From: Aquitalea magnusonii
GTDB taxonomy: Bacteria; Pseudomonadota; Gammaproteobacteria; Burkholderiales; Chromobacteriaceae
Assembly (NCBI RefSeq): GCF_002217795.2
Contig: NZ_AP018823.1
Location: 2,542,001-2,606,000, forward strand
Length of the DNA: 64,000 bases
Direction of reading: 5' to 3'
A program made the translations under genes and the position numbers. This document shows, in pieces, positions 1 to 64,000 of this stretch (position 1 is its first letter; every line of letters begins with the position of its first letter). The notes beneath the pieces were generated by a model. That model was given only the letters and a program-made list of their open reading frames with translations, made no database searches and had not been told where the DNA came from.

Positions 1-1758
1 GAAGCGGGCATGAAAGATCTGCAACACCGTGCCGATAGGAAGCTGATCTGCCAGCCGCCGATACAACTGCTGGGCACGGTCCACGGTGTTGACGATAACC
101 GCTCCGCAGCCACCATCCCGCACGGCAGCCAACGCCAGGGAGGCAATACTATCCAGCGACTCGTCCAGCCCGCTGACCGCAATCGGTGCCTGCCGACGGG
201 GAGTAAAGGTATCTCCACGCACCCCCTGCGCGTCAGCCAACATCACGCGGGGGTAGGGATAATCTGGCACGGGGCTGCCAATCCCCCAGGCGCGCAGCAA
301 GGCGACGCGCTTTGCCTCAGGCAAGGTGGCACTCATCAGGATGACGGAACAGCCCAACGCTTTGAGCCAGCGCAGCAGGGTTTCGATCAGGCTGCTGGTG
401 TAGGCGTCGTATGCATGCACCTCGTCCAGCACCACCACCTTGTTGGCAAGACCCCACAGGCGCACAAAGTGGTGTTTGACATTCATCACCCCAAATAGGC
501 CCTGATCGACTGTCCCAACAGCATAGGGCGACAGCAGCCCACGCCGCTTTTGGGCAAACCAGGCAGCAGAAACCACCGCTTCATCCCGCGATGCTCCCCA
601 GATATCACGCAGACGAGTAACCGTCTCGTTCATGGCGGCACCACCGTGCGCCAATTGGATATCCAGCGGCGCGTTACCGGCAAAAGCACGTAAAAACTGC
701 AGTGCGCGCTCAAATATGGCATTGCCGGTTGCCTGCGTCGGCAAGGCCAGGTAGAGACCACGGTGCTGCTCACGGGCTTGCAGACGCAGACTGGCTAGAA
801 ACGCCAGCTCGGTCTTGCCCTCGCCCATCGGAGCCTCGACCAACAACAGGCTGGCACCCTGCCCCCTGGCCAGCAGCGTGTCAGCCAGCCGCTGCAAAGG
901 ACGGGCACTGACCGGGACCTTCGAACCCAGCATCTGCGTGATCAATGCATCACAACTGGCTGCTGGCTGCTGCAGCAAGGCCAGTTGTGGCGGCCATCCG
1001 AGCTTGTCGCGTTCGCTTAGAACTCGCCATGCGATACTGCGTGCCAGGGCAAAATGTCCATCCAGCGTGACCGCGCGCTCACCGGCGGGAAACCACTCGC
1101 TATTGGAGCCTATCCAGTCACACACGCTGGTAAGCCCAGCCAGCCATTGCACAGCAACCAGGGACAAGGCTTGATCTTGCGGCAGGCTGGCCGGAGCCAG
1201 CGTTTGCCAATAAGCGGTGAAAATCTGCTGGCGAGTTTGCTGCCAGATATCGGGCTCGTGCAACGGACGAGCCCCTTGCACATCAACAAAATTGAAGCCG
1301 TGATGAGCACTCACAGCCTGTACCACACCAGCGGCCCAGTCAGCAGGCAGGCCCTGGGCCAGCAAGAGCCGGGGCAGCAATGCCGCGCTGGCCAAATCGT
1401 GCCGATCTGCCGCAAGGCAAATCTCTGGCAAGAAAGCCAACCCTGCCTGCTGGTCGGCCCGTTTGCCAGCCTCCCATTTGGCCTGAAAACCTGGGATGGC
1501 TTTGCCAAAATCATGCAGGCCAACCAGCATGGCCAGCCACCGCTTGACACTCGGCACAGGCAGGCCAAACCAGTCTGCCAACTGCTGTGGCGGATGCGGA
1601 CTGTAGTCCAGTACGGCAGATGCCACGGCAGCCACATCCAGCATATGACATAGCAGGCCATGCCCTGAGGTTTCACCACTCTTGGCCCAGATAAGGCGGC
1701 ACGCCGGGGAGAGTTCATCAAACCGCCTAGAATCTGCACTGTCGAGAAGCTGTTTCAT
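1..1758 (-). CDS. cas3: CRISPR-associated helicase/nuclease Cas3 (5' part, cut by window edge)
   Basis: Open reading frame of 586 codons running off the left edge without a stop, starting at the ATG whose complement is 1756-1758. The N-terminal HD nuclease domain shows His33/His38 (SGHGLLCH) and LHDFGK at 81-86 followed by AIPGFQAKW. The helicase part has a Walker A P-M-G-E-G-K-T (310-316), the DEVH box at 445-448 (VVVLDEVHAYD) and S-A-T-L-P at 476-480; HARF closes the visible part. Cas3 unwinds and shreds target DNA after Cascade recognition. The fused HD-helicase order and the N-terminal sequence resemble type I-E Cas3, but subtype cannot be settled because the other cas genes would lie left of the window. 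Cas3 proteins are usually 850-950 residues, so about a third is missing. I found no disabling mutation in the visible part. Confidence 0.93.
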   Translation of the reverse strand, partial: MKQLLDSADSRRFDELSPACRLIWAKSGETSGHGLLCHMLDVAAVASAVLDYSPHPPQQLADWFGLPVPSVKRWLAMLVGLHDFGKAIPGFQAKWEAGKRADQQAGLAFLPEICLAADRHDLASAALLPRLLLAQGLPADWAAGVVQAVSAHHGFNFVDVQGARPLHEPDIWQQTRQQIFTAYWQTLAPASLPQDQALSLVAVQWLAGLTSVCDWIGSNSEWFPAGERAVTLDGHFALARSIAWRVLSERDKLGWPPQLALLQQPAASCDALITQMLGSKVPVSARPLQRLADTLLARGQGASLLLVEAPMGEGKTELAFLASLRLQAREQHRGLYLALPTQATGNAIFERALQFLRAFAGNAPLDIQLAHGGAAMNETVTRLRDIWGASRDEAVVSAAWFAQKRRGLLSPYAVGTVDQGLFGVMNVKHHFVRLWGLANKVVVLDEVHAYDAYTSSLIETLLRWLKALGCSVILMSATLPEAKRVALLRAWGIGSPVPDYPYPRVMLADAQGVRGDTFTPRRQAPIAVSGLDESLDSIASLALAAVRDGGCGAVIVNTVDRAQQLYRRLADQLPIGTVLQIFHARF

Positions 1759-2238
1759 CGTTTAAATGCCGTTAGAATATTCAGCGGCATATTACAGCAC
1801 CACGGGTCATGCACCCACTGCCTAGCTCGCGCTAGTCGTCGAAATACCGACACCGCATCACTATCGCTGCAGTCATCATTCGTGCCCTTGTCATGCCAGC
1901 GTAAAGGTATGGCAAGCACCACAAGGGACAGAACCAGCAACATACTGCCTTGGACGCACAAACCGCCGACAAAACCATTACACGGCCAGGTATGGAATGC
2001 ATAACCAGGCAAATCAGGAAAAACCATATGCAAGACATGAAACATGTCCGGAGAATATCCGGGACCGCATTGCATGCATTCGGTGTTTTCATTGCAAATG
2101 AAACATGCCATACCGAATCAATCACCCGCGCAGCATGGGCAAAGCCAAGGCGCAGTCTGTTGCATCGTTTACAGAATATCGGTCTACGATAGTAGTGTTT
2201 TCATCTGTCCACTCCACGCTTCCGGAAGGCCCTGAATA
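1759..2238. other. Intergenic region between cas3 and the chemotaxis gene
   Basis: These 480 bases separate two divergent genes and must hold both promoters. The DNA is poorer in G+C than its surroundings. Several short ORFs occur on both strands, but none has a convincing ribosome-binding site or recognisable product. There are no direct repeats with regular spacing, so it is not a CRISPR array or a cas leader with repeats. I could not assign either promoter with confidence. Confidence 0.5.
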
Positions 2239-3858
2239 ATGGGAAAACTCAAGATTTCAAGTCGGCTTCACATCTTGCTGGTGATTGCCACGGTAGCCTT
2301 CTCCCTGATGCTGCTGATTGCCCAGTTAGGCATGAGCTATCTTGGCGATCTGCAGGACGCTGGCTACAAGCGCAGCAGTCAGAGCAATGAAATGCTGATC
2401 ACCGCCAAGATTGGCCCGGTCATGTATCGCATCATTGCCGACAGCATCATCAACCGGAATCTGGCCGAATCCGCCAAGGACTGGGCTGAAATCAAGGTCA
2501 CTACGGAAAAGATGCTGGCCCGTGCCAGCGAACTGGCGAGCACCCCCCAGGAGAAGGCGCGGACAGAGCAAGCCAAAAGCGCTCATCGGGCACTCATCAC
2601 CTTATACGAATCGCAAGTCCTGCCGCTGCTCAAGGCCGATGCCGACCTCAAGCTGATCCGCCCGCTGGACGACGAAATGGACAAGCATGTGCAAGCAATT
2701 AACGATGCCCTGACCCCCTTTGCCCTGTCGCTGACAGCGGAAGCGGAGGAAGCGGACAAACAGTTTGATGCCACCCGCTCCCGCATCATTTCCGGCAGTC
2801 TGGTGACTGCCCTGCTCATGCTGGCGTCCTTGATCGCCCTCTCGCTGTATGTCAGCCGCAGCATCATCCGGCAGCTTGGCGGGGAACCACGTTATGCCAT
2901 GGAAGTGTCGCGCCGCATTGCCTCGGGCGACCTCTCAACCCGCGTGGAGATAGAAGGTGCAAACCAGGACAGCCTGATGGCCTCAATCAAGGCGATGCAG
3001 GAGCAACTGGCAGAACTGATCCGCAAGGTGCTAAGCAATGCGGCCAATGTGTCCAATCTTGCCGCCGAACTTGCCGCCGCCTCCAGCAAGGTGTCGGCCA
3101 GTGCCTCACAGCAGAGTGACGACACCGTGTCGGTGGCTGCCTCGATTGAAGAGCTCACCTTCAGCATCGATATCGTGGCGGAAAATGCGCAGGAAGCGGA
3201 ACAGATTGCCACGGAGTCGGGCAACCGCTCCGACCTGGGCGCATTGCAAGTCAAGGATGCGACCGATGAAATGACCCGTATCGCCCAGAGCGTGAACGAG
3301 ACAGCTCAGCAGATGGCTACGCTCTCCGCGCAATCGCAACAGATCAGCAGCATTGCCAACGTGATCAAGGAAGTTGCCGACCAGACCAATCTGCTGGCCT
3401 TGAACGCAGCCATCGAGGCTGCGCGTGCCGGCGAGCAAGGTCGCGGCTTCGCCGTGGTTGCCGATGAGGTCAGAAAACTCGCCGAACGGACCACCATGTC
3501 AGCCGAGGAAATTTCCTCGATGATCGCCAGCATCCAGACACATACCGACCACGCCACGACAGCCATGCAGCAGGGTAGCCAACGGGTGACCGAGGGTGTG
3601 GAGCTGGCCAGCCGTGCCGGGGAATCCATGCGCCTGATCAGTGATGGCTCGAAAGGCGTGGTGCAGGCGGTAATCGGCATTTCCCATTCCTTGCGCGAGC
3701 AAAAAACCACCAGCGGTACCATTGCCAAGCGTGTCGAGCACATTGCCCACATGACTGAAGAAACCAGCATGGTTGTCTCGCAGGTAGCGGTGAATGCCGA
3801 TCGCCTCAAGTCCATGGCGGATGAGCTCAAACAGGCGGTTTCGGGCTTCAAGGTTTAG
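2239..3858 (+). CDS. Methyl-accepting chemotaxis protein
   Basis: Inner-membrane chemoreceptor of 539 residues that passes ligand signals to CheW/CheA. TM1 spans about 9-32, followed by a periplasmic helical sensor of about 150 residues (four-helix-bundle type), TM2 about 185-207, a HAMP linker (around 207-260) and the cytoplasmic signalling rod. The hairpin tip is unmistakable near residues 371-415: [20 protein letters not shown], then [18 protein letters not shown]. The C-terminus ends ...GFKV with no NWETF-type CheR-docking pentapeptide, so adaptation would depend on other receptors or direct CheR binding. Monocistronic; transcribed away from cas3. The ligand cannot be told from sequence. 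Confidence 0.93.
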
Positions 3859-4073
3859 CCCGGCGCAGGCAGCGTGGTCCACGCTGCGTATCAGCACGCC
3901 AACGCATTCCGATGCTTGGTGCTGGAGGGACAAAACCCGCTTTGTCGGCTGTCTGGCAGTGTGTTGACAGCCGCAAAGCGGCGCGCGTGAAGTGTGCAAT
4001 ACAACCGTGAGGCTATAGAGACTTGGGAAGCAATGTGAAGTCCCGCAAAAGCCCCGCGCAATATTTGAAGACA

Positions 4074-4101
4074 ACAAAAAAGCCTCCGCATTGGGAGGCT
4101 T
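4074..4101 (-). terminator. Rho-independent terminator after tRNA-Pro
   Basis: On the minus strand AAGCCTCC pairs with GGAGGCTT around a short loop and is followed by TTTTGTTG. It lies 28 bases downstream of the tRNA-Pro 3' end and would end that transcript. Confidence 0.85.
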
Positions 4102-4128
4102 AACTGTTTGATACTGCAATTGTTCTTG

Positions 4129-4205
4129 TGGTCGGGGTGAGAAGATTCGAACTTCCGACCCCCTGCACCCCATGCAGGTGCGCTACCAGGCTGCGCTACA
4201 CCCCG
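4129..4205 (-). tRNA. tRNA-Pro (anticodon GGG)
   Basis: A 77-nt cloverleaf. The acceptor stem CGGGGTG pairs with CACCCCG, followed by discriminator A and an encoded CCA. The anticodon stem CCTGC/GCAGG encloses the loop ATGGGGT, giving anticodon GGG (Pro, codons CCC/CCU). The T-arm contains GTTCGAATC. It lies just downstream of the merR-type gene on the same strand, with its own terminator. Confidence 0.97.
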
Positions 4206-4235
4206 ACTCAAGAGAAACGCATTGTAACCGTTTAT

Positions 4236-4601
4236 TTACTGTTTGCCAACACCTGAATCCAGCCAATTCAAAATTGCTTCCAGCTCGGAGCGTACTTCCT
4301 GAGCAGTAATCGGCCGTTCCATTTCACCACCGGCACCCAGCCGCTGGCGCGCGCCCTGAATGGTAAAGCCATCGTCGTACAGCAGACCGCGAATACGCCG
4401 CACCAGCAGCACTTCGTGGTGCTGGTAGTAACGACGATTGCCACGGCGCTTGACCAGGCGCAACTGGGAGAATTCCTGTTCCCAGTAACGCAGCACATGC
4501 GGCTTCACCCCGGTCAGCTCGCTGACTTCGCTGATGGTGAAATAGCGCTTGGACGGGATTGCCGGCAGATCAGCCTTGCTTGTTAGCATGGTATTGCTCA
4601 A
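4236..4601 (-). CDS. MerR-family transcriptional regulator
   Basis: Small regulator of 121 residues at the end of the thrS-pheT-ihfA gene string. The N-terminal winged-helix matches Mer[21 protein letters not shown], then [19 protein letters not shown]. There is only a short C-terminal segment and no metal-binding cysteines, so it belongs to the short MerR/HTH_17-like group that follows ihfA in many betaproteobacteria; target unknown. The chosen start is a TTG with AAAGGA four bases upstream, inside the ihfA 3' end (32-base overlap). An ATG four codons later (4589) is possible but has no ribosome-binding site at a good distance. The overlap implies translational coupling to ihfA. Confidence 0.88.
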
Positions 4602-4872
4602 CCATTCCTTTGAGTTTCTGACTGGCGTGGAAGGTCACCACGCGGCGTGCCGTGATGGGAATTTCTTCCCCGGTCTTGGGATTGCGGCCCGGACGTTGCG
4701 GCTTGTCGCGCAGCTGGAAATTACCAAATCCGGACAGCTTTACCGAATCACCTGCTTCCAGCGCGATACGGATTTCCTCAAAAAACGTTTCAACCATGTC
4801 CTTGGCTTCACGCTTGTTCAGACCTACCTGGTCAAACAACAGGTCGGCCAACTCAGCCTTGGTCAAAGTCAT
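4570..4872 (-). CDS. ihfA: Integration host factor subunit alpha
   Basis: DNA-bending nucleoid protein of 100 residues that works as a heterodimer with IhfB; it helps sigma-54 promoters, recombination and replication initiation. The family signature is clear: N-terminal [20 protein letters not shown], then [20 protein letters not shown] and [18 protein letters not shown]; the loop carrying Arg-Asn-Pro inserts in the minor groove. Length is normal. It lies 71 bases after pheT, the classical pheST-ihfA order. The bases after its stop are shared with the downstream MerR gene. Confidence 0.97.
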
Positions 4873-4943
4873 GACTACCCCTTAACTTCTTGAATATACA
4901 GATGGAAGGCGGACATTATGCCACGCCTTCCGGCAATATTGGC

Positions 4944-7316
4944 TTACAGGCGCAATTGGGCTGCGTGTGCGCTTGCAACAGCATCCAGCAGCTTCTGGAT
5001 GGCCGGCTCGACATCTTCGTCGGTCAGGGTGCGGGCATCATCCTGCAACACCACGCGGAAGGCCAGACTCTTCTTGCCCTCTTCCACACCCTTGCCGCGA
5101 TAGACATCAAACAGGGCCACTTCCTTCACCAGCGCCGATGCATGCTGACGGAAAGTGTCCAGCATAGCAGCAACCGTTACCTGCTCGTCAACCACCAGCG
5201 CCAGATCGCGGCGTACCGGCTGCAATTTGCTGACCGGCTGTGCCTTGATGGCAGCACGTTGTTCGACCGCGGCCAAGTCCAACTCAAACAGCACCGGCGG
5301 CGTTGGCAGGCCGTATTGCTGCGCCCACTTGGGATGCAGCTCACCCATCACGCCAATCACCTTGCCATTCAGGCTGATTTCAGCACAACGGCCAGGATGG
5401 AAGGCCGGGTGTGCCGCCTTGGCAAAGCTGGCTTGTGCTGGCAGCAGCAGGGCTTCCACGTCCGCCTTCACATCATAAAAGTCGATGCGTTCGGCCTTGG
5501 CACCCCATTGCTCGGCAACACGCGGGCCCCATGCCAAACCGGCCACTTTTTCCGGCTGGGTGGTTTCGTCGGCCTTGCCGGCAGCGTTCTTGCCGAACAC
5601 GCGGGCCACTTCGAACACGCGCACACGCGGCTGTTTGCGGTTGAGGTTGCCTTGCAGCACATTGACCAGACCGCCAATCAGCGACGAACGCATCACGCTC
5701 ATTTGCGAGGCAATCGGGTTGATCAGGCGCACCGGGTCGGCATTGCCGGCGAAGTCACGCTCCCAGGCTTCTTCGACAAAGGCGTAGCTGACCACTTCCT
5801 GATAGTCGCGACCAGCCAGGAAATGGCGGATGTCTTCACGCGGGCGACGTTCTTCCGGCAGCGCCAGCATGCGCAGGCGGGCAGCCGGTGCTTCGTAGGG
5901 AATGGCATCGTAACCGTGTACGCGGGCCACTTCCTCGATCAGGTCCTCTTCGATCTCGATGTCGTAGCGGAAGGAAGGTGCATGCACCAGGAAACCGTCT
6001 TCCTGAGTATCGAAAGCCAGACCCAGACGGGTGAGGATAGTGGCAATCTGATCGGCAGACAGGGTGATGCCCAGCAGGCGTGCTACGCGCGCAGTGCGGA
6101 CTTTCACGCCTTTGCGGACAGGCAGCTCGGCAACTTGCTCGTTGAGCGGGCCGGCTTCGCCACCACAGATGGACAGCACCAGTTCGGTGGCGCGTTCCAT
6201 GGCGTCGCGTTGCAGTTCGAAATCCACGCCACGCTCGAAGCGGAAGGAAGAGTCGGAACCGAAACCCCAAGCGCGGGCCTTGCCGGCAATGGCTGCCGGG
6301 GCAAAGAAGGCACTTTCCAGCATGATGTCAGTGCTGGCGGTGGTAACACCGCTTTCCTCGCCACCCATGATGCCGGCAATGGCCAGCACCTTGGCGTCAT
6401 CGGCAATCACCAGATTGTCTTCAGCCAGCGTGACGGTTTTTTCGTTCAGGCACAGCAACTGCTCGCCAGCCTTGGCCATGCGCACGGTAATACCACCGTT
6501 CAGCTTGGCCAGATCAAAGGCGTGCATCGGCTGACCTTGTTCCAGCAGCACATAATTGGTGACATCAACAATGGCTGAAATGGAACGCAGACCGGAGCGC
6601 TCCAGACGGCGCTTCATCCAGTCCGGGGTGGGTGCAGCGGCGTTGACATTGCGAATCACGCGACCGATATAGCGACCGCAGGCTTGCGGGGCGGCGATGG
6701 CAACCGGCACTACATCGTCGATTTGCGGTGCGATGGCGGTAATGGCTTGCGGCTGCAGTGCAGCACCGGTCAGTGCCGCCACTTCGCGCGCAATGCCCTT
6801 GATCGACAGGCAGTCAGCACGATTGGGGGTGATTTTCAGCGTGAACAACTGATCATCCAGCCCCAGGTAGTCGCGGATGTTCTGGCCCACCGGCGCATCC
6901 GCCGGCAGCAGCATCAAGCCATCCACATCTTCCGGTACGCCCAGCTCCTTGCCGGAACACAGCATGCCACCGGATTCCACACCGCGCATCTTGGTGGGCT
7001 TGATCTTGAAGTCACCCGGCAATACCGCGCCAGGCAGTGCGCACGGTACGCGCACACCCACGGCCACGTTCGGTGCGCCACAGACAATCTGCACCAGTTC
7101 GCCAGTACCGACATCCACCTTGGTCACGCGCAGGCGGTCAGCGTTTTCGTGCTTGACGCACTCCTTGACCTCGCCAATCACCACACCGGTAAAGGCCGGC
7201 GCGGCGGCAGTGGTTTCTTCCACTTCCAGACCCGCCATGGTCAGCAGGTAGGACAGTTCCTCGCTGGAAAGAGAAGGATTAACCCAGTTTCTCAGCCATT
7301 GTTCGGAGAATTGCAT
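4944..7316 (-). CDS. pheT: Phenylalanyl-tRNA synthetase beta subunit
   Basis: The 790-residue beta chain of the (alpha-beta)2 class II enzyme that charges tRNA-Phe; it also carries the editing site that hydrolyses Tyr-tRNA-Phe. Domains in order: tRNA-binding OB fold (about 40-150, with KPTKMRGVESGGMLCSGKEL), B3/B4 editing domain (about 200-400), B5 DNA-binding-like domain, the catalytic-like core, and the C-terminal ferredoxin-like anticodon-binding domain ending ...SKLQPVRRDLALVV. Length is as in other Proteobacteria. It follows pheS by 19 bases, so it is co-translated. Confidence 0.98.
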   Translation of the reverse strand: MQFSEQWLRNWVNPSLSSEELSYLLTMAGLEVEETTAAAPAFTGVVIGEVKECVKHENADRLRVTKVDVGTGELVQIVCGAPNVAVGVRVPCALPGAVLPGDFKIKPTKMRGVESGGMLCSGKELGVPEDVDGLMLLPADAPVGQNIRDYLGLDDQLFTLKITPNRADCLSIKGIAREVAALTGAALQPQAITAIAPQIDDVVPVAIAAPQACGRYIGRVIRNVNAAAPTPDWMKRRLERSGLRSISAIVDVTNYVLLEQGQPMHAFDLAKLNGGITVRMAKAGEQLLCLNEKTVTLAEDNLVIADDAKVLAIAGIMGGEESGVTTASTDIMLESAFFAPAAIAGKARAWGFGSDSSFRFERGVDFELQRDAMERATELVLSICGGEAGPLNEQVAELPVRKGVKVRTARVARLLGITLSADQIATILTRLGLAFDTQEDGFLVHAPSFRYDIEIEEDLIEEVARVHGYDAIPYEAPAARLRMLALPEERRPREDIRHFLAGRDYQEVVSYAFVEEAWERDFAGNADPVRLINPIASQMSVMRSSLIGGLVNVLQGNLNRKQPRVRVFEVARVFGKNAAGKADETTQPEKVAGLAWGPRVAEQWGAKAERIDFYDVKADVEALLLPAQASFAKAAHPAFHPGRCAEISLNGKVIGVMGELHPKWAQQYGLPTPPVLFELDLAAVEQRAAIKAQPVSKLQPVRRDLALVVDEQVTVAAMLDTFRQHASALVKEVALFDVYRGKGVEEGKKSLAFRVVLQDDARTLTDEDVEPAIQKLLDAVASAHAAQLRL

Positions 7317-7335
7317 TGTTTATCCCTGCCTGCGC

Positions 7336-8325
<990 letters not shown>

Positions 8326-8485
8326 TCACACCGTATGCGTCTTTCCGGCCTGTCGGCCAGCGATGTGGCAACCGTTGCATGACATCAGCGGCACCCTGCA
8401 CCAACCAGCAGACCGGAACAAAAAGGCTGACCACACTCATGGCAGTCTGGTCAACGCTCTTGCAACATCTTTACTACAGGCAAAT

Positions 8486-8513
8486 GAAAAAAAAGGGAGG
8501 CATTAGCCTCCCC
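8486..8513 (-). terminator. Terminator between rplT and pheS
   Basis: On the minus strand GGGAGGC and GCCTCCC pair around a 4-base loop, followed by eight T. It starts 17 bases after the rplT stop. It should end the infC-rpmI-rplT transcript, leaving pheST to read-through or its own promoter. Confidence 0.9.
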
Positions 8514-8529
8514 TTTTACAGTCTTGCTA

Positions 8530-8886
8530 TCAAGCGAGGCTAGCTTTCGCCTTTTCAACGATCTGAGCAAAAGCCGGCTTGTCGAACACGGCCAGATCGG
8601 CCAGGACCTTACGGTCGATTTCGATGGCAGCTTTTTTCAGGCCGTTCATGAATTTGCTGTACGGCAGACCGTTTTCACGCGCAGCGGCGTTGATACGGGC
8701 AATCCACAGCTGACGGAACTGACGCTTTTTCTGACGACGGTCGCGGTAGGCATATTGACCGGCTTTCATCACCGCCTGTTTGGCGATGCGATAGACGTTC
8801 TTGCGACGGCCGCGATAGCCTTTCGCCAGGGCAAGGATTTTCTTGTGACGAGCACGTGCGGTTACACCGCGTTTAACGCGTGGCAT
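8530..8886 (-). CDS. rplT: 50S ribosomal protein L20
   Basis: Early-assembly 23S rRNA binding protein, 118 residues, starting [18 protein letters not shown] with the very basic N-terminal tail ([19 protein letters not shown]) that threads into the large subunit. In E. coli L20 also represses its own operon by binding mRNA hairpins upstream of rpmI; two hairpins are present before rpmI here. Twelve bases separate it from rpmI. Confidence 0.98.
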
Positions 8887-8898
8887 TATTCAGTCTCC

Positions 8899-9096
8899 TT
8901 ATGCGTAGGGCATCATGGCGCGAACAGAAGCCATGTTGGTGGCGTGTACCAGAGTGGTACCGCGCAACTGGCGCTTGTTCTTGGTGGTTTTCTTGGTCAG
9001 GATGTGACGCTTGAACGCATAAGAGCGCTTTACACCGCCATTGCCCAGCACGTTGAGACGCTTTTTCGCGCTCGACTTGGTCTTCATTTTCGGCAT
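8899..9096 (-). CDS. rpmI: 50S ribosomal protein L35
   Basis: Small basic large-subunit protein of 65 residues, [14 protein letters not shown] at the N-terminus and [20 protein letters not shown] in the middle, the usual length and sequence. It lies between infC and rplT as in most bacteria. A good ribosome-binding site (CAGGAG) precedes the ATG. Expression is probably coupled to rplT. Confidence 0.98.
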
Positions 9097-9180
9097 GGAA
9101 AACTCCTGCAGAATTTCTGAGTTAGATTAGACACAGGGTGACCCGAAGGTGCTTGATACCACTGCGTCACGCTTTTGCGC

Positions 9181-9228
9181 AGGGCGTTGCCGCCCTACAA
9201 ATCAACACGGCAGGGTATACCCTGCCGT
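9181..9228 (-). promoter_or_regulatory. Two hairpins in the infC-rpmI spacer (possible L20/L35 mRNA operator)
   Basis: The 155-base spacer between infC and rpmI holds a 22-base perfect palindrome (9207-9228, centre GGGTATACCC) and, 10 bases further along the minus strand, a stem AGGGCG/CGCCCT closed by a GCAA tetraloop (9181-9196). Neither is followed by a T-run, so terminators are unlikely. E. coli L20 controls rpmI-rplT by binding two structured sites in this mRNA; these may be the counterpart, but no homology was tested. Confidence 0.45.
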
Positions 9229-9251
9229 ATCGAGGAGAAGATTATACCCGA

Positions 9252-9770
9252 TTATTTCTTTTTCGGGGCAATCATCATCACCATTTGACGACCTTCCAGC
9301 TTGGGAAACTGCTCAACTGTCGCAATTTCCGCCAAATCGGCTTCAACGCGCTTGAGCAGCGCCAGGCCGATATCCTGGTGAGCCATTTCACGACCACGGA
9401 AACGCAGGGTGATCTTGGCCTTGTCGCCATCATTAAGGAAACGGATCAGGTTGCGCAGCTTGACGTTGTAATCGCCATCATCAGTGCCCGGACGGAACTT
9501 GATTTCCTTGATCTGGACCTGCTTTTGCTTGAGCTTGGCCTCGTGACGCTTCTTCGACTGTTCGTACTTGAACTTGCCGTAGTCCATCAGCTTGCAGACC
9601 GGAGGCTGAGCAGTCGGGGAAATTTCCACCAGATCCACGTCATTTTCCTCGGCCAGTGCCATTGCTTCACGCAGACTGACAACACCAATCTGCTCACCTT
9701 CCATGCCTACCAGACGAATCTCGCGAGCGGTAATCTCGCCGTTGATCCGTGCTTCGCGTTCCTGAGCTAT
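9252..9770 (-). CDS. infC: Translation initiation factor IF-3, predicted AUA start
   Basis: IF-3 (172 residues) keeps 30S subunits free and proofreads the start codon. It has the two-domain build: N-terminal domain starting [13 protein letters not shown], then [19 protein letters not shown], a lysine-rich linker, and the C-terminal domain with [20 protein letters not shown] and [14 protein letters not shown]. The start matters: AGGAG (9779-9783) lies 8 bases before ATA (9768-9770) but only 2 bases before the TTG at 9774-9776, so ATA is the likelier start. IF-3 discriminates against such codons, which gives autoregulation, as known for AUU in E. coli. Follows thrS by 44 bases. Confidence 0.96.
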
Positions 9771-9778
9771 AGCCAAAT

Positions 9779-9783
9779 CTCCT
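9779..9783 (-). promoter_or_regulatory. Shine-Dalgarno site deciding the infC start
   Basis: AGGAG on the minus strand. Its 8-base spacing favours the ATA codon at 9768-9770 over the TTG at 9774-9776, which would leave only 2 bases. Confidence 0.7.
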
Positions 9784-9814
9784 ATTAATCTATCAAATGC
9801 CTGCCGCTGCCGGA

Positions 9815-11716
9815 TCAGGCCTCGGGCATCTCAGCCTTGAGGCGGGCAATGAATGCATCCAGCGTGAGCTGACCCAGGTCTTCGCCCCGGGCGCGCACGG
9901 CAACCAGTTCGCCTGCTTTTTCCTTGTCGCCCACAATGATCTGGTACGGCAGCTTTTGCAGACTGTGCTCGCGGATTTTATAGCCGATCTTCTCGTTTCT
10001 CAAGTCAAGATCGACGCGGAAGCCTTGTTTCTTCAATGCTTCAGCGATTTGTGCAGCATAATCCGCCTGCGCTTCGGTAATATTCATCACCACCATCTGC
10101 ACCGGGGACAGCCACAGCGGGAAGGCGCCTGCGTGGTTTTCGATCAGAATACCCAGGAAGCGCTCCAGCGAACCCAGTGCAGCGCGGTGCAGCATGACCG
10201 GACGCTTGCGGCTATTGTCATCAGCCACATATTCAGCGCCCAGACTTTCCGGCAGCATGAAATCCAGCTGCAGGGTACCACATTGCCAGGAGCGACCCAG
10301 CGCATCCTTCACGTGGTATTCGATCTTCGGCCCGTAGAAGGCACCCTCACCCGGCAGTTCTTCCCAGGCCACACCGCAAGCCTGCAGTGCTTCGCGCATG
10401 CCTTGCTCGGCCTTGTCCCAGGTTTCTTCCGCACCCAGGCGTTTTTCCGGACGCAGCGCCAGCTTGATGGACACCCTGTCAAAACCGAAGCGCTCATACA
10501 CTTCCATCACCAGTCGATGGAAAGCCTTGGCTTCCTGGTTGATCTGGTCTTCGGTACAGAAGATGTGACCATCATCCTGCACGAAACCACGCACGCGCAT
10601 GATGCCATGCAGCGCACCGCCCGGCTCGTTACGGTGACAGGAACCAAACTCGGCATAGCGCAGCGGCAGGTCACGATAGGAGCGCAGGCCGCTGTTGAAA
10701 ATCTGGATATGGCCCGGGCAGTTCATCGGCTTGACAGCGTAGTCGCGCTTTTCCGACTCGGTGATGAACATGTTTTCCTTGTAGTTCTGCCAGTGACCCG
10801 ACTTCTTCCACAATTCCACATCCATCATCATCGGCGTGCGGACTTCCTGATAACCCTCTTTCACCAGCTTGCCGCGCATGTATTGCTCGACGTTCTGCCA
10901 CAGCTGCCAGCCCTTGGGATGCCAGAACACCATGCCTGGCGCTTCATCCTGCAGGTGGAACAGGTCCATCTGCACGCCCAGCTTGCGGTGGTCGCGCTTT
11001 TCCGCCTCTTCCAGCATGTACAGGTAGGCTTCCAGGTCTTCCTTCTTGGCCCAGGCCGTACCGTAGATACGCTGCAGCATTTCGTTCTTGCTGTCGCCGC
11101 GCCAGTAGGCACCGGCCACCTTCATCAGCTTGAACACTTTCAGCTTGCCGGTGGACGGCACGTGCGGGCCACGGCACAGGTCGGTGAACTCGCCTTCGCG
11201 GTACAGGCTCAGCACTTCGCCTTGCGGGATGGATTCGATGATCTCGGCCTTGTAGGCTTCGCCAATGCTCTTGAAGTAGGCAATGGCTTCATCACGCGGC
11301 AGCTCGTAACGCTCGACCGGAATATCCTTCTTGGCCAGTTCGCTCATCTTCTTTTCGATGGCGGTGAGGTCTTCCGGGGTAAACGGGCGCTTGTAGGCGA
11401 AGTCGTAGTAAAAACCGTTTTCGATTTCCGGCCCGATGGTCACTTGGGCTTCAGGGAACAACTCTTTTACCGCATAGGCCAGCAAGTGAGCGGTGGAGTG
11501 GCGGATGATGCCAAGACCATCAGAATCCTTGTCGGTCACGATAGCCAGATCGGCATCACGATCGATACTGTACGAGGTATCCACCAGCACGCCATCGACG
11601 CGACCTGCCAGCGCAGCACGCGCCAGACCAGTACCGATGGACGCAGCCACTTCATGAACCGTTACCGGCTTGTCGAAGGATCGAACCGAGCCGTCAGGCA
11701 GGCGAATGTCAGGCAT
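9815..11716 (-). CDS. thrS: Threonyl-tRNA synthetase
   Basis: Class II synthetase of 633 residues charging tRNA-Thr. Domains: TGS (about 1-60), the zinc-type editing domain (65-220, with [16 protein letters not shown]) that removes Ser from tRNA-Thr, the catalytic core ([13 protein letters not shown] with the zinc cysteine, motif 2 [19 protein letters not shown], motif 3 [17 protein letters not shown]) and the C-terminal anticodon-binding domain. The ATG at 11714-11716 is chosen because it is preceded by GGAG and starts at the conserved MPDIRLPDG; the longer frame upstream crosses a terminator. First gene of the thrS-infC-rpmI-rplT string. Confidence 0.97.
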
Positions 11717-11760
11717 GTCAACTCCAAACAGGGCGTAATATCGTTGCGAAGGGTAAAAAA

Positions 11761-11788
11761 AAAGAGCGGCCTGAGCCGCTCTTTTTTT
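11761..11788 (-). terminator. Terminator between tRNA-Val and thrS
   Basis: AAAGAGCGGC and GCCGCTCTTT pair around CTGA, flanked by A-runs on one side and T-runs on the other, so it can work in both directions. It lies downstream of tRNA-Val and upstream of the thrS start, so it ends the tRNA transcript and could also take part in attenuating thrS. Confidence 0.88.
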
Positions 11789-11881
11789 GCATGGTACAAC
11801 CCGCAAGGCTCAGCTAGCGTGAGAATGTCGGGTTGTGGTAGTTCGCCAGTTTTTCACCTGGGATAACTCCATGCTGTGTAT

Positions 11882-11958
11882 TGGTAGGCACGATTGGACT
11901 CGAACCAACGACCCCCACCATGTCAAGGTGGTGCTCTAACCAGCTGAGCTACGTGCCT
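11882..11958 (-). tRNA. tRNA-Val (anticodon GAC)
   Basis: A 77-nt cloverleaf with encoded CCA. The acceptor stem AGGCACG pairs with CGTGCCT; the anticodon stem CCACC/GGTGG holds the loop TTGACAT, giving GAC (Val, codons GUC/GUU). The D-arm reads GCTCAGCTGGTTAGAGC and the T-arm contains GGTTCGAGTCC. Confidence 0.97.
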
Positions 11959-12157
11959 GTCGTCGAGTTGGCAATACTAAAGGCCTGGCCGAGAAAATGC
12001 AAGCCCCAGGCAGGCGCAAGCCAGAAAAAACCCGTGTCTGCCAATGTACCAGGCCGGCCCGCGCCAACCGCGCCACCAACTGCCGCCCGGCCATATCCCA
12101 TGGCAAGCGCCCGCCCAGTGCCGGCTTGCTGTATACTAGCGCGCTGATTTTGCATAA

Positions 12158-13285
<1,128 letters not shown>

Positions 13286-13331
13286 CCAGGGGAACCGCCC
13301 CGGTCACACGCAGGTCAGACATGCCCAACGG

Positions 13332-13361
13332 TTGGAAAAACCCACGTAGCGTGGCTACAAT
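13332..13361 (+). promoter_or_regulatory. Sigma-70 type promoter before yajC
   Basis: TTGGAA (13332-13337) and TACAAT (13356-13361) with an 18-base spacer, 44 bases before the yajC start. It would drive yajC-secD-secF apart from tgt. Confidence 0.6.
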
Positions 13362-13405
13362 GGCCGGTTTGTATCAACAACACTTACATAACAGGGGAGC
13401 AAACA

Positions 13406-13729
13406 ATGCCCTTCATCGATAAAGCTTTCGCCGCAGGTGCCGCACCGGGCGGTTTCGACATCATGTCTTTCCTGCCCATGATCGTCATCTTCGTGCTGTT
13501 CTGGTTCCTGATGGTTCGTCCGCAGCAGAAGAAAATGAAAGAGCACCAAAAGATGTTGTCGGAAATCCAGAAGGGTGACGAAGTCATTACCCAAGGCGGT
13601 GTACTGGGCCGCGTAGTCAAGGCCGGTGAGCAGTTCCTGACCCTGGAAATCGCCAATGGCGTGGAAATCAATGTGCAACGCCCGGCCGTTACCGGCAAGG
13701 TGGAAAAAGGCACGCTGAAGTCCCTGTAA
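13406..13729 (+). CDS. yajC: Sec translocon accessory subunit YajC
   Basis: Single-span inner-membrane protein (107 residues) of the SecDF-YajC complex that assists protein export through SecYEG. A TM helix occupies about 24-43 (FLPMIVIFVLFWFLMVRPQQ), followed by the basic KKMKEHQKML segment and a small cytoplasmic domain starting IQKGDEVITQGGVLGRV. A ribosome-binding site (AGGGGAG) precedes the ATG. Upstream of secD and secF in the canonical order. Confidence 0.97.
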   Translation: MPFIDKAFAAGAAPGGFDIMSFLPMIVIFVLFWFLMVRPQQKKMKEHQKMLSEIQKGDEVITQGGVLGRVVKAGEQFLTLEIANGVEINVQRPAVTGKVEKGTLKSL

Positions 13730-13740
13730 TTCCCCAGGAC

Positions 13741-13772
13741 GGCCGTCAGCCCGGTCATACCGGGGGACGGCC
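13741..13772 (+). terminator. Long hairpin between yajC and secD
   Basis: GGCCGTC (13741-13747) pairs with GACGGCC (13766-13772), enclosing CCCGG/CCGGG. Only a broken T-run (AGTTTCGTTTCC) follows, so termination would be partial; it could lower secD/secF relative to yajC or protect the mRNA end. Confidence 0.45.
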
Positions 13773-13801
13773 AGTTTCGTTTCCTACCTCCGATATCACT
13801 C

Positions 13802-15643
13802 ATGAACCGCTATCCTCTCTGGAAATACCTCGTCATTGCGGTAGCCCTGATCATTGCCACGATCTACACGCTACCCAACTTCTACGGCGAGACTCCCGCG
13901 GTACAGGTCTCCAGCACCCGCCAGTCCATTCCGGTGGACACCGCCCTGATGGGCCGCGTGGAAGAGGCACTGAAAACCCAGAACATCAGCCCGGACGGTC
14001 TTTACCTGGACGGCAGCAGCCTGAAGATCCGCTTCAAGGATGCCGACACCCAGATCAAGGCGCGGGATGCCATCCAGCGCGCGCTGGGTGACAATTACAT
14101 CATCGCCCTGAACCTGCTGCCGGCCTCGCCGCAGTGGCTGGCCGACCTGAAGGCCTACCCCATGTTCCTGGGTCTGGACTTGCGCGGTGGCGTGCATTTC
14201 CTGCTGCAGGTTGACATGCAGGCCGCCATCGACAAAACCATGGAACGCTACGCTGGCGACATCCGCCGCGAGCTGAAGAACAAGCAAGTGCGCTACGGCA
14301 GCATCAAGCGCAATGGCAATGTGCTGGAAGTGCAGCTGCGTGATGCCGACACCCTGAAGGCCGCGCAAAATGTGGTCAGCCGCACCCTGCCCACCCTGGT
14401 GGTGAGCAGCGATGACAGTGCTTACAAGCTGACCGCCACCCTGAAGCCGGAAGAAGTCACCAAGATCCAGGGCGATGCGGTCAAGCAGAACATCTCCACC
14501 CTGCACAACCGGGTGAACGAGCTGGGTACGTCTGAACCCATCATCCAGCAGGCCGGCCCCAACCGCATCGTGGTGGAACTGCCCGGCATCCAGGACACCG
14601 CCCGCGCCAAGGACATCATCGGCCGTACTGCCACGCTGGAAGTGCGCATGGTGGAAGACGACCAGGGCAAGGTCAGCGACGCACTGGCCGGCAATATTCC
14701 GGCCGGTTACGACCTGCTGGACGAAGCCACTGCGCGTGGCGACAGCAAGATTCTGGTGAAGAAGGACGTGGAGCTGACCGGCGACAACATCAACGATGCG
14801 CAAGCGGGCTTTGATGAAAACGGCGCACCGGCAGTACACATCAATCTGGACTCCACCGGCGCTTCCATCTTCCGTCAGGTAACGGCGGAAAACATCGGCA
14901 AGCGCATGGCGATGATCCTGGTGGAAAAAGGCCGTGCCGAAGTGGTGACTGCGCCGGTGATCCGTTCGGAAATCGGCGGTGGCCGCGTACAGATCTCCGG
15001 CAGCATGAACCCGGCGGAAGCCAATGACACCGCCCTGTTGCTGCGTGCCGGTTCGCTGGCCGCGCCAATGAACATCATCGAAGAGCGTACCGTCGGCCCG
15101 AGCCTGGGTAAGGAAAACATCGAGAAGGGCTTCCACTCCACCCTGTGGGGCTTTGCCGCCATCGCGGTGTTCATGGTGATTTACTACGGCGTGTTTGGCG
15201 TGTTCTCCGCCCTCTCGCTGGCGGTCAACGTGTTCCTGCTGCTGGCTATCCTGTCCATCCTGCAGGCCACGCTCACCCTGCCCGGCATTGCCGCCATTGC
15301 GCTGGCGCTGGGTATGGCGATTGATGCCAACGTGCTGATCAACGAGCGTATCCGTGAAGAACTGCGCAATGGCGTGCCGCCGCATTCGGCCATCCAGGCC
15401 GGTTACAGCCATGCCTGGGCGACGATTCTGGACTCCAACGTCACCACCCTGATTGCCGGTCTGGCCTTGCTGATTTTCGGCACCGGCCCGGTACGCGGCT
15501 TTGCCGTGGTGCACTGCATCGGCATCCTGACTTCCATGTTCTCCGCCGTACTGGTATCGCGCGGCCTGGTGAACCTGTGGTACGGCCGCCGTCGCAAACT
15601 GACCTCGCTGGCCATTGGCCAGGTGTGGAAACCTGAGAAATAA
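13802..15643 (+). CDS. secD: Protein translocase subunit SecD
   Basis: Inner-membrane RND-type protein (613 residues, E. coli 615) that uses the proton gradient to pull preproteins through SecYEG. TM1 is at about 8-26, then a large periplasmic P1 domain (about 30-440) with the hallmark LGLDLRGGVHFLLQVDM at 121-138, and five C-terminal TM helices starting near 450; ALGMAIDANVLINERIREEL is the conserved TM4-TM5 segment carrying the proton-relay Asp. Stop is 14 bases from secF. Confidence 0.98.
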   Translation: MNRYPLWKYLVIAVALIIATIYTLPNFYGETPAVQVSSTRQSIPVDTALMGRVEEALKTQNISPDGLYLDGSSLKIRFKDADTQIKARDAIQRALGDNYIIALNLLPASPQWLADLKAYPMFLGLDLRGGVHFLLQVDMQAAIDKTMERYAGDIRRELKNKQVRYGSIKRNGNVLEVQLRDADTLKAAQNVVSRTLPTLVVSSDDSAYKLTATLKPEEVTKIQGDAVKQNISTLHNRVNELGTSEPIIQQAGPNRIVVELPGIQDTARAKDIIGRTATLEVRMVEDDQGKVSDALAGNIPAGYDLLDEATARGDSKILVKKDVELTGDNINDAQAGFDENGAPAVHINLDSTGASIFRQVTAENIGKRMAMILVEKGRAEVVTAPVIRSEIGGGRVQISGSMNPAEANDTALLLRAGSLAAPMNIIEERTVGPSLGKENIEKGFHSTLWGFAAIAVFMVIYYGVFGVFSALSLAVNVFLLLAILSILQATLTLPGIAAIALALGMAIDANVLINERIREELRNGVPPHSAIQAGYSHAWATILDSNVTTLIAGLALLIFGTGPVRGFAVVHCIGILTSMFSAVLVSRGLVNLWYGRRRKLTSLAIGQVWKPEK

Positions 15644-15657
15644 GGACGGGACAGACA

Positions 15658-16593
15658 ATGGAGCTTTTCCGCATCAAACGGGACATCCCGTTCATGAGCT
15701 ACGGCAGGTTGACCACGGCAATTTCGCTGGTCACCTTCATTCTTGCCGTGTTCTTTCTGGCTACCCGCGGGCTCAACTACAGTGTTGAATTCACCGGCGG
15801 TACCGTGCTGGAAGTACAGTACCAGCAGTCGGCCGACCTGAACCTGATCCGCGATACCGTGGACAGCCTCAAGCTGGGCGAAGCCACCGTGCAAAGCCTG
15901 GGCAGCAGCAGCGACGTGATGATCCGCCTGCCGAACAAGCCGGGCACCACCTCGGCCCAACTGTCGGAAAAGGTAATGGGCCTGCTCAAGGCCAAGGACA
16001 GCACCGTGCAGCTGCGCAAGGTGGACTTTGTCGGCCCCAGCGTGGGTGAGGAGCTGGTTTCCCACGGCCTGACCGCTGCCATCCTGGTGTGTCTGGGCAT
16101 CATGGCCTACCTGGCGCTGCGCTTTGAATGGCGCTTTGCCGTGTCGGCCATCATCGCCAACATGCACGACGTGGTGATCATCCTTGGCTGCTTTGCCTTC
16201 TTCCGCTGGGAGTTCTCGCTGACCGTACTGGCCGGCGTACTGGCGGTACTGGGCTATTCGGTGAACGAATCGGTGGTGGTGTTCGACCGTATCCGTGAAA
16301 ACTTCCGCAAGCCCGGCCTGCGCGGCAAGACCACGGCCAGCATCATCGACAATGCCATTACCGCCACCATGAGCCGTACCATCATCACCCACTTCTCTAC
16401 CGAGATGATGGTGGTGTCCATGCTGGTATTCGGCGGCCCGGCACTGCACGGCTTTGCCATGGCACTGACCATCGGCATCGTGTTCGGCATTTACTCTTCG
16501 GTACTGGTGGCCAGCCCGATCGCGCTGTGGCTGGGTGTCAGCCGCGAGCACATGATCAAGCCGACCAAACCGAAAGAAGAAGCGGTGGTCTGA
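15658..16593 (+). CDS. secF: Protein translocase subunit SecF
   Basis: Partner of SecD, 311 residues with six TM helices. TM1 is at about 21-40, the periplasmic domain begins NYSVEFTGGTVLEVQY, and the C-terminal block includes VLGYSVNESVVVFDRIRENF, the SecF signature (Asp and Arg of the proton path). Co-transcribed with secD (14-base gap) and followed by a terminator. Confidence 0.98.
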   Translation: MELFRIKRDIPFMSYGRLTTAISLVTFILAVFFLATRGLNYSVEFTGGTVLEVQYQQSADLNLIRDTVDSLKLGEATVQSLGSSSDVMIRLPNKPGTTSAQLSEKVMGLLKAKDSTVQLRKVDFVGPSVGEELVSHGLTAAILVCLGIMAYLALRFEWRFAVSAIIANMHDVVIILGCFAFFRWEFSLTVLAGVLAVLGYSVNESVVVFDRIRENFRKPGLRGKTTASIIDNAITATMSRTIITHFSTEMMVVSMLVFGGPALHGFAMALTIGIVFGIYSSVLVASPIALWLGVSREHMIKPTKPKEEAVV

Positions 16594-16618
16594 GCCTGAC
16601 CCTGCATCCGCGGTAATG

Positions 16619-16645
16619 ACTGGCCGGCTTGTCCGGCCAGTTTTC
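16619..16645 (+). terminator. Terminator after secF
   Basis: ACTGGCCGG and CCGGCCAGT pair around CTTGT, followed by TTT. It ends the yajC-secD-secF unit and precedes the dedA start by 30 bases. Confidence 0.75.
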
Positions 16646-16674
16646 CATCCCCCACAGACCAAAACCGGTGTCCC

Positions 16675-17319
16675 ATGGAAGCCATCACTTTTCTGCTCGA
16701 CTTCATCCTGCACATCGACGTCCATCTGGCCCAACTGGTGGCGCAGTACGGCGTATGGATCTACGCCATCCTGTTCCTGATCATCTTTTGCGAAACCGGC
16801 CTGGTGGTAACGCCCTTCCTGCCGGGCGACTCACTGCTGTTTGTCGCCGGTGCGCTGGCCGCCATGGGCAAGATGGACGTTCACATGCTGGTGCTGCTGC
16901 TGACCGTGGCCGGCATCCTGGGCAATACCGTCAACTACACCATCGGCAAACTGCTGGGCGCACGGCTGCTGCAACGCTTTCCGCGGCTGATCAAGCCGGA
17001 ATACCTGGCCAAAACCCACGCCTTTTACGACCGTCATGGCGGCAAGACCATCATCTTCACCCGTTTTGTGCCCATCATCCGCACCTTTGCGCCGTTTGTG
17101 GCCGGCATCGGCAGCATGGGCTATCGCCAGTTCACCGTGTACAACGTGGCCGGTGCGGTGCTGTGGGTGGCCGGTTTCAGCTACGCAGGTTACTTCTTTG
17201 GCAACCTGCCCTTCGTGCGCAAGAACCTGGAACTGCTGATCTTCGGCATCATCTTTGTTTCCTTCCTGCCCGCCATCATCGAGTTCTGGCGACACAAGCG
17301 CGCCGCACAGCGCCAGTAA
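16675..17319 (+). CDS. DedA family membrane protein
   Basis: Inner-membrane protein of 214 residues in the DedA/VTT (SNARE-associated Golgi) family; members act as flippases for undecaprenyl-phosphate or phosphatidylethanolamine and help maintain proton motive force. Visible marks: [20 protein letters not shown] near 40-60 with the essential Glu, and the [21 protein letters not shown] stretch (one Arg pair, positions about 128-148) typical of DedA. Four to five TM helices. Which of several paralogues it equals (YqjA/YghB/DedA) cannot be decided. Confidence 0.93.
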
Positions 17320-17328
17320 GCCTTATCC

Positions 17329-17352
17329 GCTCCCGCCCGCTGCGGCGGGAGC
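17329..17352 (+). terminator. GC-rich hairpin after dedA
   Basis: GCTCCCGCC pairs with GGCGGGAGC around six bases, 10 bases after the dedA stop. No clear T-run follows, so it may only weaken read-through into mutL. Confidence 0.4.
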
Positions 17353-17397
17353 ATTGCCCTACCCTTCCTGCCAGTCCGGCATTATCATCGACGGCCT

Positions 17398-19296
17398 ATG
17401 AAACGCATTCACAAGCTCCCAGACCACCTCGTCAACCAGATAGCCGCTGGCGAAGTGGTGGAACGCCCCGCCTCTGCCCTGAAGGAAATGCTGGAAAACA
17501 GCCTGGATGCCGGTGCCAGCAAGATCACCGTCGACCTGGCCCAGGGCGGCATCAAGCTGATCCGCGTCACCGACAACGGCGGCGGCATTGCAGCCGATGA
17601 TTTGCCGCTGGCGCTGGACCGCCATGCCACCAGCAAGATTGCCTCGCTGGACGACCTGGAACAGGTGGGCACCCTGGGTTTTCGCGGTGAAGGGCTGGCC
17701 AGCGTGGCTTCCGTCTCACGCCTCACCCTCACCAGCCGTCCCGCCGACAGTGCGCACGCCCACCAGATCATCGCCATTGACGGCGCACTGCATCCGGTAG
17801 AGCCCGCCGCGCACGCGCCCGGCACCAGCGTGGAAGTGGTGGACCTGTACTTCAACACCCCGGCGCGGCGCAAATTCCTCAAGAGTGAAAACACCGAATA
17901 CGCCCACTGCGAGGCCACCTTCGAGCGCATTGCACTGGCCCATCCGCAGGTGGAGTTCATGCTGCGCCACAATGGCAAGGTGATCTGGCGCTTGCCGGCG
18001 CAAGACATGCAAGCCCGGGTAGGGGCGCTACTGGGCAAGGACTTCATTGCCGAAGCCATCACGGTGGAAACCGCTGCCGGCAGCATGACGCTGAGCGGCT
18101 TTGTCGGCTCGCCCACCTATTCCAAGGCCAGTCGCGACGCACAGTATTTTTATGTGAATGGCCGCTTTGTGCGCGACAAGACCGCTCAGCACGCGCTGCG
18201 TCAGGCCTACCGCGATGTGCTGCATCACGAGCGCCACCCGGTGTATGCGCTGTTCCTGTCGATGGACCCGGCCGGCGTGGACGTGAATGTCCACCCCACC
18301 AAAATCGAAGTACGCTTTCGCGAAAGCCAGGCCATCCACCAGTTCCTGTTTCACAGCATCAACAAGGCACTGGCCGCCACTAGCGCCGGCAGCAGCAGCC
18401 CGGTGCCGGCGCAGGGTGACATCAACACCAGCGCCAATGTCAGCGAGCCGCAAGCGGCACTGTTTCCGCCGCGCAGCCCTGCCCCGGCATCCGGCGGCGG
18501 CAACCACACCCCGGCGCGGCCTTTCAGCTACCAGCAGCAGAGCATGCCGCTGCATGTGGCGCGCGAGGCCATTGGCACTTACGACAAGATGTTTGGCGGC
18601 CTGCGTGAAGAAGAAAGCCGCCTGGCCCAGGAAGCAGCAGTACCAGCCAGCCCCCTGCCCGCCATGCTGTCGCCAAGCCAGTTGCAAGCCCTGCCACAAG
18701 CCAGCGAGGGCATTCCACCGCTGGGCTTTGCACTGGCCCAACTGCATGGGGTCTACATCCTCAGCCAGTGCGAAGACGGGCTGATCGTAGTGGACATGCA
18801 TGCCGCCCACGAACGCATTGTCTACGAACGGCTGAAAACCGCACTGGAGGCCGACACCATTCCGATGCAGCCCTTGCTGCTGCCGGTGTCGTTCGCCGCT
18901 GACCGCATGGAAGTGGCCACCGTGCATGAACATGGCGAACAGATGAAGCAACTGGGGGTGGAACTGGCACCGCTGTCCCCCACCCAGATTGCCGTGCGCG
19001 GTGTACCGGTATGGCTGCAGGATGGCAATCCGGTGGATCTGGCCCGCGCCGTGCTGAAGGATGTGCGCGAATTCGGCCTCAGCCAGGTGCTGACCGAGCG
19101 CCGTAACGAGCTGCTGGCCACCATGGCCTGCCACGGCGCGGTGCGCGCCAACCGCCAGCTGACGCTGACCGAGATGAACGCCCTGCTGCGTGACATGGAA
19201 AACACCGAACGCTCCAATCAGTGCAATCATGGCCGCCCCACCTGGTCGCGCCTGAGCATGAAAGACCTGGACAATCTGTTCATGCGCGGGCGCTGA
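17398..19296 (+). CDS. mutL: DNA mismatch repair protein MutL
   Basis: Mismatch-repair ATPase (632 residues) that links MutS to strand removal. N-terminal GHKL motifs: ENSLDAGASKI (about 33-45), DNGGGI (60-65), GFRGEGLASV (92-101) and DLYFNTPARRKFLK. A proline/alanine-rich linker follows (about 330-440). The C-terminal domain has DMHAAHERIVYERLK, which fits the endonuclease motif DxHA(x2)E(x4)E, plus ACHGAVRA and CNHGRPT. So this MutL probably nicks DNA itself, as expected where MutH is absent. The linker is unusually Ala/Pro-rich but in frame. Confidence 0.98.
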   Translation: MKRIHKLPDHLVNQIAAGEVVERPASALKEMLENSLDAGASKITVDLAQGGIKLIRVTDNGGGIAADDLPLALDRHATSKIASLDDLEQVGTLGFRGEGLASVASVSRLTLTSRPADSAHAHQIIAIDGALHPVEPAAHAPGTSVEVVDLYFNTPARRKFLKSENTEYAHCEATFERIALAHPQVEFMLRHNGKVIWRLPAQDMQARVGALLGKDFIAEAITVETAAGSMTLSGFVGSPTYSKASRDAQYFYVNGRFVRDKTAQHALRQAYRDVLHHERHPVYALFLSMDPAGVDVNVHPTKIEVRFRESQAIHQFLFHSINKALAATSAGSSSPVPAQGDINTSANVSEPQAALFPPRSPAPASGGGNHTPARPFSYQQQSMPLHVAREAIGTYDKMFGGLREEESRLAQEAAVPASPLPAMLSPSQLQALPQASEGIPPLGFALAQLHGVYILSQCEDGLIVVDMHAAHERIVYERLKTALEADTIPMQPLLLPVSFAADRMEVATVHEHGEQMKQLGVELAPLSPTQIAVRGVPVWLQDGNPVDLARAVLKDVREFGLSQVLTERRNELLATMACHGAVRANRQLTLTEMNALLRDMENTERSNQCNHGRPTWSRLSMKDLDNLFMRGR

Positions 19297-19325
19297 ACCA
19301 CACCGGACCACAAGACAGAACACGT

Positions 19326-19880
19326 ATGGCCAAACTGTTTTTCCGCTATGCCGCCATGAACAGCGGCAAGAGCACCCAGTTGCTGCAGATCGCCAACAAC
19401 TACGAAACCATGGGCAAGCAGGTTGCCCTGTATACCGCCGCCATCGACGACCGCTTTGGCGTGGGCATGATTTCCTCCCGGCTGGGCATCCAACGTCAGG
19501 CCCACACCTTTGCCGGTGATACCGACTTTTTGTCACTGGACTGGGCCGGCATCAGTTGCATCCTGCTGGACGAAGCCCAGTTCCTGACACCGGATCAGGT
19601 CTGCCAGCTGCACCGGCTGGCCCATACCCGCAATATCCCGGTGATCTGCTTTGGCTTGCGGGTGGATTTTCAGGGCCACCCCTTTGCCGGGGCCACCTGG
19701 CTGCTGACCCGCGCCGAAGAGATTGAAGAAATCAAGACCATCTGTGCCTGCGGCAAGAAAGCCACCATGCATATCCGCATCAATGCCGATGGCAGCCGTG
19801 TGGTACAAGGCCCGCAAGTGGAGATAGGCGGCGAGGCGCGCTACCGTGCCGTGTGCGGCCGCTGCTTCCATCAGGGCTGA
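19326..19880 (+). CDS. tdk: Thymidine kinase
   Basis: Type II thymidine kinase (184 residues) of the pyrimidine salvage pathway, making dTMP from thymidine and ATP. P-loop AAMNSGKSTQLLQIANNYE at about 9-27, the DEAQFL box with catalytic Glu at about 85-90, and the zinc lasso with CACGKKA near 140 and VCGRCF near the C-terminus. The ATG at 19326 is chosen over earlier in-frame codons because it starts at the conserved MAKLFFRYAAM and does not overlap mutL. Thirty bases after mutL. Confidence 0.97.
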   Translation: MAKLFFRYAAMNSGKSTQLLQIANNYETMGKQVALYTAAIDDRFGVGMISSRLGIQRQAHTFAGDTDFLSLDWAGISCILLDEAQFLTPDQVCQLHRLAHTRNIPVICFGLRVDFQGHPFAGATWLLTRAEEIEEIKTICACGKKATMHIRINADGSRVVQGPQVEIGGEARYRAVCGRCFHQG

Positions 19881-19958
19881 CCCGCCGGCCCTTGCGCCGC
19901 CCGGCAGCCTTGCCCCAGACTGCCAGACTCCGCCTCGTTCAACCATGACGATACCGCC

Positions 19959-21386
19959 ATGCATACATTCTTTTGGCACGACTATGAAACCTTCGGCGCC
20001 GTGCCGCGCCAGGACCGCCCCTCGCAATTTGCCGGGGTGCGTACCGATGCCGAGCTGAACGAAATCGGCGAGCCGCTGATGCTGTACTGCCAGCCCGCGC
20101 CAGACTACCTGCCCGCGCCGGAAGCCTGCCTGCTCACCGGCATCACCCCGCAGCACTGCCTGCAGCAAGGCGTGGCCGAGCATGAGTTCGCCGCGGTGAT
20201 CGAACGCGAACTGGCCGCCCCCGGCACCATCGGCGTGGGCTACAACACGCTGCGCTTTGACGATGAAGTCAGCCGCTTTCTGTTCTGGCGCAATCTGATC
20301 GACCCCTATGCCCGCGAATGGCAGAACCAATGCGGCCGCTGGGACATTCTGGACCTGGTGCGCGCCACCTATGCGCTGCGCCCGGAAGGCATTGAATGGC
20401 CGCAACACGAAGACGGCCGCCCCAGTTTCAAGCTGGAACACCTGTCCGCTGCCAACGGCCTGCTGCACGAAGCCGCCCATGACGCGCTGTCCGATGTGCG
20501 CGCCACCATTGCGCTGGCGCGGCTGATCAGGCAAAAGCAGCCCAAGCTGTTCGACTATTACCTCAGCCTGCGCAAGAAAGACGCGGTGAAGGCACAGCTG
20601 AACCTGCACAAACCGCAGCCGCTGCTGCACATCTCCGGCATGTACGGTGCCGAGCGCGGCAATCTGGCCATTGTCTGGCCGCTGGCCCCGCACCCCACCA
20701 ACAGCAATGAAGTGATTGTATGGGACCTGGCCTTCGACCCGGCCATGCTGCGCGGCCTGAGTGCCGACGACATCCGCCAGCGCATCTACACCCGCACCGA
20801 AGAGCTGCCGGAAGGCATGACGCGGCTACCGCTCAAGACCATCCACATCAACAAATCGCCCTTTGTCGTAGCCAACCTCAAGGTACTGGGCGCCGACCGG
20901 GCAGCGCACTGGGGCGTGGACATGGTGCAGATACAACAGCATGCCGCCAGCGCCGCCGCCCTGCCCGACCTGACACATACATGGCGGCAGGTGTATCGCC
21001 GCGAAGCGGGCGAGCCGCGCGATGTGGACGAGAACCTGTACGGCGGTTTTGTCAGCAATAACGACCGCAAGGTGCTGAACAAGCTGCGACTGAAATCCGC
21101 CGCCCAACTGACTGGCGAGATGGCCTTTTTCGAAGACGCCCAACTGGGTGAATTGCTGTTCCGCTACCGCGCACGCAACTTCCCCACCAGCCTGTCAGAT
21201 GAAGAAAGCCAACGCTGGCGCGACTGGTGCCGGCACAAGCTGCAGGATGGCGTGGGCGGGCGCAACCTGGCGCAGTTCCAGCAAGAAATGGCAGCCGTGC
21301 GCGAGCGCGAGCTGACACCGGCCCAGCAGGACATCCTGCAACAGCTGGACAGCTACGCTGCCGGCCTGCTGGCGCCACAGCCGTAA
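19959..21386 (+). CDS. sbcB: Exodeoxyribonuclease I
   Basis: 3'-5' exonuclease on single-stranded DNA (475 residues, the same as E. coli ExoI) used in recombination and mismatch repair. The DEDDh core is visible: [20 protein letters not shown] at the N-terminus (Asp and Glu), [19 protein letters not shown] (Exo II) near 93-110, and [19 protein letters not shown] (Exo III, catalytic His and Asp) near 167-185. SH3-like and C-terminal helical domains follow. Its position next to mutL fits repair. Confidence 0.97.
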
Positions 21387-21456
21387 AAGCGGTTCCGGGG
21401 CGGGTATAGCTGTGCGACAATCCCGCCCCAGACCCAGCCCGTACGAAGACCACACC

Positions 21457-22434
21457 ATGTCACACACCCCCGATGCCATTCTGTTGATGGGCCCCACCGC
21501 TTCCGGCAAGACCGGCCTGGCGCTGGCGCTGGCCCGTCATTTCCCGGTGGAAATCATCAGCGTGGACTCGGCCCTGGTGTATCGCGGCATGGATATCGGC
21601 AGCGCCAAACCCACGGCTGAGGAAATGGCCGCCTGCCCGCACCATCTGATTGACATCATCAGCCCGCTGGAGACCTATTCCGCCGCCCAGTTTCATGCCG
21701 ATGCCAACCGCTTGATCACTGAAATCCGCGCCCGTGGCAATATGCCGCTGCTGGTGGGCGGCACCATGCTGTACTACAAGGCGCTGCTGGAAGGCCTGTC
21801 CGACCTGCCGCAAGCCGACCCGGCCCTGCGCGCCGAACTGGATGCCGAAGCCGGCCGCATCGGCTGGCCCGCCATGCACGCCAGGCTGGCCGTGCTGGAC
21901 CCGGACACCGCCGCCCGCCTCAACCCCAATGACGCGCAGCGCATTCACCGTGCGCTGGAAATCTGCCTGCTCAGCGGCCAGACCATGTCCAGCCTGATTG
22001 CCCGCGGCAAGGAAGCCGCCGCCGACTTTAACTGCCTGCCGCTGGCGCTGGTGCCGGAGGAGCGTAGCTGGCTGCACCAACGCATTGCCCAGCGCTTCGA
22101 GCTGATGCTGCAGCAGGACTTTCTGGGTGAGGTTCGCCGCCTGCGCCAGGACTACCCGACGCTTACTCCCGACCTACCCTCCATGCGCTGCGTGGGTTAT
22201 CGCCAGGCCTGGGACTATCTGGACGGACAGTGCAGCGAGGCGGAATTCATCGAACGCGGCGTGGCCGCCACCCGCCAGTTGTGCAAACGCCAGCTCACCT
22301 GGATGCGCAGCCTGCCGGTGCTGCCGGTCAGCGCGCAGCGCGCCGACCTGACTGATTGCGTGCTGCAGGCCTGTAGCGATTTCATCGCCGGCAAGCCGGT
22401 GGCCGATAGCCTGCGTTATCAGGGCAGCTTTTAA
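21457..22434 (+). CDS. miaA: tRNA dimethylallyltransferase MiaA
   Basis: Adds the dimethylallyl group to A37 of tRNAs reading UNN codons, the first step to ms2i6A. The 325-residue protein has the P-loop [17 protein letters not shown] (9-25), the [17 protein letters not shown] segment and [18 protein letters not shown], where DMAPP and substrate A37 bind. The start at 21457 matches the conserved N-terminus; earlier in-frame codons lack a ribosome-binding site. In many genomes miaA sits next to mutL; here tdk and sbcB are inserted between. Confidence 0.97.
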
Positions 22435-22523
22435 GACCCGATAACACCCCACGCTCCAGCATTGCGCCGCCTTGGCACAGGTTCTCTACGAGGTTTTGTC
22501 AGCGGCTCTCAAGCACCCACAAC

Positions 22524-22549
22524 AAAAAACCCGCCGTAGCGGGTTTTTT
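22524..22549. terminator. Bidirectional terminator between miaA and ridA
   Basis: CCCGC pairs with GCGGG around CGTA, with six A on the left and six T on the right, so the stem can extend and serve both converging genes. Confidence 0.88.
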
Positions 22550-22568
22550 ACATTCAGCCAGACAGCGC

Positions 22569-22916
22569 TCAGCTGGCAGCCACCAGCTTGATTTCCACTT
22601 TCCATGCCGGGTTGGCCAGCTTGGCTTCCACAGTGGCACGCGCCGGCACATTGCCAGCCGGTACCCAGGCGTCCCAGGCAGCATTCATTGCATCGTAGTC
22701 GGCCAGGCTGGCCAGGAAAATGGTGACATCCAGAATCTTGCTCTTGTCCGAGCCCAGTTCGGCCAGCAGGGTGTCGATCTGGGCCAGTACATTGGCAGTT
22801 TGCGCCTGGGCGTCGGCATCGGTGTTTTCCGGCACCTGACCGGCGAGGAAAATCATGCCGTTACATACGGCGGCTTCGGCCAGACGGGCGCCCTGCTTGT
22901 GACGATAGATGCTCAT
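22569..22916 (-). CDS. ridA: RidA family protein (reactive enamine/imine deaminase)
   Basis: Small cytosolic trimeric protein, 115 residues. RidA proteins hydrolyse reactive enamines and imines made by PLP enzymes. Marks: NGMIFLAGQVPENTDADAQ, DVTIFLASLADYDAMNAAW and ARATVEAKLANPAWKVEIK, with the conserved Arg (about 94) that binds the carboxylate. The ATG at 22914-22916 follows AAGGAAG at a good distance. It belongs to the YjgF/RutC superfamily; which subfamily (RidA or Rid1-7) is uncertain. It is divergent to the magnesium module. Confidence 0.9.
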   Translation of the reverse strand: MSIYRHKQGARLAEAAVCNGMIFLAGQVPENTDADAQAQTANVLAQIDTLLAELGSDKSKILDVTIFLASLADYDAMNAAWDAWVPAGNVPARATVEAKLANPAWKVEIKLVAAS

Positions 22917-23114
22917 GCTGCTTCCTTTGCTGCAAGGTGGGAAAGCGCAGATTCTACCGCTAAAGCAGGCGGCACACAGTGCCTCCCCCCAGGCGGGCAG
23001 GGTGCCGGCTGCAAAAAAGCCGGCCTGAAAACGGCAAAAACCTACCGCTGCGACGGTGATGACACAGTCGCGGAACTTTTTTGCTGCGATGGCACAAAAA
23101 GCCGCCAATCGCGA

Positions 23115-23144
23115 TTGACACCCGCAAACAGCGGGGACTAGAAT
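23115..23144 (+). promoter_or_regulatory. Strong sigma-70 promoter of the magnesium-module leader
   Basis: A perfect -35 TTGACA (23115-23120) and TAGAAT (23139-23144) with an 18-base spacer. Predicted transcript start is near 23151, giving an untranslated leader of about 950 bases before the Nramp-related gene. No other good promoter was found nearer to the gene. Confidence 0.65.
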
Positions 23145-23454
23145 CCGCGCATCTTTTTAATTCGGGTCTACTGCCTTGGACTGCCCCAGTCATCAACAAA
23201 CTGTTTTGAGCTGATCCGCCAAGACCTGCGCCGTATTCCCCCGCCGCCGTCTTGCCAGATCAAGATGGTGCGCATCTGCTTCACCCCCCGTTGCTTCACC
23301 CCGTGCACCCCGCCCTGCCAGTTGCCCATGCAGCACTGTGCTGTCGTTAAGCCATGGCTTGTCGCCTTGCTTGCGCTTGCAGCCTGATGCCGCATTGCCT
23401 TGCTGACTTTGCAGCCTCTGCGCCAGATCCGGCCACAGACGGAAAGGAGCCGCC

Positions 23455-23517
23455 ATGCCATCAGACCGTGATCGATGTCCCGCTTTGCCCATGAAATTTT
23501 TCACGGGCACTGCCTGA
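23455..23517 (+). CDS. Small ORF 1 in the Mg-module leader (20 aa)
   Basis: ATG preceded by AAAGGAG five bases upstream, one of the best ribosome-binding sites in the window. Encodes 20 residues, starting MPSDRDRCPALP and ending KFFTGTA. No known family. Its value is as a possible leader peptide; two prolines follow Cys and Leu. Real translation is unproved. Confidence 0.4.
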   Translation: MPSDRDRCPALPMKFFTGTA

Positions 23518-23573
23518 TCCGTCTGTCAGCGACATGTTCAGGCAGCGTCCGCAACTGCTTCAGGAGCCTGATC

Positions 23574-23720
23574 ATGCACTACGCCATGCTGCTGTCTACA
23601 CAACACAAGCAAGCCCGGCCACTGCCGGCCCACCTGGCATTTGCCTGCCACGATGAAAGCGTGTGGAGCTGGCTGTACCGCCACCTGCGCATCGCCCTGC
23701 ACCAACGCAAGCAGGCCTGA
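23574..23720 (+). CDS. Small ORF 2 in the Mg-module leader (48 aa)
   Basis: ATG preceded by CAGGAG at a 7-base distance. Encodes 48 residues, basic and rich in His, Leu and Ala (MHYAMLLSTQHKQARPLP at the start; VWSWLYRHLRIALHQRKQA at the end). The C-terminal half could form an amphipathic helix. No recognised homologue; could be a leader peptide or a small membrane-associated protein. Confidence 0.4.
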   Translation: MHYAMLLSTQHKQARPLPAHLAFACHDESVWSWLYRHLRIALHQRKQA

Positions 23721-23797
23721 GACTGCCTGCCCGCCGACATCCGGCCAACAGTGATTGACCCGCATCGCCCGATGCCAAGACCAGGAAAAGGACAAAC

Positions 23798-23878
23798 ATG
23801 GACCCCTACCCCAGTAGCGCGGTCGCACAGAGCAGCATGACGGCGAGCAGTACGATGAGGATGCCCTATCGCCACTGA
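23798..23878 (+). CDS. Small ORF 3, acidic/proline start (26 aa), possible Mg-sensing leader peptide
   Basis: ATG preceded by AAGGA at 5 bases. The peptide of 26 residues begins Met-Asp-Pro-Tyr-Pro and continues with Ser/Ala/Met-rich sequence. The enterobacterial mgtA leader peptide MgtL begins Met-Glu-Pro-Asp-Pro; such acidic/proline starts destabilise ribosomes when Mg2+ is low, which is how it senses the ion. The similarity is short and could be chance, but it sits in the expected place, just before a C-rich tract and upstream of Mg-transport genes. Confidence 0.45.
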   Translation: MDPYPSSAVAQSSMTASSTMRMPYRH

Positions 23879-24104
23879 CATCCCCTTCTCCTCCCGCCTC
23901 CCCACTGTGTGACCTCCTCGACCCGGCCCTTGTGCCACGCCGTATTGCCGTACCGACCTCGCCACGACAAGCCAGCAGGATGCCTGGATATCTCGCGTTT
24001 CATGCCTGCCATGAGGCCAGACATCCCACACCCCCTGAAAGGCAGATCCGAGCCGTCGGACCGCACCAGAATGCTTATGCAGTAACAGTTTCAGGGAGTA
24101 ACAC

Positions 24105-25745
24105 ATGTCCAAACAAGATAACCGCACCGCCGTACTGGATAGCGCCCACATCGGCGACATCCGCGGCGCGCTGGGTACCATCCGTCACAACGACACCGCT
24201 GCCCGCCATGGCTGGATGGCCAAATTCAAGACCCTGCTGGCCATTCTCGGCCCCGGCCTCATCGTGATGGTGGGGGACAACGATGCCGGTGCCTTCAGCA
24301 CCTATGCCCAGGCCGGACAAAACTACGGCACCTCGCTGCTGTGGACGCTGGCACTGCTGATTCCTGTCCTGTACGTAAACCAGGAAATGGTACTGCGCCT
24401 GGGGGCCGTCACCGGCGTGGGCCATGCCCGGCTGATCCTCGAACGCTTTGGCAAGTTCTGGGGTGCCTTCAGCGCCATCGACCTGTTCCTGCTTAATGCG
24501 CTGACCATCGTCACCGAATTCATCGGCATCAGCCTGGGGATGGATTTTCTGGGCGTACCCAAAATTATCGGCGTGGGCCTGGCTGCGGTATTCATCATGC
24601 TGTCGGCCAGTACCGGCGACTTCCGCCGCTTCGAGCGTTTTTCGCTGATTCTGGTGGCCGGCAGCCTGCTGCTGGTTCCCATCCTGGTGATGGTTCACCC
24701 GCCCATGACCCAGGTGGCGCATGATTTCCTGCTACCGCAAATGCCGGCAGGCGGCAAGCTGGCAGACGTGATGCTGCTGATCATCGGCATTGTCGGCACC
24801 ACCGTGGCACCGTGGCAGTTGTTCTTCCAGCAAAGCTATCTGATCGACAAGCGCATCACCCCGCGTTTCATCTCCTACGAGCGTGCCGATCTGTGGCTGG
24901 GCATTGCACTGGTGGTGATTGGTGCGGTGGCCATGATTGCCTTCACCGCCCAGGTGTTCATCGGTCATCCGGAGTTCGGCAACTTCCAGGATGCCGGCGC
25001 GGTCGCCAATGGGCTGGCCAAATACTATGGCCGCCTGCCCGGCACGCTGTTCGCCGTCGCCCTGATTGACGCCAGCATCATCGGCGCCATGGCGGTTTCG
25101 CTGTCCACCGCTTATGCGCTGGGCGATGTACTGAGCCTGAAACACTCGCTGCACCGCAAGCCGGGCGACGCCAAGGGTTTCTATGCCATGTATTGCGGCC
25201 TGATCGTGCTGGCGGCGGCGCTGGTGCTGATTCCGGGCGTACCGCTGGGCCTGCTGACCAATGCCGTGCAAACCCTGGCCGGCGTGCTGCTGCCCAGCGC
25301 CACCGTCTTCCTGCTATTGCTGTGCAATGACAAGGATGTACTGGGCCCGTGGGTGAACGGCCGCTTCTTCAATGTGCTGTCGGCCATCATCGTGGCGGTA
25401 CTGGTGCTGCTGTCCATCATCCTGACGGCGGCGGTGGTGTTCCCGGACATGTCGGGCGAAAGCATCAGTAATATCCTGATTGGCGGCAGCGTGATCGGCC
25501 TGATCATCGCCATCGTGGTGAACGTGCTGCATGCCCGCGAAGAAATGGAAAAGGGCCAGGTGCCGCATCACAAGGCACGCAAGATGGATTTGCATCACAT
25601 GCATAGCTGGCGCATGCCGCCGCTGGACCAACTGCCCCCGCTGGTGCTGTCCCAGCGTAACAAGCTGTGGATGGCCGTGTTGCGCGGCTATCTGGTCGTG
25701 GCCATGGGCATGGTGATCTACAAGGTGGTGGCATCCATGCTGTAA
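24105..25745 (+). CDS. Nramp-related magnesium transporter (NRMT-like)
   Basis: Polytopic inner-membrane protein, 546 residues, about 11 TM helices, SLC11/Nramp fold. The TM1 motif reads VGDNDAGAFSTYAQAG (57-72) instead of the usual DPGN, and TM6 reads GTTVAPWQLFFQQS (231-244), with Ala235 where classical Mn/Fe carriers have the metal-binding Met of M-P-H. Loss of that Met and this TM1 form mark the Nramp-related Mg2+ transporters first found under an M-box in Clostridium. The downstream mgtC supports Mg2+. The long C-terminal tail has a His/Met-rich stretch HHKARKMDLHHMHSW (about 486-500). Automatic annotation may call it MntH; the motifs argue against Mn2+. GGGAG precedes the ATG. Confidence 0.85.
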   Translation: MSKQDNRTAVLDSAHIGDIRGALGTIRHNDTAARHGWMAKFKTLLAILGPGLIVMVGDNDAGAFSTYAQAGQNYGTSLLWTLALLIPVLYVNQEMVLRLGAVTGVGHARLILERFGKFWGAFSAIDLFLLNALTIVTEFIGISLGMDFLGVPKIIGVGLAAVFIMLSASTGDFRRFERFSLILVAGSLLLVPILVMVHPPMTQVAHDFLLPQMPAGGKLADVMLLIIGIVGTTVAPWQLFFQQSYLIDKRITPRFISYERADLWLGIALVVIGAVAMIAFTAQVFIGHPEFGNFQDAGAVANGLAKYYGRLPGTLFAVALIDASIIGAMAVSLSTAYALGDVLSLKHSLHRKPGDAKGFYAMYCGLIVLAAALVLIPGVPLGLLTNAVQTLAGVLLPSATVFLLLLCNDKDVLGPWVNGRFFNVLSAIIVAVLVLLSIILTAAVVFPDMSGESISNILIGGSVIGLIIAIVVNVLHAREEMEKGQVPHHKARKMDLHHMHSWRMPPLDQLPPLVLSQRNKLWMAVLRGYLVVAMGMVIYKVVASML

Positions 25746-25860
25746 GGCCAAGGCCGGGCCGGATGGTCCGGCCTGCCCGGTGCGCTGGCAGTTTCATCAG
25801 GATGTCATTGCCAGCCGCTACCAATACGCCTGCCCCAAACCATCACCACAGGAGGGCTCT

Positions 25861-26565
25861 ATGCACTTCGATTTTTCTGTGTTTACCCATTCCTTCATTG
25901 CCCTGCTGACCGCCTTTCTGCTGGGCTCGGCCATCGGTTACGAACGCCAGGTGCGCCAGCGGACTGCCGGGCTGCGCACCAATGCGCTGGTGGCCGTGGG
26001 CGCTGCCGCCTTTGTCGATCTGGCCATGCGCCTGAATGGCCATGAAGGTGCCACCCATGTGGTGGCTTATGTGGTATCCGGCGTCGGCTTTCTGGGGGCC
26101 GGCACCATCATGAAGGAAGGCCTGAATGTACGCGGGCTGAATACCGCCGCCACCCTGTGGGGCTCGGCGGCGGCCGGGGCCTGCGCCGGAGCGGGCTTGC
26201 TGGATGCGGCCTTGTTGGCTGCCATCTTCGTGCTGGCCGCCAACACCCTGCTGCGACCGGTGGTGAATTCCATCAACCGCACGCCGCTGGATGATGAGCA
26301 CAGCGAAGTCACCTACCAGCTATGTGTGATCAGTGCCGAGGAACAGCAAAAACTGGCGTTCACCCTGATTGATCAATTGCTGGAGCAGGCGCAGTACCCG
26401 CTGGGTGATGTGAATGTCGAGCCGTTTGGCGATGATGATGTGGAAATCACCGCCACCTTGCTGTCGACCTCTGCCGATTCGGAAGTACTGGAGCAGATTG
26501 CCGCCCAACTGACTGCCATGCCTTACATCAAGCAGGCCTACTGGAACCAGAGCATTACCGAGTAA
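25861..26565 (+). CDS. mgtC: MgtC/SapB family protein
   Basis: Membrane protein of 234 residues. The N-terminal half has four or five TM helices with the family signature GSAIGYERQVRQRTAGLRTN (about 21-40) and GVGFLGAGTIMKEGLNVRGL, then NTAATLWGSAAAG; the C-terminal half is a soluble ACT-like domain, as in Salmonella MgtC. MgtC supports growth at low Mg2+ and inside host cells, partly by inhibiting the F1Fo ATP synthase. The start at 25861 follows AGGAGG. It lies 115 bases after the Nramp-related gene on the same strand, so both are probably under the long leader. Confidence 0.92.
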   Translation: MHFDFSVFTHSFIALLTAFLLGSAIGYERQVRQRTAGLRTNALVAVGAAAFVDLAMRLNGHEGATHVVAYVVSGVGFLGAGTIMKEGLNVRGLNTAATLWGSAAAGACAGAGLLDAALLAAIFVLAANTLLRPVVNSINRTPLDDEHSEVTYQLCVISAEEQQKLAFTLIDQLLEQAQYPLGDVNVEPFGDDDVEITATLLSTSADSEVLEQIAAQLTAMPYIKQAYWNQSITE

Positions 26566-26583
26566 TCATGCCTGCCATGAAAA

Positions 26584-26616
26584 AAAATCCCGCTGACACT
26601 GCCAGCGGGATTTTTT
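26584..26616. terminator. Bidirectional terminator between mgtC and desaturase
   Basis: CCCGCTG pairs with CAGCGGG around a 7-base loop; a run of A precedes and a run of T follows, serving the two converging genes. Confidence 0.9.
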
Positions 26617-26633
26617 CCGGTACACAGGGAATA

Positions 26634-27809
26634 TCAGGCCACGGCCGTCCTGCGCAGGCTGAGAGCAAAGCGCTCCAGCGCGGCAATACCGGACCGCTCG
26701 GCCCGCAGGCACCAGTCCTGCAGCTCGTGCAGCAGCTGCTCACGCGTCAGCGAGGAGCGTTCCCACAGCCGGCATAGTTCCTGACGCATGGTATAGATGG
26801 TATGCAGGGTTTCGCTGTGCTGCAGCACCGCAGCCAGCTGCGCCTTGTCGCACTCCGGCGTGTCCTTGGCATCCTGCTTCAGCCAGATCTTCATCTTGCG
26901 CACCAGATCATCCATCTCCGGCAGGCTGACCTGTTCCAGCTCCTTGCGATACACCTGTTTGAGTTCGCGCGCATAACGGGCGGCAATGGCATAGCGATTG
27001 GCGATGATGGCCTGCAGGTGCTCCAGGTCCAGTTGCGGACGGCTGCTATCCTGCGCCAGACGCGGCGCCACCCGGCGAACCTTCGCCAGATGGCAGATTT
27101 CCAGCATGCGGATGTACATCCAGCCGATATCAAACTCGTACCACTTGTAAGACAGCTTGGCCGAAGTGCCAAAAGTATGGTGGTTGTTATGCAGCTCTTC
27201 ACCGCCAACAATAATGCCCCAGGGGAAGATATTGGTGGAGGCGTCTTCATTCTCGAAATTGCGATAACCCCACCAGTGGCCCAGGCCGTTGATGACCCCG
27301 GCCGCCCAGAATGGAATCCACACCATCTGCACCGCCCAGATGGACAAGCCGGCCGGGCCGAACAGCAGCAGGTCGATGGCCAGCATCAGGAAGATGCCCT
27401 TGCCAAAGTGTGGCGTGTACAGCTTGTGCTCGATCCAGTCATCCGGCGTGCCATGGCCAAACTTGTCCATGATGGACTGATCCTTGCAGGCGGCGCGGTA
27501 CAATTCCACCCCTTCCCACAGCACTTTCTTGATACCCAGTATCTGCGGGCTGTGCGGGTCCTCTGCGGTTTCGCACTTGGCATGATGCTTGCGGTGAATG
27601 GCCGCCCACTGCTTGGTCACCATGCCGGTGGTCAGCCACAACCAGAAACGGAAGAAATGACTGGGCAGCGGGTGCAGGTCCAGCGCACGGTGTGCCTGGT
27701 GGCGGTGCAGAAAAATGGTGACAGAAGCAATGGTGATGTGAGTCAGCACCAGGGCCACGACGATATACCCCCACCATGGGAGATCAAGCAAACCGTTAAG
27801 CCAATGCAT
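26634..27809 (-). CDS. Fatty acid desaturase (delta-9 type, acyl-CoA/acyl-lipid)
   Basis: Membrane di-iron desaturase of 391 residues. Three histidine boxes bind iron: HRHQAH (35-40), HRKHH (72-76) and HNNHH (207-211). Four TM helices are in the N-terminal 180 residues; the C-terminal 150 residues form a charged helical tail (KQVYRKELEQVSLPEMDDL...). It likely makes unsaturated membrane lipids aerobically, for instance in the cold. The ATG at 27807-27809 is preferred to a TTG ten codons upstream because GAGG lies before it, though the distance (13) is long. Monocistronic. Confidence 0.9.
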   Translation of the reverse strand: MHWLNGLLDLPWWGYIVVALVLTHITIASVTIFLHRHQAHRALDLHPLPSHFFRFWLWLTTGMVTKQWAAIHRKHHAKCETAEDPHSPQILGIKKVLWEGVELYRAACKDQSIMDKFGHGTPDDWIEHKLYTPHFGKGIFLMLAIDLLLFGPAGLSIWAVQMVWIPFWAAGVINGLGHWWGYRNFENEDASTNIFPWGIIVGGEELHNNHHTFGTSAKLSYKWYEFDIGWMYIRMLEICHLAKVRRVAPRLAQDSSRPQLDLEHLQAIIANRYAIAARYARELKQVYRKELEQVSLPEMDDLVRKMKIWLKQDAKDTPECDKAQLAAVLQHSETLHTIYTMRQELCRLWERSSLTREQLLHELQDWCLRAERSGIAALERFALSLRRTAVA

Positions 27810-27953
27810 GCGGGCAGAAAACCTCAGAATTTTGGGCAATTCTCCATTTTAACCAATTGATCCTGCAGTGTCAGACTGTTTTCTACGGTTCGACTTGTGG
27901 CGCGCATGGTGTACCATAGGGCCTCAATCCACACACCCTTCAGAAAAACGCTT

Positions 27954-29554
27954 GTGTTGCCAAAACGACGTCTGATTATTGCGGGAGCCACTCTGGGTGG
28001 CCTGTTGGTGCTCAACGGCGCGGCTGCCTTCTGGGCCGGCATGAAAGCCGAAGACACGCTGGAAGAGCAGCACAAGATGCTGGCCAGCCTGCCGCTGTTC
28101 AAGGTGAAGTCCCACAGCTACGACCGCGGCTGGTTCTCCTCCACCGAGACCACCGAACTGGAATTCAACCGCCGCCTGTCCGGGCCGTATGAAAACATGC
28201 TGCCGGACAATTTCAAGCCGCTGCTGGGTTCCACCATCAAGTTCACCCACCACATCAAGCATGGCCCCTTCCCCGGCCTGTCCAGCCTGGACTTCCGTCC
28301 GGCGCGTGCGCTGGTCACCACCGAATTTGCCATGAGCGATGCCACCCGCAAAACGCTCAAAACCTTCTTTGGCGACAAAGACCCGATTACCGTCACCAAC
28401 CGGCTGGGCTTTGGCGGCGGCGGCGAACTGAATGTCAATGTGCCCTCCTTCGACTACGAAGAAGCCCTGTCCGGCGTGAAGATGAAATGGAAAGGCTTCG
28501 ACCTGAAGCTGGACTATGCATCGGGCTACAAGGAATACAAGACCGAAGCCAACTCGCCGGGCTTCCTGCTGGAAGCCTCCAGCAAAGGCAGCCTGGCCTT
28601 TGACGGCGTGCGCTATGTCTCCGACATCCGCCCCGGTGCCACCGGCATCAAGCTGGGCACCAGCGAGCTGACCGTGGGCAATGTGCAGCTTAACTGGAAG
28701 GACAGCGTTCCTTACAGCATCAAGCTGAACGAACTGGTTTACCTGATGACACGCATGCGGGTGGGAGAATTCATCAACCCGTCCGGCGAATTCAAGCCGT
28801 CGGCAGTGGCGCTGAAGAACTTCCGCTACCAGATTGTCAGCAGCGAACAGGACGAATTCATCAATACCCGCGGCAAGCTGGACTTTGCCGAGTTCAACTA
28901 CAACGACCAGCATTACGGCCCGATGCGGCTGGATGTGTCGGCCAATCACCTGCACGGCCCCACCTTGCTGAAGCTGGATCAGGCCATCAGCCAGATTCCG
29001 TTCGAAGGCGTGGACCCGGCAGTATTGCGCAAGCAGTACATCGACACCATCAAGCACACCGGCATTCCGCTGCTCACCAACAATCCCAAGCTGGTGATCA
29101 ACGACTTCTACCTGAAGATGCCCAGTGGCGAAACCACGCTGCAAGGCAGCCTGGGGCTCAACGGCCTGCAGGAAGCGGACCTGAACAACTCCACCGCCTT
29201 CCTCAAGCGCTTTGAAGTGGAAGCCAGGCTGAGCCTGCCGCGCAAGACCCTGGAAAACCTGGTGGTGGCGCAAGCGCGCACCCTGTTCATGGTGGATCAG
29301 AGCGCAGAAGTGCAGCCCAATAGGGTGAGGTGGAAGACCTGGCGCGCAATCTGCTGGACAGCCAGCTGACGCAGTGGAAAGACGAGAAATACATCAACGA
29401 GGACAAGGGGCAGATTTCCACCCAGCTCAATTACAAGAACGGCAACCTGTCCATCAACAACAAAAAGGTTGGCCTGCCGTGGGAAGAGCAGGAAGATCCT
29501 GCACCCGATGCCTCGGCACCGGCAGCCAAGGCAGCGGCCAGCGGTGGCAAGTAG
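27954..29554 (+). pseudogene. DUF945 (YdgA-like) protein gene with a frameshift near the 3' end
   Basis: The first frame encodes a protein with an N-terminal TM anchor (KRRLIIAGATLGGLLVLNGA) and a long soluble domain typical of DUF945/YdgA: a periplasmic repeat-like fold of unknown role (about 460 residues). Family homology is carried to LVVAQARTLFMVDQSAEVQ, then the frame goes off and stops at 29369. The family-like tail EDLARNLLDSQLTQWKDEKY with ISTQLNYKNGNLSINNKK continues in another frame (29330-29554). A one-base deletion between about 29318 and 29332 explains it. No slippery heptamer is present, so a mutation or assembly error is likelier than programmed shifting. The true start is unsure: GTG at 27954 or TTG at 27957 suit the signal sequence; the frame is open from 27897. 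Confidence 0.8.
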
Positions 29555-29572
29555 ACCGCAGGCAGAAACGAC

Positions 29573-29596
29573 AAAGGGGGCGATCGCCCCCTTTTT
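29573..29596. terminator. Bidirectional terminator between the DUF945 gene and bfd
   Basis: GGGGGCG and CGCCCCC pair, with AAA before and TTTTT after. Serves the two converging genes. Confidence 0.9.
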
Positions 29597-29648
29597 CTTG
29601 CTCCGCAGCCACGCTGGCCGCGTCATCTGCCCACGGCAGCTTGCGTAC

Positions 29649-29849
29649 TCAGGCAGCCACCCGTCCCGGATGGCAGGCTCCCATCTGCTGCAAGGTTTCC
29701 TTACGCAACTGGTTGGCGCAGCAAGCGCACTTGCCGCATTCGGAAGCCACGCCCAGCTCTGCCCGCAGGTCGCACATGCGCGTAGCCCCATTTTCCACCG
29801 CCTGGCGGATCTGGCTATCGGTTACCGCATTGCACAAGCAGACATACAT
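29649..29849 (-). CDS. bfd: Bacterioferritin-associated ferredoxin
   Basis: Small [2Fe-2S] protein, 66 residues, that reduces stored iron in bacterioferritin so it can be released. The four cysteines are Cys4 and Cys6 (MYVCLCNAVTD) and a CxxC late (ECGKCACC), as in E. coli Bfd. The ATG at 29847-29849 begins the conserved MYVCLCNAVTD. A Fur box and promoter lie immediately upstream, fitting induction in low iron. No bfr is near. Confidence 0.93.
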   Translation of the reverse strand: MYVCLCNAVTDSQIRQAVENGATRMCDLRAELGVASECGKCACCANQLRKETLQQMGACHPGRVAA

Positions 29850-29864
29850 GGCACGCACCTTGAA

Positions 29865-29879
29865 TGAGAATGATTCTCG
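29865..29879 (-). promoter_or_regulatory. Fur box upstream of bfd
   Basis: The 15-base dyad TGAGAATGATTCTCG fits the Fur 7-1-7 pattern (tgAtAATgATTaTcA). It covers the predicted start of transcription, just downstream of the -10 box, so iron-loaded Fur would block bfd. Confidence 0.75.
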
Positions 29880-29881
29880 AC

Positions 29882-29911
29882 ATAGTATTTTCAAATAATA
29901 ACGATTGTCAA
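29882..29911 (-). promoter_or_regulatory. Sigma-70 promoter of bfd
   Basis: On the minus strand TTGACA (29906-29911), 18-base spacer, TACTAT (29882-29887). The spacer is AT-rich. Adjacent to the Fur box. Confidence 0.75.
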
Positions 29912-29930
29912 TTAGATTAAGGTCAGAGAC

Positions 29931-30377
29931 ATGCAATGGAAACCAAATACCACAGTGGCCACCATCGTGGAACGGGATGGCCGCTATCTGATGGTGGAAG
30001 AAGAAACCGAGCAAGGCCTGCGCTTTAACCAGCCGGCCGGCCACCTGGAACACGGTGAAAGCCTGTTTGCCGCCGCCCTGCGCGAAACCCGCGAGGAAAC
30101 CGGCTGGGAGGTGGAATTACAACACCTGGTGGGCATCTACATGGTGGACAAACCGGACAGCGACATTACCTGGCTGCGCTTTGCCTTTGCCGCGCGTGCG
30201 GTGCAACATCATCCGGCAGAAAAGCTGGATACGGGGATTGTCAGCGCCCACTGGCTTACTTACGATGACATCGCCGCCCGCCTGTCGCAACACCGCAGCC
30301 CGGTTGTCATGCAATGCCTGGATGACTACCGGCTGGGACAACGCTTTGCCCTGGACCTGATTCACCATCAACCCTGA
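29931..30377 (+). CDS. nudJ: Nudix hydrolase NudJ-like (HMP-PP / nucleotide phosphatase)
   Basis: Nudix enzyme of 148 residues. The Nudix box Gx5Ex7REUxEExGU is complete: GHLEHGESLFAAALRETREE followed by TGW (about 37-59). It has the same gene neighbour (mnmA) and length as E. coli NudJ (YmfB), which hydrolyses thiamine-precursor pyrophosphates and nucleoside tri- and diphosphates. First of a likely three-gene unit: nudJ, an unknown secreted protein, mnmA (23-base gap, then overlap). Confidence 0.9.
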   Translation: MQWKPNTTVATIVERDGRYLMVEEETEQGLRFNQPAGHLEHGESLFAAALRETREETGWEVELQHLVGIYMVDKPDSDITWLRFAFAARAVQHHPAEKLDTGIVSAHWLTYDDIAARLSQHRSPVVMQCLDDYRLGQRFALDLIHHQP

Positions 30378-30400
30378 AGCAGGCGGCAAGGGAGGAATCC

Positions 30401-30958
30401 TTGCGCCACCTTTATCACTGGCTGCGCCGCCATGCTGCCTGCCTGTTACTGCTGGCCAGCGGAGCACTGCATGCGGAGCCACTGCAGCTCTGTTATGATT
30501 ACGGCTGCGCCAAACAGCTGGAAGTGGAAATTTCCGAGGAAGCCCGCGACTGGCTGGCCCAGTTGTTTGCCCATCCGCAGGATGCCAGTACCGAACGCAG
30601 CCAGATCCAGCGTGCCGTCCAGGCCCTGTACTGGCTGTCGGCCCAAGACAGCCCGCTGTGGCACGACAAGGGTGGCGACCGCTTCGACAACGATGCCGAC
30701 GGCCGCATGGACTGCATCGATCACAGCCATAACGACTCAGCCTTCCTGCAGTTCCTGGCTACGCAGGGCTGGCTGCATTTTCACCGGGTGGACCCCATTG
30801 TGCGGCGCACCCGCTGGCTGCTGACCCAACACTTTGCCAGTCATATCACCGAGCAGGACACCGGCCAGGAATGGGTGGTGGATAGCTGGTTCAATTCATT
30901 CGGGGAACCACCCGTAGTGGTGCCCCTGGCTCTCTGGAAAGAAGGATTTTCCCCGTGA
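30401..30958 (+). CDS. Conserved-type periplasmic protein with a calcium-binding-like loop
   Basis: Not a family I recognise. The 185-residue product has a cleavable signal peptide ([15 protein letters not shown], about 11-25) and then a mature domain with [14 protein letters not shown], which has two Cys close together. Near 88-106 it reads [20 protein letters not shown], an Asp-rich D-x-D-x-DG-x-x-DC loop like the calcium loops of thrombospondin type 3 or Excalibur repeats. The TTG start is chosen because GGGAGGA lies 4 bases before it and the frame has no earlier start. The TGA stop overlaps the GTG start of mnmA (GTGA), so translation is coupled. Confidence 0.8.
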
Positions 30959-32031
30959 CGGGTAAGAAACGTATTGTCGTCGGCATGTCCGGCGGTGTGG
31001 ATTCGTCGGTAACCGCCTGGCTGCTCAAGCAGCAAGGCCATGAAGTCATCGGCGTATTCATGCAGAACTGGGAAGACGACAACGACGACGAATACTGCTC
31101 CATCAAGCAGGATGCACTGGATGCCATGAGCGTGGCCGACATCGTCGGCATCGACATGGAAATCGTCAATTTCGCCAAGGAATACAAGGACCGCGTGTTC
31201 TCGTACTTCCTCAAGGAATACTCGGCTGGCCGCACCCCCAATCCGGACGTGCTGTGCAATGCCGAAATCAAGTTCAAGGCCTTTCTGGACTACGCGCTGG
31301 AACTGGGTGCCGACTGCATCGCCACCGGCCACTACGCGCGCAAGATGGAACAGGACGGCCTGCACTACCTGATGAAGGCAGTGGACCACACCAAGGACCA
31401 AAGCTACTTCCTGTACCGCCTGCAGCAACACCAACTGGCCAAATCCATCTTCCCACTGGGCGACATCCGCAAGACCGAAGTGCGCAAGCTGGCCGAACAA
31501 GCCGGCCTGCCCACCGCCGCCAAGAAAGACTCCACCGGCATCTGCTTCATCGGTGAGCGCCCGTTCCGCGAGTTCCTGCAACGTTATCTGCCCACCCAGC
31601 CGGGCCAGATGGTAACGGCAGAGGGCAAGGTGGTGGGAGAACACATGGGCCTGATGTACTACACGCTGGGCCAGCGCAAGGGACTGACCATTGGCGGCAG
31701 CAAGGATGGCAGCGGCGAACCGTGGTTTGTTGCCGGCAAGGATATTCCGGGTAACAAGCTGATCGTGGTGCAGGGGCATGACCACCCGCTGCTGCTCAAG
31801 CCCACACTGGCGATGAGCGATTTGTCCTGGACGCTGAACGGCGCACCAGCCGCTGGTGAATACGCGGCCAAGAACCGATATCGCATGGCTGATGCGGCCT
31901 GTTCGCTGTCGCCGGTAGTGGATGGCCAGGCCACCCTCACCTTCCGCGAAAAACAGTGGGCGGTGACGCCAGGCCAGTCTGCTGTGCTGTACGACGGTGA
32001 TATCTGTCTGGGCGGCGGCATCATCCAGTAA
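30955..32031 (+). CDS. mnmA: tRNA-specific 2-thiouridylase MnmA
   Basis: Installs the 2-thio group on U34 of tRNA-Lys, -Glu and -Gln. The 358-residue protein has the PP-loop [20 protein letters not shown] (9-28), the catalytic cysteine pair Cys101 ([14 protein letters not shown]) and Cys199 ([15 protein letters not shown]), and the ATGHYAR segment that contacts tRNA. It starts at GTG, overlapping the upstream stop by four bases, so its translation likely depends on that of the upstream gene. Confidence 0.97.
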
Positions 32032-32050
32032 GCAAGCCCGGCATCACACC

Positions 32051-32074
32051 AAGCCTGCCACGCGCAGGCTTTTT
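32051..32074 (+). terminator. Terminator after mnmA
   Basis: AAGCCTGC pairs with GCAGGCTT around CACGC, followed by TTT. It touches the stop of the converging LuxR-type gene. Confidence 0.82.
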
Positions 32075-32874
32075 CACGCCCGGCTGGCGCGCAGGAATAC
32101 CGAAAACAGCTCGGATTGCGAATTGATGCCCAGCTTGCTGTACAGGTGTTTCTTGTGCACACGTACGGTTTCCACCGATATCTGCAAGCGCTGGGCAATC
32201 GCCTTGCTGGAATGACCACCCAGCATCAGCTGGGCAACCTCGTTCTCGCGCAGGGTGAGGCCCTGCCCCTCCAGCCCGACCGAGGCTGCCTGCGGCGCGG
32301 CCACAGCAGGCTTGCTGGCGGCCAGTTGCTCGAAATACAGGCGCTGGCGCATCAGGGCCAGTACCCAGGGCTGCAACAGGCTGAGCGTGGCCATCTGCTC
32401 CGGACTGAAGCGCTGCCCTGCCCCCAGCGACAGGCACAAGGTGCTGCCATCCTCACCGGGCAGATTGAACTGCACCTCGTCCTCGACAATATTCAGGCGG
32501 AAGTAGCGCTGGTAGTAATCGGTGAAGGGGAAACGGTCCGGTGCCACCTCGTCCAGCCGCAACAGCCCGGCATGGCGGTACTCCAGGCTGGCGACATAAA
32601 ACGGGTCCAGCCGGTACAGACCCTGCAAATAATCCTGAAACAAGGTATCCACCCCGCCATCGGCCATGGCCTGCTCGGCCAGCACCGTGGGCGGGCGATC
32701 AGGGTAAAACAGCAGCACCACCCAACTGTCAAAGGCCACATAATCGGCCAGTACCCCTAACAGGGCCGGCCAGAACACGGGTTTGTCCAGTTGATCGATC
32801 AAGCGCCCCACTGTGCGATGCCAGGCGATATCCTGTATTTCCAAAGCCACGACTACCCCAATCTGGTTACTCAT
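32074..32874 (-). CDS. LuxR-family transcriptional regulator
   Basis: Regulator of 266 residues. The C-terminal LuxR helix-turn-helix is clear at about 204-262: LTLRENEVAQLMLGGHSSKA, then IAQRLQISVETVRVHKKHLY. The N-terminal 180 residues form an unassigned sensor domain; it lacks the Trp/Asp set of acyl-homoserine-lactone receptors and has no receiver aspartate, so it is neither a clear quorum regulator nor a response regulator. It is divergent to the C-N hydrolase/PuuP genes (156 bases between), so control of that pair is plausible. Weak ribosome-binding site. Confidence 0.88.
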   Translation of the reverse strand: MSNQIGVVVALEIQDIAWHRTVGRLIDQLDKPVFWPALLGVLADYVAFDSWVVLLFYPDRPPTVLAEQAMADGGVDTLFQDYLQGLYRLDPFYVASLEYRHAGLLRLDEVAPDRFPFTDYYQRYFRLNIVEDEVQFNLPGEDGSTLCLSLGAGQRFSPEQMATLSLLQPWVLALMRQRLYFEQLAASKPAVAAPQAASVGLEGQGLTLRENEVAQLMLGGHSSKAIAQRLQISVETVRVHKKHLYSKLGINSQSELFSVFLRASRA

Positions 32875-33030
32875 TTGATGTAATTTTCATACCTGGATCA
32901 GGGACCGATACTGAGCCCTGTGCTGACAGCTTCTCAAGCTAGCACGCTTCCAGACGCTCCAACAGCCTCCCCGCTGACAACGGGGCTGCGCCAGCAATGT
33001 AGTCTGACAACATTCAACCAAGGAGACAGC

Positions 33031-33846
33031 ATGATTGTAGAACTGGCCCAACTGCCTGGCGCCGATGGCGACATCCCGGCCAACACCGCCAGCGCCCTGC
33101 AGGCCATCGCCCGCTGCAGCCCGGATACCCGGCTGCTGGTATTCCCGGAAACCTACCTCAGCGGTTTTCCCACCGCCGACAACATCGCCGCCCTGGCCCA
33201 GCCCATCGACGGCCCGGCCATCCGCACCATCCAGCAGGCGGCACGAGACAAAAACATCAGCGTGGCCATCGGCTTTGCCGAGGCACATGAGGGCCGCTTT
33301 TACAACACCACCGCCCTGCTCACCCCGCACGGCGTGGCACTGGCCTACCGCAAAACCCATCTATGGGCATCCGACCACGGCATCTTCACCCCCGGCGATG
33401 CATTGCTGAGCTGCGAGTGGGAAGGCCTGCGCGTCGGCATCCTCATCTGTTACGACATCGAGTTTCCGGAAACCGCCCGCGCGCTGGCGCAGCAAGAGGT
33501 GGACCTGCTGATTGTCACCAACGGCAATATGGACCCGTACGGCCCGGTGCATCGCACTGCGATTACCGCACGCGCCATGGAAAACCAGTTGTTTGCCGTG
33601 ATGACCAACCGCTGCGGCAGCGGTGATGGCCTGCAATTTGCCGGTGAAAGCGCGGTGATCAACCCCTTTGGCCAAGTGGTGGCCAGTTGCGGCCGCGACC
33701 CGCAGCAGCTGCGTGTGGCACTGGATTTGAACCAGTTGGCCGCCAGCCGCCGTGATTACCGCTATCTGCACGACCGGCGCATTGCCCTGGCCGGTGACGT
33801 CATCAACGGCGAAAACGGCCAGCGCAGCTTCCGTATTCAACACTAG
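33031..33846 (+). CDS. Carbon-nitrogen hydrolase (nitrilase superfamily amidase)
   Basis: Cytosolic amidase, 271 residues. The catalytic triad Glu-Lys-Cys is visible: Glu42 in VFPETYLSGF, Lys in AYRKTHLWASDHG (about 109) and Cys in GILICYDIEFPETARALAQ (about 143). By recall it is closest to short omega-amidases such as 5-aminovaleramidase (DavA) and to N-carbamoylputrescine amidase relatives. The neighbours (polyamine importer, speA) suggest an amide or carbamoyl derivative of arginine, lysine or putrescine as substrate, but this is inference. AGGAGA precedes the ATG at 33031. Probably co-transcribed with the importer 130 bases downstream. Confidence 0.87.
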   Translation: MIVELAQLPGADGDIPANTASALQAIARCSPDTRLLVFPETYLSGFPTADNIAALAQPIDGPAIRTIQQAARDKNISVAIGFAEAHEGRFYNTTALLTPHGVALAYRKTHLWASDHGIFTPGDALLSCEWEGLRVGILICYDIEFPETARALAQQEVDLLIVTNGNMDPYGPVHRTAITARAMENQLFAVMTNRCGSGDGLQFAGESAVINPFGQVVASCGRDPQQLRVALDLNQLAASRRDYRYLHDRRIALAGDVINGENGQRSFRIQH

Positions 33847-33976
33847 GCAGTGGGCCGCCTCCGTCTGCCGGACGCGCCACGTCCGCCCGGAAGCACGCCC
33901 TGCCGGCAAGGTGAAGTGCATACAAAAGAGACAGGCTCATGACAACAAACACAAACATGAGCAACAAGGAGAAACA

Positions 33977-35311
33977 ATGGAAACGAAACAACTGGAGCGC
34001 TCGCTGACGCTGGGCTCCGTGGTGCTGTTTGGCCTGGCCTACATGACGCCCATCATCGTGCTGGGAACCTTCGGCATCCTGGCGCAAATGACCGATGGCA
34101 TGGTGCCGGCCGCCTATCTGGTGGCACTGGTGGCCATGCTGTTTACCGCCTACAGCTATGGCCGCATGGCGGCGGCCTTTCCAGTGGCCGGTTCGGCCTA
34201 CACCTACACCCGCAAATCCATCCACGCCAAGCTGGGCTTCCTGGTGGGCTGGGCGGTGTTGCTGGACTATCTGTTCCTGCCGATGGCCATCTGGCTGATC
34301 GGCGCGGCCTATCTGGCTTCCGCCTTTCCCGCCATCCCGATGGCGGTGTGGGTGATTGCCTTCATCGTGTTCACCACGCTGATCAACATCATCGGGCTGA
34401 AGATGGCCAATACCGTCAACTACCTGATGATGCTGCTGCAATTTCTGGTGCTGCTGGCCTTTGTCGCGCTGTGCATCCACTATGTGGCGGGCGATGCCAG
34501 CAAGCCCTTGTGGAATCTGGCGCCCTTTTTCCGTGGCGACATGAAGCTGCCGATGATCATGGCTGGTGCCGCCGTGGCCTGTTATTCCTTTCTGGGTTTT
34601 GATGCGGTCAGCACGCTTACCGAGGAAACCCGCGATGCACGCCACACCATTCCACGCGCCATCATGTGGATTACCATCATCGGCGGGCTGATTTTCGTGC
34701 TGGCATCCTACTTTGTGCAGTTGGCCCACCCCTCCAGCCAGTTCAAGAGCGTGGATGATGCCGCGTTCGACATTGCCAAGAATATCGGCGGCGACCTGTT
34801 TGCCAGCATCTTCCTGATCGGCCTGATCATCGGCCAGTTTGCCTCCGGCCTGTCGGCGCAGGCCAGTGCCTCGCGTCTGCTGTACGCCATGGGCCGCGAC
34901 GCGGTGCTGCCGCAGTCCGTATTCGGCAAGCTGCATGTGCGCTTTCGCACCCCGGTGAACAATCTGGTGATTTGTGGCGTGGTGGCCTTGCTGGCACTGA
35001 AGCTGGATGTCACCACCTCCACGTCATTCATCAACTTTGGTGCTTTCCTGGCGTTCAGCTTTGTCAATCTGTCGGTGATTGCCCACTACTACGTGCGCCA
35101 GCGCCGTCGCGCGCCGCGTGACTTCTTCCTGTTCCTGCTGTTTCCGCTGATCGGCATGCTGGCCGACCTGTGGCTGCTGGTCAGCCTGGATGGCCGCGCC
35201 ATCATGCTGGGACTGATCTGGCTGGCGCTGGGGATTGCCTATCTGGCCAAGCTCACCGGTTTCTTCCGCCGCGAGCCGCCGGAACTGCATTTTGTCGAAG
35301 CCGAAGGCTGA
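33977..35311 (+). CDS. puuP: Putrescine importer, APC family (PuuP-like)
   Basis: Inner-membrane amino acid/polyamine permease of 444 residues with 12 TM helices. It matches E. coli PuuP at TM1 (VVLFGLAYMTPIIVLGTFGI), at AFPVAGSAYTYTRKSIHAKL and at CYSFLGFDAVSTLTEET, and further at ASASRLLYAMGRDAVLPQ. PuuP is a proton symporter for putrescine. It is flanked by an amidase and, converging, speA and a puuB-like oxidase. AAGGAG lies before the ATG. The exact substrate is inferred. Confidence 0.87.
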   Translation: METKQLERSLTLGSVVLFGLAYMTPIIVLGTFGILAQMTDGMVPAAYLVALVAMLFTAYSYGRMAAAFPVAGSAYTYTRKSIHAKLGFLVGWAVLLDYLFLPMAIWLIGAAYLASAFPAIPMAVWVIAFIVFTTLINIIGLKMANTVNYLMMLLQFLVLLAFVALCIHYVAGDASKPLWNLAPFFRGDMKLPMIMAGAAVACYSFLGFDAVSTLTEETRDARHTIPRAIMWITIIGGLIFVLASYFVQLAHPSSQFKSVDDAAFDIAKNIGGDLFASIFLIGLIIGQFASGLSAQASASRLLYAMGRDAVLPQSVFGKLHVRFRTPVNNLVICGVVALLALKLDVTTSTSFINFGAFLAFSFVNLSVIAHYYVRQRRRAPRDFFLFLLFPLIGMLADLWLLVSLDGRAIMLGLIWLALGIAYLAKLTGFFRREPPELHFVEAEG

Positions 35312-35332
35312 TTTTCTGAGCAATACACGCAA

Positions 35333-35359
35333 AAAAGCCCTGATTACTCAGGGCTTTTT
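35333..35359. terminator. Bidirectional terminator between puuP and speA
   Basis: AAGCCCTGA pairs with TCAGGGCTT around TTAC, with A-run and T-run on either side; serves both converging genes. Confidence 0.9.
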
Positions 35360-35382
35360 CTTTTGTATCAGACCTGCGCGGC

Positions 35383-37263
35383 TTAAACCGACAGATAGGA
35401 CGACTGCTTCAGACCACGGCAGAACTCGGCAAAGAACACATTGCGCTCGTCGCTGGACAGGTCAGCCGCACGGGCTTTTTCCTCGTAGCGGTTGAGGATT
35501 TCCTCCGGCGACAGGTGTACATAGCGCAGCATGTCTTCGATGGTGTCATGCTCCTCGACACCGGCAAATTCCAGTTGGCCATTGTCGCGCACATAGACGT
35601 TGACCGAGTCGGTATCGCCAAACAGATTGTGCATGTCACCCAGGATTTCCTGGTAGGCACCCACCATGAATACGGCAATCAGGTATTCCTTGCCCGCGGC
35701 CACCTCATGCACCGACATGCTGGATTCAATGCTTTGCTGGTCGACATACTGCTTCACCTTGCCGTCCGAATCGCAGGTCAAATCCTGCAGCACGGCGCGG
35801 CGGGTGGGCTGCTCGTCCAGCCGGTGTACCGGCATGATGGGCAGGATCTGGTCGATGGCCCAGGTATCCGGCAGGCTCTGGAACACCGAGAAGTTGCAGA
35901 AATACTTGTCCGCCAGCTTGTCGGTCAGCTCGTCATACACCTGGCGCTGCGAACGCTGGCTGGCTTGCAGCTGGCGGTGCAGACGACGGCACAGGGTGGC
36001 GTGTACGTCTTCGGCCATCGCCTTTTCCTTCAGCGAAATACGGCCGGCGGAGTAAAGGTCGGACACATCGGACGCGTAATGGCTGGCACGGTAATAGATT
36101 TCCGTCACCATTTCTTCGTCGGTCAGCTCCATCAGCTCGAACAGCTTGCGCACCGGCTTGGCCAGTACCGACAGGTCATCCACTTCCGGCACGCTTTCCG
36201 GCAGGCGTTCCACATCAGTCACGTTCATGATCAGCACCGCATGGTGGGCAGTCATGGCACGGCCGGATTCGGACAGGATGCGCGGATGCGGAATGCCGTT
36301 TTCGTCGCAGAACTCGGCCAGCATGGACACGATGACCTGGGCGTATTCGTCCATGTCGTAGTTGATGGAGCTGGCATTGCGCGAGTGGGTGCCGTCGTAA
36401 TCCACGCCCAGACCACCGCCCACGTCGACGTGGTCAATCGGCAGGCCCAGCGCACGCAATTCGGCAAAGTAACGCACCGCTTCGCGGAAGCCGGCACGGT
36501 AGTCGCCGATATTGGCAATCTGCGAACCCATGTGGAAGTGCATCAAGCGCACGCAGTCGGACATGCCGGCAGCGGCCAGCTTGTCAGCAGCGGAAATCAG
36601 CTGGGCCGCGGACAGGCCGAACTTGCCCTTGTCGCCACCGGTATCCGCCCATTTGCTGCTGGCCAGCGAGGACAGGCGCACGCGCATGCCCAGCATCGGG
36701 CGCACGCCCAGCTTCTGGCTTTCTTCAATCGCCAGGTCAACTTCGGATTCTTTTTCGATGACGATGAACACCTGATGACCCAGCTTCTGGCCGATCAGCG
36801 CCAGACGCACGAACTCGCGGTCCTTGTAGCCATTGCAGATGATGGTGCCGCCCTTGGGAGCCAGCGCCAGCACGGCCATCAGTTCCGGCTTGGAGCCGGC
36901 TTCCAGCCCGATGGACACGTCGCGGGTGGCGATGATGCTTTTCACCACCGCTTCTTGCTGGTTCACCTTGATGGGATAAATGGCGGTATAGCGATTGCCG
37001 TAGTTTTGCGTGGCAATGGCATTGTCAAAAGCGCGGCACAGGCGCGTCACGCGGTCTTGCAGGATGTCCGGAAAGCGCACCAACAGCGGCAGATCCAGCC
37101 CTTTGGCCCCCAGTTGACGGCTTAATTCGTGCAGATCAATCCGTGTGGCATGACGCACATTCGGCTGCACCTGGATGCATCCGTTGTCGCCCACGTCAAA
37201 ATAGCCCGCCCCCCAATGCCGGATGCCGTACAGGCTCCGGCTATCAGCCACAGTCCAAGCCAT
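35383..37263 (-). CDS. speA: Biosynthetic arginine decarboxylase
   Basis: PLP enzyme that turns arginine into agmatine, the first step to putrescine. The 626-residue protein is a fold-III decarboxylase: the PLP lysine in [19 protein letters not shown] (about 97-115), [30 protein letters not shown], and [15 protein letters not shown]; the C-terminal helical region ends [10 protein letters not shown]. It is cytosolic. The ATG at 37261-37263, with GAGGG 8 bases before it, is chosen over a TTG five codons upstream. No speB is adjacent; agmatine use may depend on genes elsewhere. Confidence 0.96.
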
Positions 37264-37376
37264 GAGATTTTCCCTCAATGATTCGATGGATAACCCCGCT
37301 CCTTAGTGCGCGGCTTTCGGGCTACAAAGCTTTTATGTGGGCCTGGGATGTCGGAGCGAAACAATTGATTGTCGGT

Positions 37377-37393
37377 GTTTTGCATTGCAAAAC
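37377..37393 (-). promoter_or_regulatory. 17-bp perfect palindrome near the speA transcription start
   Basis: GTTTTGCATTGCAAAAC, 8-1-8 with no mismatch. It lies just downstream of the predicted -10 box of speA, so a dimeric repressor bound here would block transcription. The regulator is unknown. Confidence 0.6.
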
Positions 37394-37401
37394 GAGCGCG
37401 G

Positions 37402-37429
37402 ATTTTAACAACATCACGCAGCTTGACAA
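37402..37429 (-). promoter_or_regulatory. Sigma-70 promoter of speA
   Basis: TTGTCA (37424-37429), 16-base spacer and TAAAAT (37402-37407) on the minus strand. Predicted start near 37395 leaves a leader of about 130 bases. Confidence 0.55.
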
Positions 37430-37504
37430 GTAAAAATTTGATGACGTGGCCTGGATGGCAATTTTCCGGCGCATCCCCTTTACCCGGATGTCCTGTTCCG
37501 CGAC

Positions 37505-37526
37505 GAAAAAACGGCAAATATGCCGT
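37505..37526 (-). terminator. Terminator after the puuB-like gene
   Basis: On the minus strand ACGGCA and TGCCGT pair around TATT and are followed by six T. It separates puuB from speA. Confidence 0.8.
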
Positions 37527-37628
37527 CCGATCATGCATTTGACGGCATATCTTCCATTGCGCCGGCGCGGCTAAAAATCAGCGCCCAGCAAACCGTTCTC
37601 CGCTGTCCTGCGGCAGGCAAGCTAGCGC

Positions 37629-38918
37629 TTACAATGCATCCAGCATGCGGTAATAGGCCATGCCCAGCACCAAGGCAGGGGTACGCAGCCACTTTCCACC
37701 GGGAAAGTCACGATGCTGCAGGCGGGCAAACAGGTCCAGCCGGCCTGCGGTGCCGGCAATGGCCTCGGCCATCACCTTGCCGGCAATGCCAGTAACATTG
37801 ACCCCGTGGCCGGAAAAACCCTGCATGTAGTAGATATTGCCGGCCAGGCGGCCCAGGTCCGGCGCGCGGTTGACGGTGATGTCGCAAAAACCGCCCCAGG
37901 CATAGTCCACCTTCACATCCGCCAACTGCGGAAACACCCGCAGCATATCGCTGCGCATTGCCCCGGCCAGATCATGCGGCTCGCGTCCGGAATAGCTGAC
38001 CTTGCCGCCAAACAGCAGACGGTGGTCCGCCGACAGCCGGTAATAATCCAGCACGAAATTGGTGTCGCACACCGCCATATTGTTGGCAATCAGACTGGCG
38101 GCGCGCTCAGCACCCAGCGGTTCGGTGGCAATCACATAGGTGCCAGCCGGCATGATCTTGCGCTCCAACTGCGGCTGCAGTTGGCCGATATAGGCATTGC
38201 AGGCCAGCACTACATGCTGGCAGCGCACCAGCCCCTGCTCGGCATGCACCACAGGCTGCGCCCCCTGCTCCAGCCGCAATACCGGCGTCTGTTCATAAAT
38301 CCTCACTCCCGCGGCCAGTGCCGCACGCGCCAGGCCCAGCGTGTAGTTGAGCGGATGCAGATGGCCGGAACGCGGGTCAAACAAACCACCCCGGTAGCGC
38401 GAACTGCCCAACTGCTGACGCAAGCGGGCGGCATCCCACAGCTCCATGCCTTCATAGCCGTACACCAGTTCGGCTTCTTGCTGCCAGACTTCCAGCTCCT
38501 GCAGGTGGCGCGGCTTGACCGCGACATTACAGAAGCCGCGCGTCCAGTCGCAATCAATGCCATGGCGGCGCACCCGTTCATCGATGATGTCCACCGCCTC
38601 CACCGACATATCCCACATCACCCGCGACAGTTCGCTGCCAAGTTGCGTGCGCAGGGTGTCGATACCGCAGGCATAGCCGGCTATCACCTGACCACCGTTA
38701 CGGCCAGAGGCACCAAAACCCACGGCGGCCCCCTCTAGCAGCACAACCGAGAAGCCGCGTTCCGCCAGATTGAGCGCGGCAGACAGGCCGGCCAGCCCGC
38801 CGCCCACTACACAGACCTCAGCCGATACGGCCTCCTGCAGCGGAGGACAGTGCGCCCAGTGCATGGCCGTGGCCTGGTAATAGGAATTGACAGGAGCTTG
38901 ATGGGCAAAGCGCAGCAT
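37629..38918 (-). CDS. puuB: FAD-dependent oxidase, gamma-glutamylputrescine oxidase-like
   Basis: DAO-family flavoenzyme of 429 residues. The Rossmann motif VCVVGGGLAGLSAALNLAER is at about 36-55 and FGASGRNGGQVIAGYA is the flavin/substrate segment typical of PuuB and related amine oxidases; IYYMQGFSGHGVNVTGIAGK near the C-terminus matches PuuB. PuuB oxidises gamma-glutamylputrescine in putrescine breakdown. Neither puuA, puuC nor puuD is adjacent, so the substrate is likely but not certain. The ATG at 38916-38918 has AGAGG before it. Confidence 0.85.
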   Translation of the reverse strand: MLRFAHQAPVNSYYQATAMHWAHCPPLQEAVSAEVCVVGGGLAGLSAALNLAERGFSVVLLEGAAVGFGASGRNGGQVIAGYACGIDTLRTQLGSELSRVMWDMSVEAVDIIDERVRRHGIDCDWTRGFCNVAVKPRHLQELEVWQQEAELVYGYEGMELWDAARLRQQLGSSRYRGGLFDPRSGHLHPLNYTLGLARAALAAGVRIYEQTPVLRLEQGAQPVVHAEQGLVRCQHVVLACNAYIGQLQPQLERKIMPAGTYVIATEPLGAERAASLIANNMAVCDTNFVLDYYRLSADHRLLFGGKVSYSGREPHDLAGAMRSDMLRVFPQLADVKVDYAWGGFCDITVNRAPDLGRLAGNIYYMQGFSGHGVNVTGIAGKVMAEAIAGTAGRLDLFARLQHRDFPGGKWLRTPALVLGMAYYRMLDAL

Positions 38919-38969
38919 GAACACCTCTTGATCGATGACAGCAAACAGCAGCAACGCCGGATACAGGCG

Positions 38970-39005
38970 CAAAAAAAGCGGACACTCTGACGACGTATCC
39001 GCTTT
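38970..39005 (-). terminator. Terminator after potG
   Basis: On the minus strand AAAGCGGATAC pairs with GTGTCCGCTTT (one mismatch) and is followed by further T. It lies between potG and puuB, so they are not necessarily co-transcribed. Confidence 0.8.
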
Positions 39006-39022
39006 GACCAACCGGGCAGCCC

Positions 39023-40204
39023 TTACTGGGTCAACACCACCGGAGCATCGGCACGCCAGCTGACAAATACCGGGTCACCCCAGGTGGGGGCGGTTTCGTC
39101 GGCATCGTACCAGCGCGAGGACGGCACCACCGATTTCACCACCTTGCCGCTGGCCAGCTTGATGTGGAACACGGAATAGCTGCCCATGTAGGCAATGTTT
39201 TCCACCACGCCGGCGGCCATGTTCGGGCCGGCAGCAACGGTCTTGCGGTCCAGACGGACATCTTCCGGACGGACACTGGCCCACACATGCATGCCCTTGG
39301 GACCGGTAATGCCGTGGTCGATGCGGACCACACCGCCCAGCTCCTGCGAGGTGATTTCCACCCGGTCGGATTCATCCACCGTCACCGCACCCTCAAACAT
39401 ATTGGTTTCACCGATGAATTCGGCGGTGAAACGACAGTTGGGGTAGTCGTAGATCTCGGTCGGGGTGCCCACTTGCAGCAGCTTGCCTTCGGACATGATG
39501 CCGATGCGGTCCGCCATGGTCATGGCTTCTTCCTGATCGTGCGTCACCATGATGCAGGTCACGCCCACCTTTTCGATGGTGCTGGCCAGTTCCAACTGGG
39601 TTTGCTGACGCAGCTTCTTGTCCAGCGCGCCCAGCGGTTCGTCCAGCAGCAGCAGCTTGGGACGCTTGGCCAGGCTGCGCGCCAGCGCCACGCGCTGTTG
39701 CTGGCCACCGGAGAGCTGGTGCGGCTTGCGGTTGGCATACTTGCGCATCTGCACCAGGTCGAGCATTTCGTCCACACGGGCGCTGATTTCCGCCTTGGGC
39801 AGCTTGTCCTGCTTCAGACCGAAAGCAATGTTCTCGGCCACCGTCATGTGGGGGAACAGCGCATAGCTCTGGAACATCATATTGACCGGACGCTCGTACG
39901 GCTCCAGGCCGATGACGTCCTCGCCATCCAGAATGATCTTGCCCGAGGTTGGGGAATCCATGCCTGCCAGCATGCGCAGCAGTGTGGATTTGCCGCAGCC
40001 GGAACTACCCAGCAGGGCAAAGATTTCGTGCTGTCTGATGTCCAGATCAACATGATCAACGGCAACGTTGTCACCAAATTTCTTCAGCACCCCACTGATT
40101 CTCAGATAGGGCTTGTCATTGGCTTGCACGCTCTGAACCTGCTTGGCAGCCTGTGCACCAGCAACTGATTGAACCGGCTTATTGGCCGCTACAGCATCCG
40201 TCAT
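39023..40204 (-). CDS. potG: Putrescine ABC transporter ATP-binding protein
   Basis: Peripheral ATPase of a spermidine/putrescine importer, 393 residues. Walker [19 protein letters not shown] at about 64-81, signature [17 protein letters not shown], Walker [16 protein letters not shown]-loop [10 protein letters not shown], then a TOBE/OB domain. Its sequence [13 protein letters not shown] matches PotG of PotFGHI more than PotA. It has an unusual Ala/Gln/Val-rich N-terminal extension of about 30 residues. The membrane (potH, potI) and binding (potF) genes are not next to it, so it stands alone here. Confidence 0.92.
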
Positions 40205-40792
40205 GATTTTGCTCCCTCCTACTATTCCAGCCTTGGCGGCTGATTTCGCGTGTCTGCGACCTGATTATCGGGTCAGCTTCCAGGATGGACAGACTGGCTG
40301 TCCCTTCCACTCGCACCTGATCCGCTTTCAAAACAATACCAGTCCCTACCGCGAATGGGCAGTGTCCGGCACAGAAAAAAGCGGGAAAAAAACGATCAAA
40401 CCGGAAACGATAACACTACGAGGAGGTGTGCTGAAACAGGCGTGACCTGTGTTGCCGTCATGGATGGCAATGCGCGCGGTGGCATATTTCATGCTGGCTC
40501 CTCCCCTACTCTCCCAAACTACGATCAGTCTTGGGCCTTGATCACAGAATGGGCGTTTCCGTCCGCGTGATCAAACTTCCCGTTGCTGCCCAGAGCAGTC
40601 TTTGTGCTGCTCTTTTCTGGAGAGAAGCCTAGCTTACGTTTAATAAATTTGACAAGCCTCAAGTCAAAACTTGATCAAAAGTGACATGGCAATGTGGCTT
40701 CCCAGCCTCACAGCGCTGGTTTTCTGGAAAACAGGCAGCGCAGAGTGGAAATATTTGATACAAAACAGGCAAAGCAGGTCTGCTTGTTTAAT
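40205..40792. other. Intergenic region upstream of potG with repeated GATCAAA elements
   Basis: 588 bases with no convincing gene. It must hold the potG promoter. The heptamer TGATCAA or its near form GATCAAA occurs at 40394-40400, 40538-40544 (as TTGATCA), 40568-40575 and 40671-40680. A partial dyad TTTGAC...GTCAAA spans 40648-40668. These may be operator sites of one regulator, but spacing is irregular and no promoter was assigned. Confidence 0.4.
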
Positions 40793-42619
40793 TCATCGAA
40801 CAGCCACGCTCTGCGATGGATCCGGCAGGGCAAGCTGCTGGCGACGCTCGACAAACAGGGCCGAGCCAAGCTGTTTTTTTGCCTGCTTCTTGGCTTCGGC
40901 CGTTGCCGAGCCCACTTCGTAGTGACTGGGATATTGCCCCGGCCCTACCCGCACCACGCCCACGGACAAGGAAGTCAGTGGAAAACGTACTTGCTCGCCG
41001 TTACGGCCAGTCATCTCGAAACCGCCGGCAGCCAGATGGGCAGGATCAAAAAAGCCACGCACGGTGCGATCAAACTCTTGCAGCATGGATTGCAGCTTTT
41101 GCTGCCAGTCGGTGGACTGCAGCAGCAGGGCGAAATCATCCCCACCGACATGGCCGACAAAATCACGATCCGGGTCGGCACACTCCACCAGCAGCCGCCC
41201 TACCAACTGGATCATCTCGTCACCAGCGGCATAGCCGTACAGATCATTAAAGGGTTTGAAATTGTCCAGGTCGGCATACGCCACCACAAAGGGCAGCCGT
41301 GCTTCCAGCAAGCGGTCTATGGCCTCGGACAGCGGCACATTGCCCGGCAGACCGGTCAGCGGATTGGCATAGCGGGCGGCGGAAATCTGCAGCTCGGTCA
41401 TCTTGCGCATCAGGGCAAAACCGGTGCCCATGCCCAGGTAACGCCCCTCCTCGGTGATGATGAAGCCATCCACCAGGTAGCGCTGCTCGGACGCCACCAC
41501 CAGGGTGGACAGCTCATGTACATTCAGGTCGGCACTGACAATCAGCGGCTGCTTGTCCATCATCATGGTGCAGGGCTTTTTGCCGTAAAGTTCACGGTTG
41601 AAGGGCTTGGCAAAGCTCTCCAGCAAATGATGTCGCCGCAACAGGCCAATCGGCACCCCATGCTCCACCACCGGAATGGCAAAGCGGGCCGGATCACCGG
41701 CAAACAGCCGGTAGGCGGCCTCGTTGGGGATATTGGGCTCCAGATAAGGCACTTCCTGCAACAAATCACGCGCCGTTGCCGTCATTTGCCAGGGCAGGCG
41801 CATCCTGCCTCCCGACCAGGACACCCCGCTGACATGAATCTGCAAGTCCAGTGCCGGCACCGGGCTGGGCCGTGCCAGCAGATAGCCCTGGCCGTAGCGT
41901 ACGCCCAGGCGCTGCAAGGTGCGCAATTCGGCCACCGTCTCGATGCCCTCGGCCACCAGCAATGCGCCGGACTGGCGGGCGATATCCACCATCGAGCGGA
42001 CAAACTGCTCTTTGAGCGGATCCAGATGCAGTTGTTGCACGAAGTGCTTGTCCAGCTTGACGAAATCGGGCCGTAACTCCGACCACAGCCTGAGGTTGGA
42101 AAAGCCCTCTCCCAGATCATCCAGCGCAATGCGAAAGCCATTCTCACGATAATGCTCGGTAGCCCGGCGCAAGGTGGAATAGCAGGCACTGGGGGTGGTT
42201 TCGGTCACTTCGATGATGATGCGCTCAGCCGGCAGGCCGATCTTGCCAAGAAACGCCAGTGTCTCGCCTTGCCGGTGCTCCGGTGCCAGCAAGGTGGCCG
42301 GACAGATATTCAGGAACAGCAAACCGGAGAGGCCCAGTTCGACAAAACGCTCCATGGTGACCTGGCGGCAGGTACGATCCAACTGCACGGTGAGATTGCA
42401 GCGCTCCGCCTGGTCAAACAGATTGACCGGCGCATGCAAGGCGCTGTTGGAAGGGCCACGGATCAAGCCCTCATAGCCAAAGACCTGGCCATTCTCGAGG
42501 TCGACAATAGGCTGGAACACCGGCTGCAAACGCCGTTCGTTGATGATCAGTTCCAGTTCCTGACAGCGCGAGCCCAATTGCTCAAGCGCAGCCACTTCCC
42601 TATCAGACATACAGTTCAT
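40793..42619 (-). CDS. EAL - CBS pair - GGDEF cyclic-di-GMP protein
   Basis: Soluble protein of 608 residues with no TM helix. N-terminal EAL domain (about 30-265): the EAL motif is EGL (GYEGLIRG), and the metal and catalytic residues are present (LNICPA, IEVTETT, ALDDLGEG, KLDKHF, AEGIET, GQGYLLARP), so phosphodiesterase activity is possible. A CBS-pair region (about 275-420) may bind nucleotide. The C-terminal GGDEF domain (about 430-590) has DLDNFKPFNDLYGYAAGDEM and the active-site loop as GGDDF; no RxxD inhibitory site is seen. Domain order EAL first is the reverse of the common GGDEF-EAL. Its sign (making or breaking c-di-GMP) cannot be told. Confidence 0.9.
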   Translation of the reverse strand: MNCMSDREVAALEQLGSRCQELELIINERRLQPVFQPIVDLENGQVFGYEGLIRGPSNSALHAPVNLFDQAERCNLTVQLDRTCRQVTMERFVELGLSGLLFLNICPATLLAPEHRQGETLAFLGKIGLPAERIIIEVTETTPSACYSTLRRATEHYRENGFRIALDDLGEGFSNLRLWSELRPDFVKLDKHFVQQLHLDPLKEQFVRSMVDIARQSGALLVAEGIETVAELRTLQRLGVRYGQGYLLARPSPVPALDLQIHVSGVSWSGGRMRLPWQMTATARDLLQEVPYLEPNIPNEAAYRLFAGDPARFAIPVVEHGVPIGLLRRHHLLESFAKPFNRELYGKKPCTMMMDKQPLIVSADLNVHELSTLVVASEQRYLVDGFIITEEGRYLGMGTGFALMRKMTELQISAARYANPLTGLPGNVPLSEAIDRLLEARLPFVVAYADLDNFKPFNDLYGYAAGDEMIQLVGRLLVECADPDRDFVGHVGGDDFALLLQSTDWQQKLQSMLQEFDRTVRGFFDPAHLAAGGFEMTGRNGEQVRFPLTSLSVGVVRVGPGQYPSHYEVGSATAEAKKQAKKQLGSALFVERRQQLALPDPSQSVAVR

Positions 42620-42810
42620 ATCCGGTGATCACGTCATCCCGCCATTGTACATCCCAGCACTTTAAACAGGATTAATGACAATCTGTTTACCTAAGCACGC
42701 TATCTGTCAGCAAAACCACAGCATACTGGCTGTGTGGCAACAATGCAGCCTAGAATGAAGTCATCCAGTGCCGCCATCCGGCGGACACAGCGCCCCTGGG
42801 AGCCTCTCTC

Positions 42811-43599
42811 ATGCCTCACATCACGCTTGACGGCTATTCGCTGTTTTACGAAATAAGCGGACACGGTCAGCACACCCTGATGCTGTTCAATGGCATCACC
42901 ATGTCGACACCGGCCTGGTCGCTGCTGACACCGGCACTGGAAAGTCACTACCAGGTACTGCGGCTGGATTTCCTCGGCCAGGGCCAAAGCGACAAGCCGG
43001 CAACCGAGAAATATGCACTGGCCACGCAGGCCGATCTGGCAGCCGCCCTGCTGGATGCATTGCAACTGGAAAAAGTATTCCTGGTGGGCTTGTCCTACGG
43101 CGGCATGGTGGCACAACACTTTGCCCATCGGCATGCACACCGGCTGCACAAGCTGCTGCTGGCCTCCACCCTGGCCTGGTCGGATGAAGCCAGCAACCGC
43201 ATCAGCCAGAGCTGGATCGAGTGCAATCAGGCCGGCGGACTGGATTTGCGCTTCAATGCCAGTGTGCCATGGCTGTTTTCCAGCCGCTTTCTGGCGGCCA
43301 ATGCCGCCATGCTGGAAGACATGAAAGTGATGGCAGGCATGGTGGACTGGGATGCCGTCATCCGCCTGATCAATGGCGTGAAAGAGCACGACGCGCGTAA
43401 CTGGCTGCAACAGATCAAACTGCCCTGCCACATCCTGCTGGGTAACGAGGATAGACTGACACCGCGCTATCAGGCAGAACTGTTGCAGGAAAGAATCAGC
43501 GGTGCCACGCTGGAGCTGATTCCACACGCGGCACATGTATTGCATATCGAGGCAGCAGAAGCCTTTACCCGCAGCATTTTTCGCTTTTGCCAACCCTGA
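42811..43599 (+). CDS. Alpha/beta hydrolase
   Basis: Soluble hydrolase, 262 residues. Catalytic Ser in LVGLSYGGMVAQHF (about 95), Asp in LLGNEDRLTPRYQ (about 215) and His in IPHAAHVLHIEAAE (about 243) make the usual triad; the oxyanion part is LFNGITMSTPAW. It resembles the 3-oxoadipate enol-lactonase/esterase group, but no aromatic-degradation genes are near, so the substrate is unknown. It lies 33 bases before the crotonase gene and is probably co-transcribed with it. Confidence 0.85.
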   Translation: MPHITLDGYSLFYEISGHGQHTLMLFNGITMSTPAWSLLTPALESHYQVLRLDFLGQGQSDKPATEKYALATQADLAAALLDALQLEKVFLVGLSYGGMVAQHFAHRHAHRLHKLLLASTLAWSDEASNRISQSWIECNQAGGLDLRFNASVPWLFSSRFLAANAAMLEDMKVMAGMVDWDAVIRLINGVKEHDARNWLQQIKLPCHILLGNEDRLTPRYQAELLQERISGATLELIPHAAHVLHIEAAEAFTRSIFRFCQP

Positions 43600-43632
43600 G
43601 GCGGCACCCACAACAACAACAAGGAGAAACGC

Positions 43633-44418
43633 ATGGAAGACGCCGTATTACTGAAAGTCAGCCCGCAGGGCATCGCTACCATCTGCCTGAACCGGGGTGA
43701 ACTGCACAATGCGCTGGATGACAGAATGGTGGAACTGCTGACCGCCACCTTGCAGACCGTGGCCGAGGATGACAGCATCCGTGTCGTGGTACTGACCGGC
43801 GAGGGCATCAGTTTTTCCGCCGGCCATGACAGCGCATGGCTGCGCAAGCTGACCGAATTTGACGAAGCCCGGCAACGCCGCGATGCGCAAAAGCTGTCCA
43901 TCCTGCTAGAAACGCTGGACCACCTGCCCAAGCCCACCATTGCCCGGGTACAGGGTTCTGCCTTTGGCATCGGTGCGGCCCTGGTTGCCTGCTGCGATGT
44001 GTCCATCAGCGTATCCGAGGCCCTGTTCTGCTTTTCCGACGTCAAACTGGGCATCATCCCGGCGCTGGCTGCACCATACATCGTACGTGCCATCGGCCCG
44101 CGCGCTGCGCGGCGCTACTTTGTCACGGCAGAGCGCATCAATGCCGGCAAGGCACGCAGGCTGGGCCTGATTCATCAGACGGTGGAAAACGATGAGCTGG
44201 AGGATGCCGTTGAGCACATGTGCCGCCAGCTACTGCTGAACGGCCCGCAGGCCATGGTAGCGGCCAAGCAGCTGATTCGCGATATCGAACACCGTGATAT
44301 CGCCCCCGAGGTGATTGCGCTCACCATAGACCGCATGGTAGCCCTGCGCCGCAGCGAAGAAGGCCAGGAAGGCGTCAAGGCCTTTCTGGAAATGCGCAAA
44401 CCAGGCTGGATAGACTGA
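43633..44418 (+). CDS. Enoyl-CoA hydratase/isomerase family protein, LiuC-like
   Basis: Crotonase of 261 residues. The oxyanion-hole segments are FSAGHDSAWLRK (about 62-73) and GSAFGIGAALVACCDV. By recall the stretch KLGIIPALAAPYIVRAIGPR and then AARRYFVTAERINAGKARR is close to methylglutaconyl-CoA hydratase (LiuC) of leucine breakdown. Aligned by eye to rat mitochondrial hydratase, Glu144 is Ala and Glu164 is Asp (FSDVKLG). The first change seems usual in LiuC; the second is not. No other liu genes are next to it, so the reaction is uncertain. AAGGAG precedes the ATG. Confidence 0.85.
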   Translation: MEDAVLLKVSPQGIATICLNRGELHNALDDRMVELLTATLQTVAEDDSIRVVVLTGEGISFSAGHDSAWLRKLTEFDEARQRRDAQKLSILLETLDHLPKPTIARVQGSAFGIGAALVACCDVSISVSEALFCFSDVKLGIIPALAAPYIVRAIGPRAARRYFVTAERINAGKARRLGLIHQTVENDELEDAVEHMCRQLLLNGPQAMVAAKQLIRDIEHRDIAPEVIALTIDRMVALRRSEEGQEGVKAFLEMRKPGWID

Positions 44419-44520
44419 GGTTTGCCCAGAAACGGCATGCCCGTTCATCTACGCGGCATGCCGGCTGCACAGCAGCCGGAAATGGTTACAATCGGCCATC
44501 CCTATTGTGCAGGACTGCCA

Positions 44521-45528
44521 ATGACCACCCCACCCTCCCGTTTCCTGCAGCAGGTGCTATCCGCCACGGCACCGCAAGCACAGGACTGGCACCTGGCCAG
44601 TGGCGTGCTGGCGCGCTGGCATAGTGACAATGCGGTTGAACTGCTGCCGGCGGCGGCCCATCCCGCGGGCCACCACATCCTGCTGTCCTGCGGCATTCAT
44701 GGCAACGAAACCGCACCGGTTGAAGTCGTGGACAAGATGCTCGCCGACATTGCCAGTGGCAATCTGCCGCTGCAGCACCGCGTACTGGTGCTGTTTGGCA
44801 ATCCCGACGCCATGCGCCAGGGAGAGCGTTATCTGGACTACGACCTCAACCGCCTGTTCTGTGGTGCGCACCAGCAACACCCCGACACCCGCGAGGCCGG
44901 GCATGCGGCACGGCTGGAACAGCAGGCCGCACGGTTCTTCCGGCATGCGCCAGCGACTGCGCCGCGCCTGCACTACGACCTGCACACTGCCATCCGTGGC
45001 TCGGTATATGAAAAGTTTGCCATCTACCCCTTCTTGCACCAGCGCGCGCATGATCCGGCCCAACTGGCCTGGCTGAAACACTGCGGCATCGAGGCCGTGC
45101 TGCTGCACAGCAAGCCGGCCAATACCTTCAGCTACTACACCAGCCACTACCATCAGGCGCATGCCTTTACCCTGGAGCTGGGCAAGGCACGTCCGTTTGG
45201 CCAAAACGATCTGTCGCGCTTTGCCGGCATCGACCAGGCGCTGCGCCAGCTAGTGAGCAATACCACCCCGGCGCTGGCCGCCTATCAGCCGGGTGACTAT
45301 CCGCTATTTCGCGCCAAGTACGACCTGATCAAGCACAGCCAAGCGTTCCGCCTGTACCTGGATGCCGATGTGGAAAATTTCACCGCGCTGCCTGATGGTT
45401 TCCTGATTGCCGAAGATGGTGCGCAGCGCTATGTGGCCACAGGCGGGGCCGAGCGCATCCTGTTTCCCAACCCCGGCGTCAAACCCGGCCTGCGCGCCGG
45501 CATCATCGTGGAGCCGGCAACGCTGTAA
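44521..45528 (+). CDS. astE: Succinylglutamate desuccinylase
   Basis: Last enzyme of the arginine succinyltransferase pathway, cutting N-succinylglutamate to succinate and glutamate. The 335-residue zinc hydrolase has the metal motif SCGIHGNETAPVEVVDKML (His and Glu, about 55-70), DYDLNRLFCG, and the second His in LHYDLHTAIRGS; the catalytic Glu lies in AFTLELGKARPFG. The other ast genes are not in this window. The ATG at 44521 starts the conserved region; frames upstream overlap the crotonase gene. Fits with the arginine/polyamine genes nearby. Confidence 0.93.
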   Translation: MTTPPSRFLQQVLSATAPQAQDWHLASGVLARWHSDNAVELLPAAAHPAGHHILLSCGIHGNETAPVEVVDKMLADIASGNLPLQHRVLVLFGNPDAMRQGERYLDYDLNRLFCGAHQQHPDTREAGHAARLEQQAARFFRHAPATAPRLHYDLHTAIRGSVYEKFAIYPFLHQRAHDPAQLAWLKHCGIEAVLLHSKPANTFSYYTSHYHQAHAFTLELGKARPFGQNDLSRFAGIDQALRQLVSNTTPALAAYQPGDYPLFRAKYDLIKHSQAFRLYLDADVENFTALPDGFLIAEDGAQRYVATGGAERILFPNPGVKPGLRAGIIVEPATL

Positions 45529-45544
45529 ACCCGCCAGGCAAATG

Positions 45545-45572
45545 AAAACGGCTACCATGTGGTAGCCGTTTC
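45545..45572. terminator. Bidirectional terminator between astE and flgL
   Basis: AAAACGGCTACC pairs with GGTAGCCGTTT around ATGT, followed by CGTTT. Serves the two converging genes. Confidence 0.8.
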
Positions 45573-45596
45573 GTTTAACCCGCAATACTGCCGCCG

Positions 45597-46511
45597 TCAG
45601 GACATGTAATTGAACAGTGAAAGACTAGTGACCTTGTTGTAAACCAACTGGCTGTATTTCAAGGATGTCTGGGTCTGGGTGAAGCTGGTGATGGCACTTG
45701 GCATGTCCAGATCCTGCAAGTCACTGATGCCGCTCTTGTACTGCAGGCCCAGTTGGGTACCCATATCCTGCACGCTCTGGTTTTCCTGGCGGCGCGCGCC
45801 AATCGAGGCGATATTGGTGGCCAGATTCTTCTGCGCGGCATCCAGCGCCGACACGATATTGCCCATATCGGTGCTGTAGGTGGATGGCTTGGGGTTTTGC
45901 GCCAACAGATCATTCAAGGATTTGAGCGCGTCAAATACGGCAGTTGGACTGCTGGCATTGCCAAAGATATTGCTGCCGGCATCGGAAATCTGCATGCTGC
46001 GCGACGCACTGATCGGCACATTACGCTGGCCGGTGTCGCCCTTGTAGCTTGCGGTATAAGTGGCATCCAGCACATAGGGAGGCGTATCCACCTTGTTGCC
46101 GCTGAACAGATAGTTGCCCTTGCCATCGGTAGCATTGGCATAGCCGGTCATTTCGGAAATGCCTTCCTGCACCTGCTTCTGAATCATCAGCAACTGGTCG
46201 GATGACAAAACGGTATTGCCGGCCTGGATGGCAACGGCTTTCAGACTGGTCAGCAGATTGGAGGCATTGGACAGCTGCGACTCGGCCAGCGACAAGGTGG
46301 ACTCTACCGCCTTGGTATTGGTGATGTACTGGCTGTTCATGCCGTCGGACTGGTTCAGCTGCAGGATGCGTGCAGCGGCCACCGGGTCATCCGCCGGAGT
46401 AACCACCCGTTTTTGGGTATCCAGTTGCGACTGCAGCGACTGTAGCTGCGATTGCAGCGACTGCATGTCGTAAGTGCCGGTCAAGTAAGAAGTAGCGGTA
46501 CTGATTCTCAT
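45597..46511 (-). CDS. flgL: Flagellar hook-associated protein 3 (FlgL)
   Basis: Hook-filament junction protein, 304 residues, secreted through the flagellar type III apparatus. Terminal coiled coils resemble flagellin: RISTATSYLTGTYDMQSLQS at the N-terminus, VVTPADDPVAAARILQLNQS, and a C-terminal helix TQTQTSLKYSQLVYNKVTSL ending LFNYMS. Last gene of the late flgKL pair, 15 bases after flgK. Confidence 0.95.
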   Translation of the reverse strand: MRISTATSYLTGTYDMQSLQSQLQSLQSQLDTQKRVVTPADDPVAAARILQLNQSDGMNSQYITNTKAVESTLSLAESQLSNASNLLTSLKAVAIQAGNTVLSSDQLLMIQKQVQEGISEMTGYANATDGKGNYLFSGNKVDTPPYVLDATYTASYKGDTGQRNVPISASRSMQISDAGSNIFGNASSPTAVFDALKSLNDLLAQNPKPSTYSTDMGNIVSALDAAQKNLATNIASIGARRQENQSVQDMGTQLGLQYKSGISDLQDLDMPSAITSFTQTQTSLKYSQLVYNKVTSLSLFNYMS

Positions 46512-46526
46512 GATTCAACCCTCACC

Positions 46527-48326
46527 TCAGCCACCCATTTGCAGGATTTGCTGAAATAGTGTCTGTGCAATCTGAAGCACCTTGCCAGACGCCTGATATG
46601 CCTGTTGGTACTTGATCAGGTCGGCAGCTTCCTGATCCATGTTCACCCCGCTGACATTGGAGCGCGAGGTGGTGGCCTGCTGCAACAAGGTGGTTTGCGA
46701 TGCAGATGCCAGCTTCACGGTATTGGTGGCATTGCCCACATAACTTACCGTGGTGGAATAGAAGGTCTGGAAAGACTGCAGGCCGGTATTGGTACCATCC
46801 TTGGTCTCGTCCACGATCTTGCGTGTCTGCAAACTCATCATCTCGCCCAGATTGTTGCCGTTGCCGATCACCGCGGTACCGGTAGGCACCGGGGAGACAT
46901 TAATGGTCATGCCGGCTTTCATCTGGCCGGAAAGCTGGAACTTGATCCCCAGGTCATTGGCTGGCGAGGCATTGTCCACCAGCTTGTAACCATTGGATAC
47001 CGTGGGGTCCGGCACCACATTGAAGGTCTGGCCATTGTCCGGACCACCGGTCAGCGTCGCCGTGATGCTGGTGGCGGTAGTGGCATTGATGGTCATGCCG
47101 GTCAGGCCGGTAGCCGGGTGTGTCGACACCGACGGCGGTGACGAGGTGCTGGCCCAGCCATAGGTGCCGGGCATGCTGGCCCACACGCCGGACAGGGTGA
47201 CGCCGGTGCCCGATGGGGTGATGCCGCCCGAACCCAATTGCAGCGCGGAAGAAGCCGCCAGCTTGGACGGGTCGGCCAGCAACAGCTGCATATTGGCCAC
47301 GGCATCCTGCGGATGCGAGGCGTAGCTGCTCATGTCGGTAAAGATCAGCCCCCCCTGGTTGCCCGACAGATCACGCCCCAACTGGTTCTGGTAATTCATG
47401 GCCGTGGTGAAGTCAATCGCCAGAGTCCCCAGCTTCTGCTGGGTGGTCAGCAAGGGGCCGTCACGGTAATCCAGATAGCCCGCCAACTGCCCGCCAGCCA
47501 GCGCCGTGCTGGGTACCACGGTAGTGGTGCCATTCGGATTGGGATAGGTAACTTGCACATTCAGCGGATTGGCCGGGTCCTTCTGGGTACCCAGCTTGGT
47601 AAGCACGCTGCCCATCACCAGGGCCTGGCCATTACCGATGAACACGCTGTAGGTGCCATCAGACTGCGGCACGGCCTTGGCCGTCACCAACTTGTTCAGT
47701 TGCTCCATGGCCTGATCACGCTGGTCCATCAGGTCATTGGGCTGTTGCTGGGTGTTGCCGGCGGCAGCGGCGGCAATCTGGTTATTCAGATCGGCAATAT
47801 TCTGCGCCAGGGCATTGATGCTGTTTACCGTGCTGGTGATCTGCGAATTGGCACCGGCCTGCATTTGCGACAGGTTGTTGCCGATGGCTGTGAAGTTGGA
47901 TACCAGCGCCTGCGACATATTGACCACGGTCTGGCGGCTGGGAATCGACGAAGGGTCTTGTGACAGCGTCTGCAGGCTGCTGTAGAAACTCTGGAAAGAG
48001 TTGCTCAGGCCAACGGTGGGATCGGACAGCAGATTATTGATCTGGTTAAGCTGCGACAGCTGGCTGGAGTAGTAATTGCTGCCGGACTGGGCGGCCAACA
48101 CCTGGGAATCCAGATATCTGTCGTAGATGCGGCTGACACCGGTGATATCCACGCCCTGCCCCAGATAACCAAAGCCTTCCTGCTGCGGCATGCGGGCCGC
48201 CTGGCTCATGACCTGACGGTTGTAGCCGGGGGTGTTGCCATTGGCAATGTTCTGGCCGACGACAGACAGCGCAGTTTGCGCTGCGTTCAGACCGCTGACA
48301 CCAATGGAAAAAATATTCGAGCCCAT
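46527..48326 (-). CDS. flgK: Flagellar hook-associated protein 1 (FlgK)
   Basis: First hook-filament junction protein, 599 residues. The N-terminus GSNIFSIGVSGLNAAQTALS with VVGQNIANGNTPGYNRQV is the family signature; the C-terminal DQEAADLIKYQQAYQASGKV matches the axial-protein end. The middle (about 310-480) is Gly/Thr/Ser-rich and variable. The ATG at 48324-48326 has AGAGG at 5 bases; two earlier in-frame starts (48329, 48332) overlap the ribosome-binding site. A near-consensus FliA promoter lies just upstream. Confidence 0.96.
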   Translation of the reverse strand: MGSNIFSIGVSGLNAAQTALSVVGQNIANGNTPGYNRQVMSQAARMPQQEGFGYLGQGVDITGVSRIYDRYLDSQVLAAQSGSNYYSSQLSQLNQINNLLSDPTVGLSNSFQSFYSSLQTLSQDPSSIPSRQTVVNMSQALVSNFTAIGNNLSQMQAGANSQITSTVNSINALAQNIADLNNQIAAAAAGNTQQQPNDLMDQRDQAMEQLNKLVTAKAVPQSDGTYSVFIGNGQALVMGSVLTKLGTQKDPANPLNVQVTYPNPNGTTTVVPSTALAGGQLAGYLDYRDGPLLTTQQKLGTLAIDFTTAMNYQNQLGRDLSGNQGGLIFTDMSSYASHPQDAVANMQLLLADPSKLAASSALQLGSGGITPSGTGVTLSGVWASMPGTYGWASTSSPPSVSTHPATGLTGMTINATTATSITATLTGGPDNGQTFNVVPDPTVSNGYKLVDNASPANDLGIKFQLSGQMKAGMTINVSPVPTGTAVIGNGNNLGEMMSLQTRKIVDETKDGTNTGLQSFQTFYSTTVSYVGNATNTVKLASASQTTLLQQATTSRSNVSGVNMDQEAADLIKYQQAYQASGKVLQIAQTLFQQILQMGG

Positions 48327-48344
48327 CATCACCTCTCTGCAGTC

Positions 48345-48371
48345 TTATCGACCGCAACTGCTGAAACTTTA
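48345..48371 (-). promoter_or_regulatory. Sigma-28 (FliA) promoter of flgKL
   Basis: On the minus strand TAAAGTTT (48364-48371), exactly 11 bases, then GTCGATAA (48345-48352). The consensus is TAAAGTTT-N11-GCCGATAA, so 15 of 16 positions match. It begins two bases after the flgJ stop. Confidence 0.88.
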
Positions 48372-48372
48372 A

Positions 48373-49335
48373 TCAAGACCGTACCGACTGCTGCCCCAGC
48401 GAGGCAGCCACATCCACCAGTTTGCGGGCATAGCGCGGATCCGTGGCATAGCCGCCGTTTTGCAGCCCCTGGGCAAAGCCGGTGACATTGCGCCCTTGAT
48501 TGAGAGCCGCCTGATAGCGCGGCGAGTCTTTCAGCATGCGCGCATAGTCACGGAAGGCATCGGCATACGAATCATAAGAGCGGAATTTTTCCACCTTCTT
48601 CTGCGCGGTGCCGTTTACATATTCGGTGGTGGTGATACTGGTGGACTTACCCTGCCAGTCAGCCGTTGCCTTGATGCCAAACAGATTGTGCGAATCACTG
48701 CCATCGGCATTGCGAATGGCACGCTTGCCCCAGCCGCTTTCCAGCGCGGCATGGGCCACCACAAACTCGGGTGCCACACCCAATTGGGCGGCAGCAGTAC
48801 GTGCATGCGGCAACATGCCCTGCACAAAACCCTTGCCATCACTACTTACCGTCGAGGAGGCAGCAGCACCCGTGCTGCTACCCGCCGTTGCCGCCTCACT
48901 CTGGGCAGCCTGATAGGCCTTCAGGCCGCTGGACTGACTGAAGCGGGCAGGCAATACCGGACCGCTGTTGCCGGCATGCAAGTTGGATGCGTCCTGTCCG
49001 GGGTCAAAACCGGCCTGCTTGGCAATCTGCTGGTACACCAGATTGGCAATGCCCATCCCGCCGGCACGGCTGAGTGACTGCACCATCTGCTGGTCCAGCA
49101 TGCCGCGGTAGGTATCCATGGCGGAGTCGCCTTCATCGTCAAACTTGGTCTCGCGCATGGTTTTCAGCATGGTTCCCATCAGCAGGGCTTCAAACTGCGA
49201 CGCCGCCTCCTTGGCTGCCCCCTGCGGATCCTTGGCCATGCGCGAACGCAGACTGGACATCTGGGTAGGGTCTACCGCCAGTTGCTGGTTCAGGGCATCG
49301 GCTGCCGAATAAGTAGTGGAAAACTGCGTCGTCAT
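48373..49335 (-). CDS. flgJ: Flagellar rod assembly protein / muramidase FlgJ
   Basis: Periplasmic two-domain protein, 320 residues. The N-terminal rod-capping domain (about 1-110) contains KEAASQFEALLMGTMLKTMR; the C-terminal glucosaminidase-type domain (about 165-315) has FVVAHAALESGWGKRAIRNA with the catalytic Glu, then HNLFGIKATADWQGKS. It opens peptidoglycan for the rod. An Ala/Ser-rich linker joins them. AAGGAG precedes the ATG. A terminator separates it from flgI. Confidence 0.96.
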   Translation of the reverse strand: MTTQFSTTYSAADALNQQLAVDPTQMSSLRSRMAKDPQGAAKEAASQFEALLMGTMLKTMRETKFDDEGDSAMDTYRGMLDQQMVQSLSRAGGMGIANLVYQQIAKQAGFDPGQDASNLHAGNSGPVLPARFSQSSGLKAYQAAQSEAATAGSSTGAAASSTVSSDGKGFVQGMLPHARTAAAQLGVAPEFVVAHAALESGWGKRAIRNADGSDSHNLFGIKATADWQGKSTSITTTEYVNGTAQKKVEKFRSYDSYADAFRDYARMLKDSPRYQAALNQGRNVTGFAQGLQNGGYATDPRYARKLVDVAASLGQQSVRS

Positions 49336-49378
49336 GTCTCGCTCCTTGCGCCGTTAATAGCAAGAAACGGGCCAATGC

Positions 49379-49402
49379 AAAAAGGCCCCGCAAGCGGGGC
49401 CT
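49379..49402 (-). terminator. Terminator between flgI and flgJ
   Basis: On the minus strand AGGCCCCGC pairs with GCGGGGCCT around TT, followed by TTTTT. It lies inside the flg gene string, 32 bases after flgI. Confidence 0.8.
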
Positions 49403-49433
49403 CAATGACAAGAAAACACAAGACAAGACAGGC

Positions 49434-50531
49434 TCAGATGATTTGCAGATCGGCCTTGAGTGATCCGGCGGCTTTCATCGCCTGCAGGATGGAAATCAGA
49501 TCCTGCGGGGTGGCACCCAAGGCATTCAATGCGGACACCACCTGGTTGAGATTGGCGCTCTTGGCCACTTTCAGCACCTTGCCGCCATCGCTGGTGACGC
49601 TGACATTGGCTTGATTGGTGGCCACGGTCTGCCCGCCGGACAGGGCTGGCGGCTGGCTGACCTGCGGGGTGTTGTTGATGGTGACGGTCAGATTGCCATG
49701 GGCGATGGCGCATGGTTCCAGCTGCACGGCCTGGTTCATCACGATGGAACCGGTACGGGCATTGATGATGACCAGAGGGGAAACTTCTGCCGGGTCGACG
49801 GCAAGATTTTCCATCCGCGACAGAAACTGCACGCGCTGATTGGAATCGAAAGGCGCACGCACTTCCACCATGCCGCCATCCACCGCCCGCGCCGTACCAT
49901 TGCCGAATGCCTTGTTGATGGCTTGCACCACCCGATTGGCCATGGTGAAGTTGGCTTCCTGCAGTTCCAGGTTGATGAACTCGCCACTGCCCAGCGCGGT
50001 AGGCACTTCACGTTCCACCGTGGCACCGCCGGCAATGCGCCCCACGCTTAACTGATTGACCTGCGCCTTGCTGCCACCGGAGGAAGCACCGGCACCGCCT
50101 ACCAGCACATTACCCTGGGCCATGCCGTAGATCTGACCATCCGCCCCTTTCAGTGGCGACAGCAGCAAGGTGCCGCCGCGCAGGCTTTTGGCATCGCCAA
50201 TGGACGAGACCGTGACATCCAGCGCCTGGCCTTTGCGGGCAAACGGCGGCAGCGTGGCGGTCAGGCTGACAGCCGCCACGTTCTTGGGATCGACCTTGGT
50301 GCCAGGGGGAATCTGCACACCAAGCTGAGTCAGCATATTGGACAGAGACTGGCCGGTGAACGGTGAGGAGGTCACTTTGTCACCACTGCCATCCAGGCCC
50401 ACCACCAGGCCATAACCCAGCAATTGGTTGGAACGCACACCGGCAATATTGGTAATGTCCTTCAGCCGTTCGGCGGCCGGCGCATGCGCCACTGCCAACA
50501 TGCAGGCCAGGGCAAGCAGGAATTTTTTCAT
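49434..50531 (-). CDS. flgI: Flagellar P-ring protein FlgI
   Basis: P-ring subunit around the rod in the peptidoglycan layer, 365 residues. A Sec signal peptide KKFLLALACMLAVAHAPAAE (about 2-21) leads into RLKDITNIAGVRSNQLLGYG and LVVGLDGSGDKVTSSPFTGQ, the family hallmark. C-terminal ...TPQDLISILQAMKAAGSL is typical. The ATG at 50529-50531 begins the signal peptide; 26 bases after flgH. Confidence 0.97.
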   Translation of the reverse strand: MKKFLLALACMLAVAHAPAAERLKDITNIAGVRSNQLLGYGLVVGLDGSGDKVTSSPFTGQSLSNMLTQLGVQIPPGTKVDPKNVAAVSLTATLPPFARKGQALDVTVSSIGDAKSLRGGTLLLSPLKGADGQIYGMAQGNVLVGGAGASSGGSKAQVNQLSVGRIAGGATVEREVPTALGSGEFINLELQEANFTMANRVVQAINKAFGNGTARAVDGGMVEVRAPFDSNQRVQFLSRMENLAVDPAEVSPLVIINARTGSIVMNQAVQLEPCAIAHGNLTVTINNTPQVSQPPALSGGQTVATNQANVSVTSDGGKVLKVAKSANLNQVVSALNALGATPQDLISILQAMKAAGSLKADLQII

Positions 50532-50557
50532 GATGTCATCCAGTCCGGTTCCGACCG

Positions 50558-51238
50558 TCAAATGGGAATGATGCTGAGGAAGAACTTGGCCAGCCAGCCC
50601 GGTTCGTTATACAGGCGGTTATTACCCTTGGTTTCCTGCTCGATGCGGGCATCCGCCACCTTGAGCGATGACACCGAACGATCTGCGGCAATATCACGCG
50701 GATTCACCACGCCGGACAGGCGGATGGATTCGGTATCGCCATTGATGCGCACCACCTTTTCCCCACTGACAATGAGATTGCCATTGGACAGCACTTCAAT
50801 CACCGTCACGGTGATGGAACTGACAAAGGTAGTGGCTACCTGATTGGTGCCCTTGCCGGTATTGCTGGCCGAACCACTGCCATTGAACGAAGCGCCCAAA
50901 CCCTTGGTCAGGCTGCCCGGAACGAAGGGAAGCTGCATGCCGCTGGAGATATTGTCAGTCAGCGCCGAGGAGCGGGTGGCGGTGGTTTGTTCCGACTGCG
51001 AGGTGGAAGATTTTTCCTGGATATTGATGGTGAGGGTGTCGCCAACCAGCGCAGGCATCTTGTCCTCAAACATGGCGCGATAGCTGCCCGCCTGGAAAAT
51101 AGAGCCATTGGCCGGCAGGGTAGCAGCCTGCGGTTGCGGTCTGGCCGTCATCGGCAGGGTTACCAGAGGGGGCTCCTGGGCTGCACACCCCGCCAGCACA
51201 GCCAGCAGGCCCAGCACCATCCATTTCAGCATATTCAT
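50558..51238 (-). CDS. flgH: Flagellar L-ring lipoprotein FlgH
   Basis: Outer-membrane L-ring subunit, 226 residues. The lipobox LAGC puts the lipidated Cys at about residue 18. Signature stretches are GSIFQAGSYRAMFEDKMPAL, VGDTLTINIQEKSSTSQSEQ and VSGEKVVRINGDTESIRLSG. About 120 bases separate it from flgG, but no terminator is seen there. Confidence 0.97.
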   Translation of the reverse strand: MNMLKWMVLGLLAVLAGCAAQEPPLVTLPMTARPQPQAATLPANGSIFQAGSYRAMFEDKMPALVGDTLTINIQEKSSTSQSEQTTATRSSALTDNISSGMQLPFVPGSLTKGLGASFNGSGSASNTGKGTNQVATTFVSSITVTVIEVLSNGNLIVSGEKVVRINGDTESIRLSGVVNPRDIAADRSVSSLKVADARIEQETKGNNRLYNEPGWLAKFFLSIIPI

Positions 51239-51359
51239 TTGCCCTCCTCCTGCATCGCATACCTGTCTGACACGCGATTCTAGCCCTTAATTGCACATCA
51301 CAAAACTGCAGCACTCACCAGCAGACCATCAGCCAGACCACTGCCGGAGATCATCCGGC

Positions 51360-52142
51360 TTACATCTGTGTCAGTTTCTGCAGCATCTGGTCGGCGGTGG
51401 TGATGGCCTTGGAGTTCATCTCGAAAGAACGCTGCGCGGTAATCATGTTGACCAGCTCTTCGGTCACATTCACGTTGGAGCCTTCCAGAAACCCCTGTTT
51501 GATGATGCCGCGGCTGTCGGTACCCGGATCACCATCCTGCGGGTCGCCGGACGATGCACTTTGCAGGTAGAGGTTATTGCCCACACTCTCCAGCCCTTGC
51601 GGGTTGATGAAGGTGGTGAGCTGGATGGTGCCGGCGGTTTGCGGGGCCGGATTATTGGGCAGGAAATACTGCACGACACCAGCATTGGATACGGTGATCT
51701 GGGTGGCCGTACCCGGGATATTGATATTCGGGTTCAGTTGATAGCCATCGGAGGTGACAATATCCCCATTGGAGTTGCGCTTGAACTCGCCATCGCGGGT
51801 GTATGCCGTGGTGCCATCCGGACGCAGGATGCGGAAGAAACCATCACCGGTGATGGCCCAGTCCAGCGGCTGGCTGCTTTGCGTCATATTGCCCTGGGTG
51901 AAGTTTTTGGCGGTTGCCACGGCGGTGGCACCCGTACCAACCTGCAAGCCGGTGGGAGTGGTGCTGCCATCAGCCAACTGCGCCCCCGGTTGACGCAGGG
52001 TCTGATAATACAGGTCTTCGAAAATTGCGCGCCCGCGCTTGAAACCAACAGTATTGACGTTGGCCAGGTTGTTGGAAATCACATCCAGGTTGAACTGGCT
52101 GGAATCCATCCCGGTCTTGGCAACATAAAGCGCACGCATCAT
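51360..52142 (-). CDS. flgG: Flagellar distal rod protein FlgG
   Basis: Main subunit of the distal rod, 260 residues. N-terminal MMRALYVAKTGMDSSQFNLD and VISNNLANVNTVGFKRGRAI; C-terminal NVTEELVNMITAQRSFEMNS. These end motifs are shared with FlgF and FlgE and form the coiled-coil axis. Length is normal. Follows flgF by about 52 bases. Confidence 0.97.
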   Translation of the reverse strand: MMRALYVAKTGMDSSQFNLDVISNNLANVNTVGFKRGRAIFEDLYYQTLRQPGAQLADGSTTPTGLQVGTGATAVATAKNFTQGNMTQSSQPLDWAITGDGFFRILRPDGTTAYTRDGEFKRNSNGDIVTSDGYQLNPNINIPGTATQITVSNAGVVQYFLPNNPAPQTAGTIQLTTFINPQGLESVGNNLYLQSASSGDPQDGDPGTDSRGIIKQGFLEGSNVNVTEELVNMITAQRSFEMNSKAITTADQMLQKLTQM

Positions 52143-52194
52143 GGCGGTATTTCCTCAGTATTCTTGTCTGTTATCTGTTTGGTGAATGCAGCGC

Positions 52195-52935
52195 TCAACC
52201 CATGCTCAGCAACTGGGTGGCTTTCTGATCGTTCTGATCGGCGTTCTGCATCAGTTTGATGTTCAGGTCGTATTGGCGGCCATGGGAAATCATCTGCACC
52301 AGGCTTTCCACCGCATTCACATTGCTGGCTTCCAGCGTTTCCGGCACCAGCTTGACATTGGTGTCGGCGGTGGCGGTATCACCATTATTCATGCGAAACA
52401 AGCCATCCGGGCCTTTGTAGACTTCCTTGTTGCCGGGATTGACCAGCTTGATCTGGCCCAGCAACTGCGGGGTGCGGTCAGTGCCATTGAGCGGCACACC
52501 GATTACCGAGCCATCCTGTCCCAACTGCACCTGATAGCCGGTGGGCACCGTGATCGGACCGCCATCCCCCATGATGGGCAGGCCGCTACGGGTGCGCATC
52601 ATGCCATTGGCGTCCAGCACATAGCCACCATCGCGTGTGTAAGCCTCATTGCCATCGGAAGCCTGCACCGCAAAGAAACCGGGGGAACCCAGGGCAAAGT
52701 CGCTGGGGCTGCCGGTATGCATCAGACTGCCCTGGCTCATGTCATGGCCAATGGTGTTGTCCACCACATAGGTACGGGTGGGAGCACCCGGCCCGACTAC
52801 CGGCAGGGCGCGGAAAGACGCCAGATCGGCCTTGAAGGCGTTGGTATTGGCATTGGACAGATTATTGGCCGTGGTTGCCTGCTGCAAATCGATATGCTTG
52901 GCGCCGGTCATGGCCAGGTACAGCATCTTATCCAT
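52195..52935 (-). CDS. flgF: Flagellar proximal rod protein FlgF
   Basis: Rod protein of 246 residues. N-terminal MDKMLYLAMTGAKHIDLQQA, TANNLSNANTNAFKADLASF, then GSPGFFAVQASDGNEAYTRD; C-terminal NVNAVESLVQMISHGRQYDL. It differs from FlgG in length and in the missing TGYK motif (here TNAFK). 47 bases from flgE. Confidence 0.95.
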   Translation of the reverse strand: MDKMLYLAMTGAKHIDLQQATTANNLSNANTNAFKADLASFRALPVVGPGAPTRTYVVDNTIGHDMSQGSLMHTGSPSDFALGSPGFFAVQASDGNEAYTRDGGYVLDANGMMRTRSGLPIMGDGGPITVPTGYQVQLGQDGSVIGVPLNGTDRTPQLLGQIKLVNPGNKEVYKGPDGLFRMNNGDTATADTNVKLVPETLEASNVNAVESLVQMISHGRQYDLNIKLMQNADQNDQKATQLLSMG

Positions 52936-52982
52936 TGATTCCCCGCTTCCTCAGGCTGCTTTGCTCAGTCTTGTTTTATTGC

Positions 52983-54248
52983 TTACAGGTTGATGATGGT
53001 CTGCATCAGGGTGTCTTCGGTCTTGATAGTCTGCGCATTGGCCTGGTAGAAGCGCTGCGCGGTAATCATGTTGACCAGCTCTGCCGTCAAATCGACGTTG
53101 GAATCCTCCAGCGCCTGCGACTGCACGGTACCGGCATTACCCGAGCCTGGCGCATTGTAGGCCGGCACACCCGACTGCAGGGTCTGCTGCCAGCGGTTGC
53201 CACCTTCGTTTTGCAGGCCTTGCGAGTTGGTAAAGGTAGCCAGCGCCACCTGCCCGATGATCTTGTTCTGACCATTGGAGAAGCTGGCCATGATATTGCC
53301 GTGGGTATCGATATTCATGCTGCTCAGGGTACCTGGCGCATAACCATCCACGGTTTCGGTCGGGGTGCCGGAGGCCTGGGCAGTTTGGGTAGAGCCGGTA
53401 TAGTCGACAGTGAAGTTAAGCGGCGTAGAAGATCCATTAGGACTTGTCGCGGTATAGCTGACACTGAACGGCGCGATCGTGGTGGGCGGAGTGGTAGATG
53501 TGGTAGTGATCAGATTACCCGAGGTGTCGTAGTTCATGGTGTAGGTATTGGGCGTAGTGGCCGGATTACCGTCCACATAGGCCGTTACCGTCCACGGCGT
53601 ACCGGTGGCAGTGGGCGTACCCTTGACGTAGTACAGGGTCAGATTGTGCTGGTTGCCCAGGCTGTCATACACCTGTGCGGCATTGGACCAGTTGAAGGTC
53701 TTGGTATTGGTGGGGTCCAGCGGCGTCACCGTAGGGGTGCTCAGGCGGGAATCCAGATTGACCCCCATGGTGACCTTGGTGGTGGCGGCCGGCGAAATCA
53801 GGTTGGTTTGCAGTTTCAGGTCGGTCACCGGGCCTTGGGTCACCACGCCGTTATTGGCCATCCAGCCTTGCAGGCGGTCATTGCCATTGACGATGTAGCC
53901 ATCCTTGTCCACCTGGAACTGGCCATTACGGGTGTAGGCCAGCGAACCGGTGGAAGATGTGGGGTTTTGCCGCACAATGAAAAAACCATTGTTGTTGATG
54001 GCCAGATCAAGGCTGCGACCAGTCGGGGTAATGTTGCCGGCACTGAAGGACTGGGTTACCGCGCTCACCTGCGAGCCGATACCGGAACTAGTACTGGCCA
54101 CACCATAAAAGCTGGTGGAAAACAGATCGCTGAACTCGGTACGCGAACTCTTAAAGCCAACGGTGCTGGCATTGGACACGTTATTGCCAATGGTATCCAA
54201 CTGCGAGGACGCCGAATTCAGACCGCTCAGACCTTGTTGAAAACCCAT
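52983..54248 (-). CDS. flgE: Flagellar hook protein FlgE
   Basis: Hook subunit, 421 residues. N-terminus MGFQQGLSGLNSASSQLDTI, GNNVSNASTVGFKSSRTEFS; C-terminus NVDLTAELVNMITAQRFYQA. The central domain (about 150-330) is Thr/Ser/Pro-rich (TTTSTTPPTTIAPFSVSYTA), probably surface-exposed. Follows flgD by 41 bases. Confidence 0.96.
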   Translation of the reverse strand: MGFQQGLSGLNSASSQLDTIGNNVSNASTVGFKSSRTEFSDLFSTSFYGVASTSSGIGSQVSAVTQSFSAGNITPTGRSLDLAINNNGFFIVRQNPTSSTGSLAYTRNGQFQVDKDGYIVNGNDRLQGWMANNGVVTQGPVTDLKLQTNLISPAATTKVTMGVNLDSRLSTPTVTPLDPTNTKTFNWSNAAQVYDSLGNQHNLTLYYVKGTPTATGTPWTVTAYVDGNPATTPNTYTMNYDTSGNLITTTSTTPPTTIAPFSVSYTATSPNGSSTPLNFTVDYTGSTQTAQASGTPTETVDGYAPGTLSSMNIDTHGNIMASFSNGQNKIIGQVALATFTNSQGLQNEGGNRWQQTLQSGVPAYNAPGSGNAGTVQSQALEDSNVDLTAELVNMITAQRFYQANAQTIKTEDTLMQTIINL

Positions 54249-54289
54249 ATTGCTACTCCCCGAAACCTGATTGCACTAATGACCTGGAT

Positions 54290-54997
54290 TTAAGATAGCT
54301 GTGCCACATTGGCCAGACCGACGCTGGTGCCGTCTTTCATGATCAGCTGCGGCGTACCGCTGGCCCAGCTCACTGCTGTCACCGCCTGATTGGCATAAGG
54401 CGTGGCGGTAACTGCCGTGGTGCTGGCACTGGTGGCCTGGGCGCTGAAGGTGTACTTGCCGCTGGGCAACTGGTTGCCATTGGCATCCTTGCCATCCCAG
54501 TCGAAGGTATTCAGGCCATTGCTGGGGCTCTTCACCGTGAGGGTGTCCACCACCGTGCCATTGGCATCCTTGATGCTGACGGTGTAATCGGTTGCCGCGC
54601 CGCTGAGATTCACCGCCCCTTGCACCGAGCTGCCGCTGCTAAGGTTGAGCGCATTGCCAGGCACCAGCGCCTGCTTGCCTATCATGGTGGCAGCCATCAT
54701 CGACTGGTTGGCCGCTTGCGACTGCACCAGGCTCTGCATCGAGGTGTTCAGCGTCTGCATGCCGGATACCTGGCTGATCTGCGCCATCTGGCTGGTGATC
54801 TGGCTGTTATCCATCGGATTCATCGGGTCCTGTGCCTGCAACTGGGTAACCAGCAGTTTCAGGAAGCGGTCCTGAATACCTTTGGCACTGGTGTCGTTGT
54901 TGGCATTGGTGGAAGTAGTGGAACTGGTGCCACTGCTGCTGGAGCTGCCGTTGAGTACTGCATACGGATTGGACGAGGAATTAACCGAGCTGGTCAT
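54290..54997 (-). CDS. flgD: Flagellar hook capping protein FlgD
   Basis: Hook-cap scaffold, 235 residues. The N-terminal region is Ser/Thr/Asn-rich, then QDRFLKLLVTQLQAQDPMNP and MDNSQITSQMAQISQVSGMQ (about 42-80) are the family hallmark. The C-terminal half has a FlgD-Ig-like part with TFDWDGKDANGNQLPSGKYT. Fifteen bases after flgC. Confidence 0.96.
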   Translation of the reverse strand: MTSSVNSSSNPYAVLNGSSSSSGTSSTTSTNANNDTSAKGIQDRFLKLLVTQLQAQDPMNPMDNSQITSQMAQISQVSGMQTLNTSMQSLVQSQAANQSMMAATMIGKQALVPGNALNLSSGSSVQGAVNLSGAATDYTVSIKDANGTVVDTLTVKSPSNGLNTFDWDGKDANGNQLPSGKYTFSAQATSASTTAVTATPYANQAVTAVSWASGTPQLIMKDGTSVGLANVAQLS

Positions 54998-55012
54998 GGC
55001 GCTGGCCTTTCA

Positions 55013-55423
55013 TCACTGCCCCAGCTGCAGGGTTTTCTGCAGGAGGGTTTTGGCGGTATTCATCATTTCCACATTGGTCTGATACGAGCGCGAGGCGGAA
55101 ATCATGTCGGACATTTCCTCGACCGGATTGACGTTGGGCATGTTGACATAGCCCTTCTCGTCCGCCAGAGGATTGCTGGGGTCATACTTCAGGCGCGGCG
55201 GCGTCTGATCTTCCACGATGGAAGTCACGCGCACCCCCGCCACCTGCGGCTGGGATGCTGTCACCGGCAGCGCGGTAAACACCACATGGCGGCCCTTGTA
55301 GGGCTGCCCGGTGGAGCTGGTGGCGCTTTCCGCGTTGGCGATATTACTGGCCACCACGTTAAGTCGCATCGACTGGGCGGTGAGCGCGGAACCGGAAATG
55401 GCAAAGATATTGGCAAGAGACAT
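55013..55423 (-). CDS. flgC: Flagellar proximal rod protein FlgC
   Basis: Rod protein of 136 residues. [40 protein letters not shown] and the C-terminal [20 protein letters not shown] are diagnostic. Two bases after the flgB stop, so it is translationally coupled. Confidence 0.97.
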
Positions 55424-55425
55424 GC

Positions 55426-55836
55426 TTACTGACCTCCACCGGTAATGGCGGTATTCAGACTGGAAATACGCTTGCTCAGGAAAGTGAGCGTGGACTGGTA
55501 TTGCAGTGCGTTATCCGCAAAAGCCGCACGCTCCACGTCCATATCCACGGTGTTACCGTCCAGGCTTTGCTGTACTGCATTGCGATACTGCACGGCGGGC
55601 TTGCCGGCGGCACCGGCGGCATCGCCCGGCAAGTGGCGCGCATCGGTTACATTCAAGGCCAGCTTGTTCTGACTGCCTTGTGCCGACTGCAGCGCCTGCT
55701 TGAAGTCGAAATCCACCGCTTTGTAATTGGGGGTGTCGGCATTGGCAATATTGCTGGCAATGACTTCCTGGCGGTATGCGCGCAGATTCAGCGCCCGCTG
55801 CTGAAAATCGAACTCCTTGCCAATCTTGTCCAACAT
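55426..55836 (-). CDS. flgB: Flagellar proximal rod protein FlgB
   Basis: First gene of the flg operon, 136 residues. N-terminal [20 protein letters not shown] then [21 protein letters not shown]-terminal [20 protein letters not shown]. It forms the base of the rod. GGGAG precedes the ATG. A sigma-54 promoter is 33 bases upstream. flgA and flgM are not in the window upstream. Confidence 0.97.
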
Positions 55837-55868
55837 GACCGTTTCTCCCTGAATGCGTCCCGATCATT

Positions 55869-55884
55869 AGCAGGAATCATGCCA
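55869..55884 (-). promoter_or_regulatory. Sigma-54 promoter of the flgB operon
   Basis: On the minus strand TGGCATGATTCCTGCT: GG and GC are ten bases apart, the invariant -24/-12 spacing (consensus TGGCAC-N5-TTGCW). The start of transcription would be about 20 bases before the flgB ATG. An FlrC/FleR-like activator is expected. Confidence 0.8.
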
Positions 55885-56012
55885 GCCGCAGCAATCCGCC
55901 TAGAAGCCTGATTTTATTGATGGCGCAAGCCGGTCACACCCTGCGCCCCCCCGCGCCAGCCAGCCTGGGCGGCAAGTTTTGCCGCTGTGCCACCGCGGCT
56001 GCCGCCAGCGGC

Positions 56013-56055
56013 AAAAACAAGACCGCCGCTACCTGATGGCAGCGGCGGTCTTGTG
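56013..56055 (-). terminator. Terminator after the osmC-like gene
   Basis: ACAAGACCGCCGCT and AGCGGCGGTCTTGT form a 14-bp stem around a CCATCAGGT-type loop; on the minus strand the T-run TTTTTG follows. Strong. Confidence 0.88.
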
Positions 56056-56092
56056 TTACCGAACCGGACACCGGGGGAGCCGGGAGCAGGCA

Positions 56093-56509
56093 TCAGCTCT
56101 CACGCAGCTCGAAGTCGTGGGTGATGTCGGCGGTCTTGCCCAGCATGATGGAGGCCGAGCAGTATTTTTCTGCCGACAGCTTGATGGCACGCTCCACCAC
56201 TTCCGGCTTCAGTTCGCGGCCAGTCACCACAAAGTGGAAATGAATCTTGGTGAACACCTTGGGTTCGGTATCCGCGCGCTCGGCTTCCATTTCCACCCAG
56301 CAGTCGGTCACTTGCTGGCGCGACTTTTTCAGGATGGAAATCACGTCATAACTGGTACAGCCGGCGGTTCCCAGCAACAGCAGTTCCATCGGCCGCGGGC
56401 CCAGATTACGGCCACCACCTTCCGGCGCACCGTCCATCACCACCGCATGGCCACTGCCGCTTTCGCCCATGAAACACACGCCATCCACCCATTTGAGTCT
56501 TGCTTTCAC
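56093..56509 (-). CDS. OsmC/Ohr family protein
   Basis: Small cytosolic thiol-peroxidase-like protein, 138 residues. The two reactive cysteines are in [16 protein letters not shown] (about 54) and [16 protein letters not shown] (about 115), the OsmC pattern. It is of the YhfA-like subgroup ([15 protein letters not shown], then [14 protein letters not shown]) rather than Ohr. A GTG start at 56507-56509 is chosen, with AGGGA six bases before; a TTG 26 codons upstream is possible but adds an unrelated tail. Divergent to tsaD. Confidence 0.88.
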
Positions 56510-56632
56510 TACCTGTCCCTTCCTGATTTTGTTGCGCGCCAGAAGCGCCGATCGGCACAGACTATCATTCCAGATTTGGGCAGACAAAGATTAGCCGGTA
56601 AAATGGAAAGATTGCCCCGTTATAAAGCCATC

Positions 56633-57658
56633 ATGCTGGTACTTGGAATCGAATCATCGTGCGACGAAACCGGCGTTGCACTGTACGACCTCACGGCGGG
56701 CCTAGTTGCCCACCAACTGCATACGCAAATGGCCATGCACGCCGAATACGGTGGCGTGGTGCCCGAGCTGGCCAGCCGCGACCATATCCGCCGCGTCATC
56801 CCGCTCACCGAAGCCTGCCTGGCCGATGCCGGTAAAACCCTGGCCGATGTGGATGCCATTGCCTACACCCAGGGCCCCGGCCTTGGCGGTGCGCTGATGG
56901 TGGGAGCCAGCGTGGCCAATGCGCTGGCCTTTGGCCTGAACATTCCGGTAATCGGCGTGCATCATCTGGAAGGCCATTTGCTGTCGCCGCTGCTGGCCGA
57001 CCCGCGCCCGGACTTTCCCTTCATTGCCTTGCTGGTTTCCGGCGGCCACACCCAGCTGATGGCAGTGCATGGCATCGGCCAGTATGAAGTGCTGGGTGAA
57101 ACGCTGGACGATGCCGCGGGCGAAGCCTTCGACAAGACAGCAAAGCTGCTGGGCCTGCCCTACCCCGGCGGCCCGCTGCTGTCACGGCTGGCCGAAGAAG
57201 GCGACCCGACTCGCTTCAATCTGCCCCGCCCCATGCTGCACAGCGACAATCTGGACATGAGCTTCTCCGGCCTGAAAACCGCCGTGCTCACCCTGAGCAA
57301 GCAAGTGGAAGCCGAACACGGCCAGATTGACGAGCAAACCCGCAAGGACATTTGCCGCGCCTTTCAGGAAGCCATTGTCGAGGTGCTGGTCAGCAAGTCG
57401 CTCAAGGCGCTGAAACAGACCGGCATGAAAAAGCTGGTGGTGGCCGGTGGCGTGGGTGCCAACAAGCAGTTGCGTGCCGCGCTGGATCAGGCCGCCAGCC
57501 GTCGCAAGCTGCAGGTGTACTACCCGCCACTGGCACTGTGTACCGACAACGGCGCGATGATTGCCTTTGCCGGTGCCATGCGGCTGCGGCATGCCACCGC
57601 ACCGGGTGGCTATTCCATCAAACCACGCTGGGACCTGTCCGCCCTCCCCGCTGCTTAA
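56633..57658 (+). CDS. tsaD: tRNA N6-adenosine threonylcarbamoyltransferase TsaD
   Basis: Transfers threonylcarbamoyl to A37 of tRNAs reading ANN codons, working with TsaB/TsaE. The 341-residue ASKHA-fold protein has [20 protein letters not shown], the metal histidines in [18 protein letters not shown] (His111, His115), [10 protein letters not shown] and [15 protein letters not shown]. Start at 56633 matches the family; an ATG ten codons upstream is possible. Followed after 42 bases by an ABC-F gene. Confidence 0.97.
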
Positions 57659-57700
57659 TACCGCGTCGGCACAGCGCGCTGTGCCGCGCAGAAACCCAAT

Positions 57701-59614
57701 ATGATCCAACTGAAAAACCTCAGCCTGCGTCGCGGGCTGAAAGACTTGCTGATCGACGCCAGCCTCACCCTCAACCCCGGCTACAAGACCGGCCTGGTCG
57801 GTGCCAACGGCGTGGGCAAGTCCAGCCTGTTTGCCCTGCTCAAGGGTGAATTGCACGCCGATGCCGGCGATGCCGACATTCCCAAGCAATGGGTGATGGC
57901 GCACGTAGCGCAGGAAACCCCGGCGCTGGATACCGCCGCCATCGACTATGTGCTGGATGGCGATCAGGAATTGCGCCAACTGGAAGCCGAACTGGCCGCC
58001 GCCGAGGCGCGTGATGACGGCAGTGCCATTGGTCATCTGCATGGCGAGCTGGCACGCATTGAAGCCTATTCCGCCCCGGCCCGTGCCGCCAAACTGCTGA
58101 CCGGCCTGGGCTTTGCCGTGGAAGCGCACCGCAACCCGGTGAAGAGTTTCTCCGGTGGCTGGCGCATGCGGCTGAACCTGGCCCAGGCGCTGATGTGCCG
58201 CTCCGACCTGCTGCTGCTGGACGAGCCCACCAACCACCTGGACCTGGAAACCGTGCTGTGGCTGGAAGACTGGCTGCAAAGCTATCCGGGCACCTTGCTG
58301 ATCATCTCGCACGACCGCGACTTCCTGGACAGCATCTGCAGCCATATTGCCGAAGTGGCCAACCAGACCCTGACGCTCTACACCGGCAATTACAGCCAGT
58401 TTGAAACCATGCGGGCGGAAAAGCTGGCGCGCCAGCAGGGCGAATATGACAAGCAGCAACGCCAGATCGCCCATCTGGAATCCTTCATCACCCGTTTCAA
58501 GGCCAAGGCCAGCAAGGCAAGGCAGGCGCAAAGCCGGGTGAAGGCACTGGAAAAGCTGGAGCGCATTGCCCCGGCCCACGTCGCCTCGCCGTTTGATTTT
58601 CACTTCGACAGCCCGGACAACCTGCCCAACCCGCTGCTGCGGCTGGACAAGGTGGATATCGGCTATGGCAGCAGCACCATACTGCGCGGGCTGTCGCTGT
58701 CAGTGGAAGCCGGCAGCCGCATCGGCCTCTTGGGGGTGAACGGTGCCGGTAAATCCACGCTGGTGAAACTGCTGGCGGGCGACCTGCCGCAGCAAGCTGG
58801 CGAGGTAATCAAGGCGCAAACGCTGAAGATTGGCTATTTCGCCCAGCACCAGCTGGAAACCCTGCGCGAGGATGAATCGCCATTGCAGCACATGCAGCGG
58901 CTGGCCCCGACGGTGCGCGAGCTGGAACTACGCAGCTTTCTGGGCGGTTTCAACTTCCGCGGCGACAGCGCCACCGATCTGGTCGGCCCGATGTCCGGTG
59001 GCGAAAAAGCCCGTCTGGCGCTGGCGATGATTGTGTGGCAAAAGCCCAATCTCTTGCTGCTGGACGAACCCACCAACCACCTGGACCTGGAAATGCGCCA
59101 TGCGCTGACACTGGCCTTGCAGGACTTCTCCGGCGCGCTGATTGTGGTATCGCACGACCGCAGTCTGCTGGAATCCACCACCGACCTGTTCTGGCTGGTC
59201 AGCGATGGCACGGTCAAGCCGTTTGATGGTGATCTGGAAGACTACCGTCAGTGGCGTCTGGCCCAACTGGCCGAAGGCAACAAGCCATCCAGCGGCGACG
59301 CCCAGTCGGTCAACCGCAAGGAACAAAAGCGCCAGGAAGCCGAAGCCCGCCAGAAACTGGCGCAGCTGAAAAAGCCGCTGCTGAGCAAACTGGCCAAGCT
59401 GGAAAAGCAGTTGGAGCAACTGAGCGGCGAGAAAAACCAGCTGGATGCCTTCATGTCCGGTGAAGATGCCTATAGCGATGCCAACAAGGCAAAACTGGCC
59501 GAAGCCGTCAAACGGCTGGGCGTGGTCAGCAGCGAACTGGCGCAGGTGGAGGAAGACTGGATGCTGCTGCAAGAAGAGCTGGAAGCGCTGGAAAGCAGCA
59601 CACAGGCCGACTGA
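57701..59614 (+). CDS. ABC-F family ATPase (YheS-like)
   Basis: Ribosome-associated twin ABC ATPase, 637 residues, no membrane spans. First cassette: Walker A GLVGANGVGKSSLFALLKG, signature SFSGGWRMRLNLAQAL, Walker B LLLLDEPTNHLDLETV. An arginine/lysine-rich P-site linker (about 260-305: RFKAKASKARQAQSRVKALE) joins to the second cassette (GLLGVNGAGKSTLVKLLAG; MSGGEKARLALAM; DEPTNHLDLEM). The charged C-terminal coiled coil (about 535-635) is as in YheS/Uup. YheS helps resolve stalled translation of certain nascent chains. Stop precedes an AT-rich gap. Confidence 0.93.
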   Translation: MIQLKNLSLRRGLKDLLIDASLTLNPGYKTGLVGANGVGKSSLFALLKGELHADAGDADIPKQWVMAHVAQETPALDTAAIDYVLDGDQELRQLEAELAAAEARDDGSAIGHLHGELARIEAYSAPARAAKLLTGLGFAVEAHRNPVKSFSGGWRMRLNLAQALMCRSDLLLLDEPTNHLDLETVLWLEDWLQSYPGTLLIISHDRDFLDSICSHIAEVANQTLTLYTGNYSQFETMRAEKLARQQGEYDKQQRQIAHLESFITRFKAKASKARQAQSRVKALEKLERIAPAHVASPFDFHFDSPDNLPNPLLRLDKVDIGYGSSTILRGLSLSVEAGSRIGLLGVNGAGKSTLVKLLAGDLPQQAGEVIKAQTLKIGYFAQHQLETLREDESPLQHMQRLAPTVRELELRSFLGGFNFRGDSATDLVGPMSGGEKARLALAMIVWQKPNLLLLDEPTNHLDLEMRHALTLALQDFSGALIVVSHDRSLLESTTDLFWLVSDGTVKPFDGDLEDYRQWRLAQLAEGNKPSSGDAQSVNRKEQKRQEAEARQKLAQLKKPLLSKLAKLEKQLEQLSGEKNQLDAFMSGEDAYSDANKAKLAEAVKRLGVVSSELAQVEEDWMLLQEELEALESSTQAD

Positions 59615-59976
59615 AACCGTTAACGGTCAAGGGTTGTGGCCAGTTGGCCATGGCCACGCCCTTGCAGCGGGCCGCAATTATCCACAGCAATCAGCGGATA
59701 ACTCTGTGGATAAGTACTGAACAAATAAAAAAAGTCTTTTGCCGTGAGCCACTTGCTGGCGCTGCCTAGAAAAAAGGCAAAACTGCACAAATTGGCCATG
59801 GATTCACTGCAGATACCAAGAATGTAATATTCAGAATCAACAAGCCATCGCAAATTGTTGTTTTTATTGAGTTATATATTATTTTTATCGAAGCTTAGCT
59901 GATGTTATTCTGAATAAAAATACCAAAAGCATATAACCTTGCATCCTGCAATTCACAGTGACCGTCAGCAAGCCGA
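59615..59976. other. AT-rich intergenic gap with inverted perfect DnaA boxes
   Basis: This 362-base gap lies between two converging genes, so it need not hold a promoter. TTATCCACA (59678-59686) and its reverse complement TGTGGATAA (59705-59713) are perfect 9-mer DnaA boxes 18 bases apart, with a third weaker match (GGATAA) between them. From about 59815 to 59940 the DNA is rich in A+T, with TTATATATTATTTTTATC. No gene is seen in it. It might be a DnaA-titration or reactivation site (datA/DARS-like), or an origin; dnaA, dnaN, gidA and rpmH are not in the window. Confidence 0.5.
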
Positions 59977-61368
59977 TCAGGCAAGTAACTTGCCCGGATT
60001 CATGATGCAGTTGGGATCAAATACCGCCTTGACCCCACGCATCAGGGCAATCTCCTCTGCCGAACGCGTTACCCCCAGATAATCGCGCTTGAGCAAGCCC
60101 ACGCCATGCTCGGCTGACATGCTGCCGGCAAACTCCGCCACCAGCGCAAACACCTGGCCGTTCACCTGCTCGCAGGCATGACGAAAATCCTCTAGCGCCC
60201 AACTGGCCGGTTTCAACACATTGATGTGCAGATTGCCATCGCCGATATGGCCATACCACAGCACCTCGAAGTCCGGGTAATCACGCGCCAGCACGCCTTG
60301 CAAACGCGCCACGAATTGCGGCAGCCGGCTCAGCACCACCGAGATGTCATTCTTGTACGGCGTATACGGCGTGATGGCGGCGCTGATGCCCTCGCGCAAG
60401 CGCCACAAGGACTTGGCCTGCTGCTGCGACTGGGCAATGACGCCATCACACACCCAGCCTTGCTCCAGGCAAGCAGAAAACACCTGCAAGACAGCTTCTT
60501 CCTGCGACTGGACTGCGGTTTCCAGCTCCAGCAATACATAGAAAGGCTGACGTTCAGCCAGCGGCGCTGTTGCCTGCTGGGCAGCCAGCACATGGGTCAG
60601 CGCCAGATCAGAAAAGAATTCGAAAGCCTGCAGCGTCAGCGCGCTGCGGAAGGCGTGAAACACCGCCATGATGTCTGCCAGCCTGGGCAAGGCCAGCAAT
60701 AGCACCGTGGTGGCCGGTGGCAGATCGGTCAGGCGCATGGTGGCCTCCACCACCAGCCCCAGCGTGCCTTCCGAGCCGATGAACAGGTGGCGGAAGTCGT
60801 AGCCGGCATTGTTCTTGGCAAGGCCCAGATTGCACTCCAGTACCTCACCGCTACCGCTCACCGCCGTAAGGCCAGCCACCCACTCCCGCGTCATGCCATA
60901 GCGCACCACCCGGATACCGCCTGCATTGGTGGCGATATTGCCGCCGATCTGGCTGGAGCCACTGGAGGCAAAGTCCACCGGGTAATACAGGCCGTGGTCG
61001 GCAGCAAACTGCTGCAAGGCGGCGGTGATCACCCCGGCCTGGCAGCGCACGGTGCGCGCCAGCGGGTCAAAACCGTCAATGCGGTTCATGCGCTCCAGCG
61101 ACACCACCACCTCGCCCTGCGCGGCAACAGCACCGCCAGACAGGCCGGTACGGCCGCCAGAGGGGACAATGCCCACCCCCTGCGCATTGGCCCAGCGCAC
61201 CACCGCCTGCACTTCTTCGATACCCATCGGAAACACGATGGCAGCCGCCCGTGGCGTGGTGTAGCGCGTCCAGTCCTGGCCATAGCGCTCACACGTTTCT
61301 GCATCAAGATGGATACGATCGGCAGGCAGAATGGCCTGCAAGCTGGTCAACTGGGAGGCGGTAAGCAC
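59977..61368 (-). CDS. FAD-linked oxidase, GlcD/D-2-hydroxyglutarate dehydrogenase-like
   Basis: Flavoprotein of 463 residues of the VAO/PCMH group, oxidising D-2-hydroxy acids (glycolate, D-lactate or D-2-hydroxyglutarate). The FAD domain has IVPSGGRTGLSGGAVAAQGE (about 67-86) and SQIGGNIATNAGGIRVVRYG (about 138-157); then the cap, with WYGHIGDGNLHINVLKPASW and SAEHGVGLLKRDYLG, and the C-terminus DPNCIMNPGKLLA. No iron-sulfur partner is adjacent, so it is a single-subunit type. Starts at GTG with a weak ribosome-binding site. The substrate cannot be chosen from sequence alone. Confidence 0.88.
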   Translation of the reverse strand: MLTASQLTSLQAILPADRIHLDAETCERYGQDWTRYTTPRAAAIVFPMGIEEVQAVVRWANAQGVGIVPSGGRTGLSGGAVAAQGEVVVSLERMNRIDGFDPLARTVRCQAGVITAALQQFAADHGLYYPVDFASSGSSQIGGNIATNAGGIRVVRYGMTREWVAGLTAVSGSGEVLECNLGLAKNNAGYDFRHLFIGSEGTLGLVVEATMRLTDLPPATTVLLLALPRLADIMAVFHAFRSALTLQAFEFFSDLALTHVLAAQQATAPLAERQPFYVLLELETAVQSQEEAVLQVFSACLEQGWVCDGVIAQSQQQAKSLWRLREGISAAITPYTPYKNDISVVLSRLPQFVARLQGVLARDYPDFEVLWYGHIGDGNLHINVLKPASWALEDFRHACEQVNGQVFALVAEFAGSMSAEHGVGLLKRDYLGVTRSAEEIALMRGVKAVFDPNCIMNPGKLLA

Positions 61369-61444
61369 GGCGAGGCTTTCTGATAAAGGCGACAGTTACG
61401 GTCATGCCGGAGATGGGCTCCAGCCTAGCACAAGCAGCAGGCAT

Positions 61445-61475
61445 GAAAAAAGCCGCCCCCAATGGAAGCGGCTTG
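61445..61475 (-). terminator. Terminator after accD
   Basis: On the minus strand AAGCCGC and GCGGCTT pair around an 11-base loop, followed by TTTT. Lies 20 bases after the accD stop. Confidence 0.8.
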
Positions 61476-61493
61476 TGGCTTGCTGGCCGGAAA

Positions 61494-62363
61494 TCAGGCG
61501 ACTGCAGGCTGCTTTTGCAGCATGGCCACCAGTTCGGCAATCTTGCGCTTGAGTTCGCGACGATCGACGATCATGTCGATGGCACCCTTTTCCAGCAGGA
61601 ATTCGGAACGCTGGAAGCCTTCCGGCAGGGTCTCACGCACGGTCTGCTCGATCACGCGCGGGCCGGCAAAACCGATCAGCGCTCCCGGTTCGCCAATCAC
61701 CACATCACCCAGGAAGGCGAAGGAGGCGGACACGCCACCCATGGTGGGATCGGTCAGCACCGAAATGAAAGGCAGTTGGTGATCGGTCAGCAGTTGCAGT
61801 GCGGCACTGGTCTTGGCCATCTGCATCAGCGAGTTCAGGCCTTCCTGCATGCGCGCACCACCGGATGCCGCCACGCAGATGAACGGGGCCTTGGCTTCGA
61901 TGGCGGCTTGCACGCCACGCACGAAACGCTCACCCACCACCGAACCCATGGAACCACCGATGAAACGGAATTCAAAGGCTGCCACCACGGCCGGCATGGA
62001 ATGAATGCTGCCTTGCATCACCACCAGCGCATCGTCTTCACCGGTGCTGTTTTGCGCGGCTGCCAGGCGATCGGGATAGCGTTTGCCATCCTTGAACTTC
62101 AGAATGTCCACCGGTTTGACTTCGGCACCGATTTCGCGGCGGCCTTCGTCATCCAGCAGCATGTCCAGCCGCTGACGGGCATTCAGCGGATGGTGATGAT
62201 TACATTTCGGACAAACCTGCAGATTGCTCTCCAGGTCGGTGTAATACAGTACGGCTTCACATGCCGGGCACTTGCTCCACAGCCCCTCCGGTACCGCTGA
62301 AGGCTTGTCAGCGCGGGAATCGCGCTTGATCTTCGGCGGCAGGAGCTTGTTCAACCAGCTCAT
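61494..62363 (-). CDS. accD: Acetyl-CoA carboxylase carboxyltransferase beta subunit
   Basis: Beta half of the carboxyltransferase making malonyl-CoA for fatty acid synthesis; partner is AccA. The 289-residue protein has the N-terminal zinc ribbon [13 protein letters not shown] ... CPKC (about 32-54) and the crotonase-fold core with [20 protein letters not shown] and [20 protein letters not shown]. The ATG at 62361-62363 has AAGGAG before it. Located after trpA, the usual order in Betaproteobacteria. Confidence 0.97.
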
Positions 62364-62381
62364 GCTGACTCCTTGCTCAAC

Positions 62382-62408
62382 ACAACCCGGCCACACCAGC
62401 CGGGTTGT
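62382..62408 (-). promoter_or_regulatory. Hairpin in the accD leader
   Basis: ACAACCCGGC pairs with GCCGGGTTGT around a 7-base loop, 19 bases before the accD start. No T-run; it may affect mRNA stability or accD translation. Confidence 0.4.
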
Positions 62409-62411
62409 CAG

Positions 62412-62437
62412 TAAAACGGGGTGATGTCACCCCGTTT
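62412..62437 (-). terminator. Palindromic hairpin after trpA
   Basis: AAACGGGGTGA and TCACCCCGTTT pair almost without a loop, nine bases after the trpA stop; on the minus strand TTTT then ACTG follows. Probable terminator, possibly partial. Confidence 0.65.
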
Positions 62438-62446
62438 GCGTGTTCC

Positions 62447-63235
62447 TTAAAGAATGGCAGCTTTCAATTCCGCTACCAGACCGGTCAACCGCTCTTTGGC
62501 GGTTTGTTCTGTCGCCGCCTCGATTTCCTGCACCAGTCGGCTCCCCACCACCACGGCATCAGCCGTCACGGAGATGGCCTTGGCTGTGGCGGCATCGCGA
62601 ATGCCGAAGCCAACGCCGATGGGAACCTGAATATGTGCTCTAAGGGCGGCAATTTTACGCGCTACATCGTCAATGTCCAGATTTCCTGCACCGGTGACGC
62701 CTTTGAGCGACACATAATAGACATAACCACGGGCGTGACGGGCGATTTCGCGCACCCGTGCCTCTGGCGTGGTAGGGGCAATCAGGAATACCGGGTCGAG
62801 GTCTGCCGCGATCAGCGCGGCAGACAGATCCGCCGCTTCTTCCGGCGGGCAATCCACGGTCAGCACACCATCCACCCCTGCTTCACGCGCTGCTGTGGCA
62901 AACGCCGCATAGCCCATGACGAATACCGGGTTGAGATAACCCATCAGTACGACTGGCGTGGTGGTGTTGGTTTTGCGGAATTCCGCCACCATGGCCAGCA
63001 CATCGCGCAGACCCACCTTGTGAACCAGTGCGCGTTCCGAAGCGCGCTGGATCACCGGGCCGTCGGCCATCGGGTCGGAAAACGGCACGCCCAGTTCGAT
63101 GATGTCGGCACCACCATCCACCAGACCGTGCATCAGCTCGACGGTGCGGGACGGATGCGGGTCGCCAGCGGTAATGAAGGGAATCAGCGCCTTCTTGCCC
63201 TGCAGGGCAGCAAAACATGCAGCAATACGTGACAT
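62447..63235 (-). CDS. trpA: Tryptophan synthase alpha chain
   Basis: Cleaves indole-3-glycerol phosphate to indole, which is channelled to TrpB. The 262-residue TIM barrel shows [20 protein letters not shown], catalytic Glu in [20 protein letters not shown] (Glu about 48, Asp about 59), and the phosphate loop [15 protein letters not shown] then [11 protein letters not shown]. It follows trpB by 18 bases in the same operon. Confidence 0.97.
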
Positions 63236-63253
63236 AAGCCTTCCTTCGCCTTG

Positions 63254-64000
63254 TTACAGCGTGATACCGGCCAGGCCGGCCACGGTATTGATGTCCTTGT
63301 CGCCACGGCCGGACAGGTTGACCAGAATCACCTTGTCCTTGCCCATGGTGGGTGCCACCTTGGCAGCCCAGGCCAGCGCGTGGCTGGACTCCAGCGCCGG
63401 GATGATGCCTTCCAGGTGACAGCAGTCATGGAAGGCAGCAAGGGCTTCCTTGTCGTCGATGGCAACGTATTCGGCGCGGCCAATGTCCTTGAGATAGCTG
63501 TGCTCAGGGCCAACGCCGGGATAATCCAGACCGGCCGATACCGAATGGGTCTCGACAACCTGACCGTTGGCATCCTGCATCAGATAGCTCTTGGCACCGT
63601 GCAGCACGCCTACGCCGGCACCGCCGGACAAGGGGGCGGCATGCATGCCGCTGTCAATGCCGTGACCTCCGGCTTCCACGCCCACCAGGCGCACGCCGTC
63701 CACATTGATGTAGGGATAGAACATGCCGATGGCGTTAGAACCGCCACCCACGCAGGCCACCACCACATCCGGCTGGCGGCCAGCCACTTCGGGCATTTGC
63801 TCCTTGGACTCTTCGCCAATCACCGACAGGAAGTCACGCACCATCATCGGGTAAGGATGCGGGCCGGCTGCCGTGCCCAGAATGTAGAAGGTGCTGTCGA
63901 CATTGGTCACCCAGTCGCGCATGGCTTCGTTCAATGCGTCCTTCAGGGTTTTGGAACCGGACTCCACCGGCACCACGGTGGCACCCAGCAGCTTCATGCG
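63254..64000 (-). CDS. trpB: Tryptophan synthase beta chain (3' part, cut by window edge)
   Basis: PLP enzyme joining indole and serine to tryptophan. Only the C-terminal 248 residues are in the window; the N-terminus, with the PLP lysine, lies to the right. Seen here: the phosphate-binding loop [16 protein letters not shown], the substrate segment [20 protein letters not shown], and [11 protein letters not shown] near the end. In line with trpA. Confidence 0.97.

Follow-up and report, generated by a model that had tools for sequence, protein, structure and literature searches.

The window, a stretch of 64,000 nucleotides from the single-contig 4.85 Mb genome of Aquitalea magnusonii (G000), contains a leader (23115-24104) followed by an Nramp-like gene and mgtC, in that order (Table 1). 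The first-pass annotation had described an Nramp-related gene with mgtC behind a near-consensus promoter located far upstream. Both parts were confirmed: the two genes match PF01566 and PF02308, and the promoter is present at the leader's 5' end. It was the sole sigma70-like site found on the + strand of 22950-24150; a second site before 24105, such as a promoter directly before the gene, was not found on this strand. Counting both strands of the same region, two sigma70-like sites were found versus 0.4 expected from shuffles.

Table 1. Features of the leader and the operon (positions in the window; SD, Shine-Dalgarno sequence).
Feature	Position	Strand	Remarks
Sigma70-like promoter, TTGACA-18-TAGAAT	23115..23144	+	Consensus match 11/12; pattern recurs in 7/8 genus genomes with NRMT
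uORF0, TTG start, LDCPSHQQTVLS	23176..23214	+	Weak SD; start region aligned in seven genus genomes; GGAGG SD in G009
ORF1, 20 aa, MPSDRDRCPALPMKFFTGTA	23455..23517	+	SD AAAGGAG; acidic N-terminus
ORF2, 48 aa (MHYAMLLS...)	23574..23720	+	SD CAGGAG; likely small protein
ORF3, 26 aa, MDPYPSSAVAQSSMTASSTMRMPYRH	23798..23878	+	SD AAGGA; MgtL-like acidic/proline N-terminus
H1 5' arm	23821..23830	+	ORF3 codons 8-11
C-rich, G-poor, rut-like stretch	23879..23906	+	After ORF3 stop; C 0.64, G 0.04
H1 3' arm	23905..23914	+	About 75 nt downstream of the 5' arm
Candidate anti-SD, CTCCT	23914..23918	+	Adjoins H1 3' arm; weak in the window, but some relatives have a stronger one
CCCTGAAA	24033..24040	+	May pair with TTTCAGGG (24089-24096) over the NRMT SD
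NRMT gene SD, CAGGGAG	24092..24098	+	
Nramp-related (NRMT-type) transporter gene	24105..25745	+	PF01566
mgtC	25861..26565	+	PF02308

The best solved relative of the Nramp-like protein was 7qia (4.6e-51), which we take to be the NRMT of Eggerthella; the best chain named MntH reached 8e-17. Stretches NDAG and TTxAPW are common to the window protein and 7qia. As the protein is closer to 7qia than to MntH and carries both stretches, it was taken as an NRMT, a member of the class of Nramp-related Mg2+ transporters (PMC4072509, partial text), and Mg2+ transport is predicted from the family. The pairing with mgtC was not general: mgtC lay downstream on the same strand in 17 of 72 long named NRMT loci. 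No mgtA match was found in the window genome at the cut-off used. Beside the operon, on the - strand (26634-27839), lies a DesA-family desaturase with an ISL3-transposase-like tail domain.

The three small ORFs of 20, 48 and 26 codons had been annotated before, and their lengths and SDs were as claimed. The TTG-start uORF0, which contains a small hairpin (GACTG-CCC-CAGTC, 23179-23191), and the helix joining ORF3 to 23905-23914 (H1) were absent from that annotation. A full NRMT gene was found in eight of the ten genus genomes. In seven of these eight, ORF1, ORF2 and ORF3 were all kept with start and SD, and the same seven have the promoter pattern. The eighth (G009) retains ORF3 (MDPYPIRPV) and a TTG-start uORF. 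Neither leader nor NRMT was matched in G008, which is 61% complete. At L127 (G006:C6:108500-117500), leader and mgtC were kept, and the NRMT gene was a remnant, a 200-codon frame matching residues 366-499 only.

The comparison among relatives thus showed starts, SDs and N-termini to be kept in the genus. The view of the three ORFs as one set stood only in part, because they are not alike. In ORF1 and ORF3, the SD, start and first acidic residues are fixed, and C-termini and lengths drift. One codon that is AGT in ORF1 of sister species is CGT in the window; AGT was lost from ORF1 in G000 and G001. ORF3 has its AGT codon at 23813-23815. The dN/dS values (Nei-Gojobori-like) for the seven Aquitalea rows were 0.72 for ORF1, 0.68 for ORF2 and 1.15 for ORF3, meaning that no overall protein-level constraint was seen for ORF3 within Aquitalea. 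Over 12 Chromobacteriaceae and Pseudomonas rows, the ORF3 value was 0.57. In Burkholderia s.l. (14 rows each), ORF1 and ORF2 had values of 0.65 and 0.50.

ORF2 likely behaves like a small protein, judging from its third-position excess. It was rejected as a Mg2+ sensor, as its N-terminus is not acidic. A small ORF of ~45-48 codons between the acidic uORF and NRMT was observed in Chromobacteriaceae and Burkholderiaceae (in the window MHYAMLLS, 23574-23720; MNFGLLLS at L103:3210-3344). A search with the Burkholderia form gave 30 proteins, all of them candidates, whose source names were hypothetical or uncharacterized protein. The third-position excess of ORF2 in both groups (dN/dS 0.68 and 0.50) and these annotated relatives would suit small ORFs that encode trans-acting peptides, e.g. 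ORF2 as a transporter helper. As an explanation of the leader this is very unlikely, since neither the length nor the C-terminus of ORF1 and ORF3 is constant, unlike in a trans product. A trans role of ORF2 could be compatible with ORF3 acting as a leader peptide.

A check for covarying stems was run on the relatives, and H1, formed by ORF3 codons 8-11 and 23905-23914, covaries. The helix was found in Chromobacteriaceae and two Pseudomonas. At the equivalent place, complementarity was 8/8 (G-U allowed) in 16 of 17 leaders and 7/8 in one; the chance of an 8/8 match within 75 nt was 0.3-2.5% per leader (12 leaders). With MAFFT run unguided, 92.9% of the 170 alignment cells were paired and six of the ten pairs had changed on both sides, with fewer independent events than these counts as the rows are related. 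The covariation score was 0.343 versus 0.208 in shuffles (0 of 500 reached it) and at most 0.115 when the arms were slid. Further pair types showed no excess over shuffles (110/500). H1 was the sole helix predicted by RNAalifold from the 457-column alignment. The fold of 23798-24110 showed no gain in stability over shuffles (z +0.58).

The sequence that follows the 3' arm fits the NRMT SD of its own species more closely than that of other species (13.7 vs 10.6, p 0.0003; 10 of 14 rows computed, one per lineage). Examples of such anti-SD/SD pairs are CTTCCCC/GGGGAAG (L130), CCTTGC/GCAAGG (L131) and CCTCCAAA/TTTGGAGG (L053). In the window, the pair is weak (CTCCT/GGGAG, 5 bp with one G-U), and 24% of leader stretches score equally. 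L128, L129, L146 and L147 have a weak pair or none. Of 12 rows, all but G009 had a stretch rich in C and poor in G 3' of the ORF3 stop.

Outside this group, no H1-like helix was found in betaproteobacterial (combined p 0.76) or actinobacterial leaders (0.96), and the alphaproteobacterial signal was weak (0.013). Some alpha-type uORFs showed an internal hairpin at codons 7-9 with differing arms: GTCCCGTTG/CAACGGGAC in L084 (single p 0.040), GACCCGCCG/CGGCGGGTT in L072 (0.005) and GCCTGTCG/CGACGGGC in L102 (0.333). Rhizobiales-2 RNA matches flank two Bradyrhizobium loci (L084:2237-2334, L098:1951-2032).

H1 is a clear RNA element. Together with the C-rich stretch and the ORF3 dN/dS within Aquitalea, it could point to an RNA-only sensor or a Rho-dependent attenuator, with ORFs that are little translated or merely hold a ribosome and whose peptide and codon identity are irrelevant. 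We consider this quite unlikely. Leaders that lack H1 and whose RNA cannot be aligned repeatedly show acidic N-termini, and Rfam at gathering threshold matched only two tRNAs in the window and no family in the leader, the M-box (RF00380) included. The reading frame of the AGT codons, given below, also stands against it.

The uORF signature was examined in a larger set of leaders. There were 116 NRMT loci with upstream DNA: 28 from the genus and family, 77 named loci (80 minus three duplicates) and 11 from the order. Three with less than 300 nt upstream were left out, giving 113 leaders. For 26 loci with no start motif, the gene start was set at the start of the match. Under the strict rule, an ORF is SD-led, 8-60 codons long, has D or E among residues 2-4 and contains AGT within codons 2-12; the rules were drawn up after the sequences had been inspected once. 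A strict acid+AGT uORF was found in 65 of the 113 leaders, compared with 0.9 in dinucleotide shuffles and 0 in antisense; rows of the set are related, and some genomes are probably included twice, in both collections (e.g. L049 and L130). With the AGT clause dropped, 70 of 113 leaders had an acidic SD-led uORF versus 9.3. The first rule was matched by 44 of the 86 short SD-led ATG ORFs that lie in leaders, and by 19 of the 214 that lie elsewhere or in antisense at the same loci.

Acidic uORFs were found in 32 of 44 genera, and with AGT in 30, across Proteobacteria and Actinobacteria (genera assigned by similarity where not given, and MAGs by bin). Hence, the betaproteobacterial arrangement that had been noted does not stand alone and is one of a widespread set resembling MgtL and MgtQ. 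Examples are MDPWPSISVTPTRMAPPGR, MEPSPSRAVMLIGMAPPGR, MDPSSSRPVTLTGMVPPGR (Pseudomonas), MDPDPSWRHC (Roseateles), MNDSDSCPLC (Burkholderia), MPDSDSYPLC (Paraburkholderia), MDSPSRPYP (Ralstonia), MDEGPSCPV (Bradyrhizobium), LNDGPSRPV (Roseiarcus) and MDGSCSSPGHS (Streptomyces). In the other 12 genera, Chromobacterium included, no acidic uORF was found by the rule used. Three of these 12 have look-alikes that miss the rule: MEPGPSSS (L058), MNPGHSC (L112) and MNPRPSS (L083). The loci of Chromobacterium and kin (L056, L092, L135-L144), with no acidic uORF by the rule, encode NRMT proteins 73-74% identical to that of the window. An exact degenerate pattern of the alpha-type uORF was found in 0 of 398 phylum genomes; it was too strict and says only that this string is not common.

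The M-box riboswitch controls NRMT genes elsewhere (PMC4072509, partial text). In our set, it lies upstream of one relative from an actinobacterial MAG (L105:199-375, 130.7 bits), where a MEPGSSC uORF is also present. An M-box before this NRMT relative fits Mg2+ as the signal.

Across 81 acidic uORFs, the stretch of the first 12 codons contained AGT 102 times in frame and 1 and 0 times in the other two frames. Its offsets from the uORF start vary by whole codons. This argues for a codon and not for an RNA motif at a fixed distance. AGT made up 73 of the 126 Ser codons in 58 distinct uORFs, compared with 132 of 2535 in NRMT genes; the AGT enrichment in NRMT leaders is descriptive, since the AGT clause came from the same data, and the P values of codon enrichment ignore the relatedness of the uORFs. 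TTA, ATA, CGA, CCT, TGT and TCA were also enriched, AGC and TCG were depleted, and GAC was preferred over GAT. Base composition alone is thus insufficient, because AGT, TTA, ATA, CGA and CCT are enriched while GAC exceeds GAT.

The excess of one serine codon, and the many proline-rich N-termini, could also be expected from attenuators that sense an amino acid or charged tRNA (serine via AGU, or proline) and not Mg2+. The mgtL of Salmonella senses proline. A single Ser codon is favoured, though, and other rare codons are enriched with it, a pattern more in line with slow decoding than with serine supply. Moreover, the acidity persists through D/E exchange (MDP, MEP, MEEP), and the downstream genes are those of Mg2+ transporters. 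We therefore regard amino acid sensing as unlikely.

The same uORF type was found before an unrelated transporter gene, mgtA (TIGR01524), in a set looked at after the AGT clause had been framed. The gene start was taken at the start of the match, and L245 was excluded as its match begins inside the gene. Among 67 mgtA leaders, 26 had an acidic uORF and 17 an acid+AGT uORF, compared with one in antisense; 12 of the 17 derive from the search of the family of G333, and two (L180 and L257) look like chance. The peptides include MDPDPSRSC (L168), MDCPSSRLP (L165), MNDDSYPP (L175), MNSDDSSRLP (L237, L240, L242), MEDGSSRMRP (L258, L259) and VDSSSSGSC (L235, L236). In L239, the peptide MPDSDSCPLRQ fits and the codons are AGC and TCT instead. 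In G333, uORFs of the acid+AGT type occur before NRMT and before mgtA alike.

None of the 13 mgtA loci of the class had an acid+AGT uORF by the strict rule. A laxer look gave MDPDPAGRT (L220) and VDSDLSRAC (L221). In a lax scan of mgtA leaders, some matches (LERWPSG in L166, and those in L177, L178, L183 and L186) resemble chance or a tRNA and were dismissed. As controls, the leaders of mgtE (starts estimated from the open frame, ≤600 nt upstream) and mntH (Aquitalea genomes only) contained acid+AGT uORFs in 0 of 30 and 0 of 19 cases. The presence of the uORF type before the unrelated transporter mgtA, and not before the mgtE and mntH genes examined, favours a leader-peptide Mg2+ sensor.

The suggestion of a Mg2+ sensor in this leader was partly supported, by the conservation of the leader and of the ORF starts, SDs and N-termini, by the finding of no other + strand promoter-like site before 24105 and by the similar uORFs before mgtA; it did not hold for ORF2. 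We consider it rather probable that ORF3, presumably together with ORF1 and uORF0, is a Mg2+-sensing leader peptide that works via the stability of the ribosome, as MgtL and MgtQ do. This reading is built on sequence comparison: the N-terminal codons are conserved both as residues and as codons, H1 pairs, anti-SD and SD covary, and a C-rich stretch lies between. With ample Mg2+, ribosomes would pass Asp-Pro-Tyr-Pro-Ser and sweep codons 8-11, so that H1 would not form. The 3' segment, now free, would then mask the NRMT SD, Rho could act on the C-rich RNA left untranslated, and the operon would be off. With little Mg2+, ribosomes would abort at the acidic/proline N-terminus, whose slow codons would lengthen the wait at the unstable step. 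Codons 8-11 would be left free, H1 would form and pull the anti-SD away, and NRMT and mgtC would be made. The ON/OFF polarity is the least certain step of this model: a ribosome stalled at codons 3-5 may cover part of the H1 arm, with the opposite result.

ORF3 shows signs of both MgtL and MgtQ: its N-terminus is of the acidic/proline kind, and one helix arm lies within the ORF and competes with a possible mask of the RBS. Like MgtL (mgtA of E. coli and Salmonella), it is a small uORF that is led by an SD, precedes a Mg2+ transporter gene and has an acidic residue and prolines within the first five residues (MEPDP in E. coli, MDPYP in ORF3), although MgtL has two acidic N-terminal residues and ORF3 has one. 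Among the codons of the 17-residue MgtL of E. coli K-12 are CCT, CCC, CGA, AGA and TTA; it shares rare ones, CGA and TTA for example, with the NRMT uORF set. At low Mg2+, the EPDP of MgtL leads to ribosome drop-off, and a Rho-dependent terminator is no longer accessible as a result (PMC11282234, partial text). In contrast to MgtL, the gene here is NRMT with mgtC, there are several uORFs per leader, other phyla are involved and the NRMT uORFs have a recurrent in-frame AGU Ser codon that MgtL lacks. A covarying helix and a neighbouring candidate anti-SD are also present here, and ribosome abortion is a prediction.

Similarly, MgtQ (Salmonella mgtCBR) is a tiny ORF with acidic early residues, in which Asp2 and Glu5 act via alternative stems that free the mgtB RBS (PMC8092293, partial text). 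Alternative stems overlapping the ORF decide the access to the transporter RBS in that system, according to the same partial text. The differences are that MgtQ has 8 aa, lies between mgtC and mgtB and lowers mgtB when its start codon is lost, as far as this text goes, whereas the window ORF leads the operon and its polarity is a prediction.

Among open PMC titles and the beginnings of abstracts, uORFs before NRMT genes or an AGU signature were not described; novelty is provisional, subscription papers and preprints being outside this scope. In three surveys of RNAs (PMC11109978, PMC8632094, PMC6429828), the available portions of the main text contained neither 'nramp' nor 'mgtC'. The first of them, in the portion available, has an mgtE motif in Thioalkalivibrio.

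We put it at slightly short of an even chance that the leader belongs to a widespread class of Mg2+-sensing leader peptides, which would precede MgtA genes in Proteobacteria and NRMT genes in both Proteobacteria and Actinobacteria. In such a class, Asp, Pro and Ser residues and the slow codons AGU, CGA, UUA and AUA would prolong a Mg2+-sensitive, easily lost state of the ribosome, and the enterobacterial MgtL would be one local form. Mg2+ sensing by ribosome destabilisation is established for enterobacterial mgtA and mgtCBR. If our reading is true, it has a counterpart in distant bacteria, ahead of another family of transporters, and ribosome destabilisation would be a general readout of intracellular Mg2+. 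The recurring in-frame AGU would give a cheap handle on whether codon speed sets the sensor, and the acid+AGU signature could help to recognise leaders of Mg2+ transporters that have no M-box.
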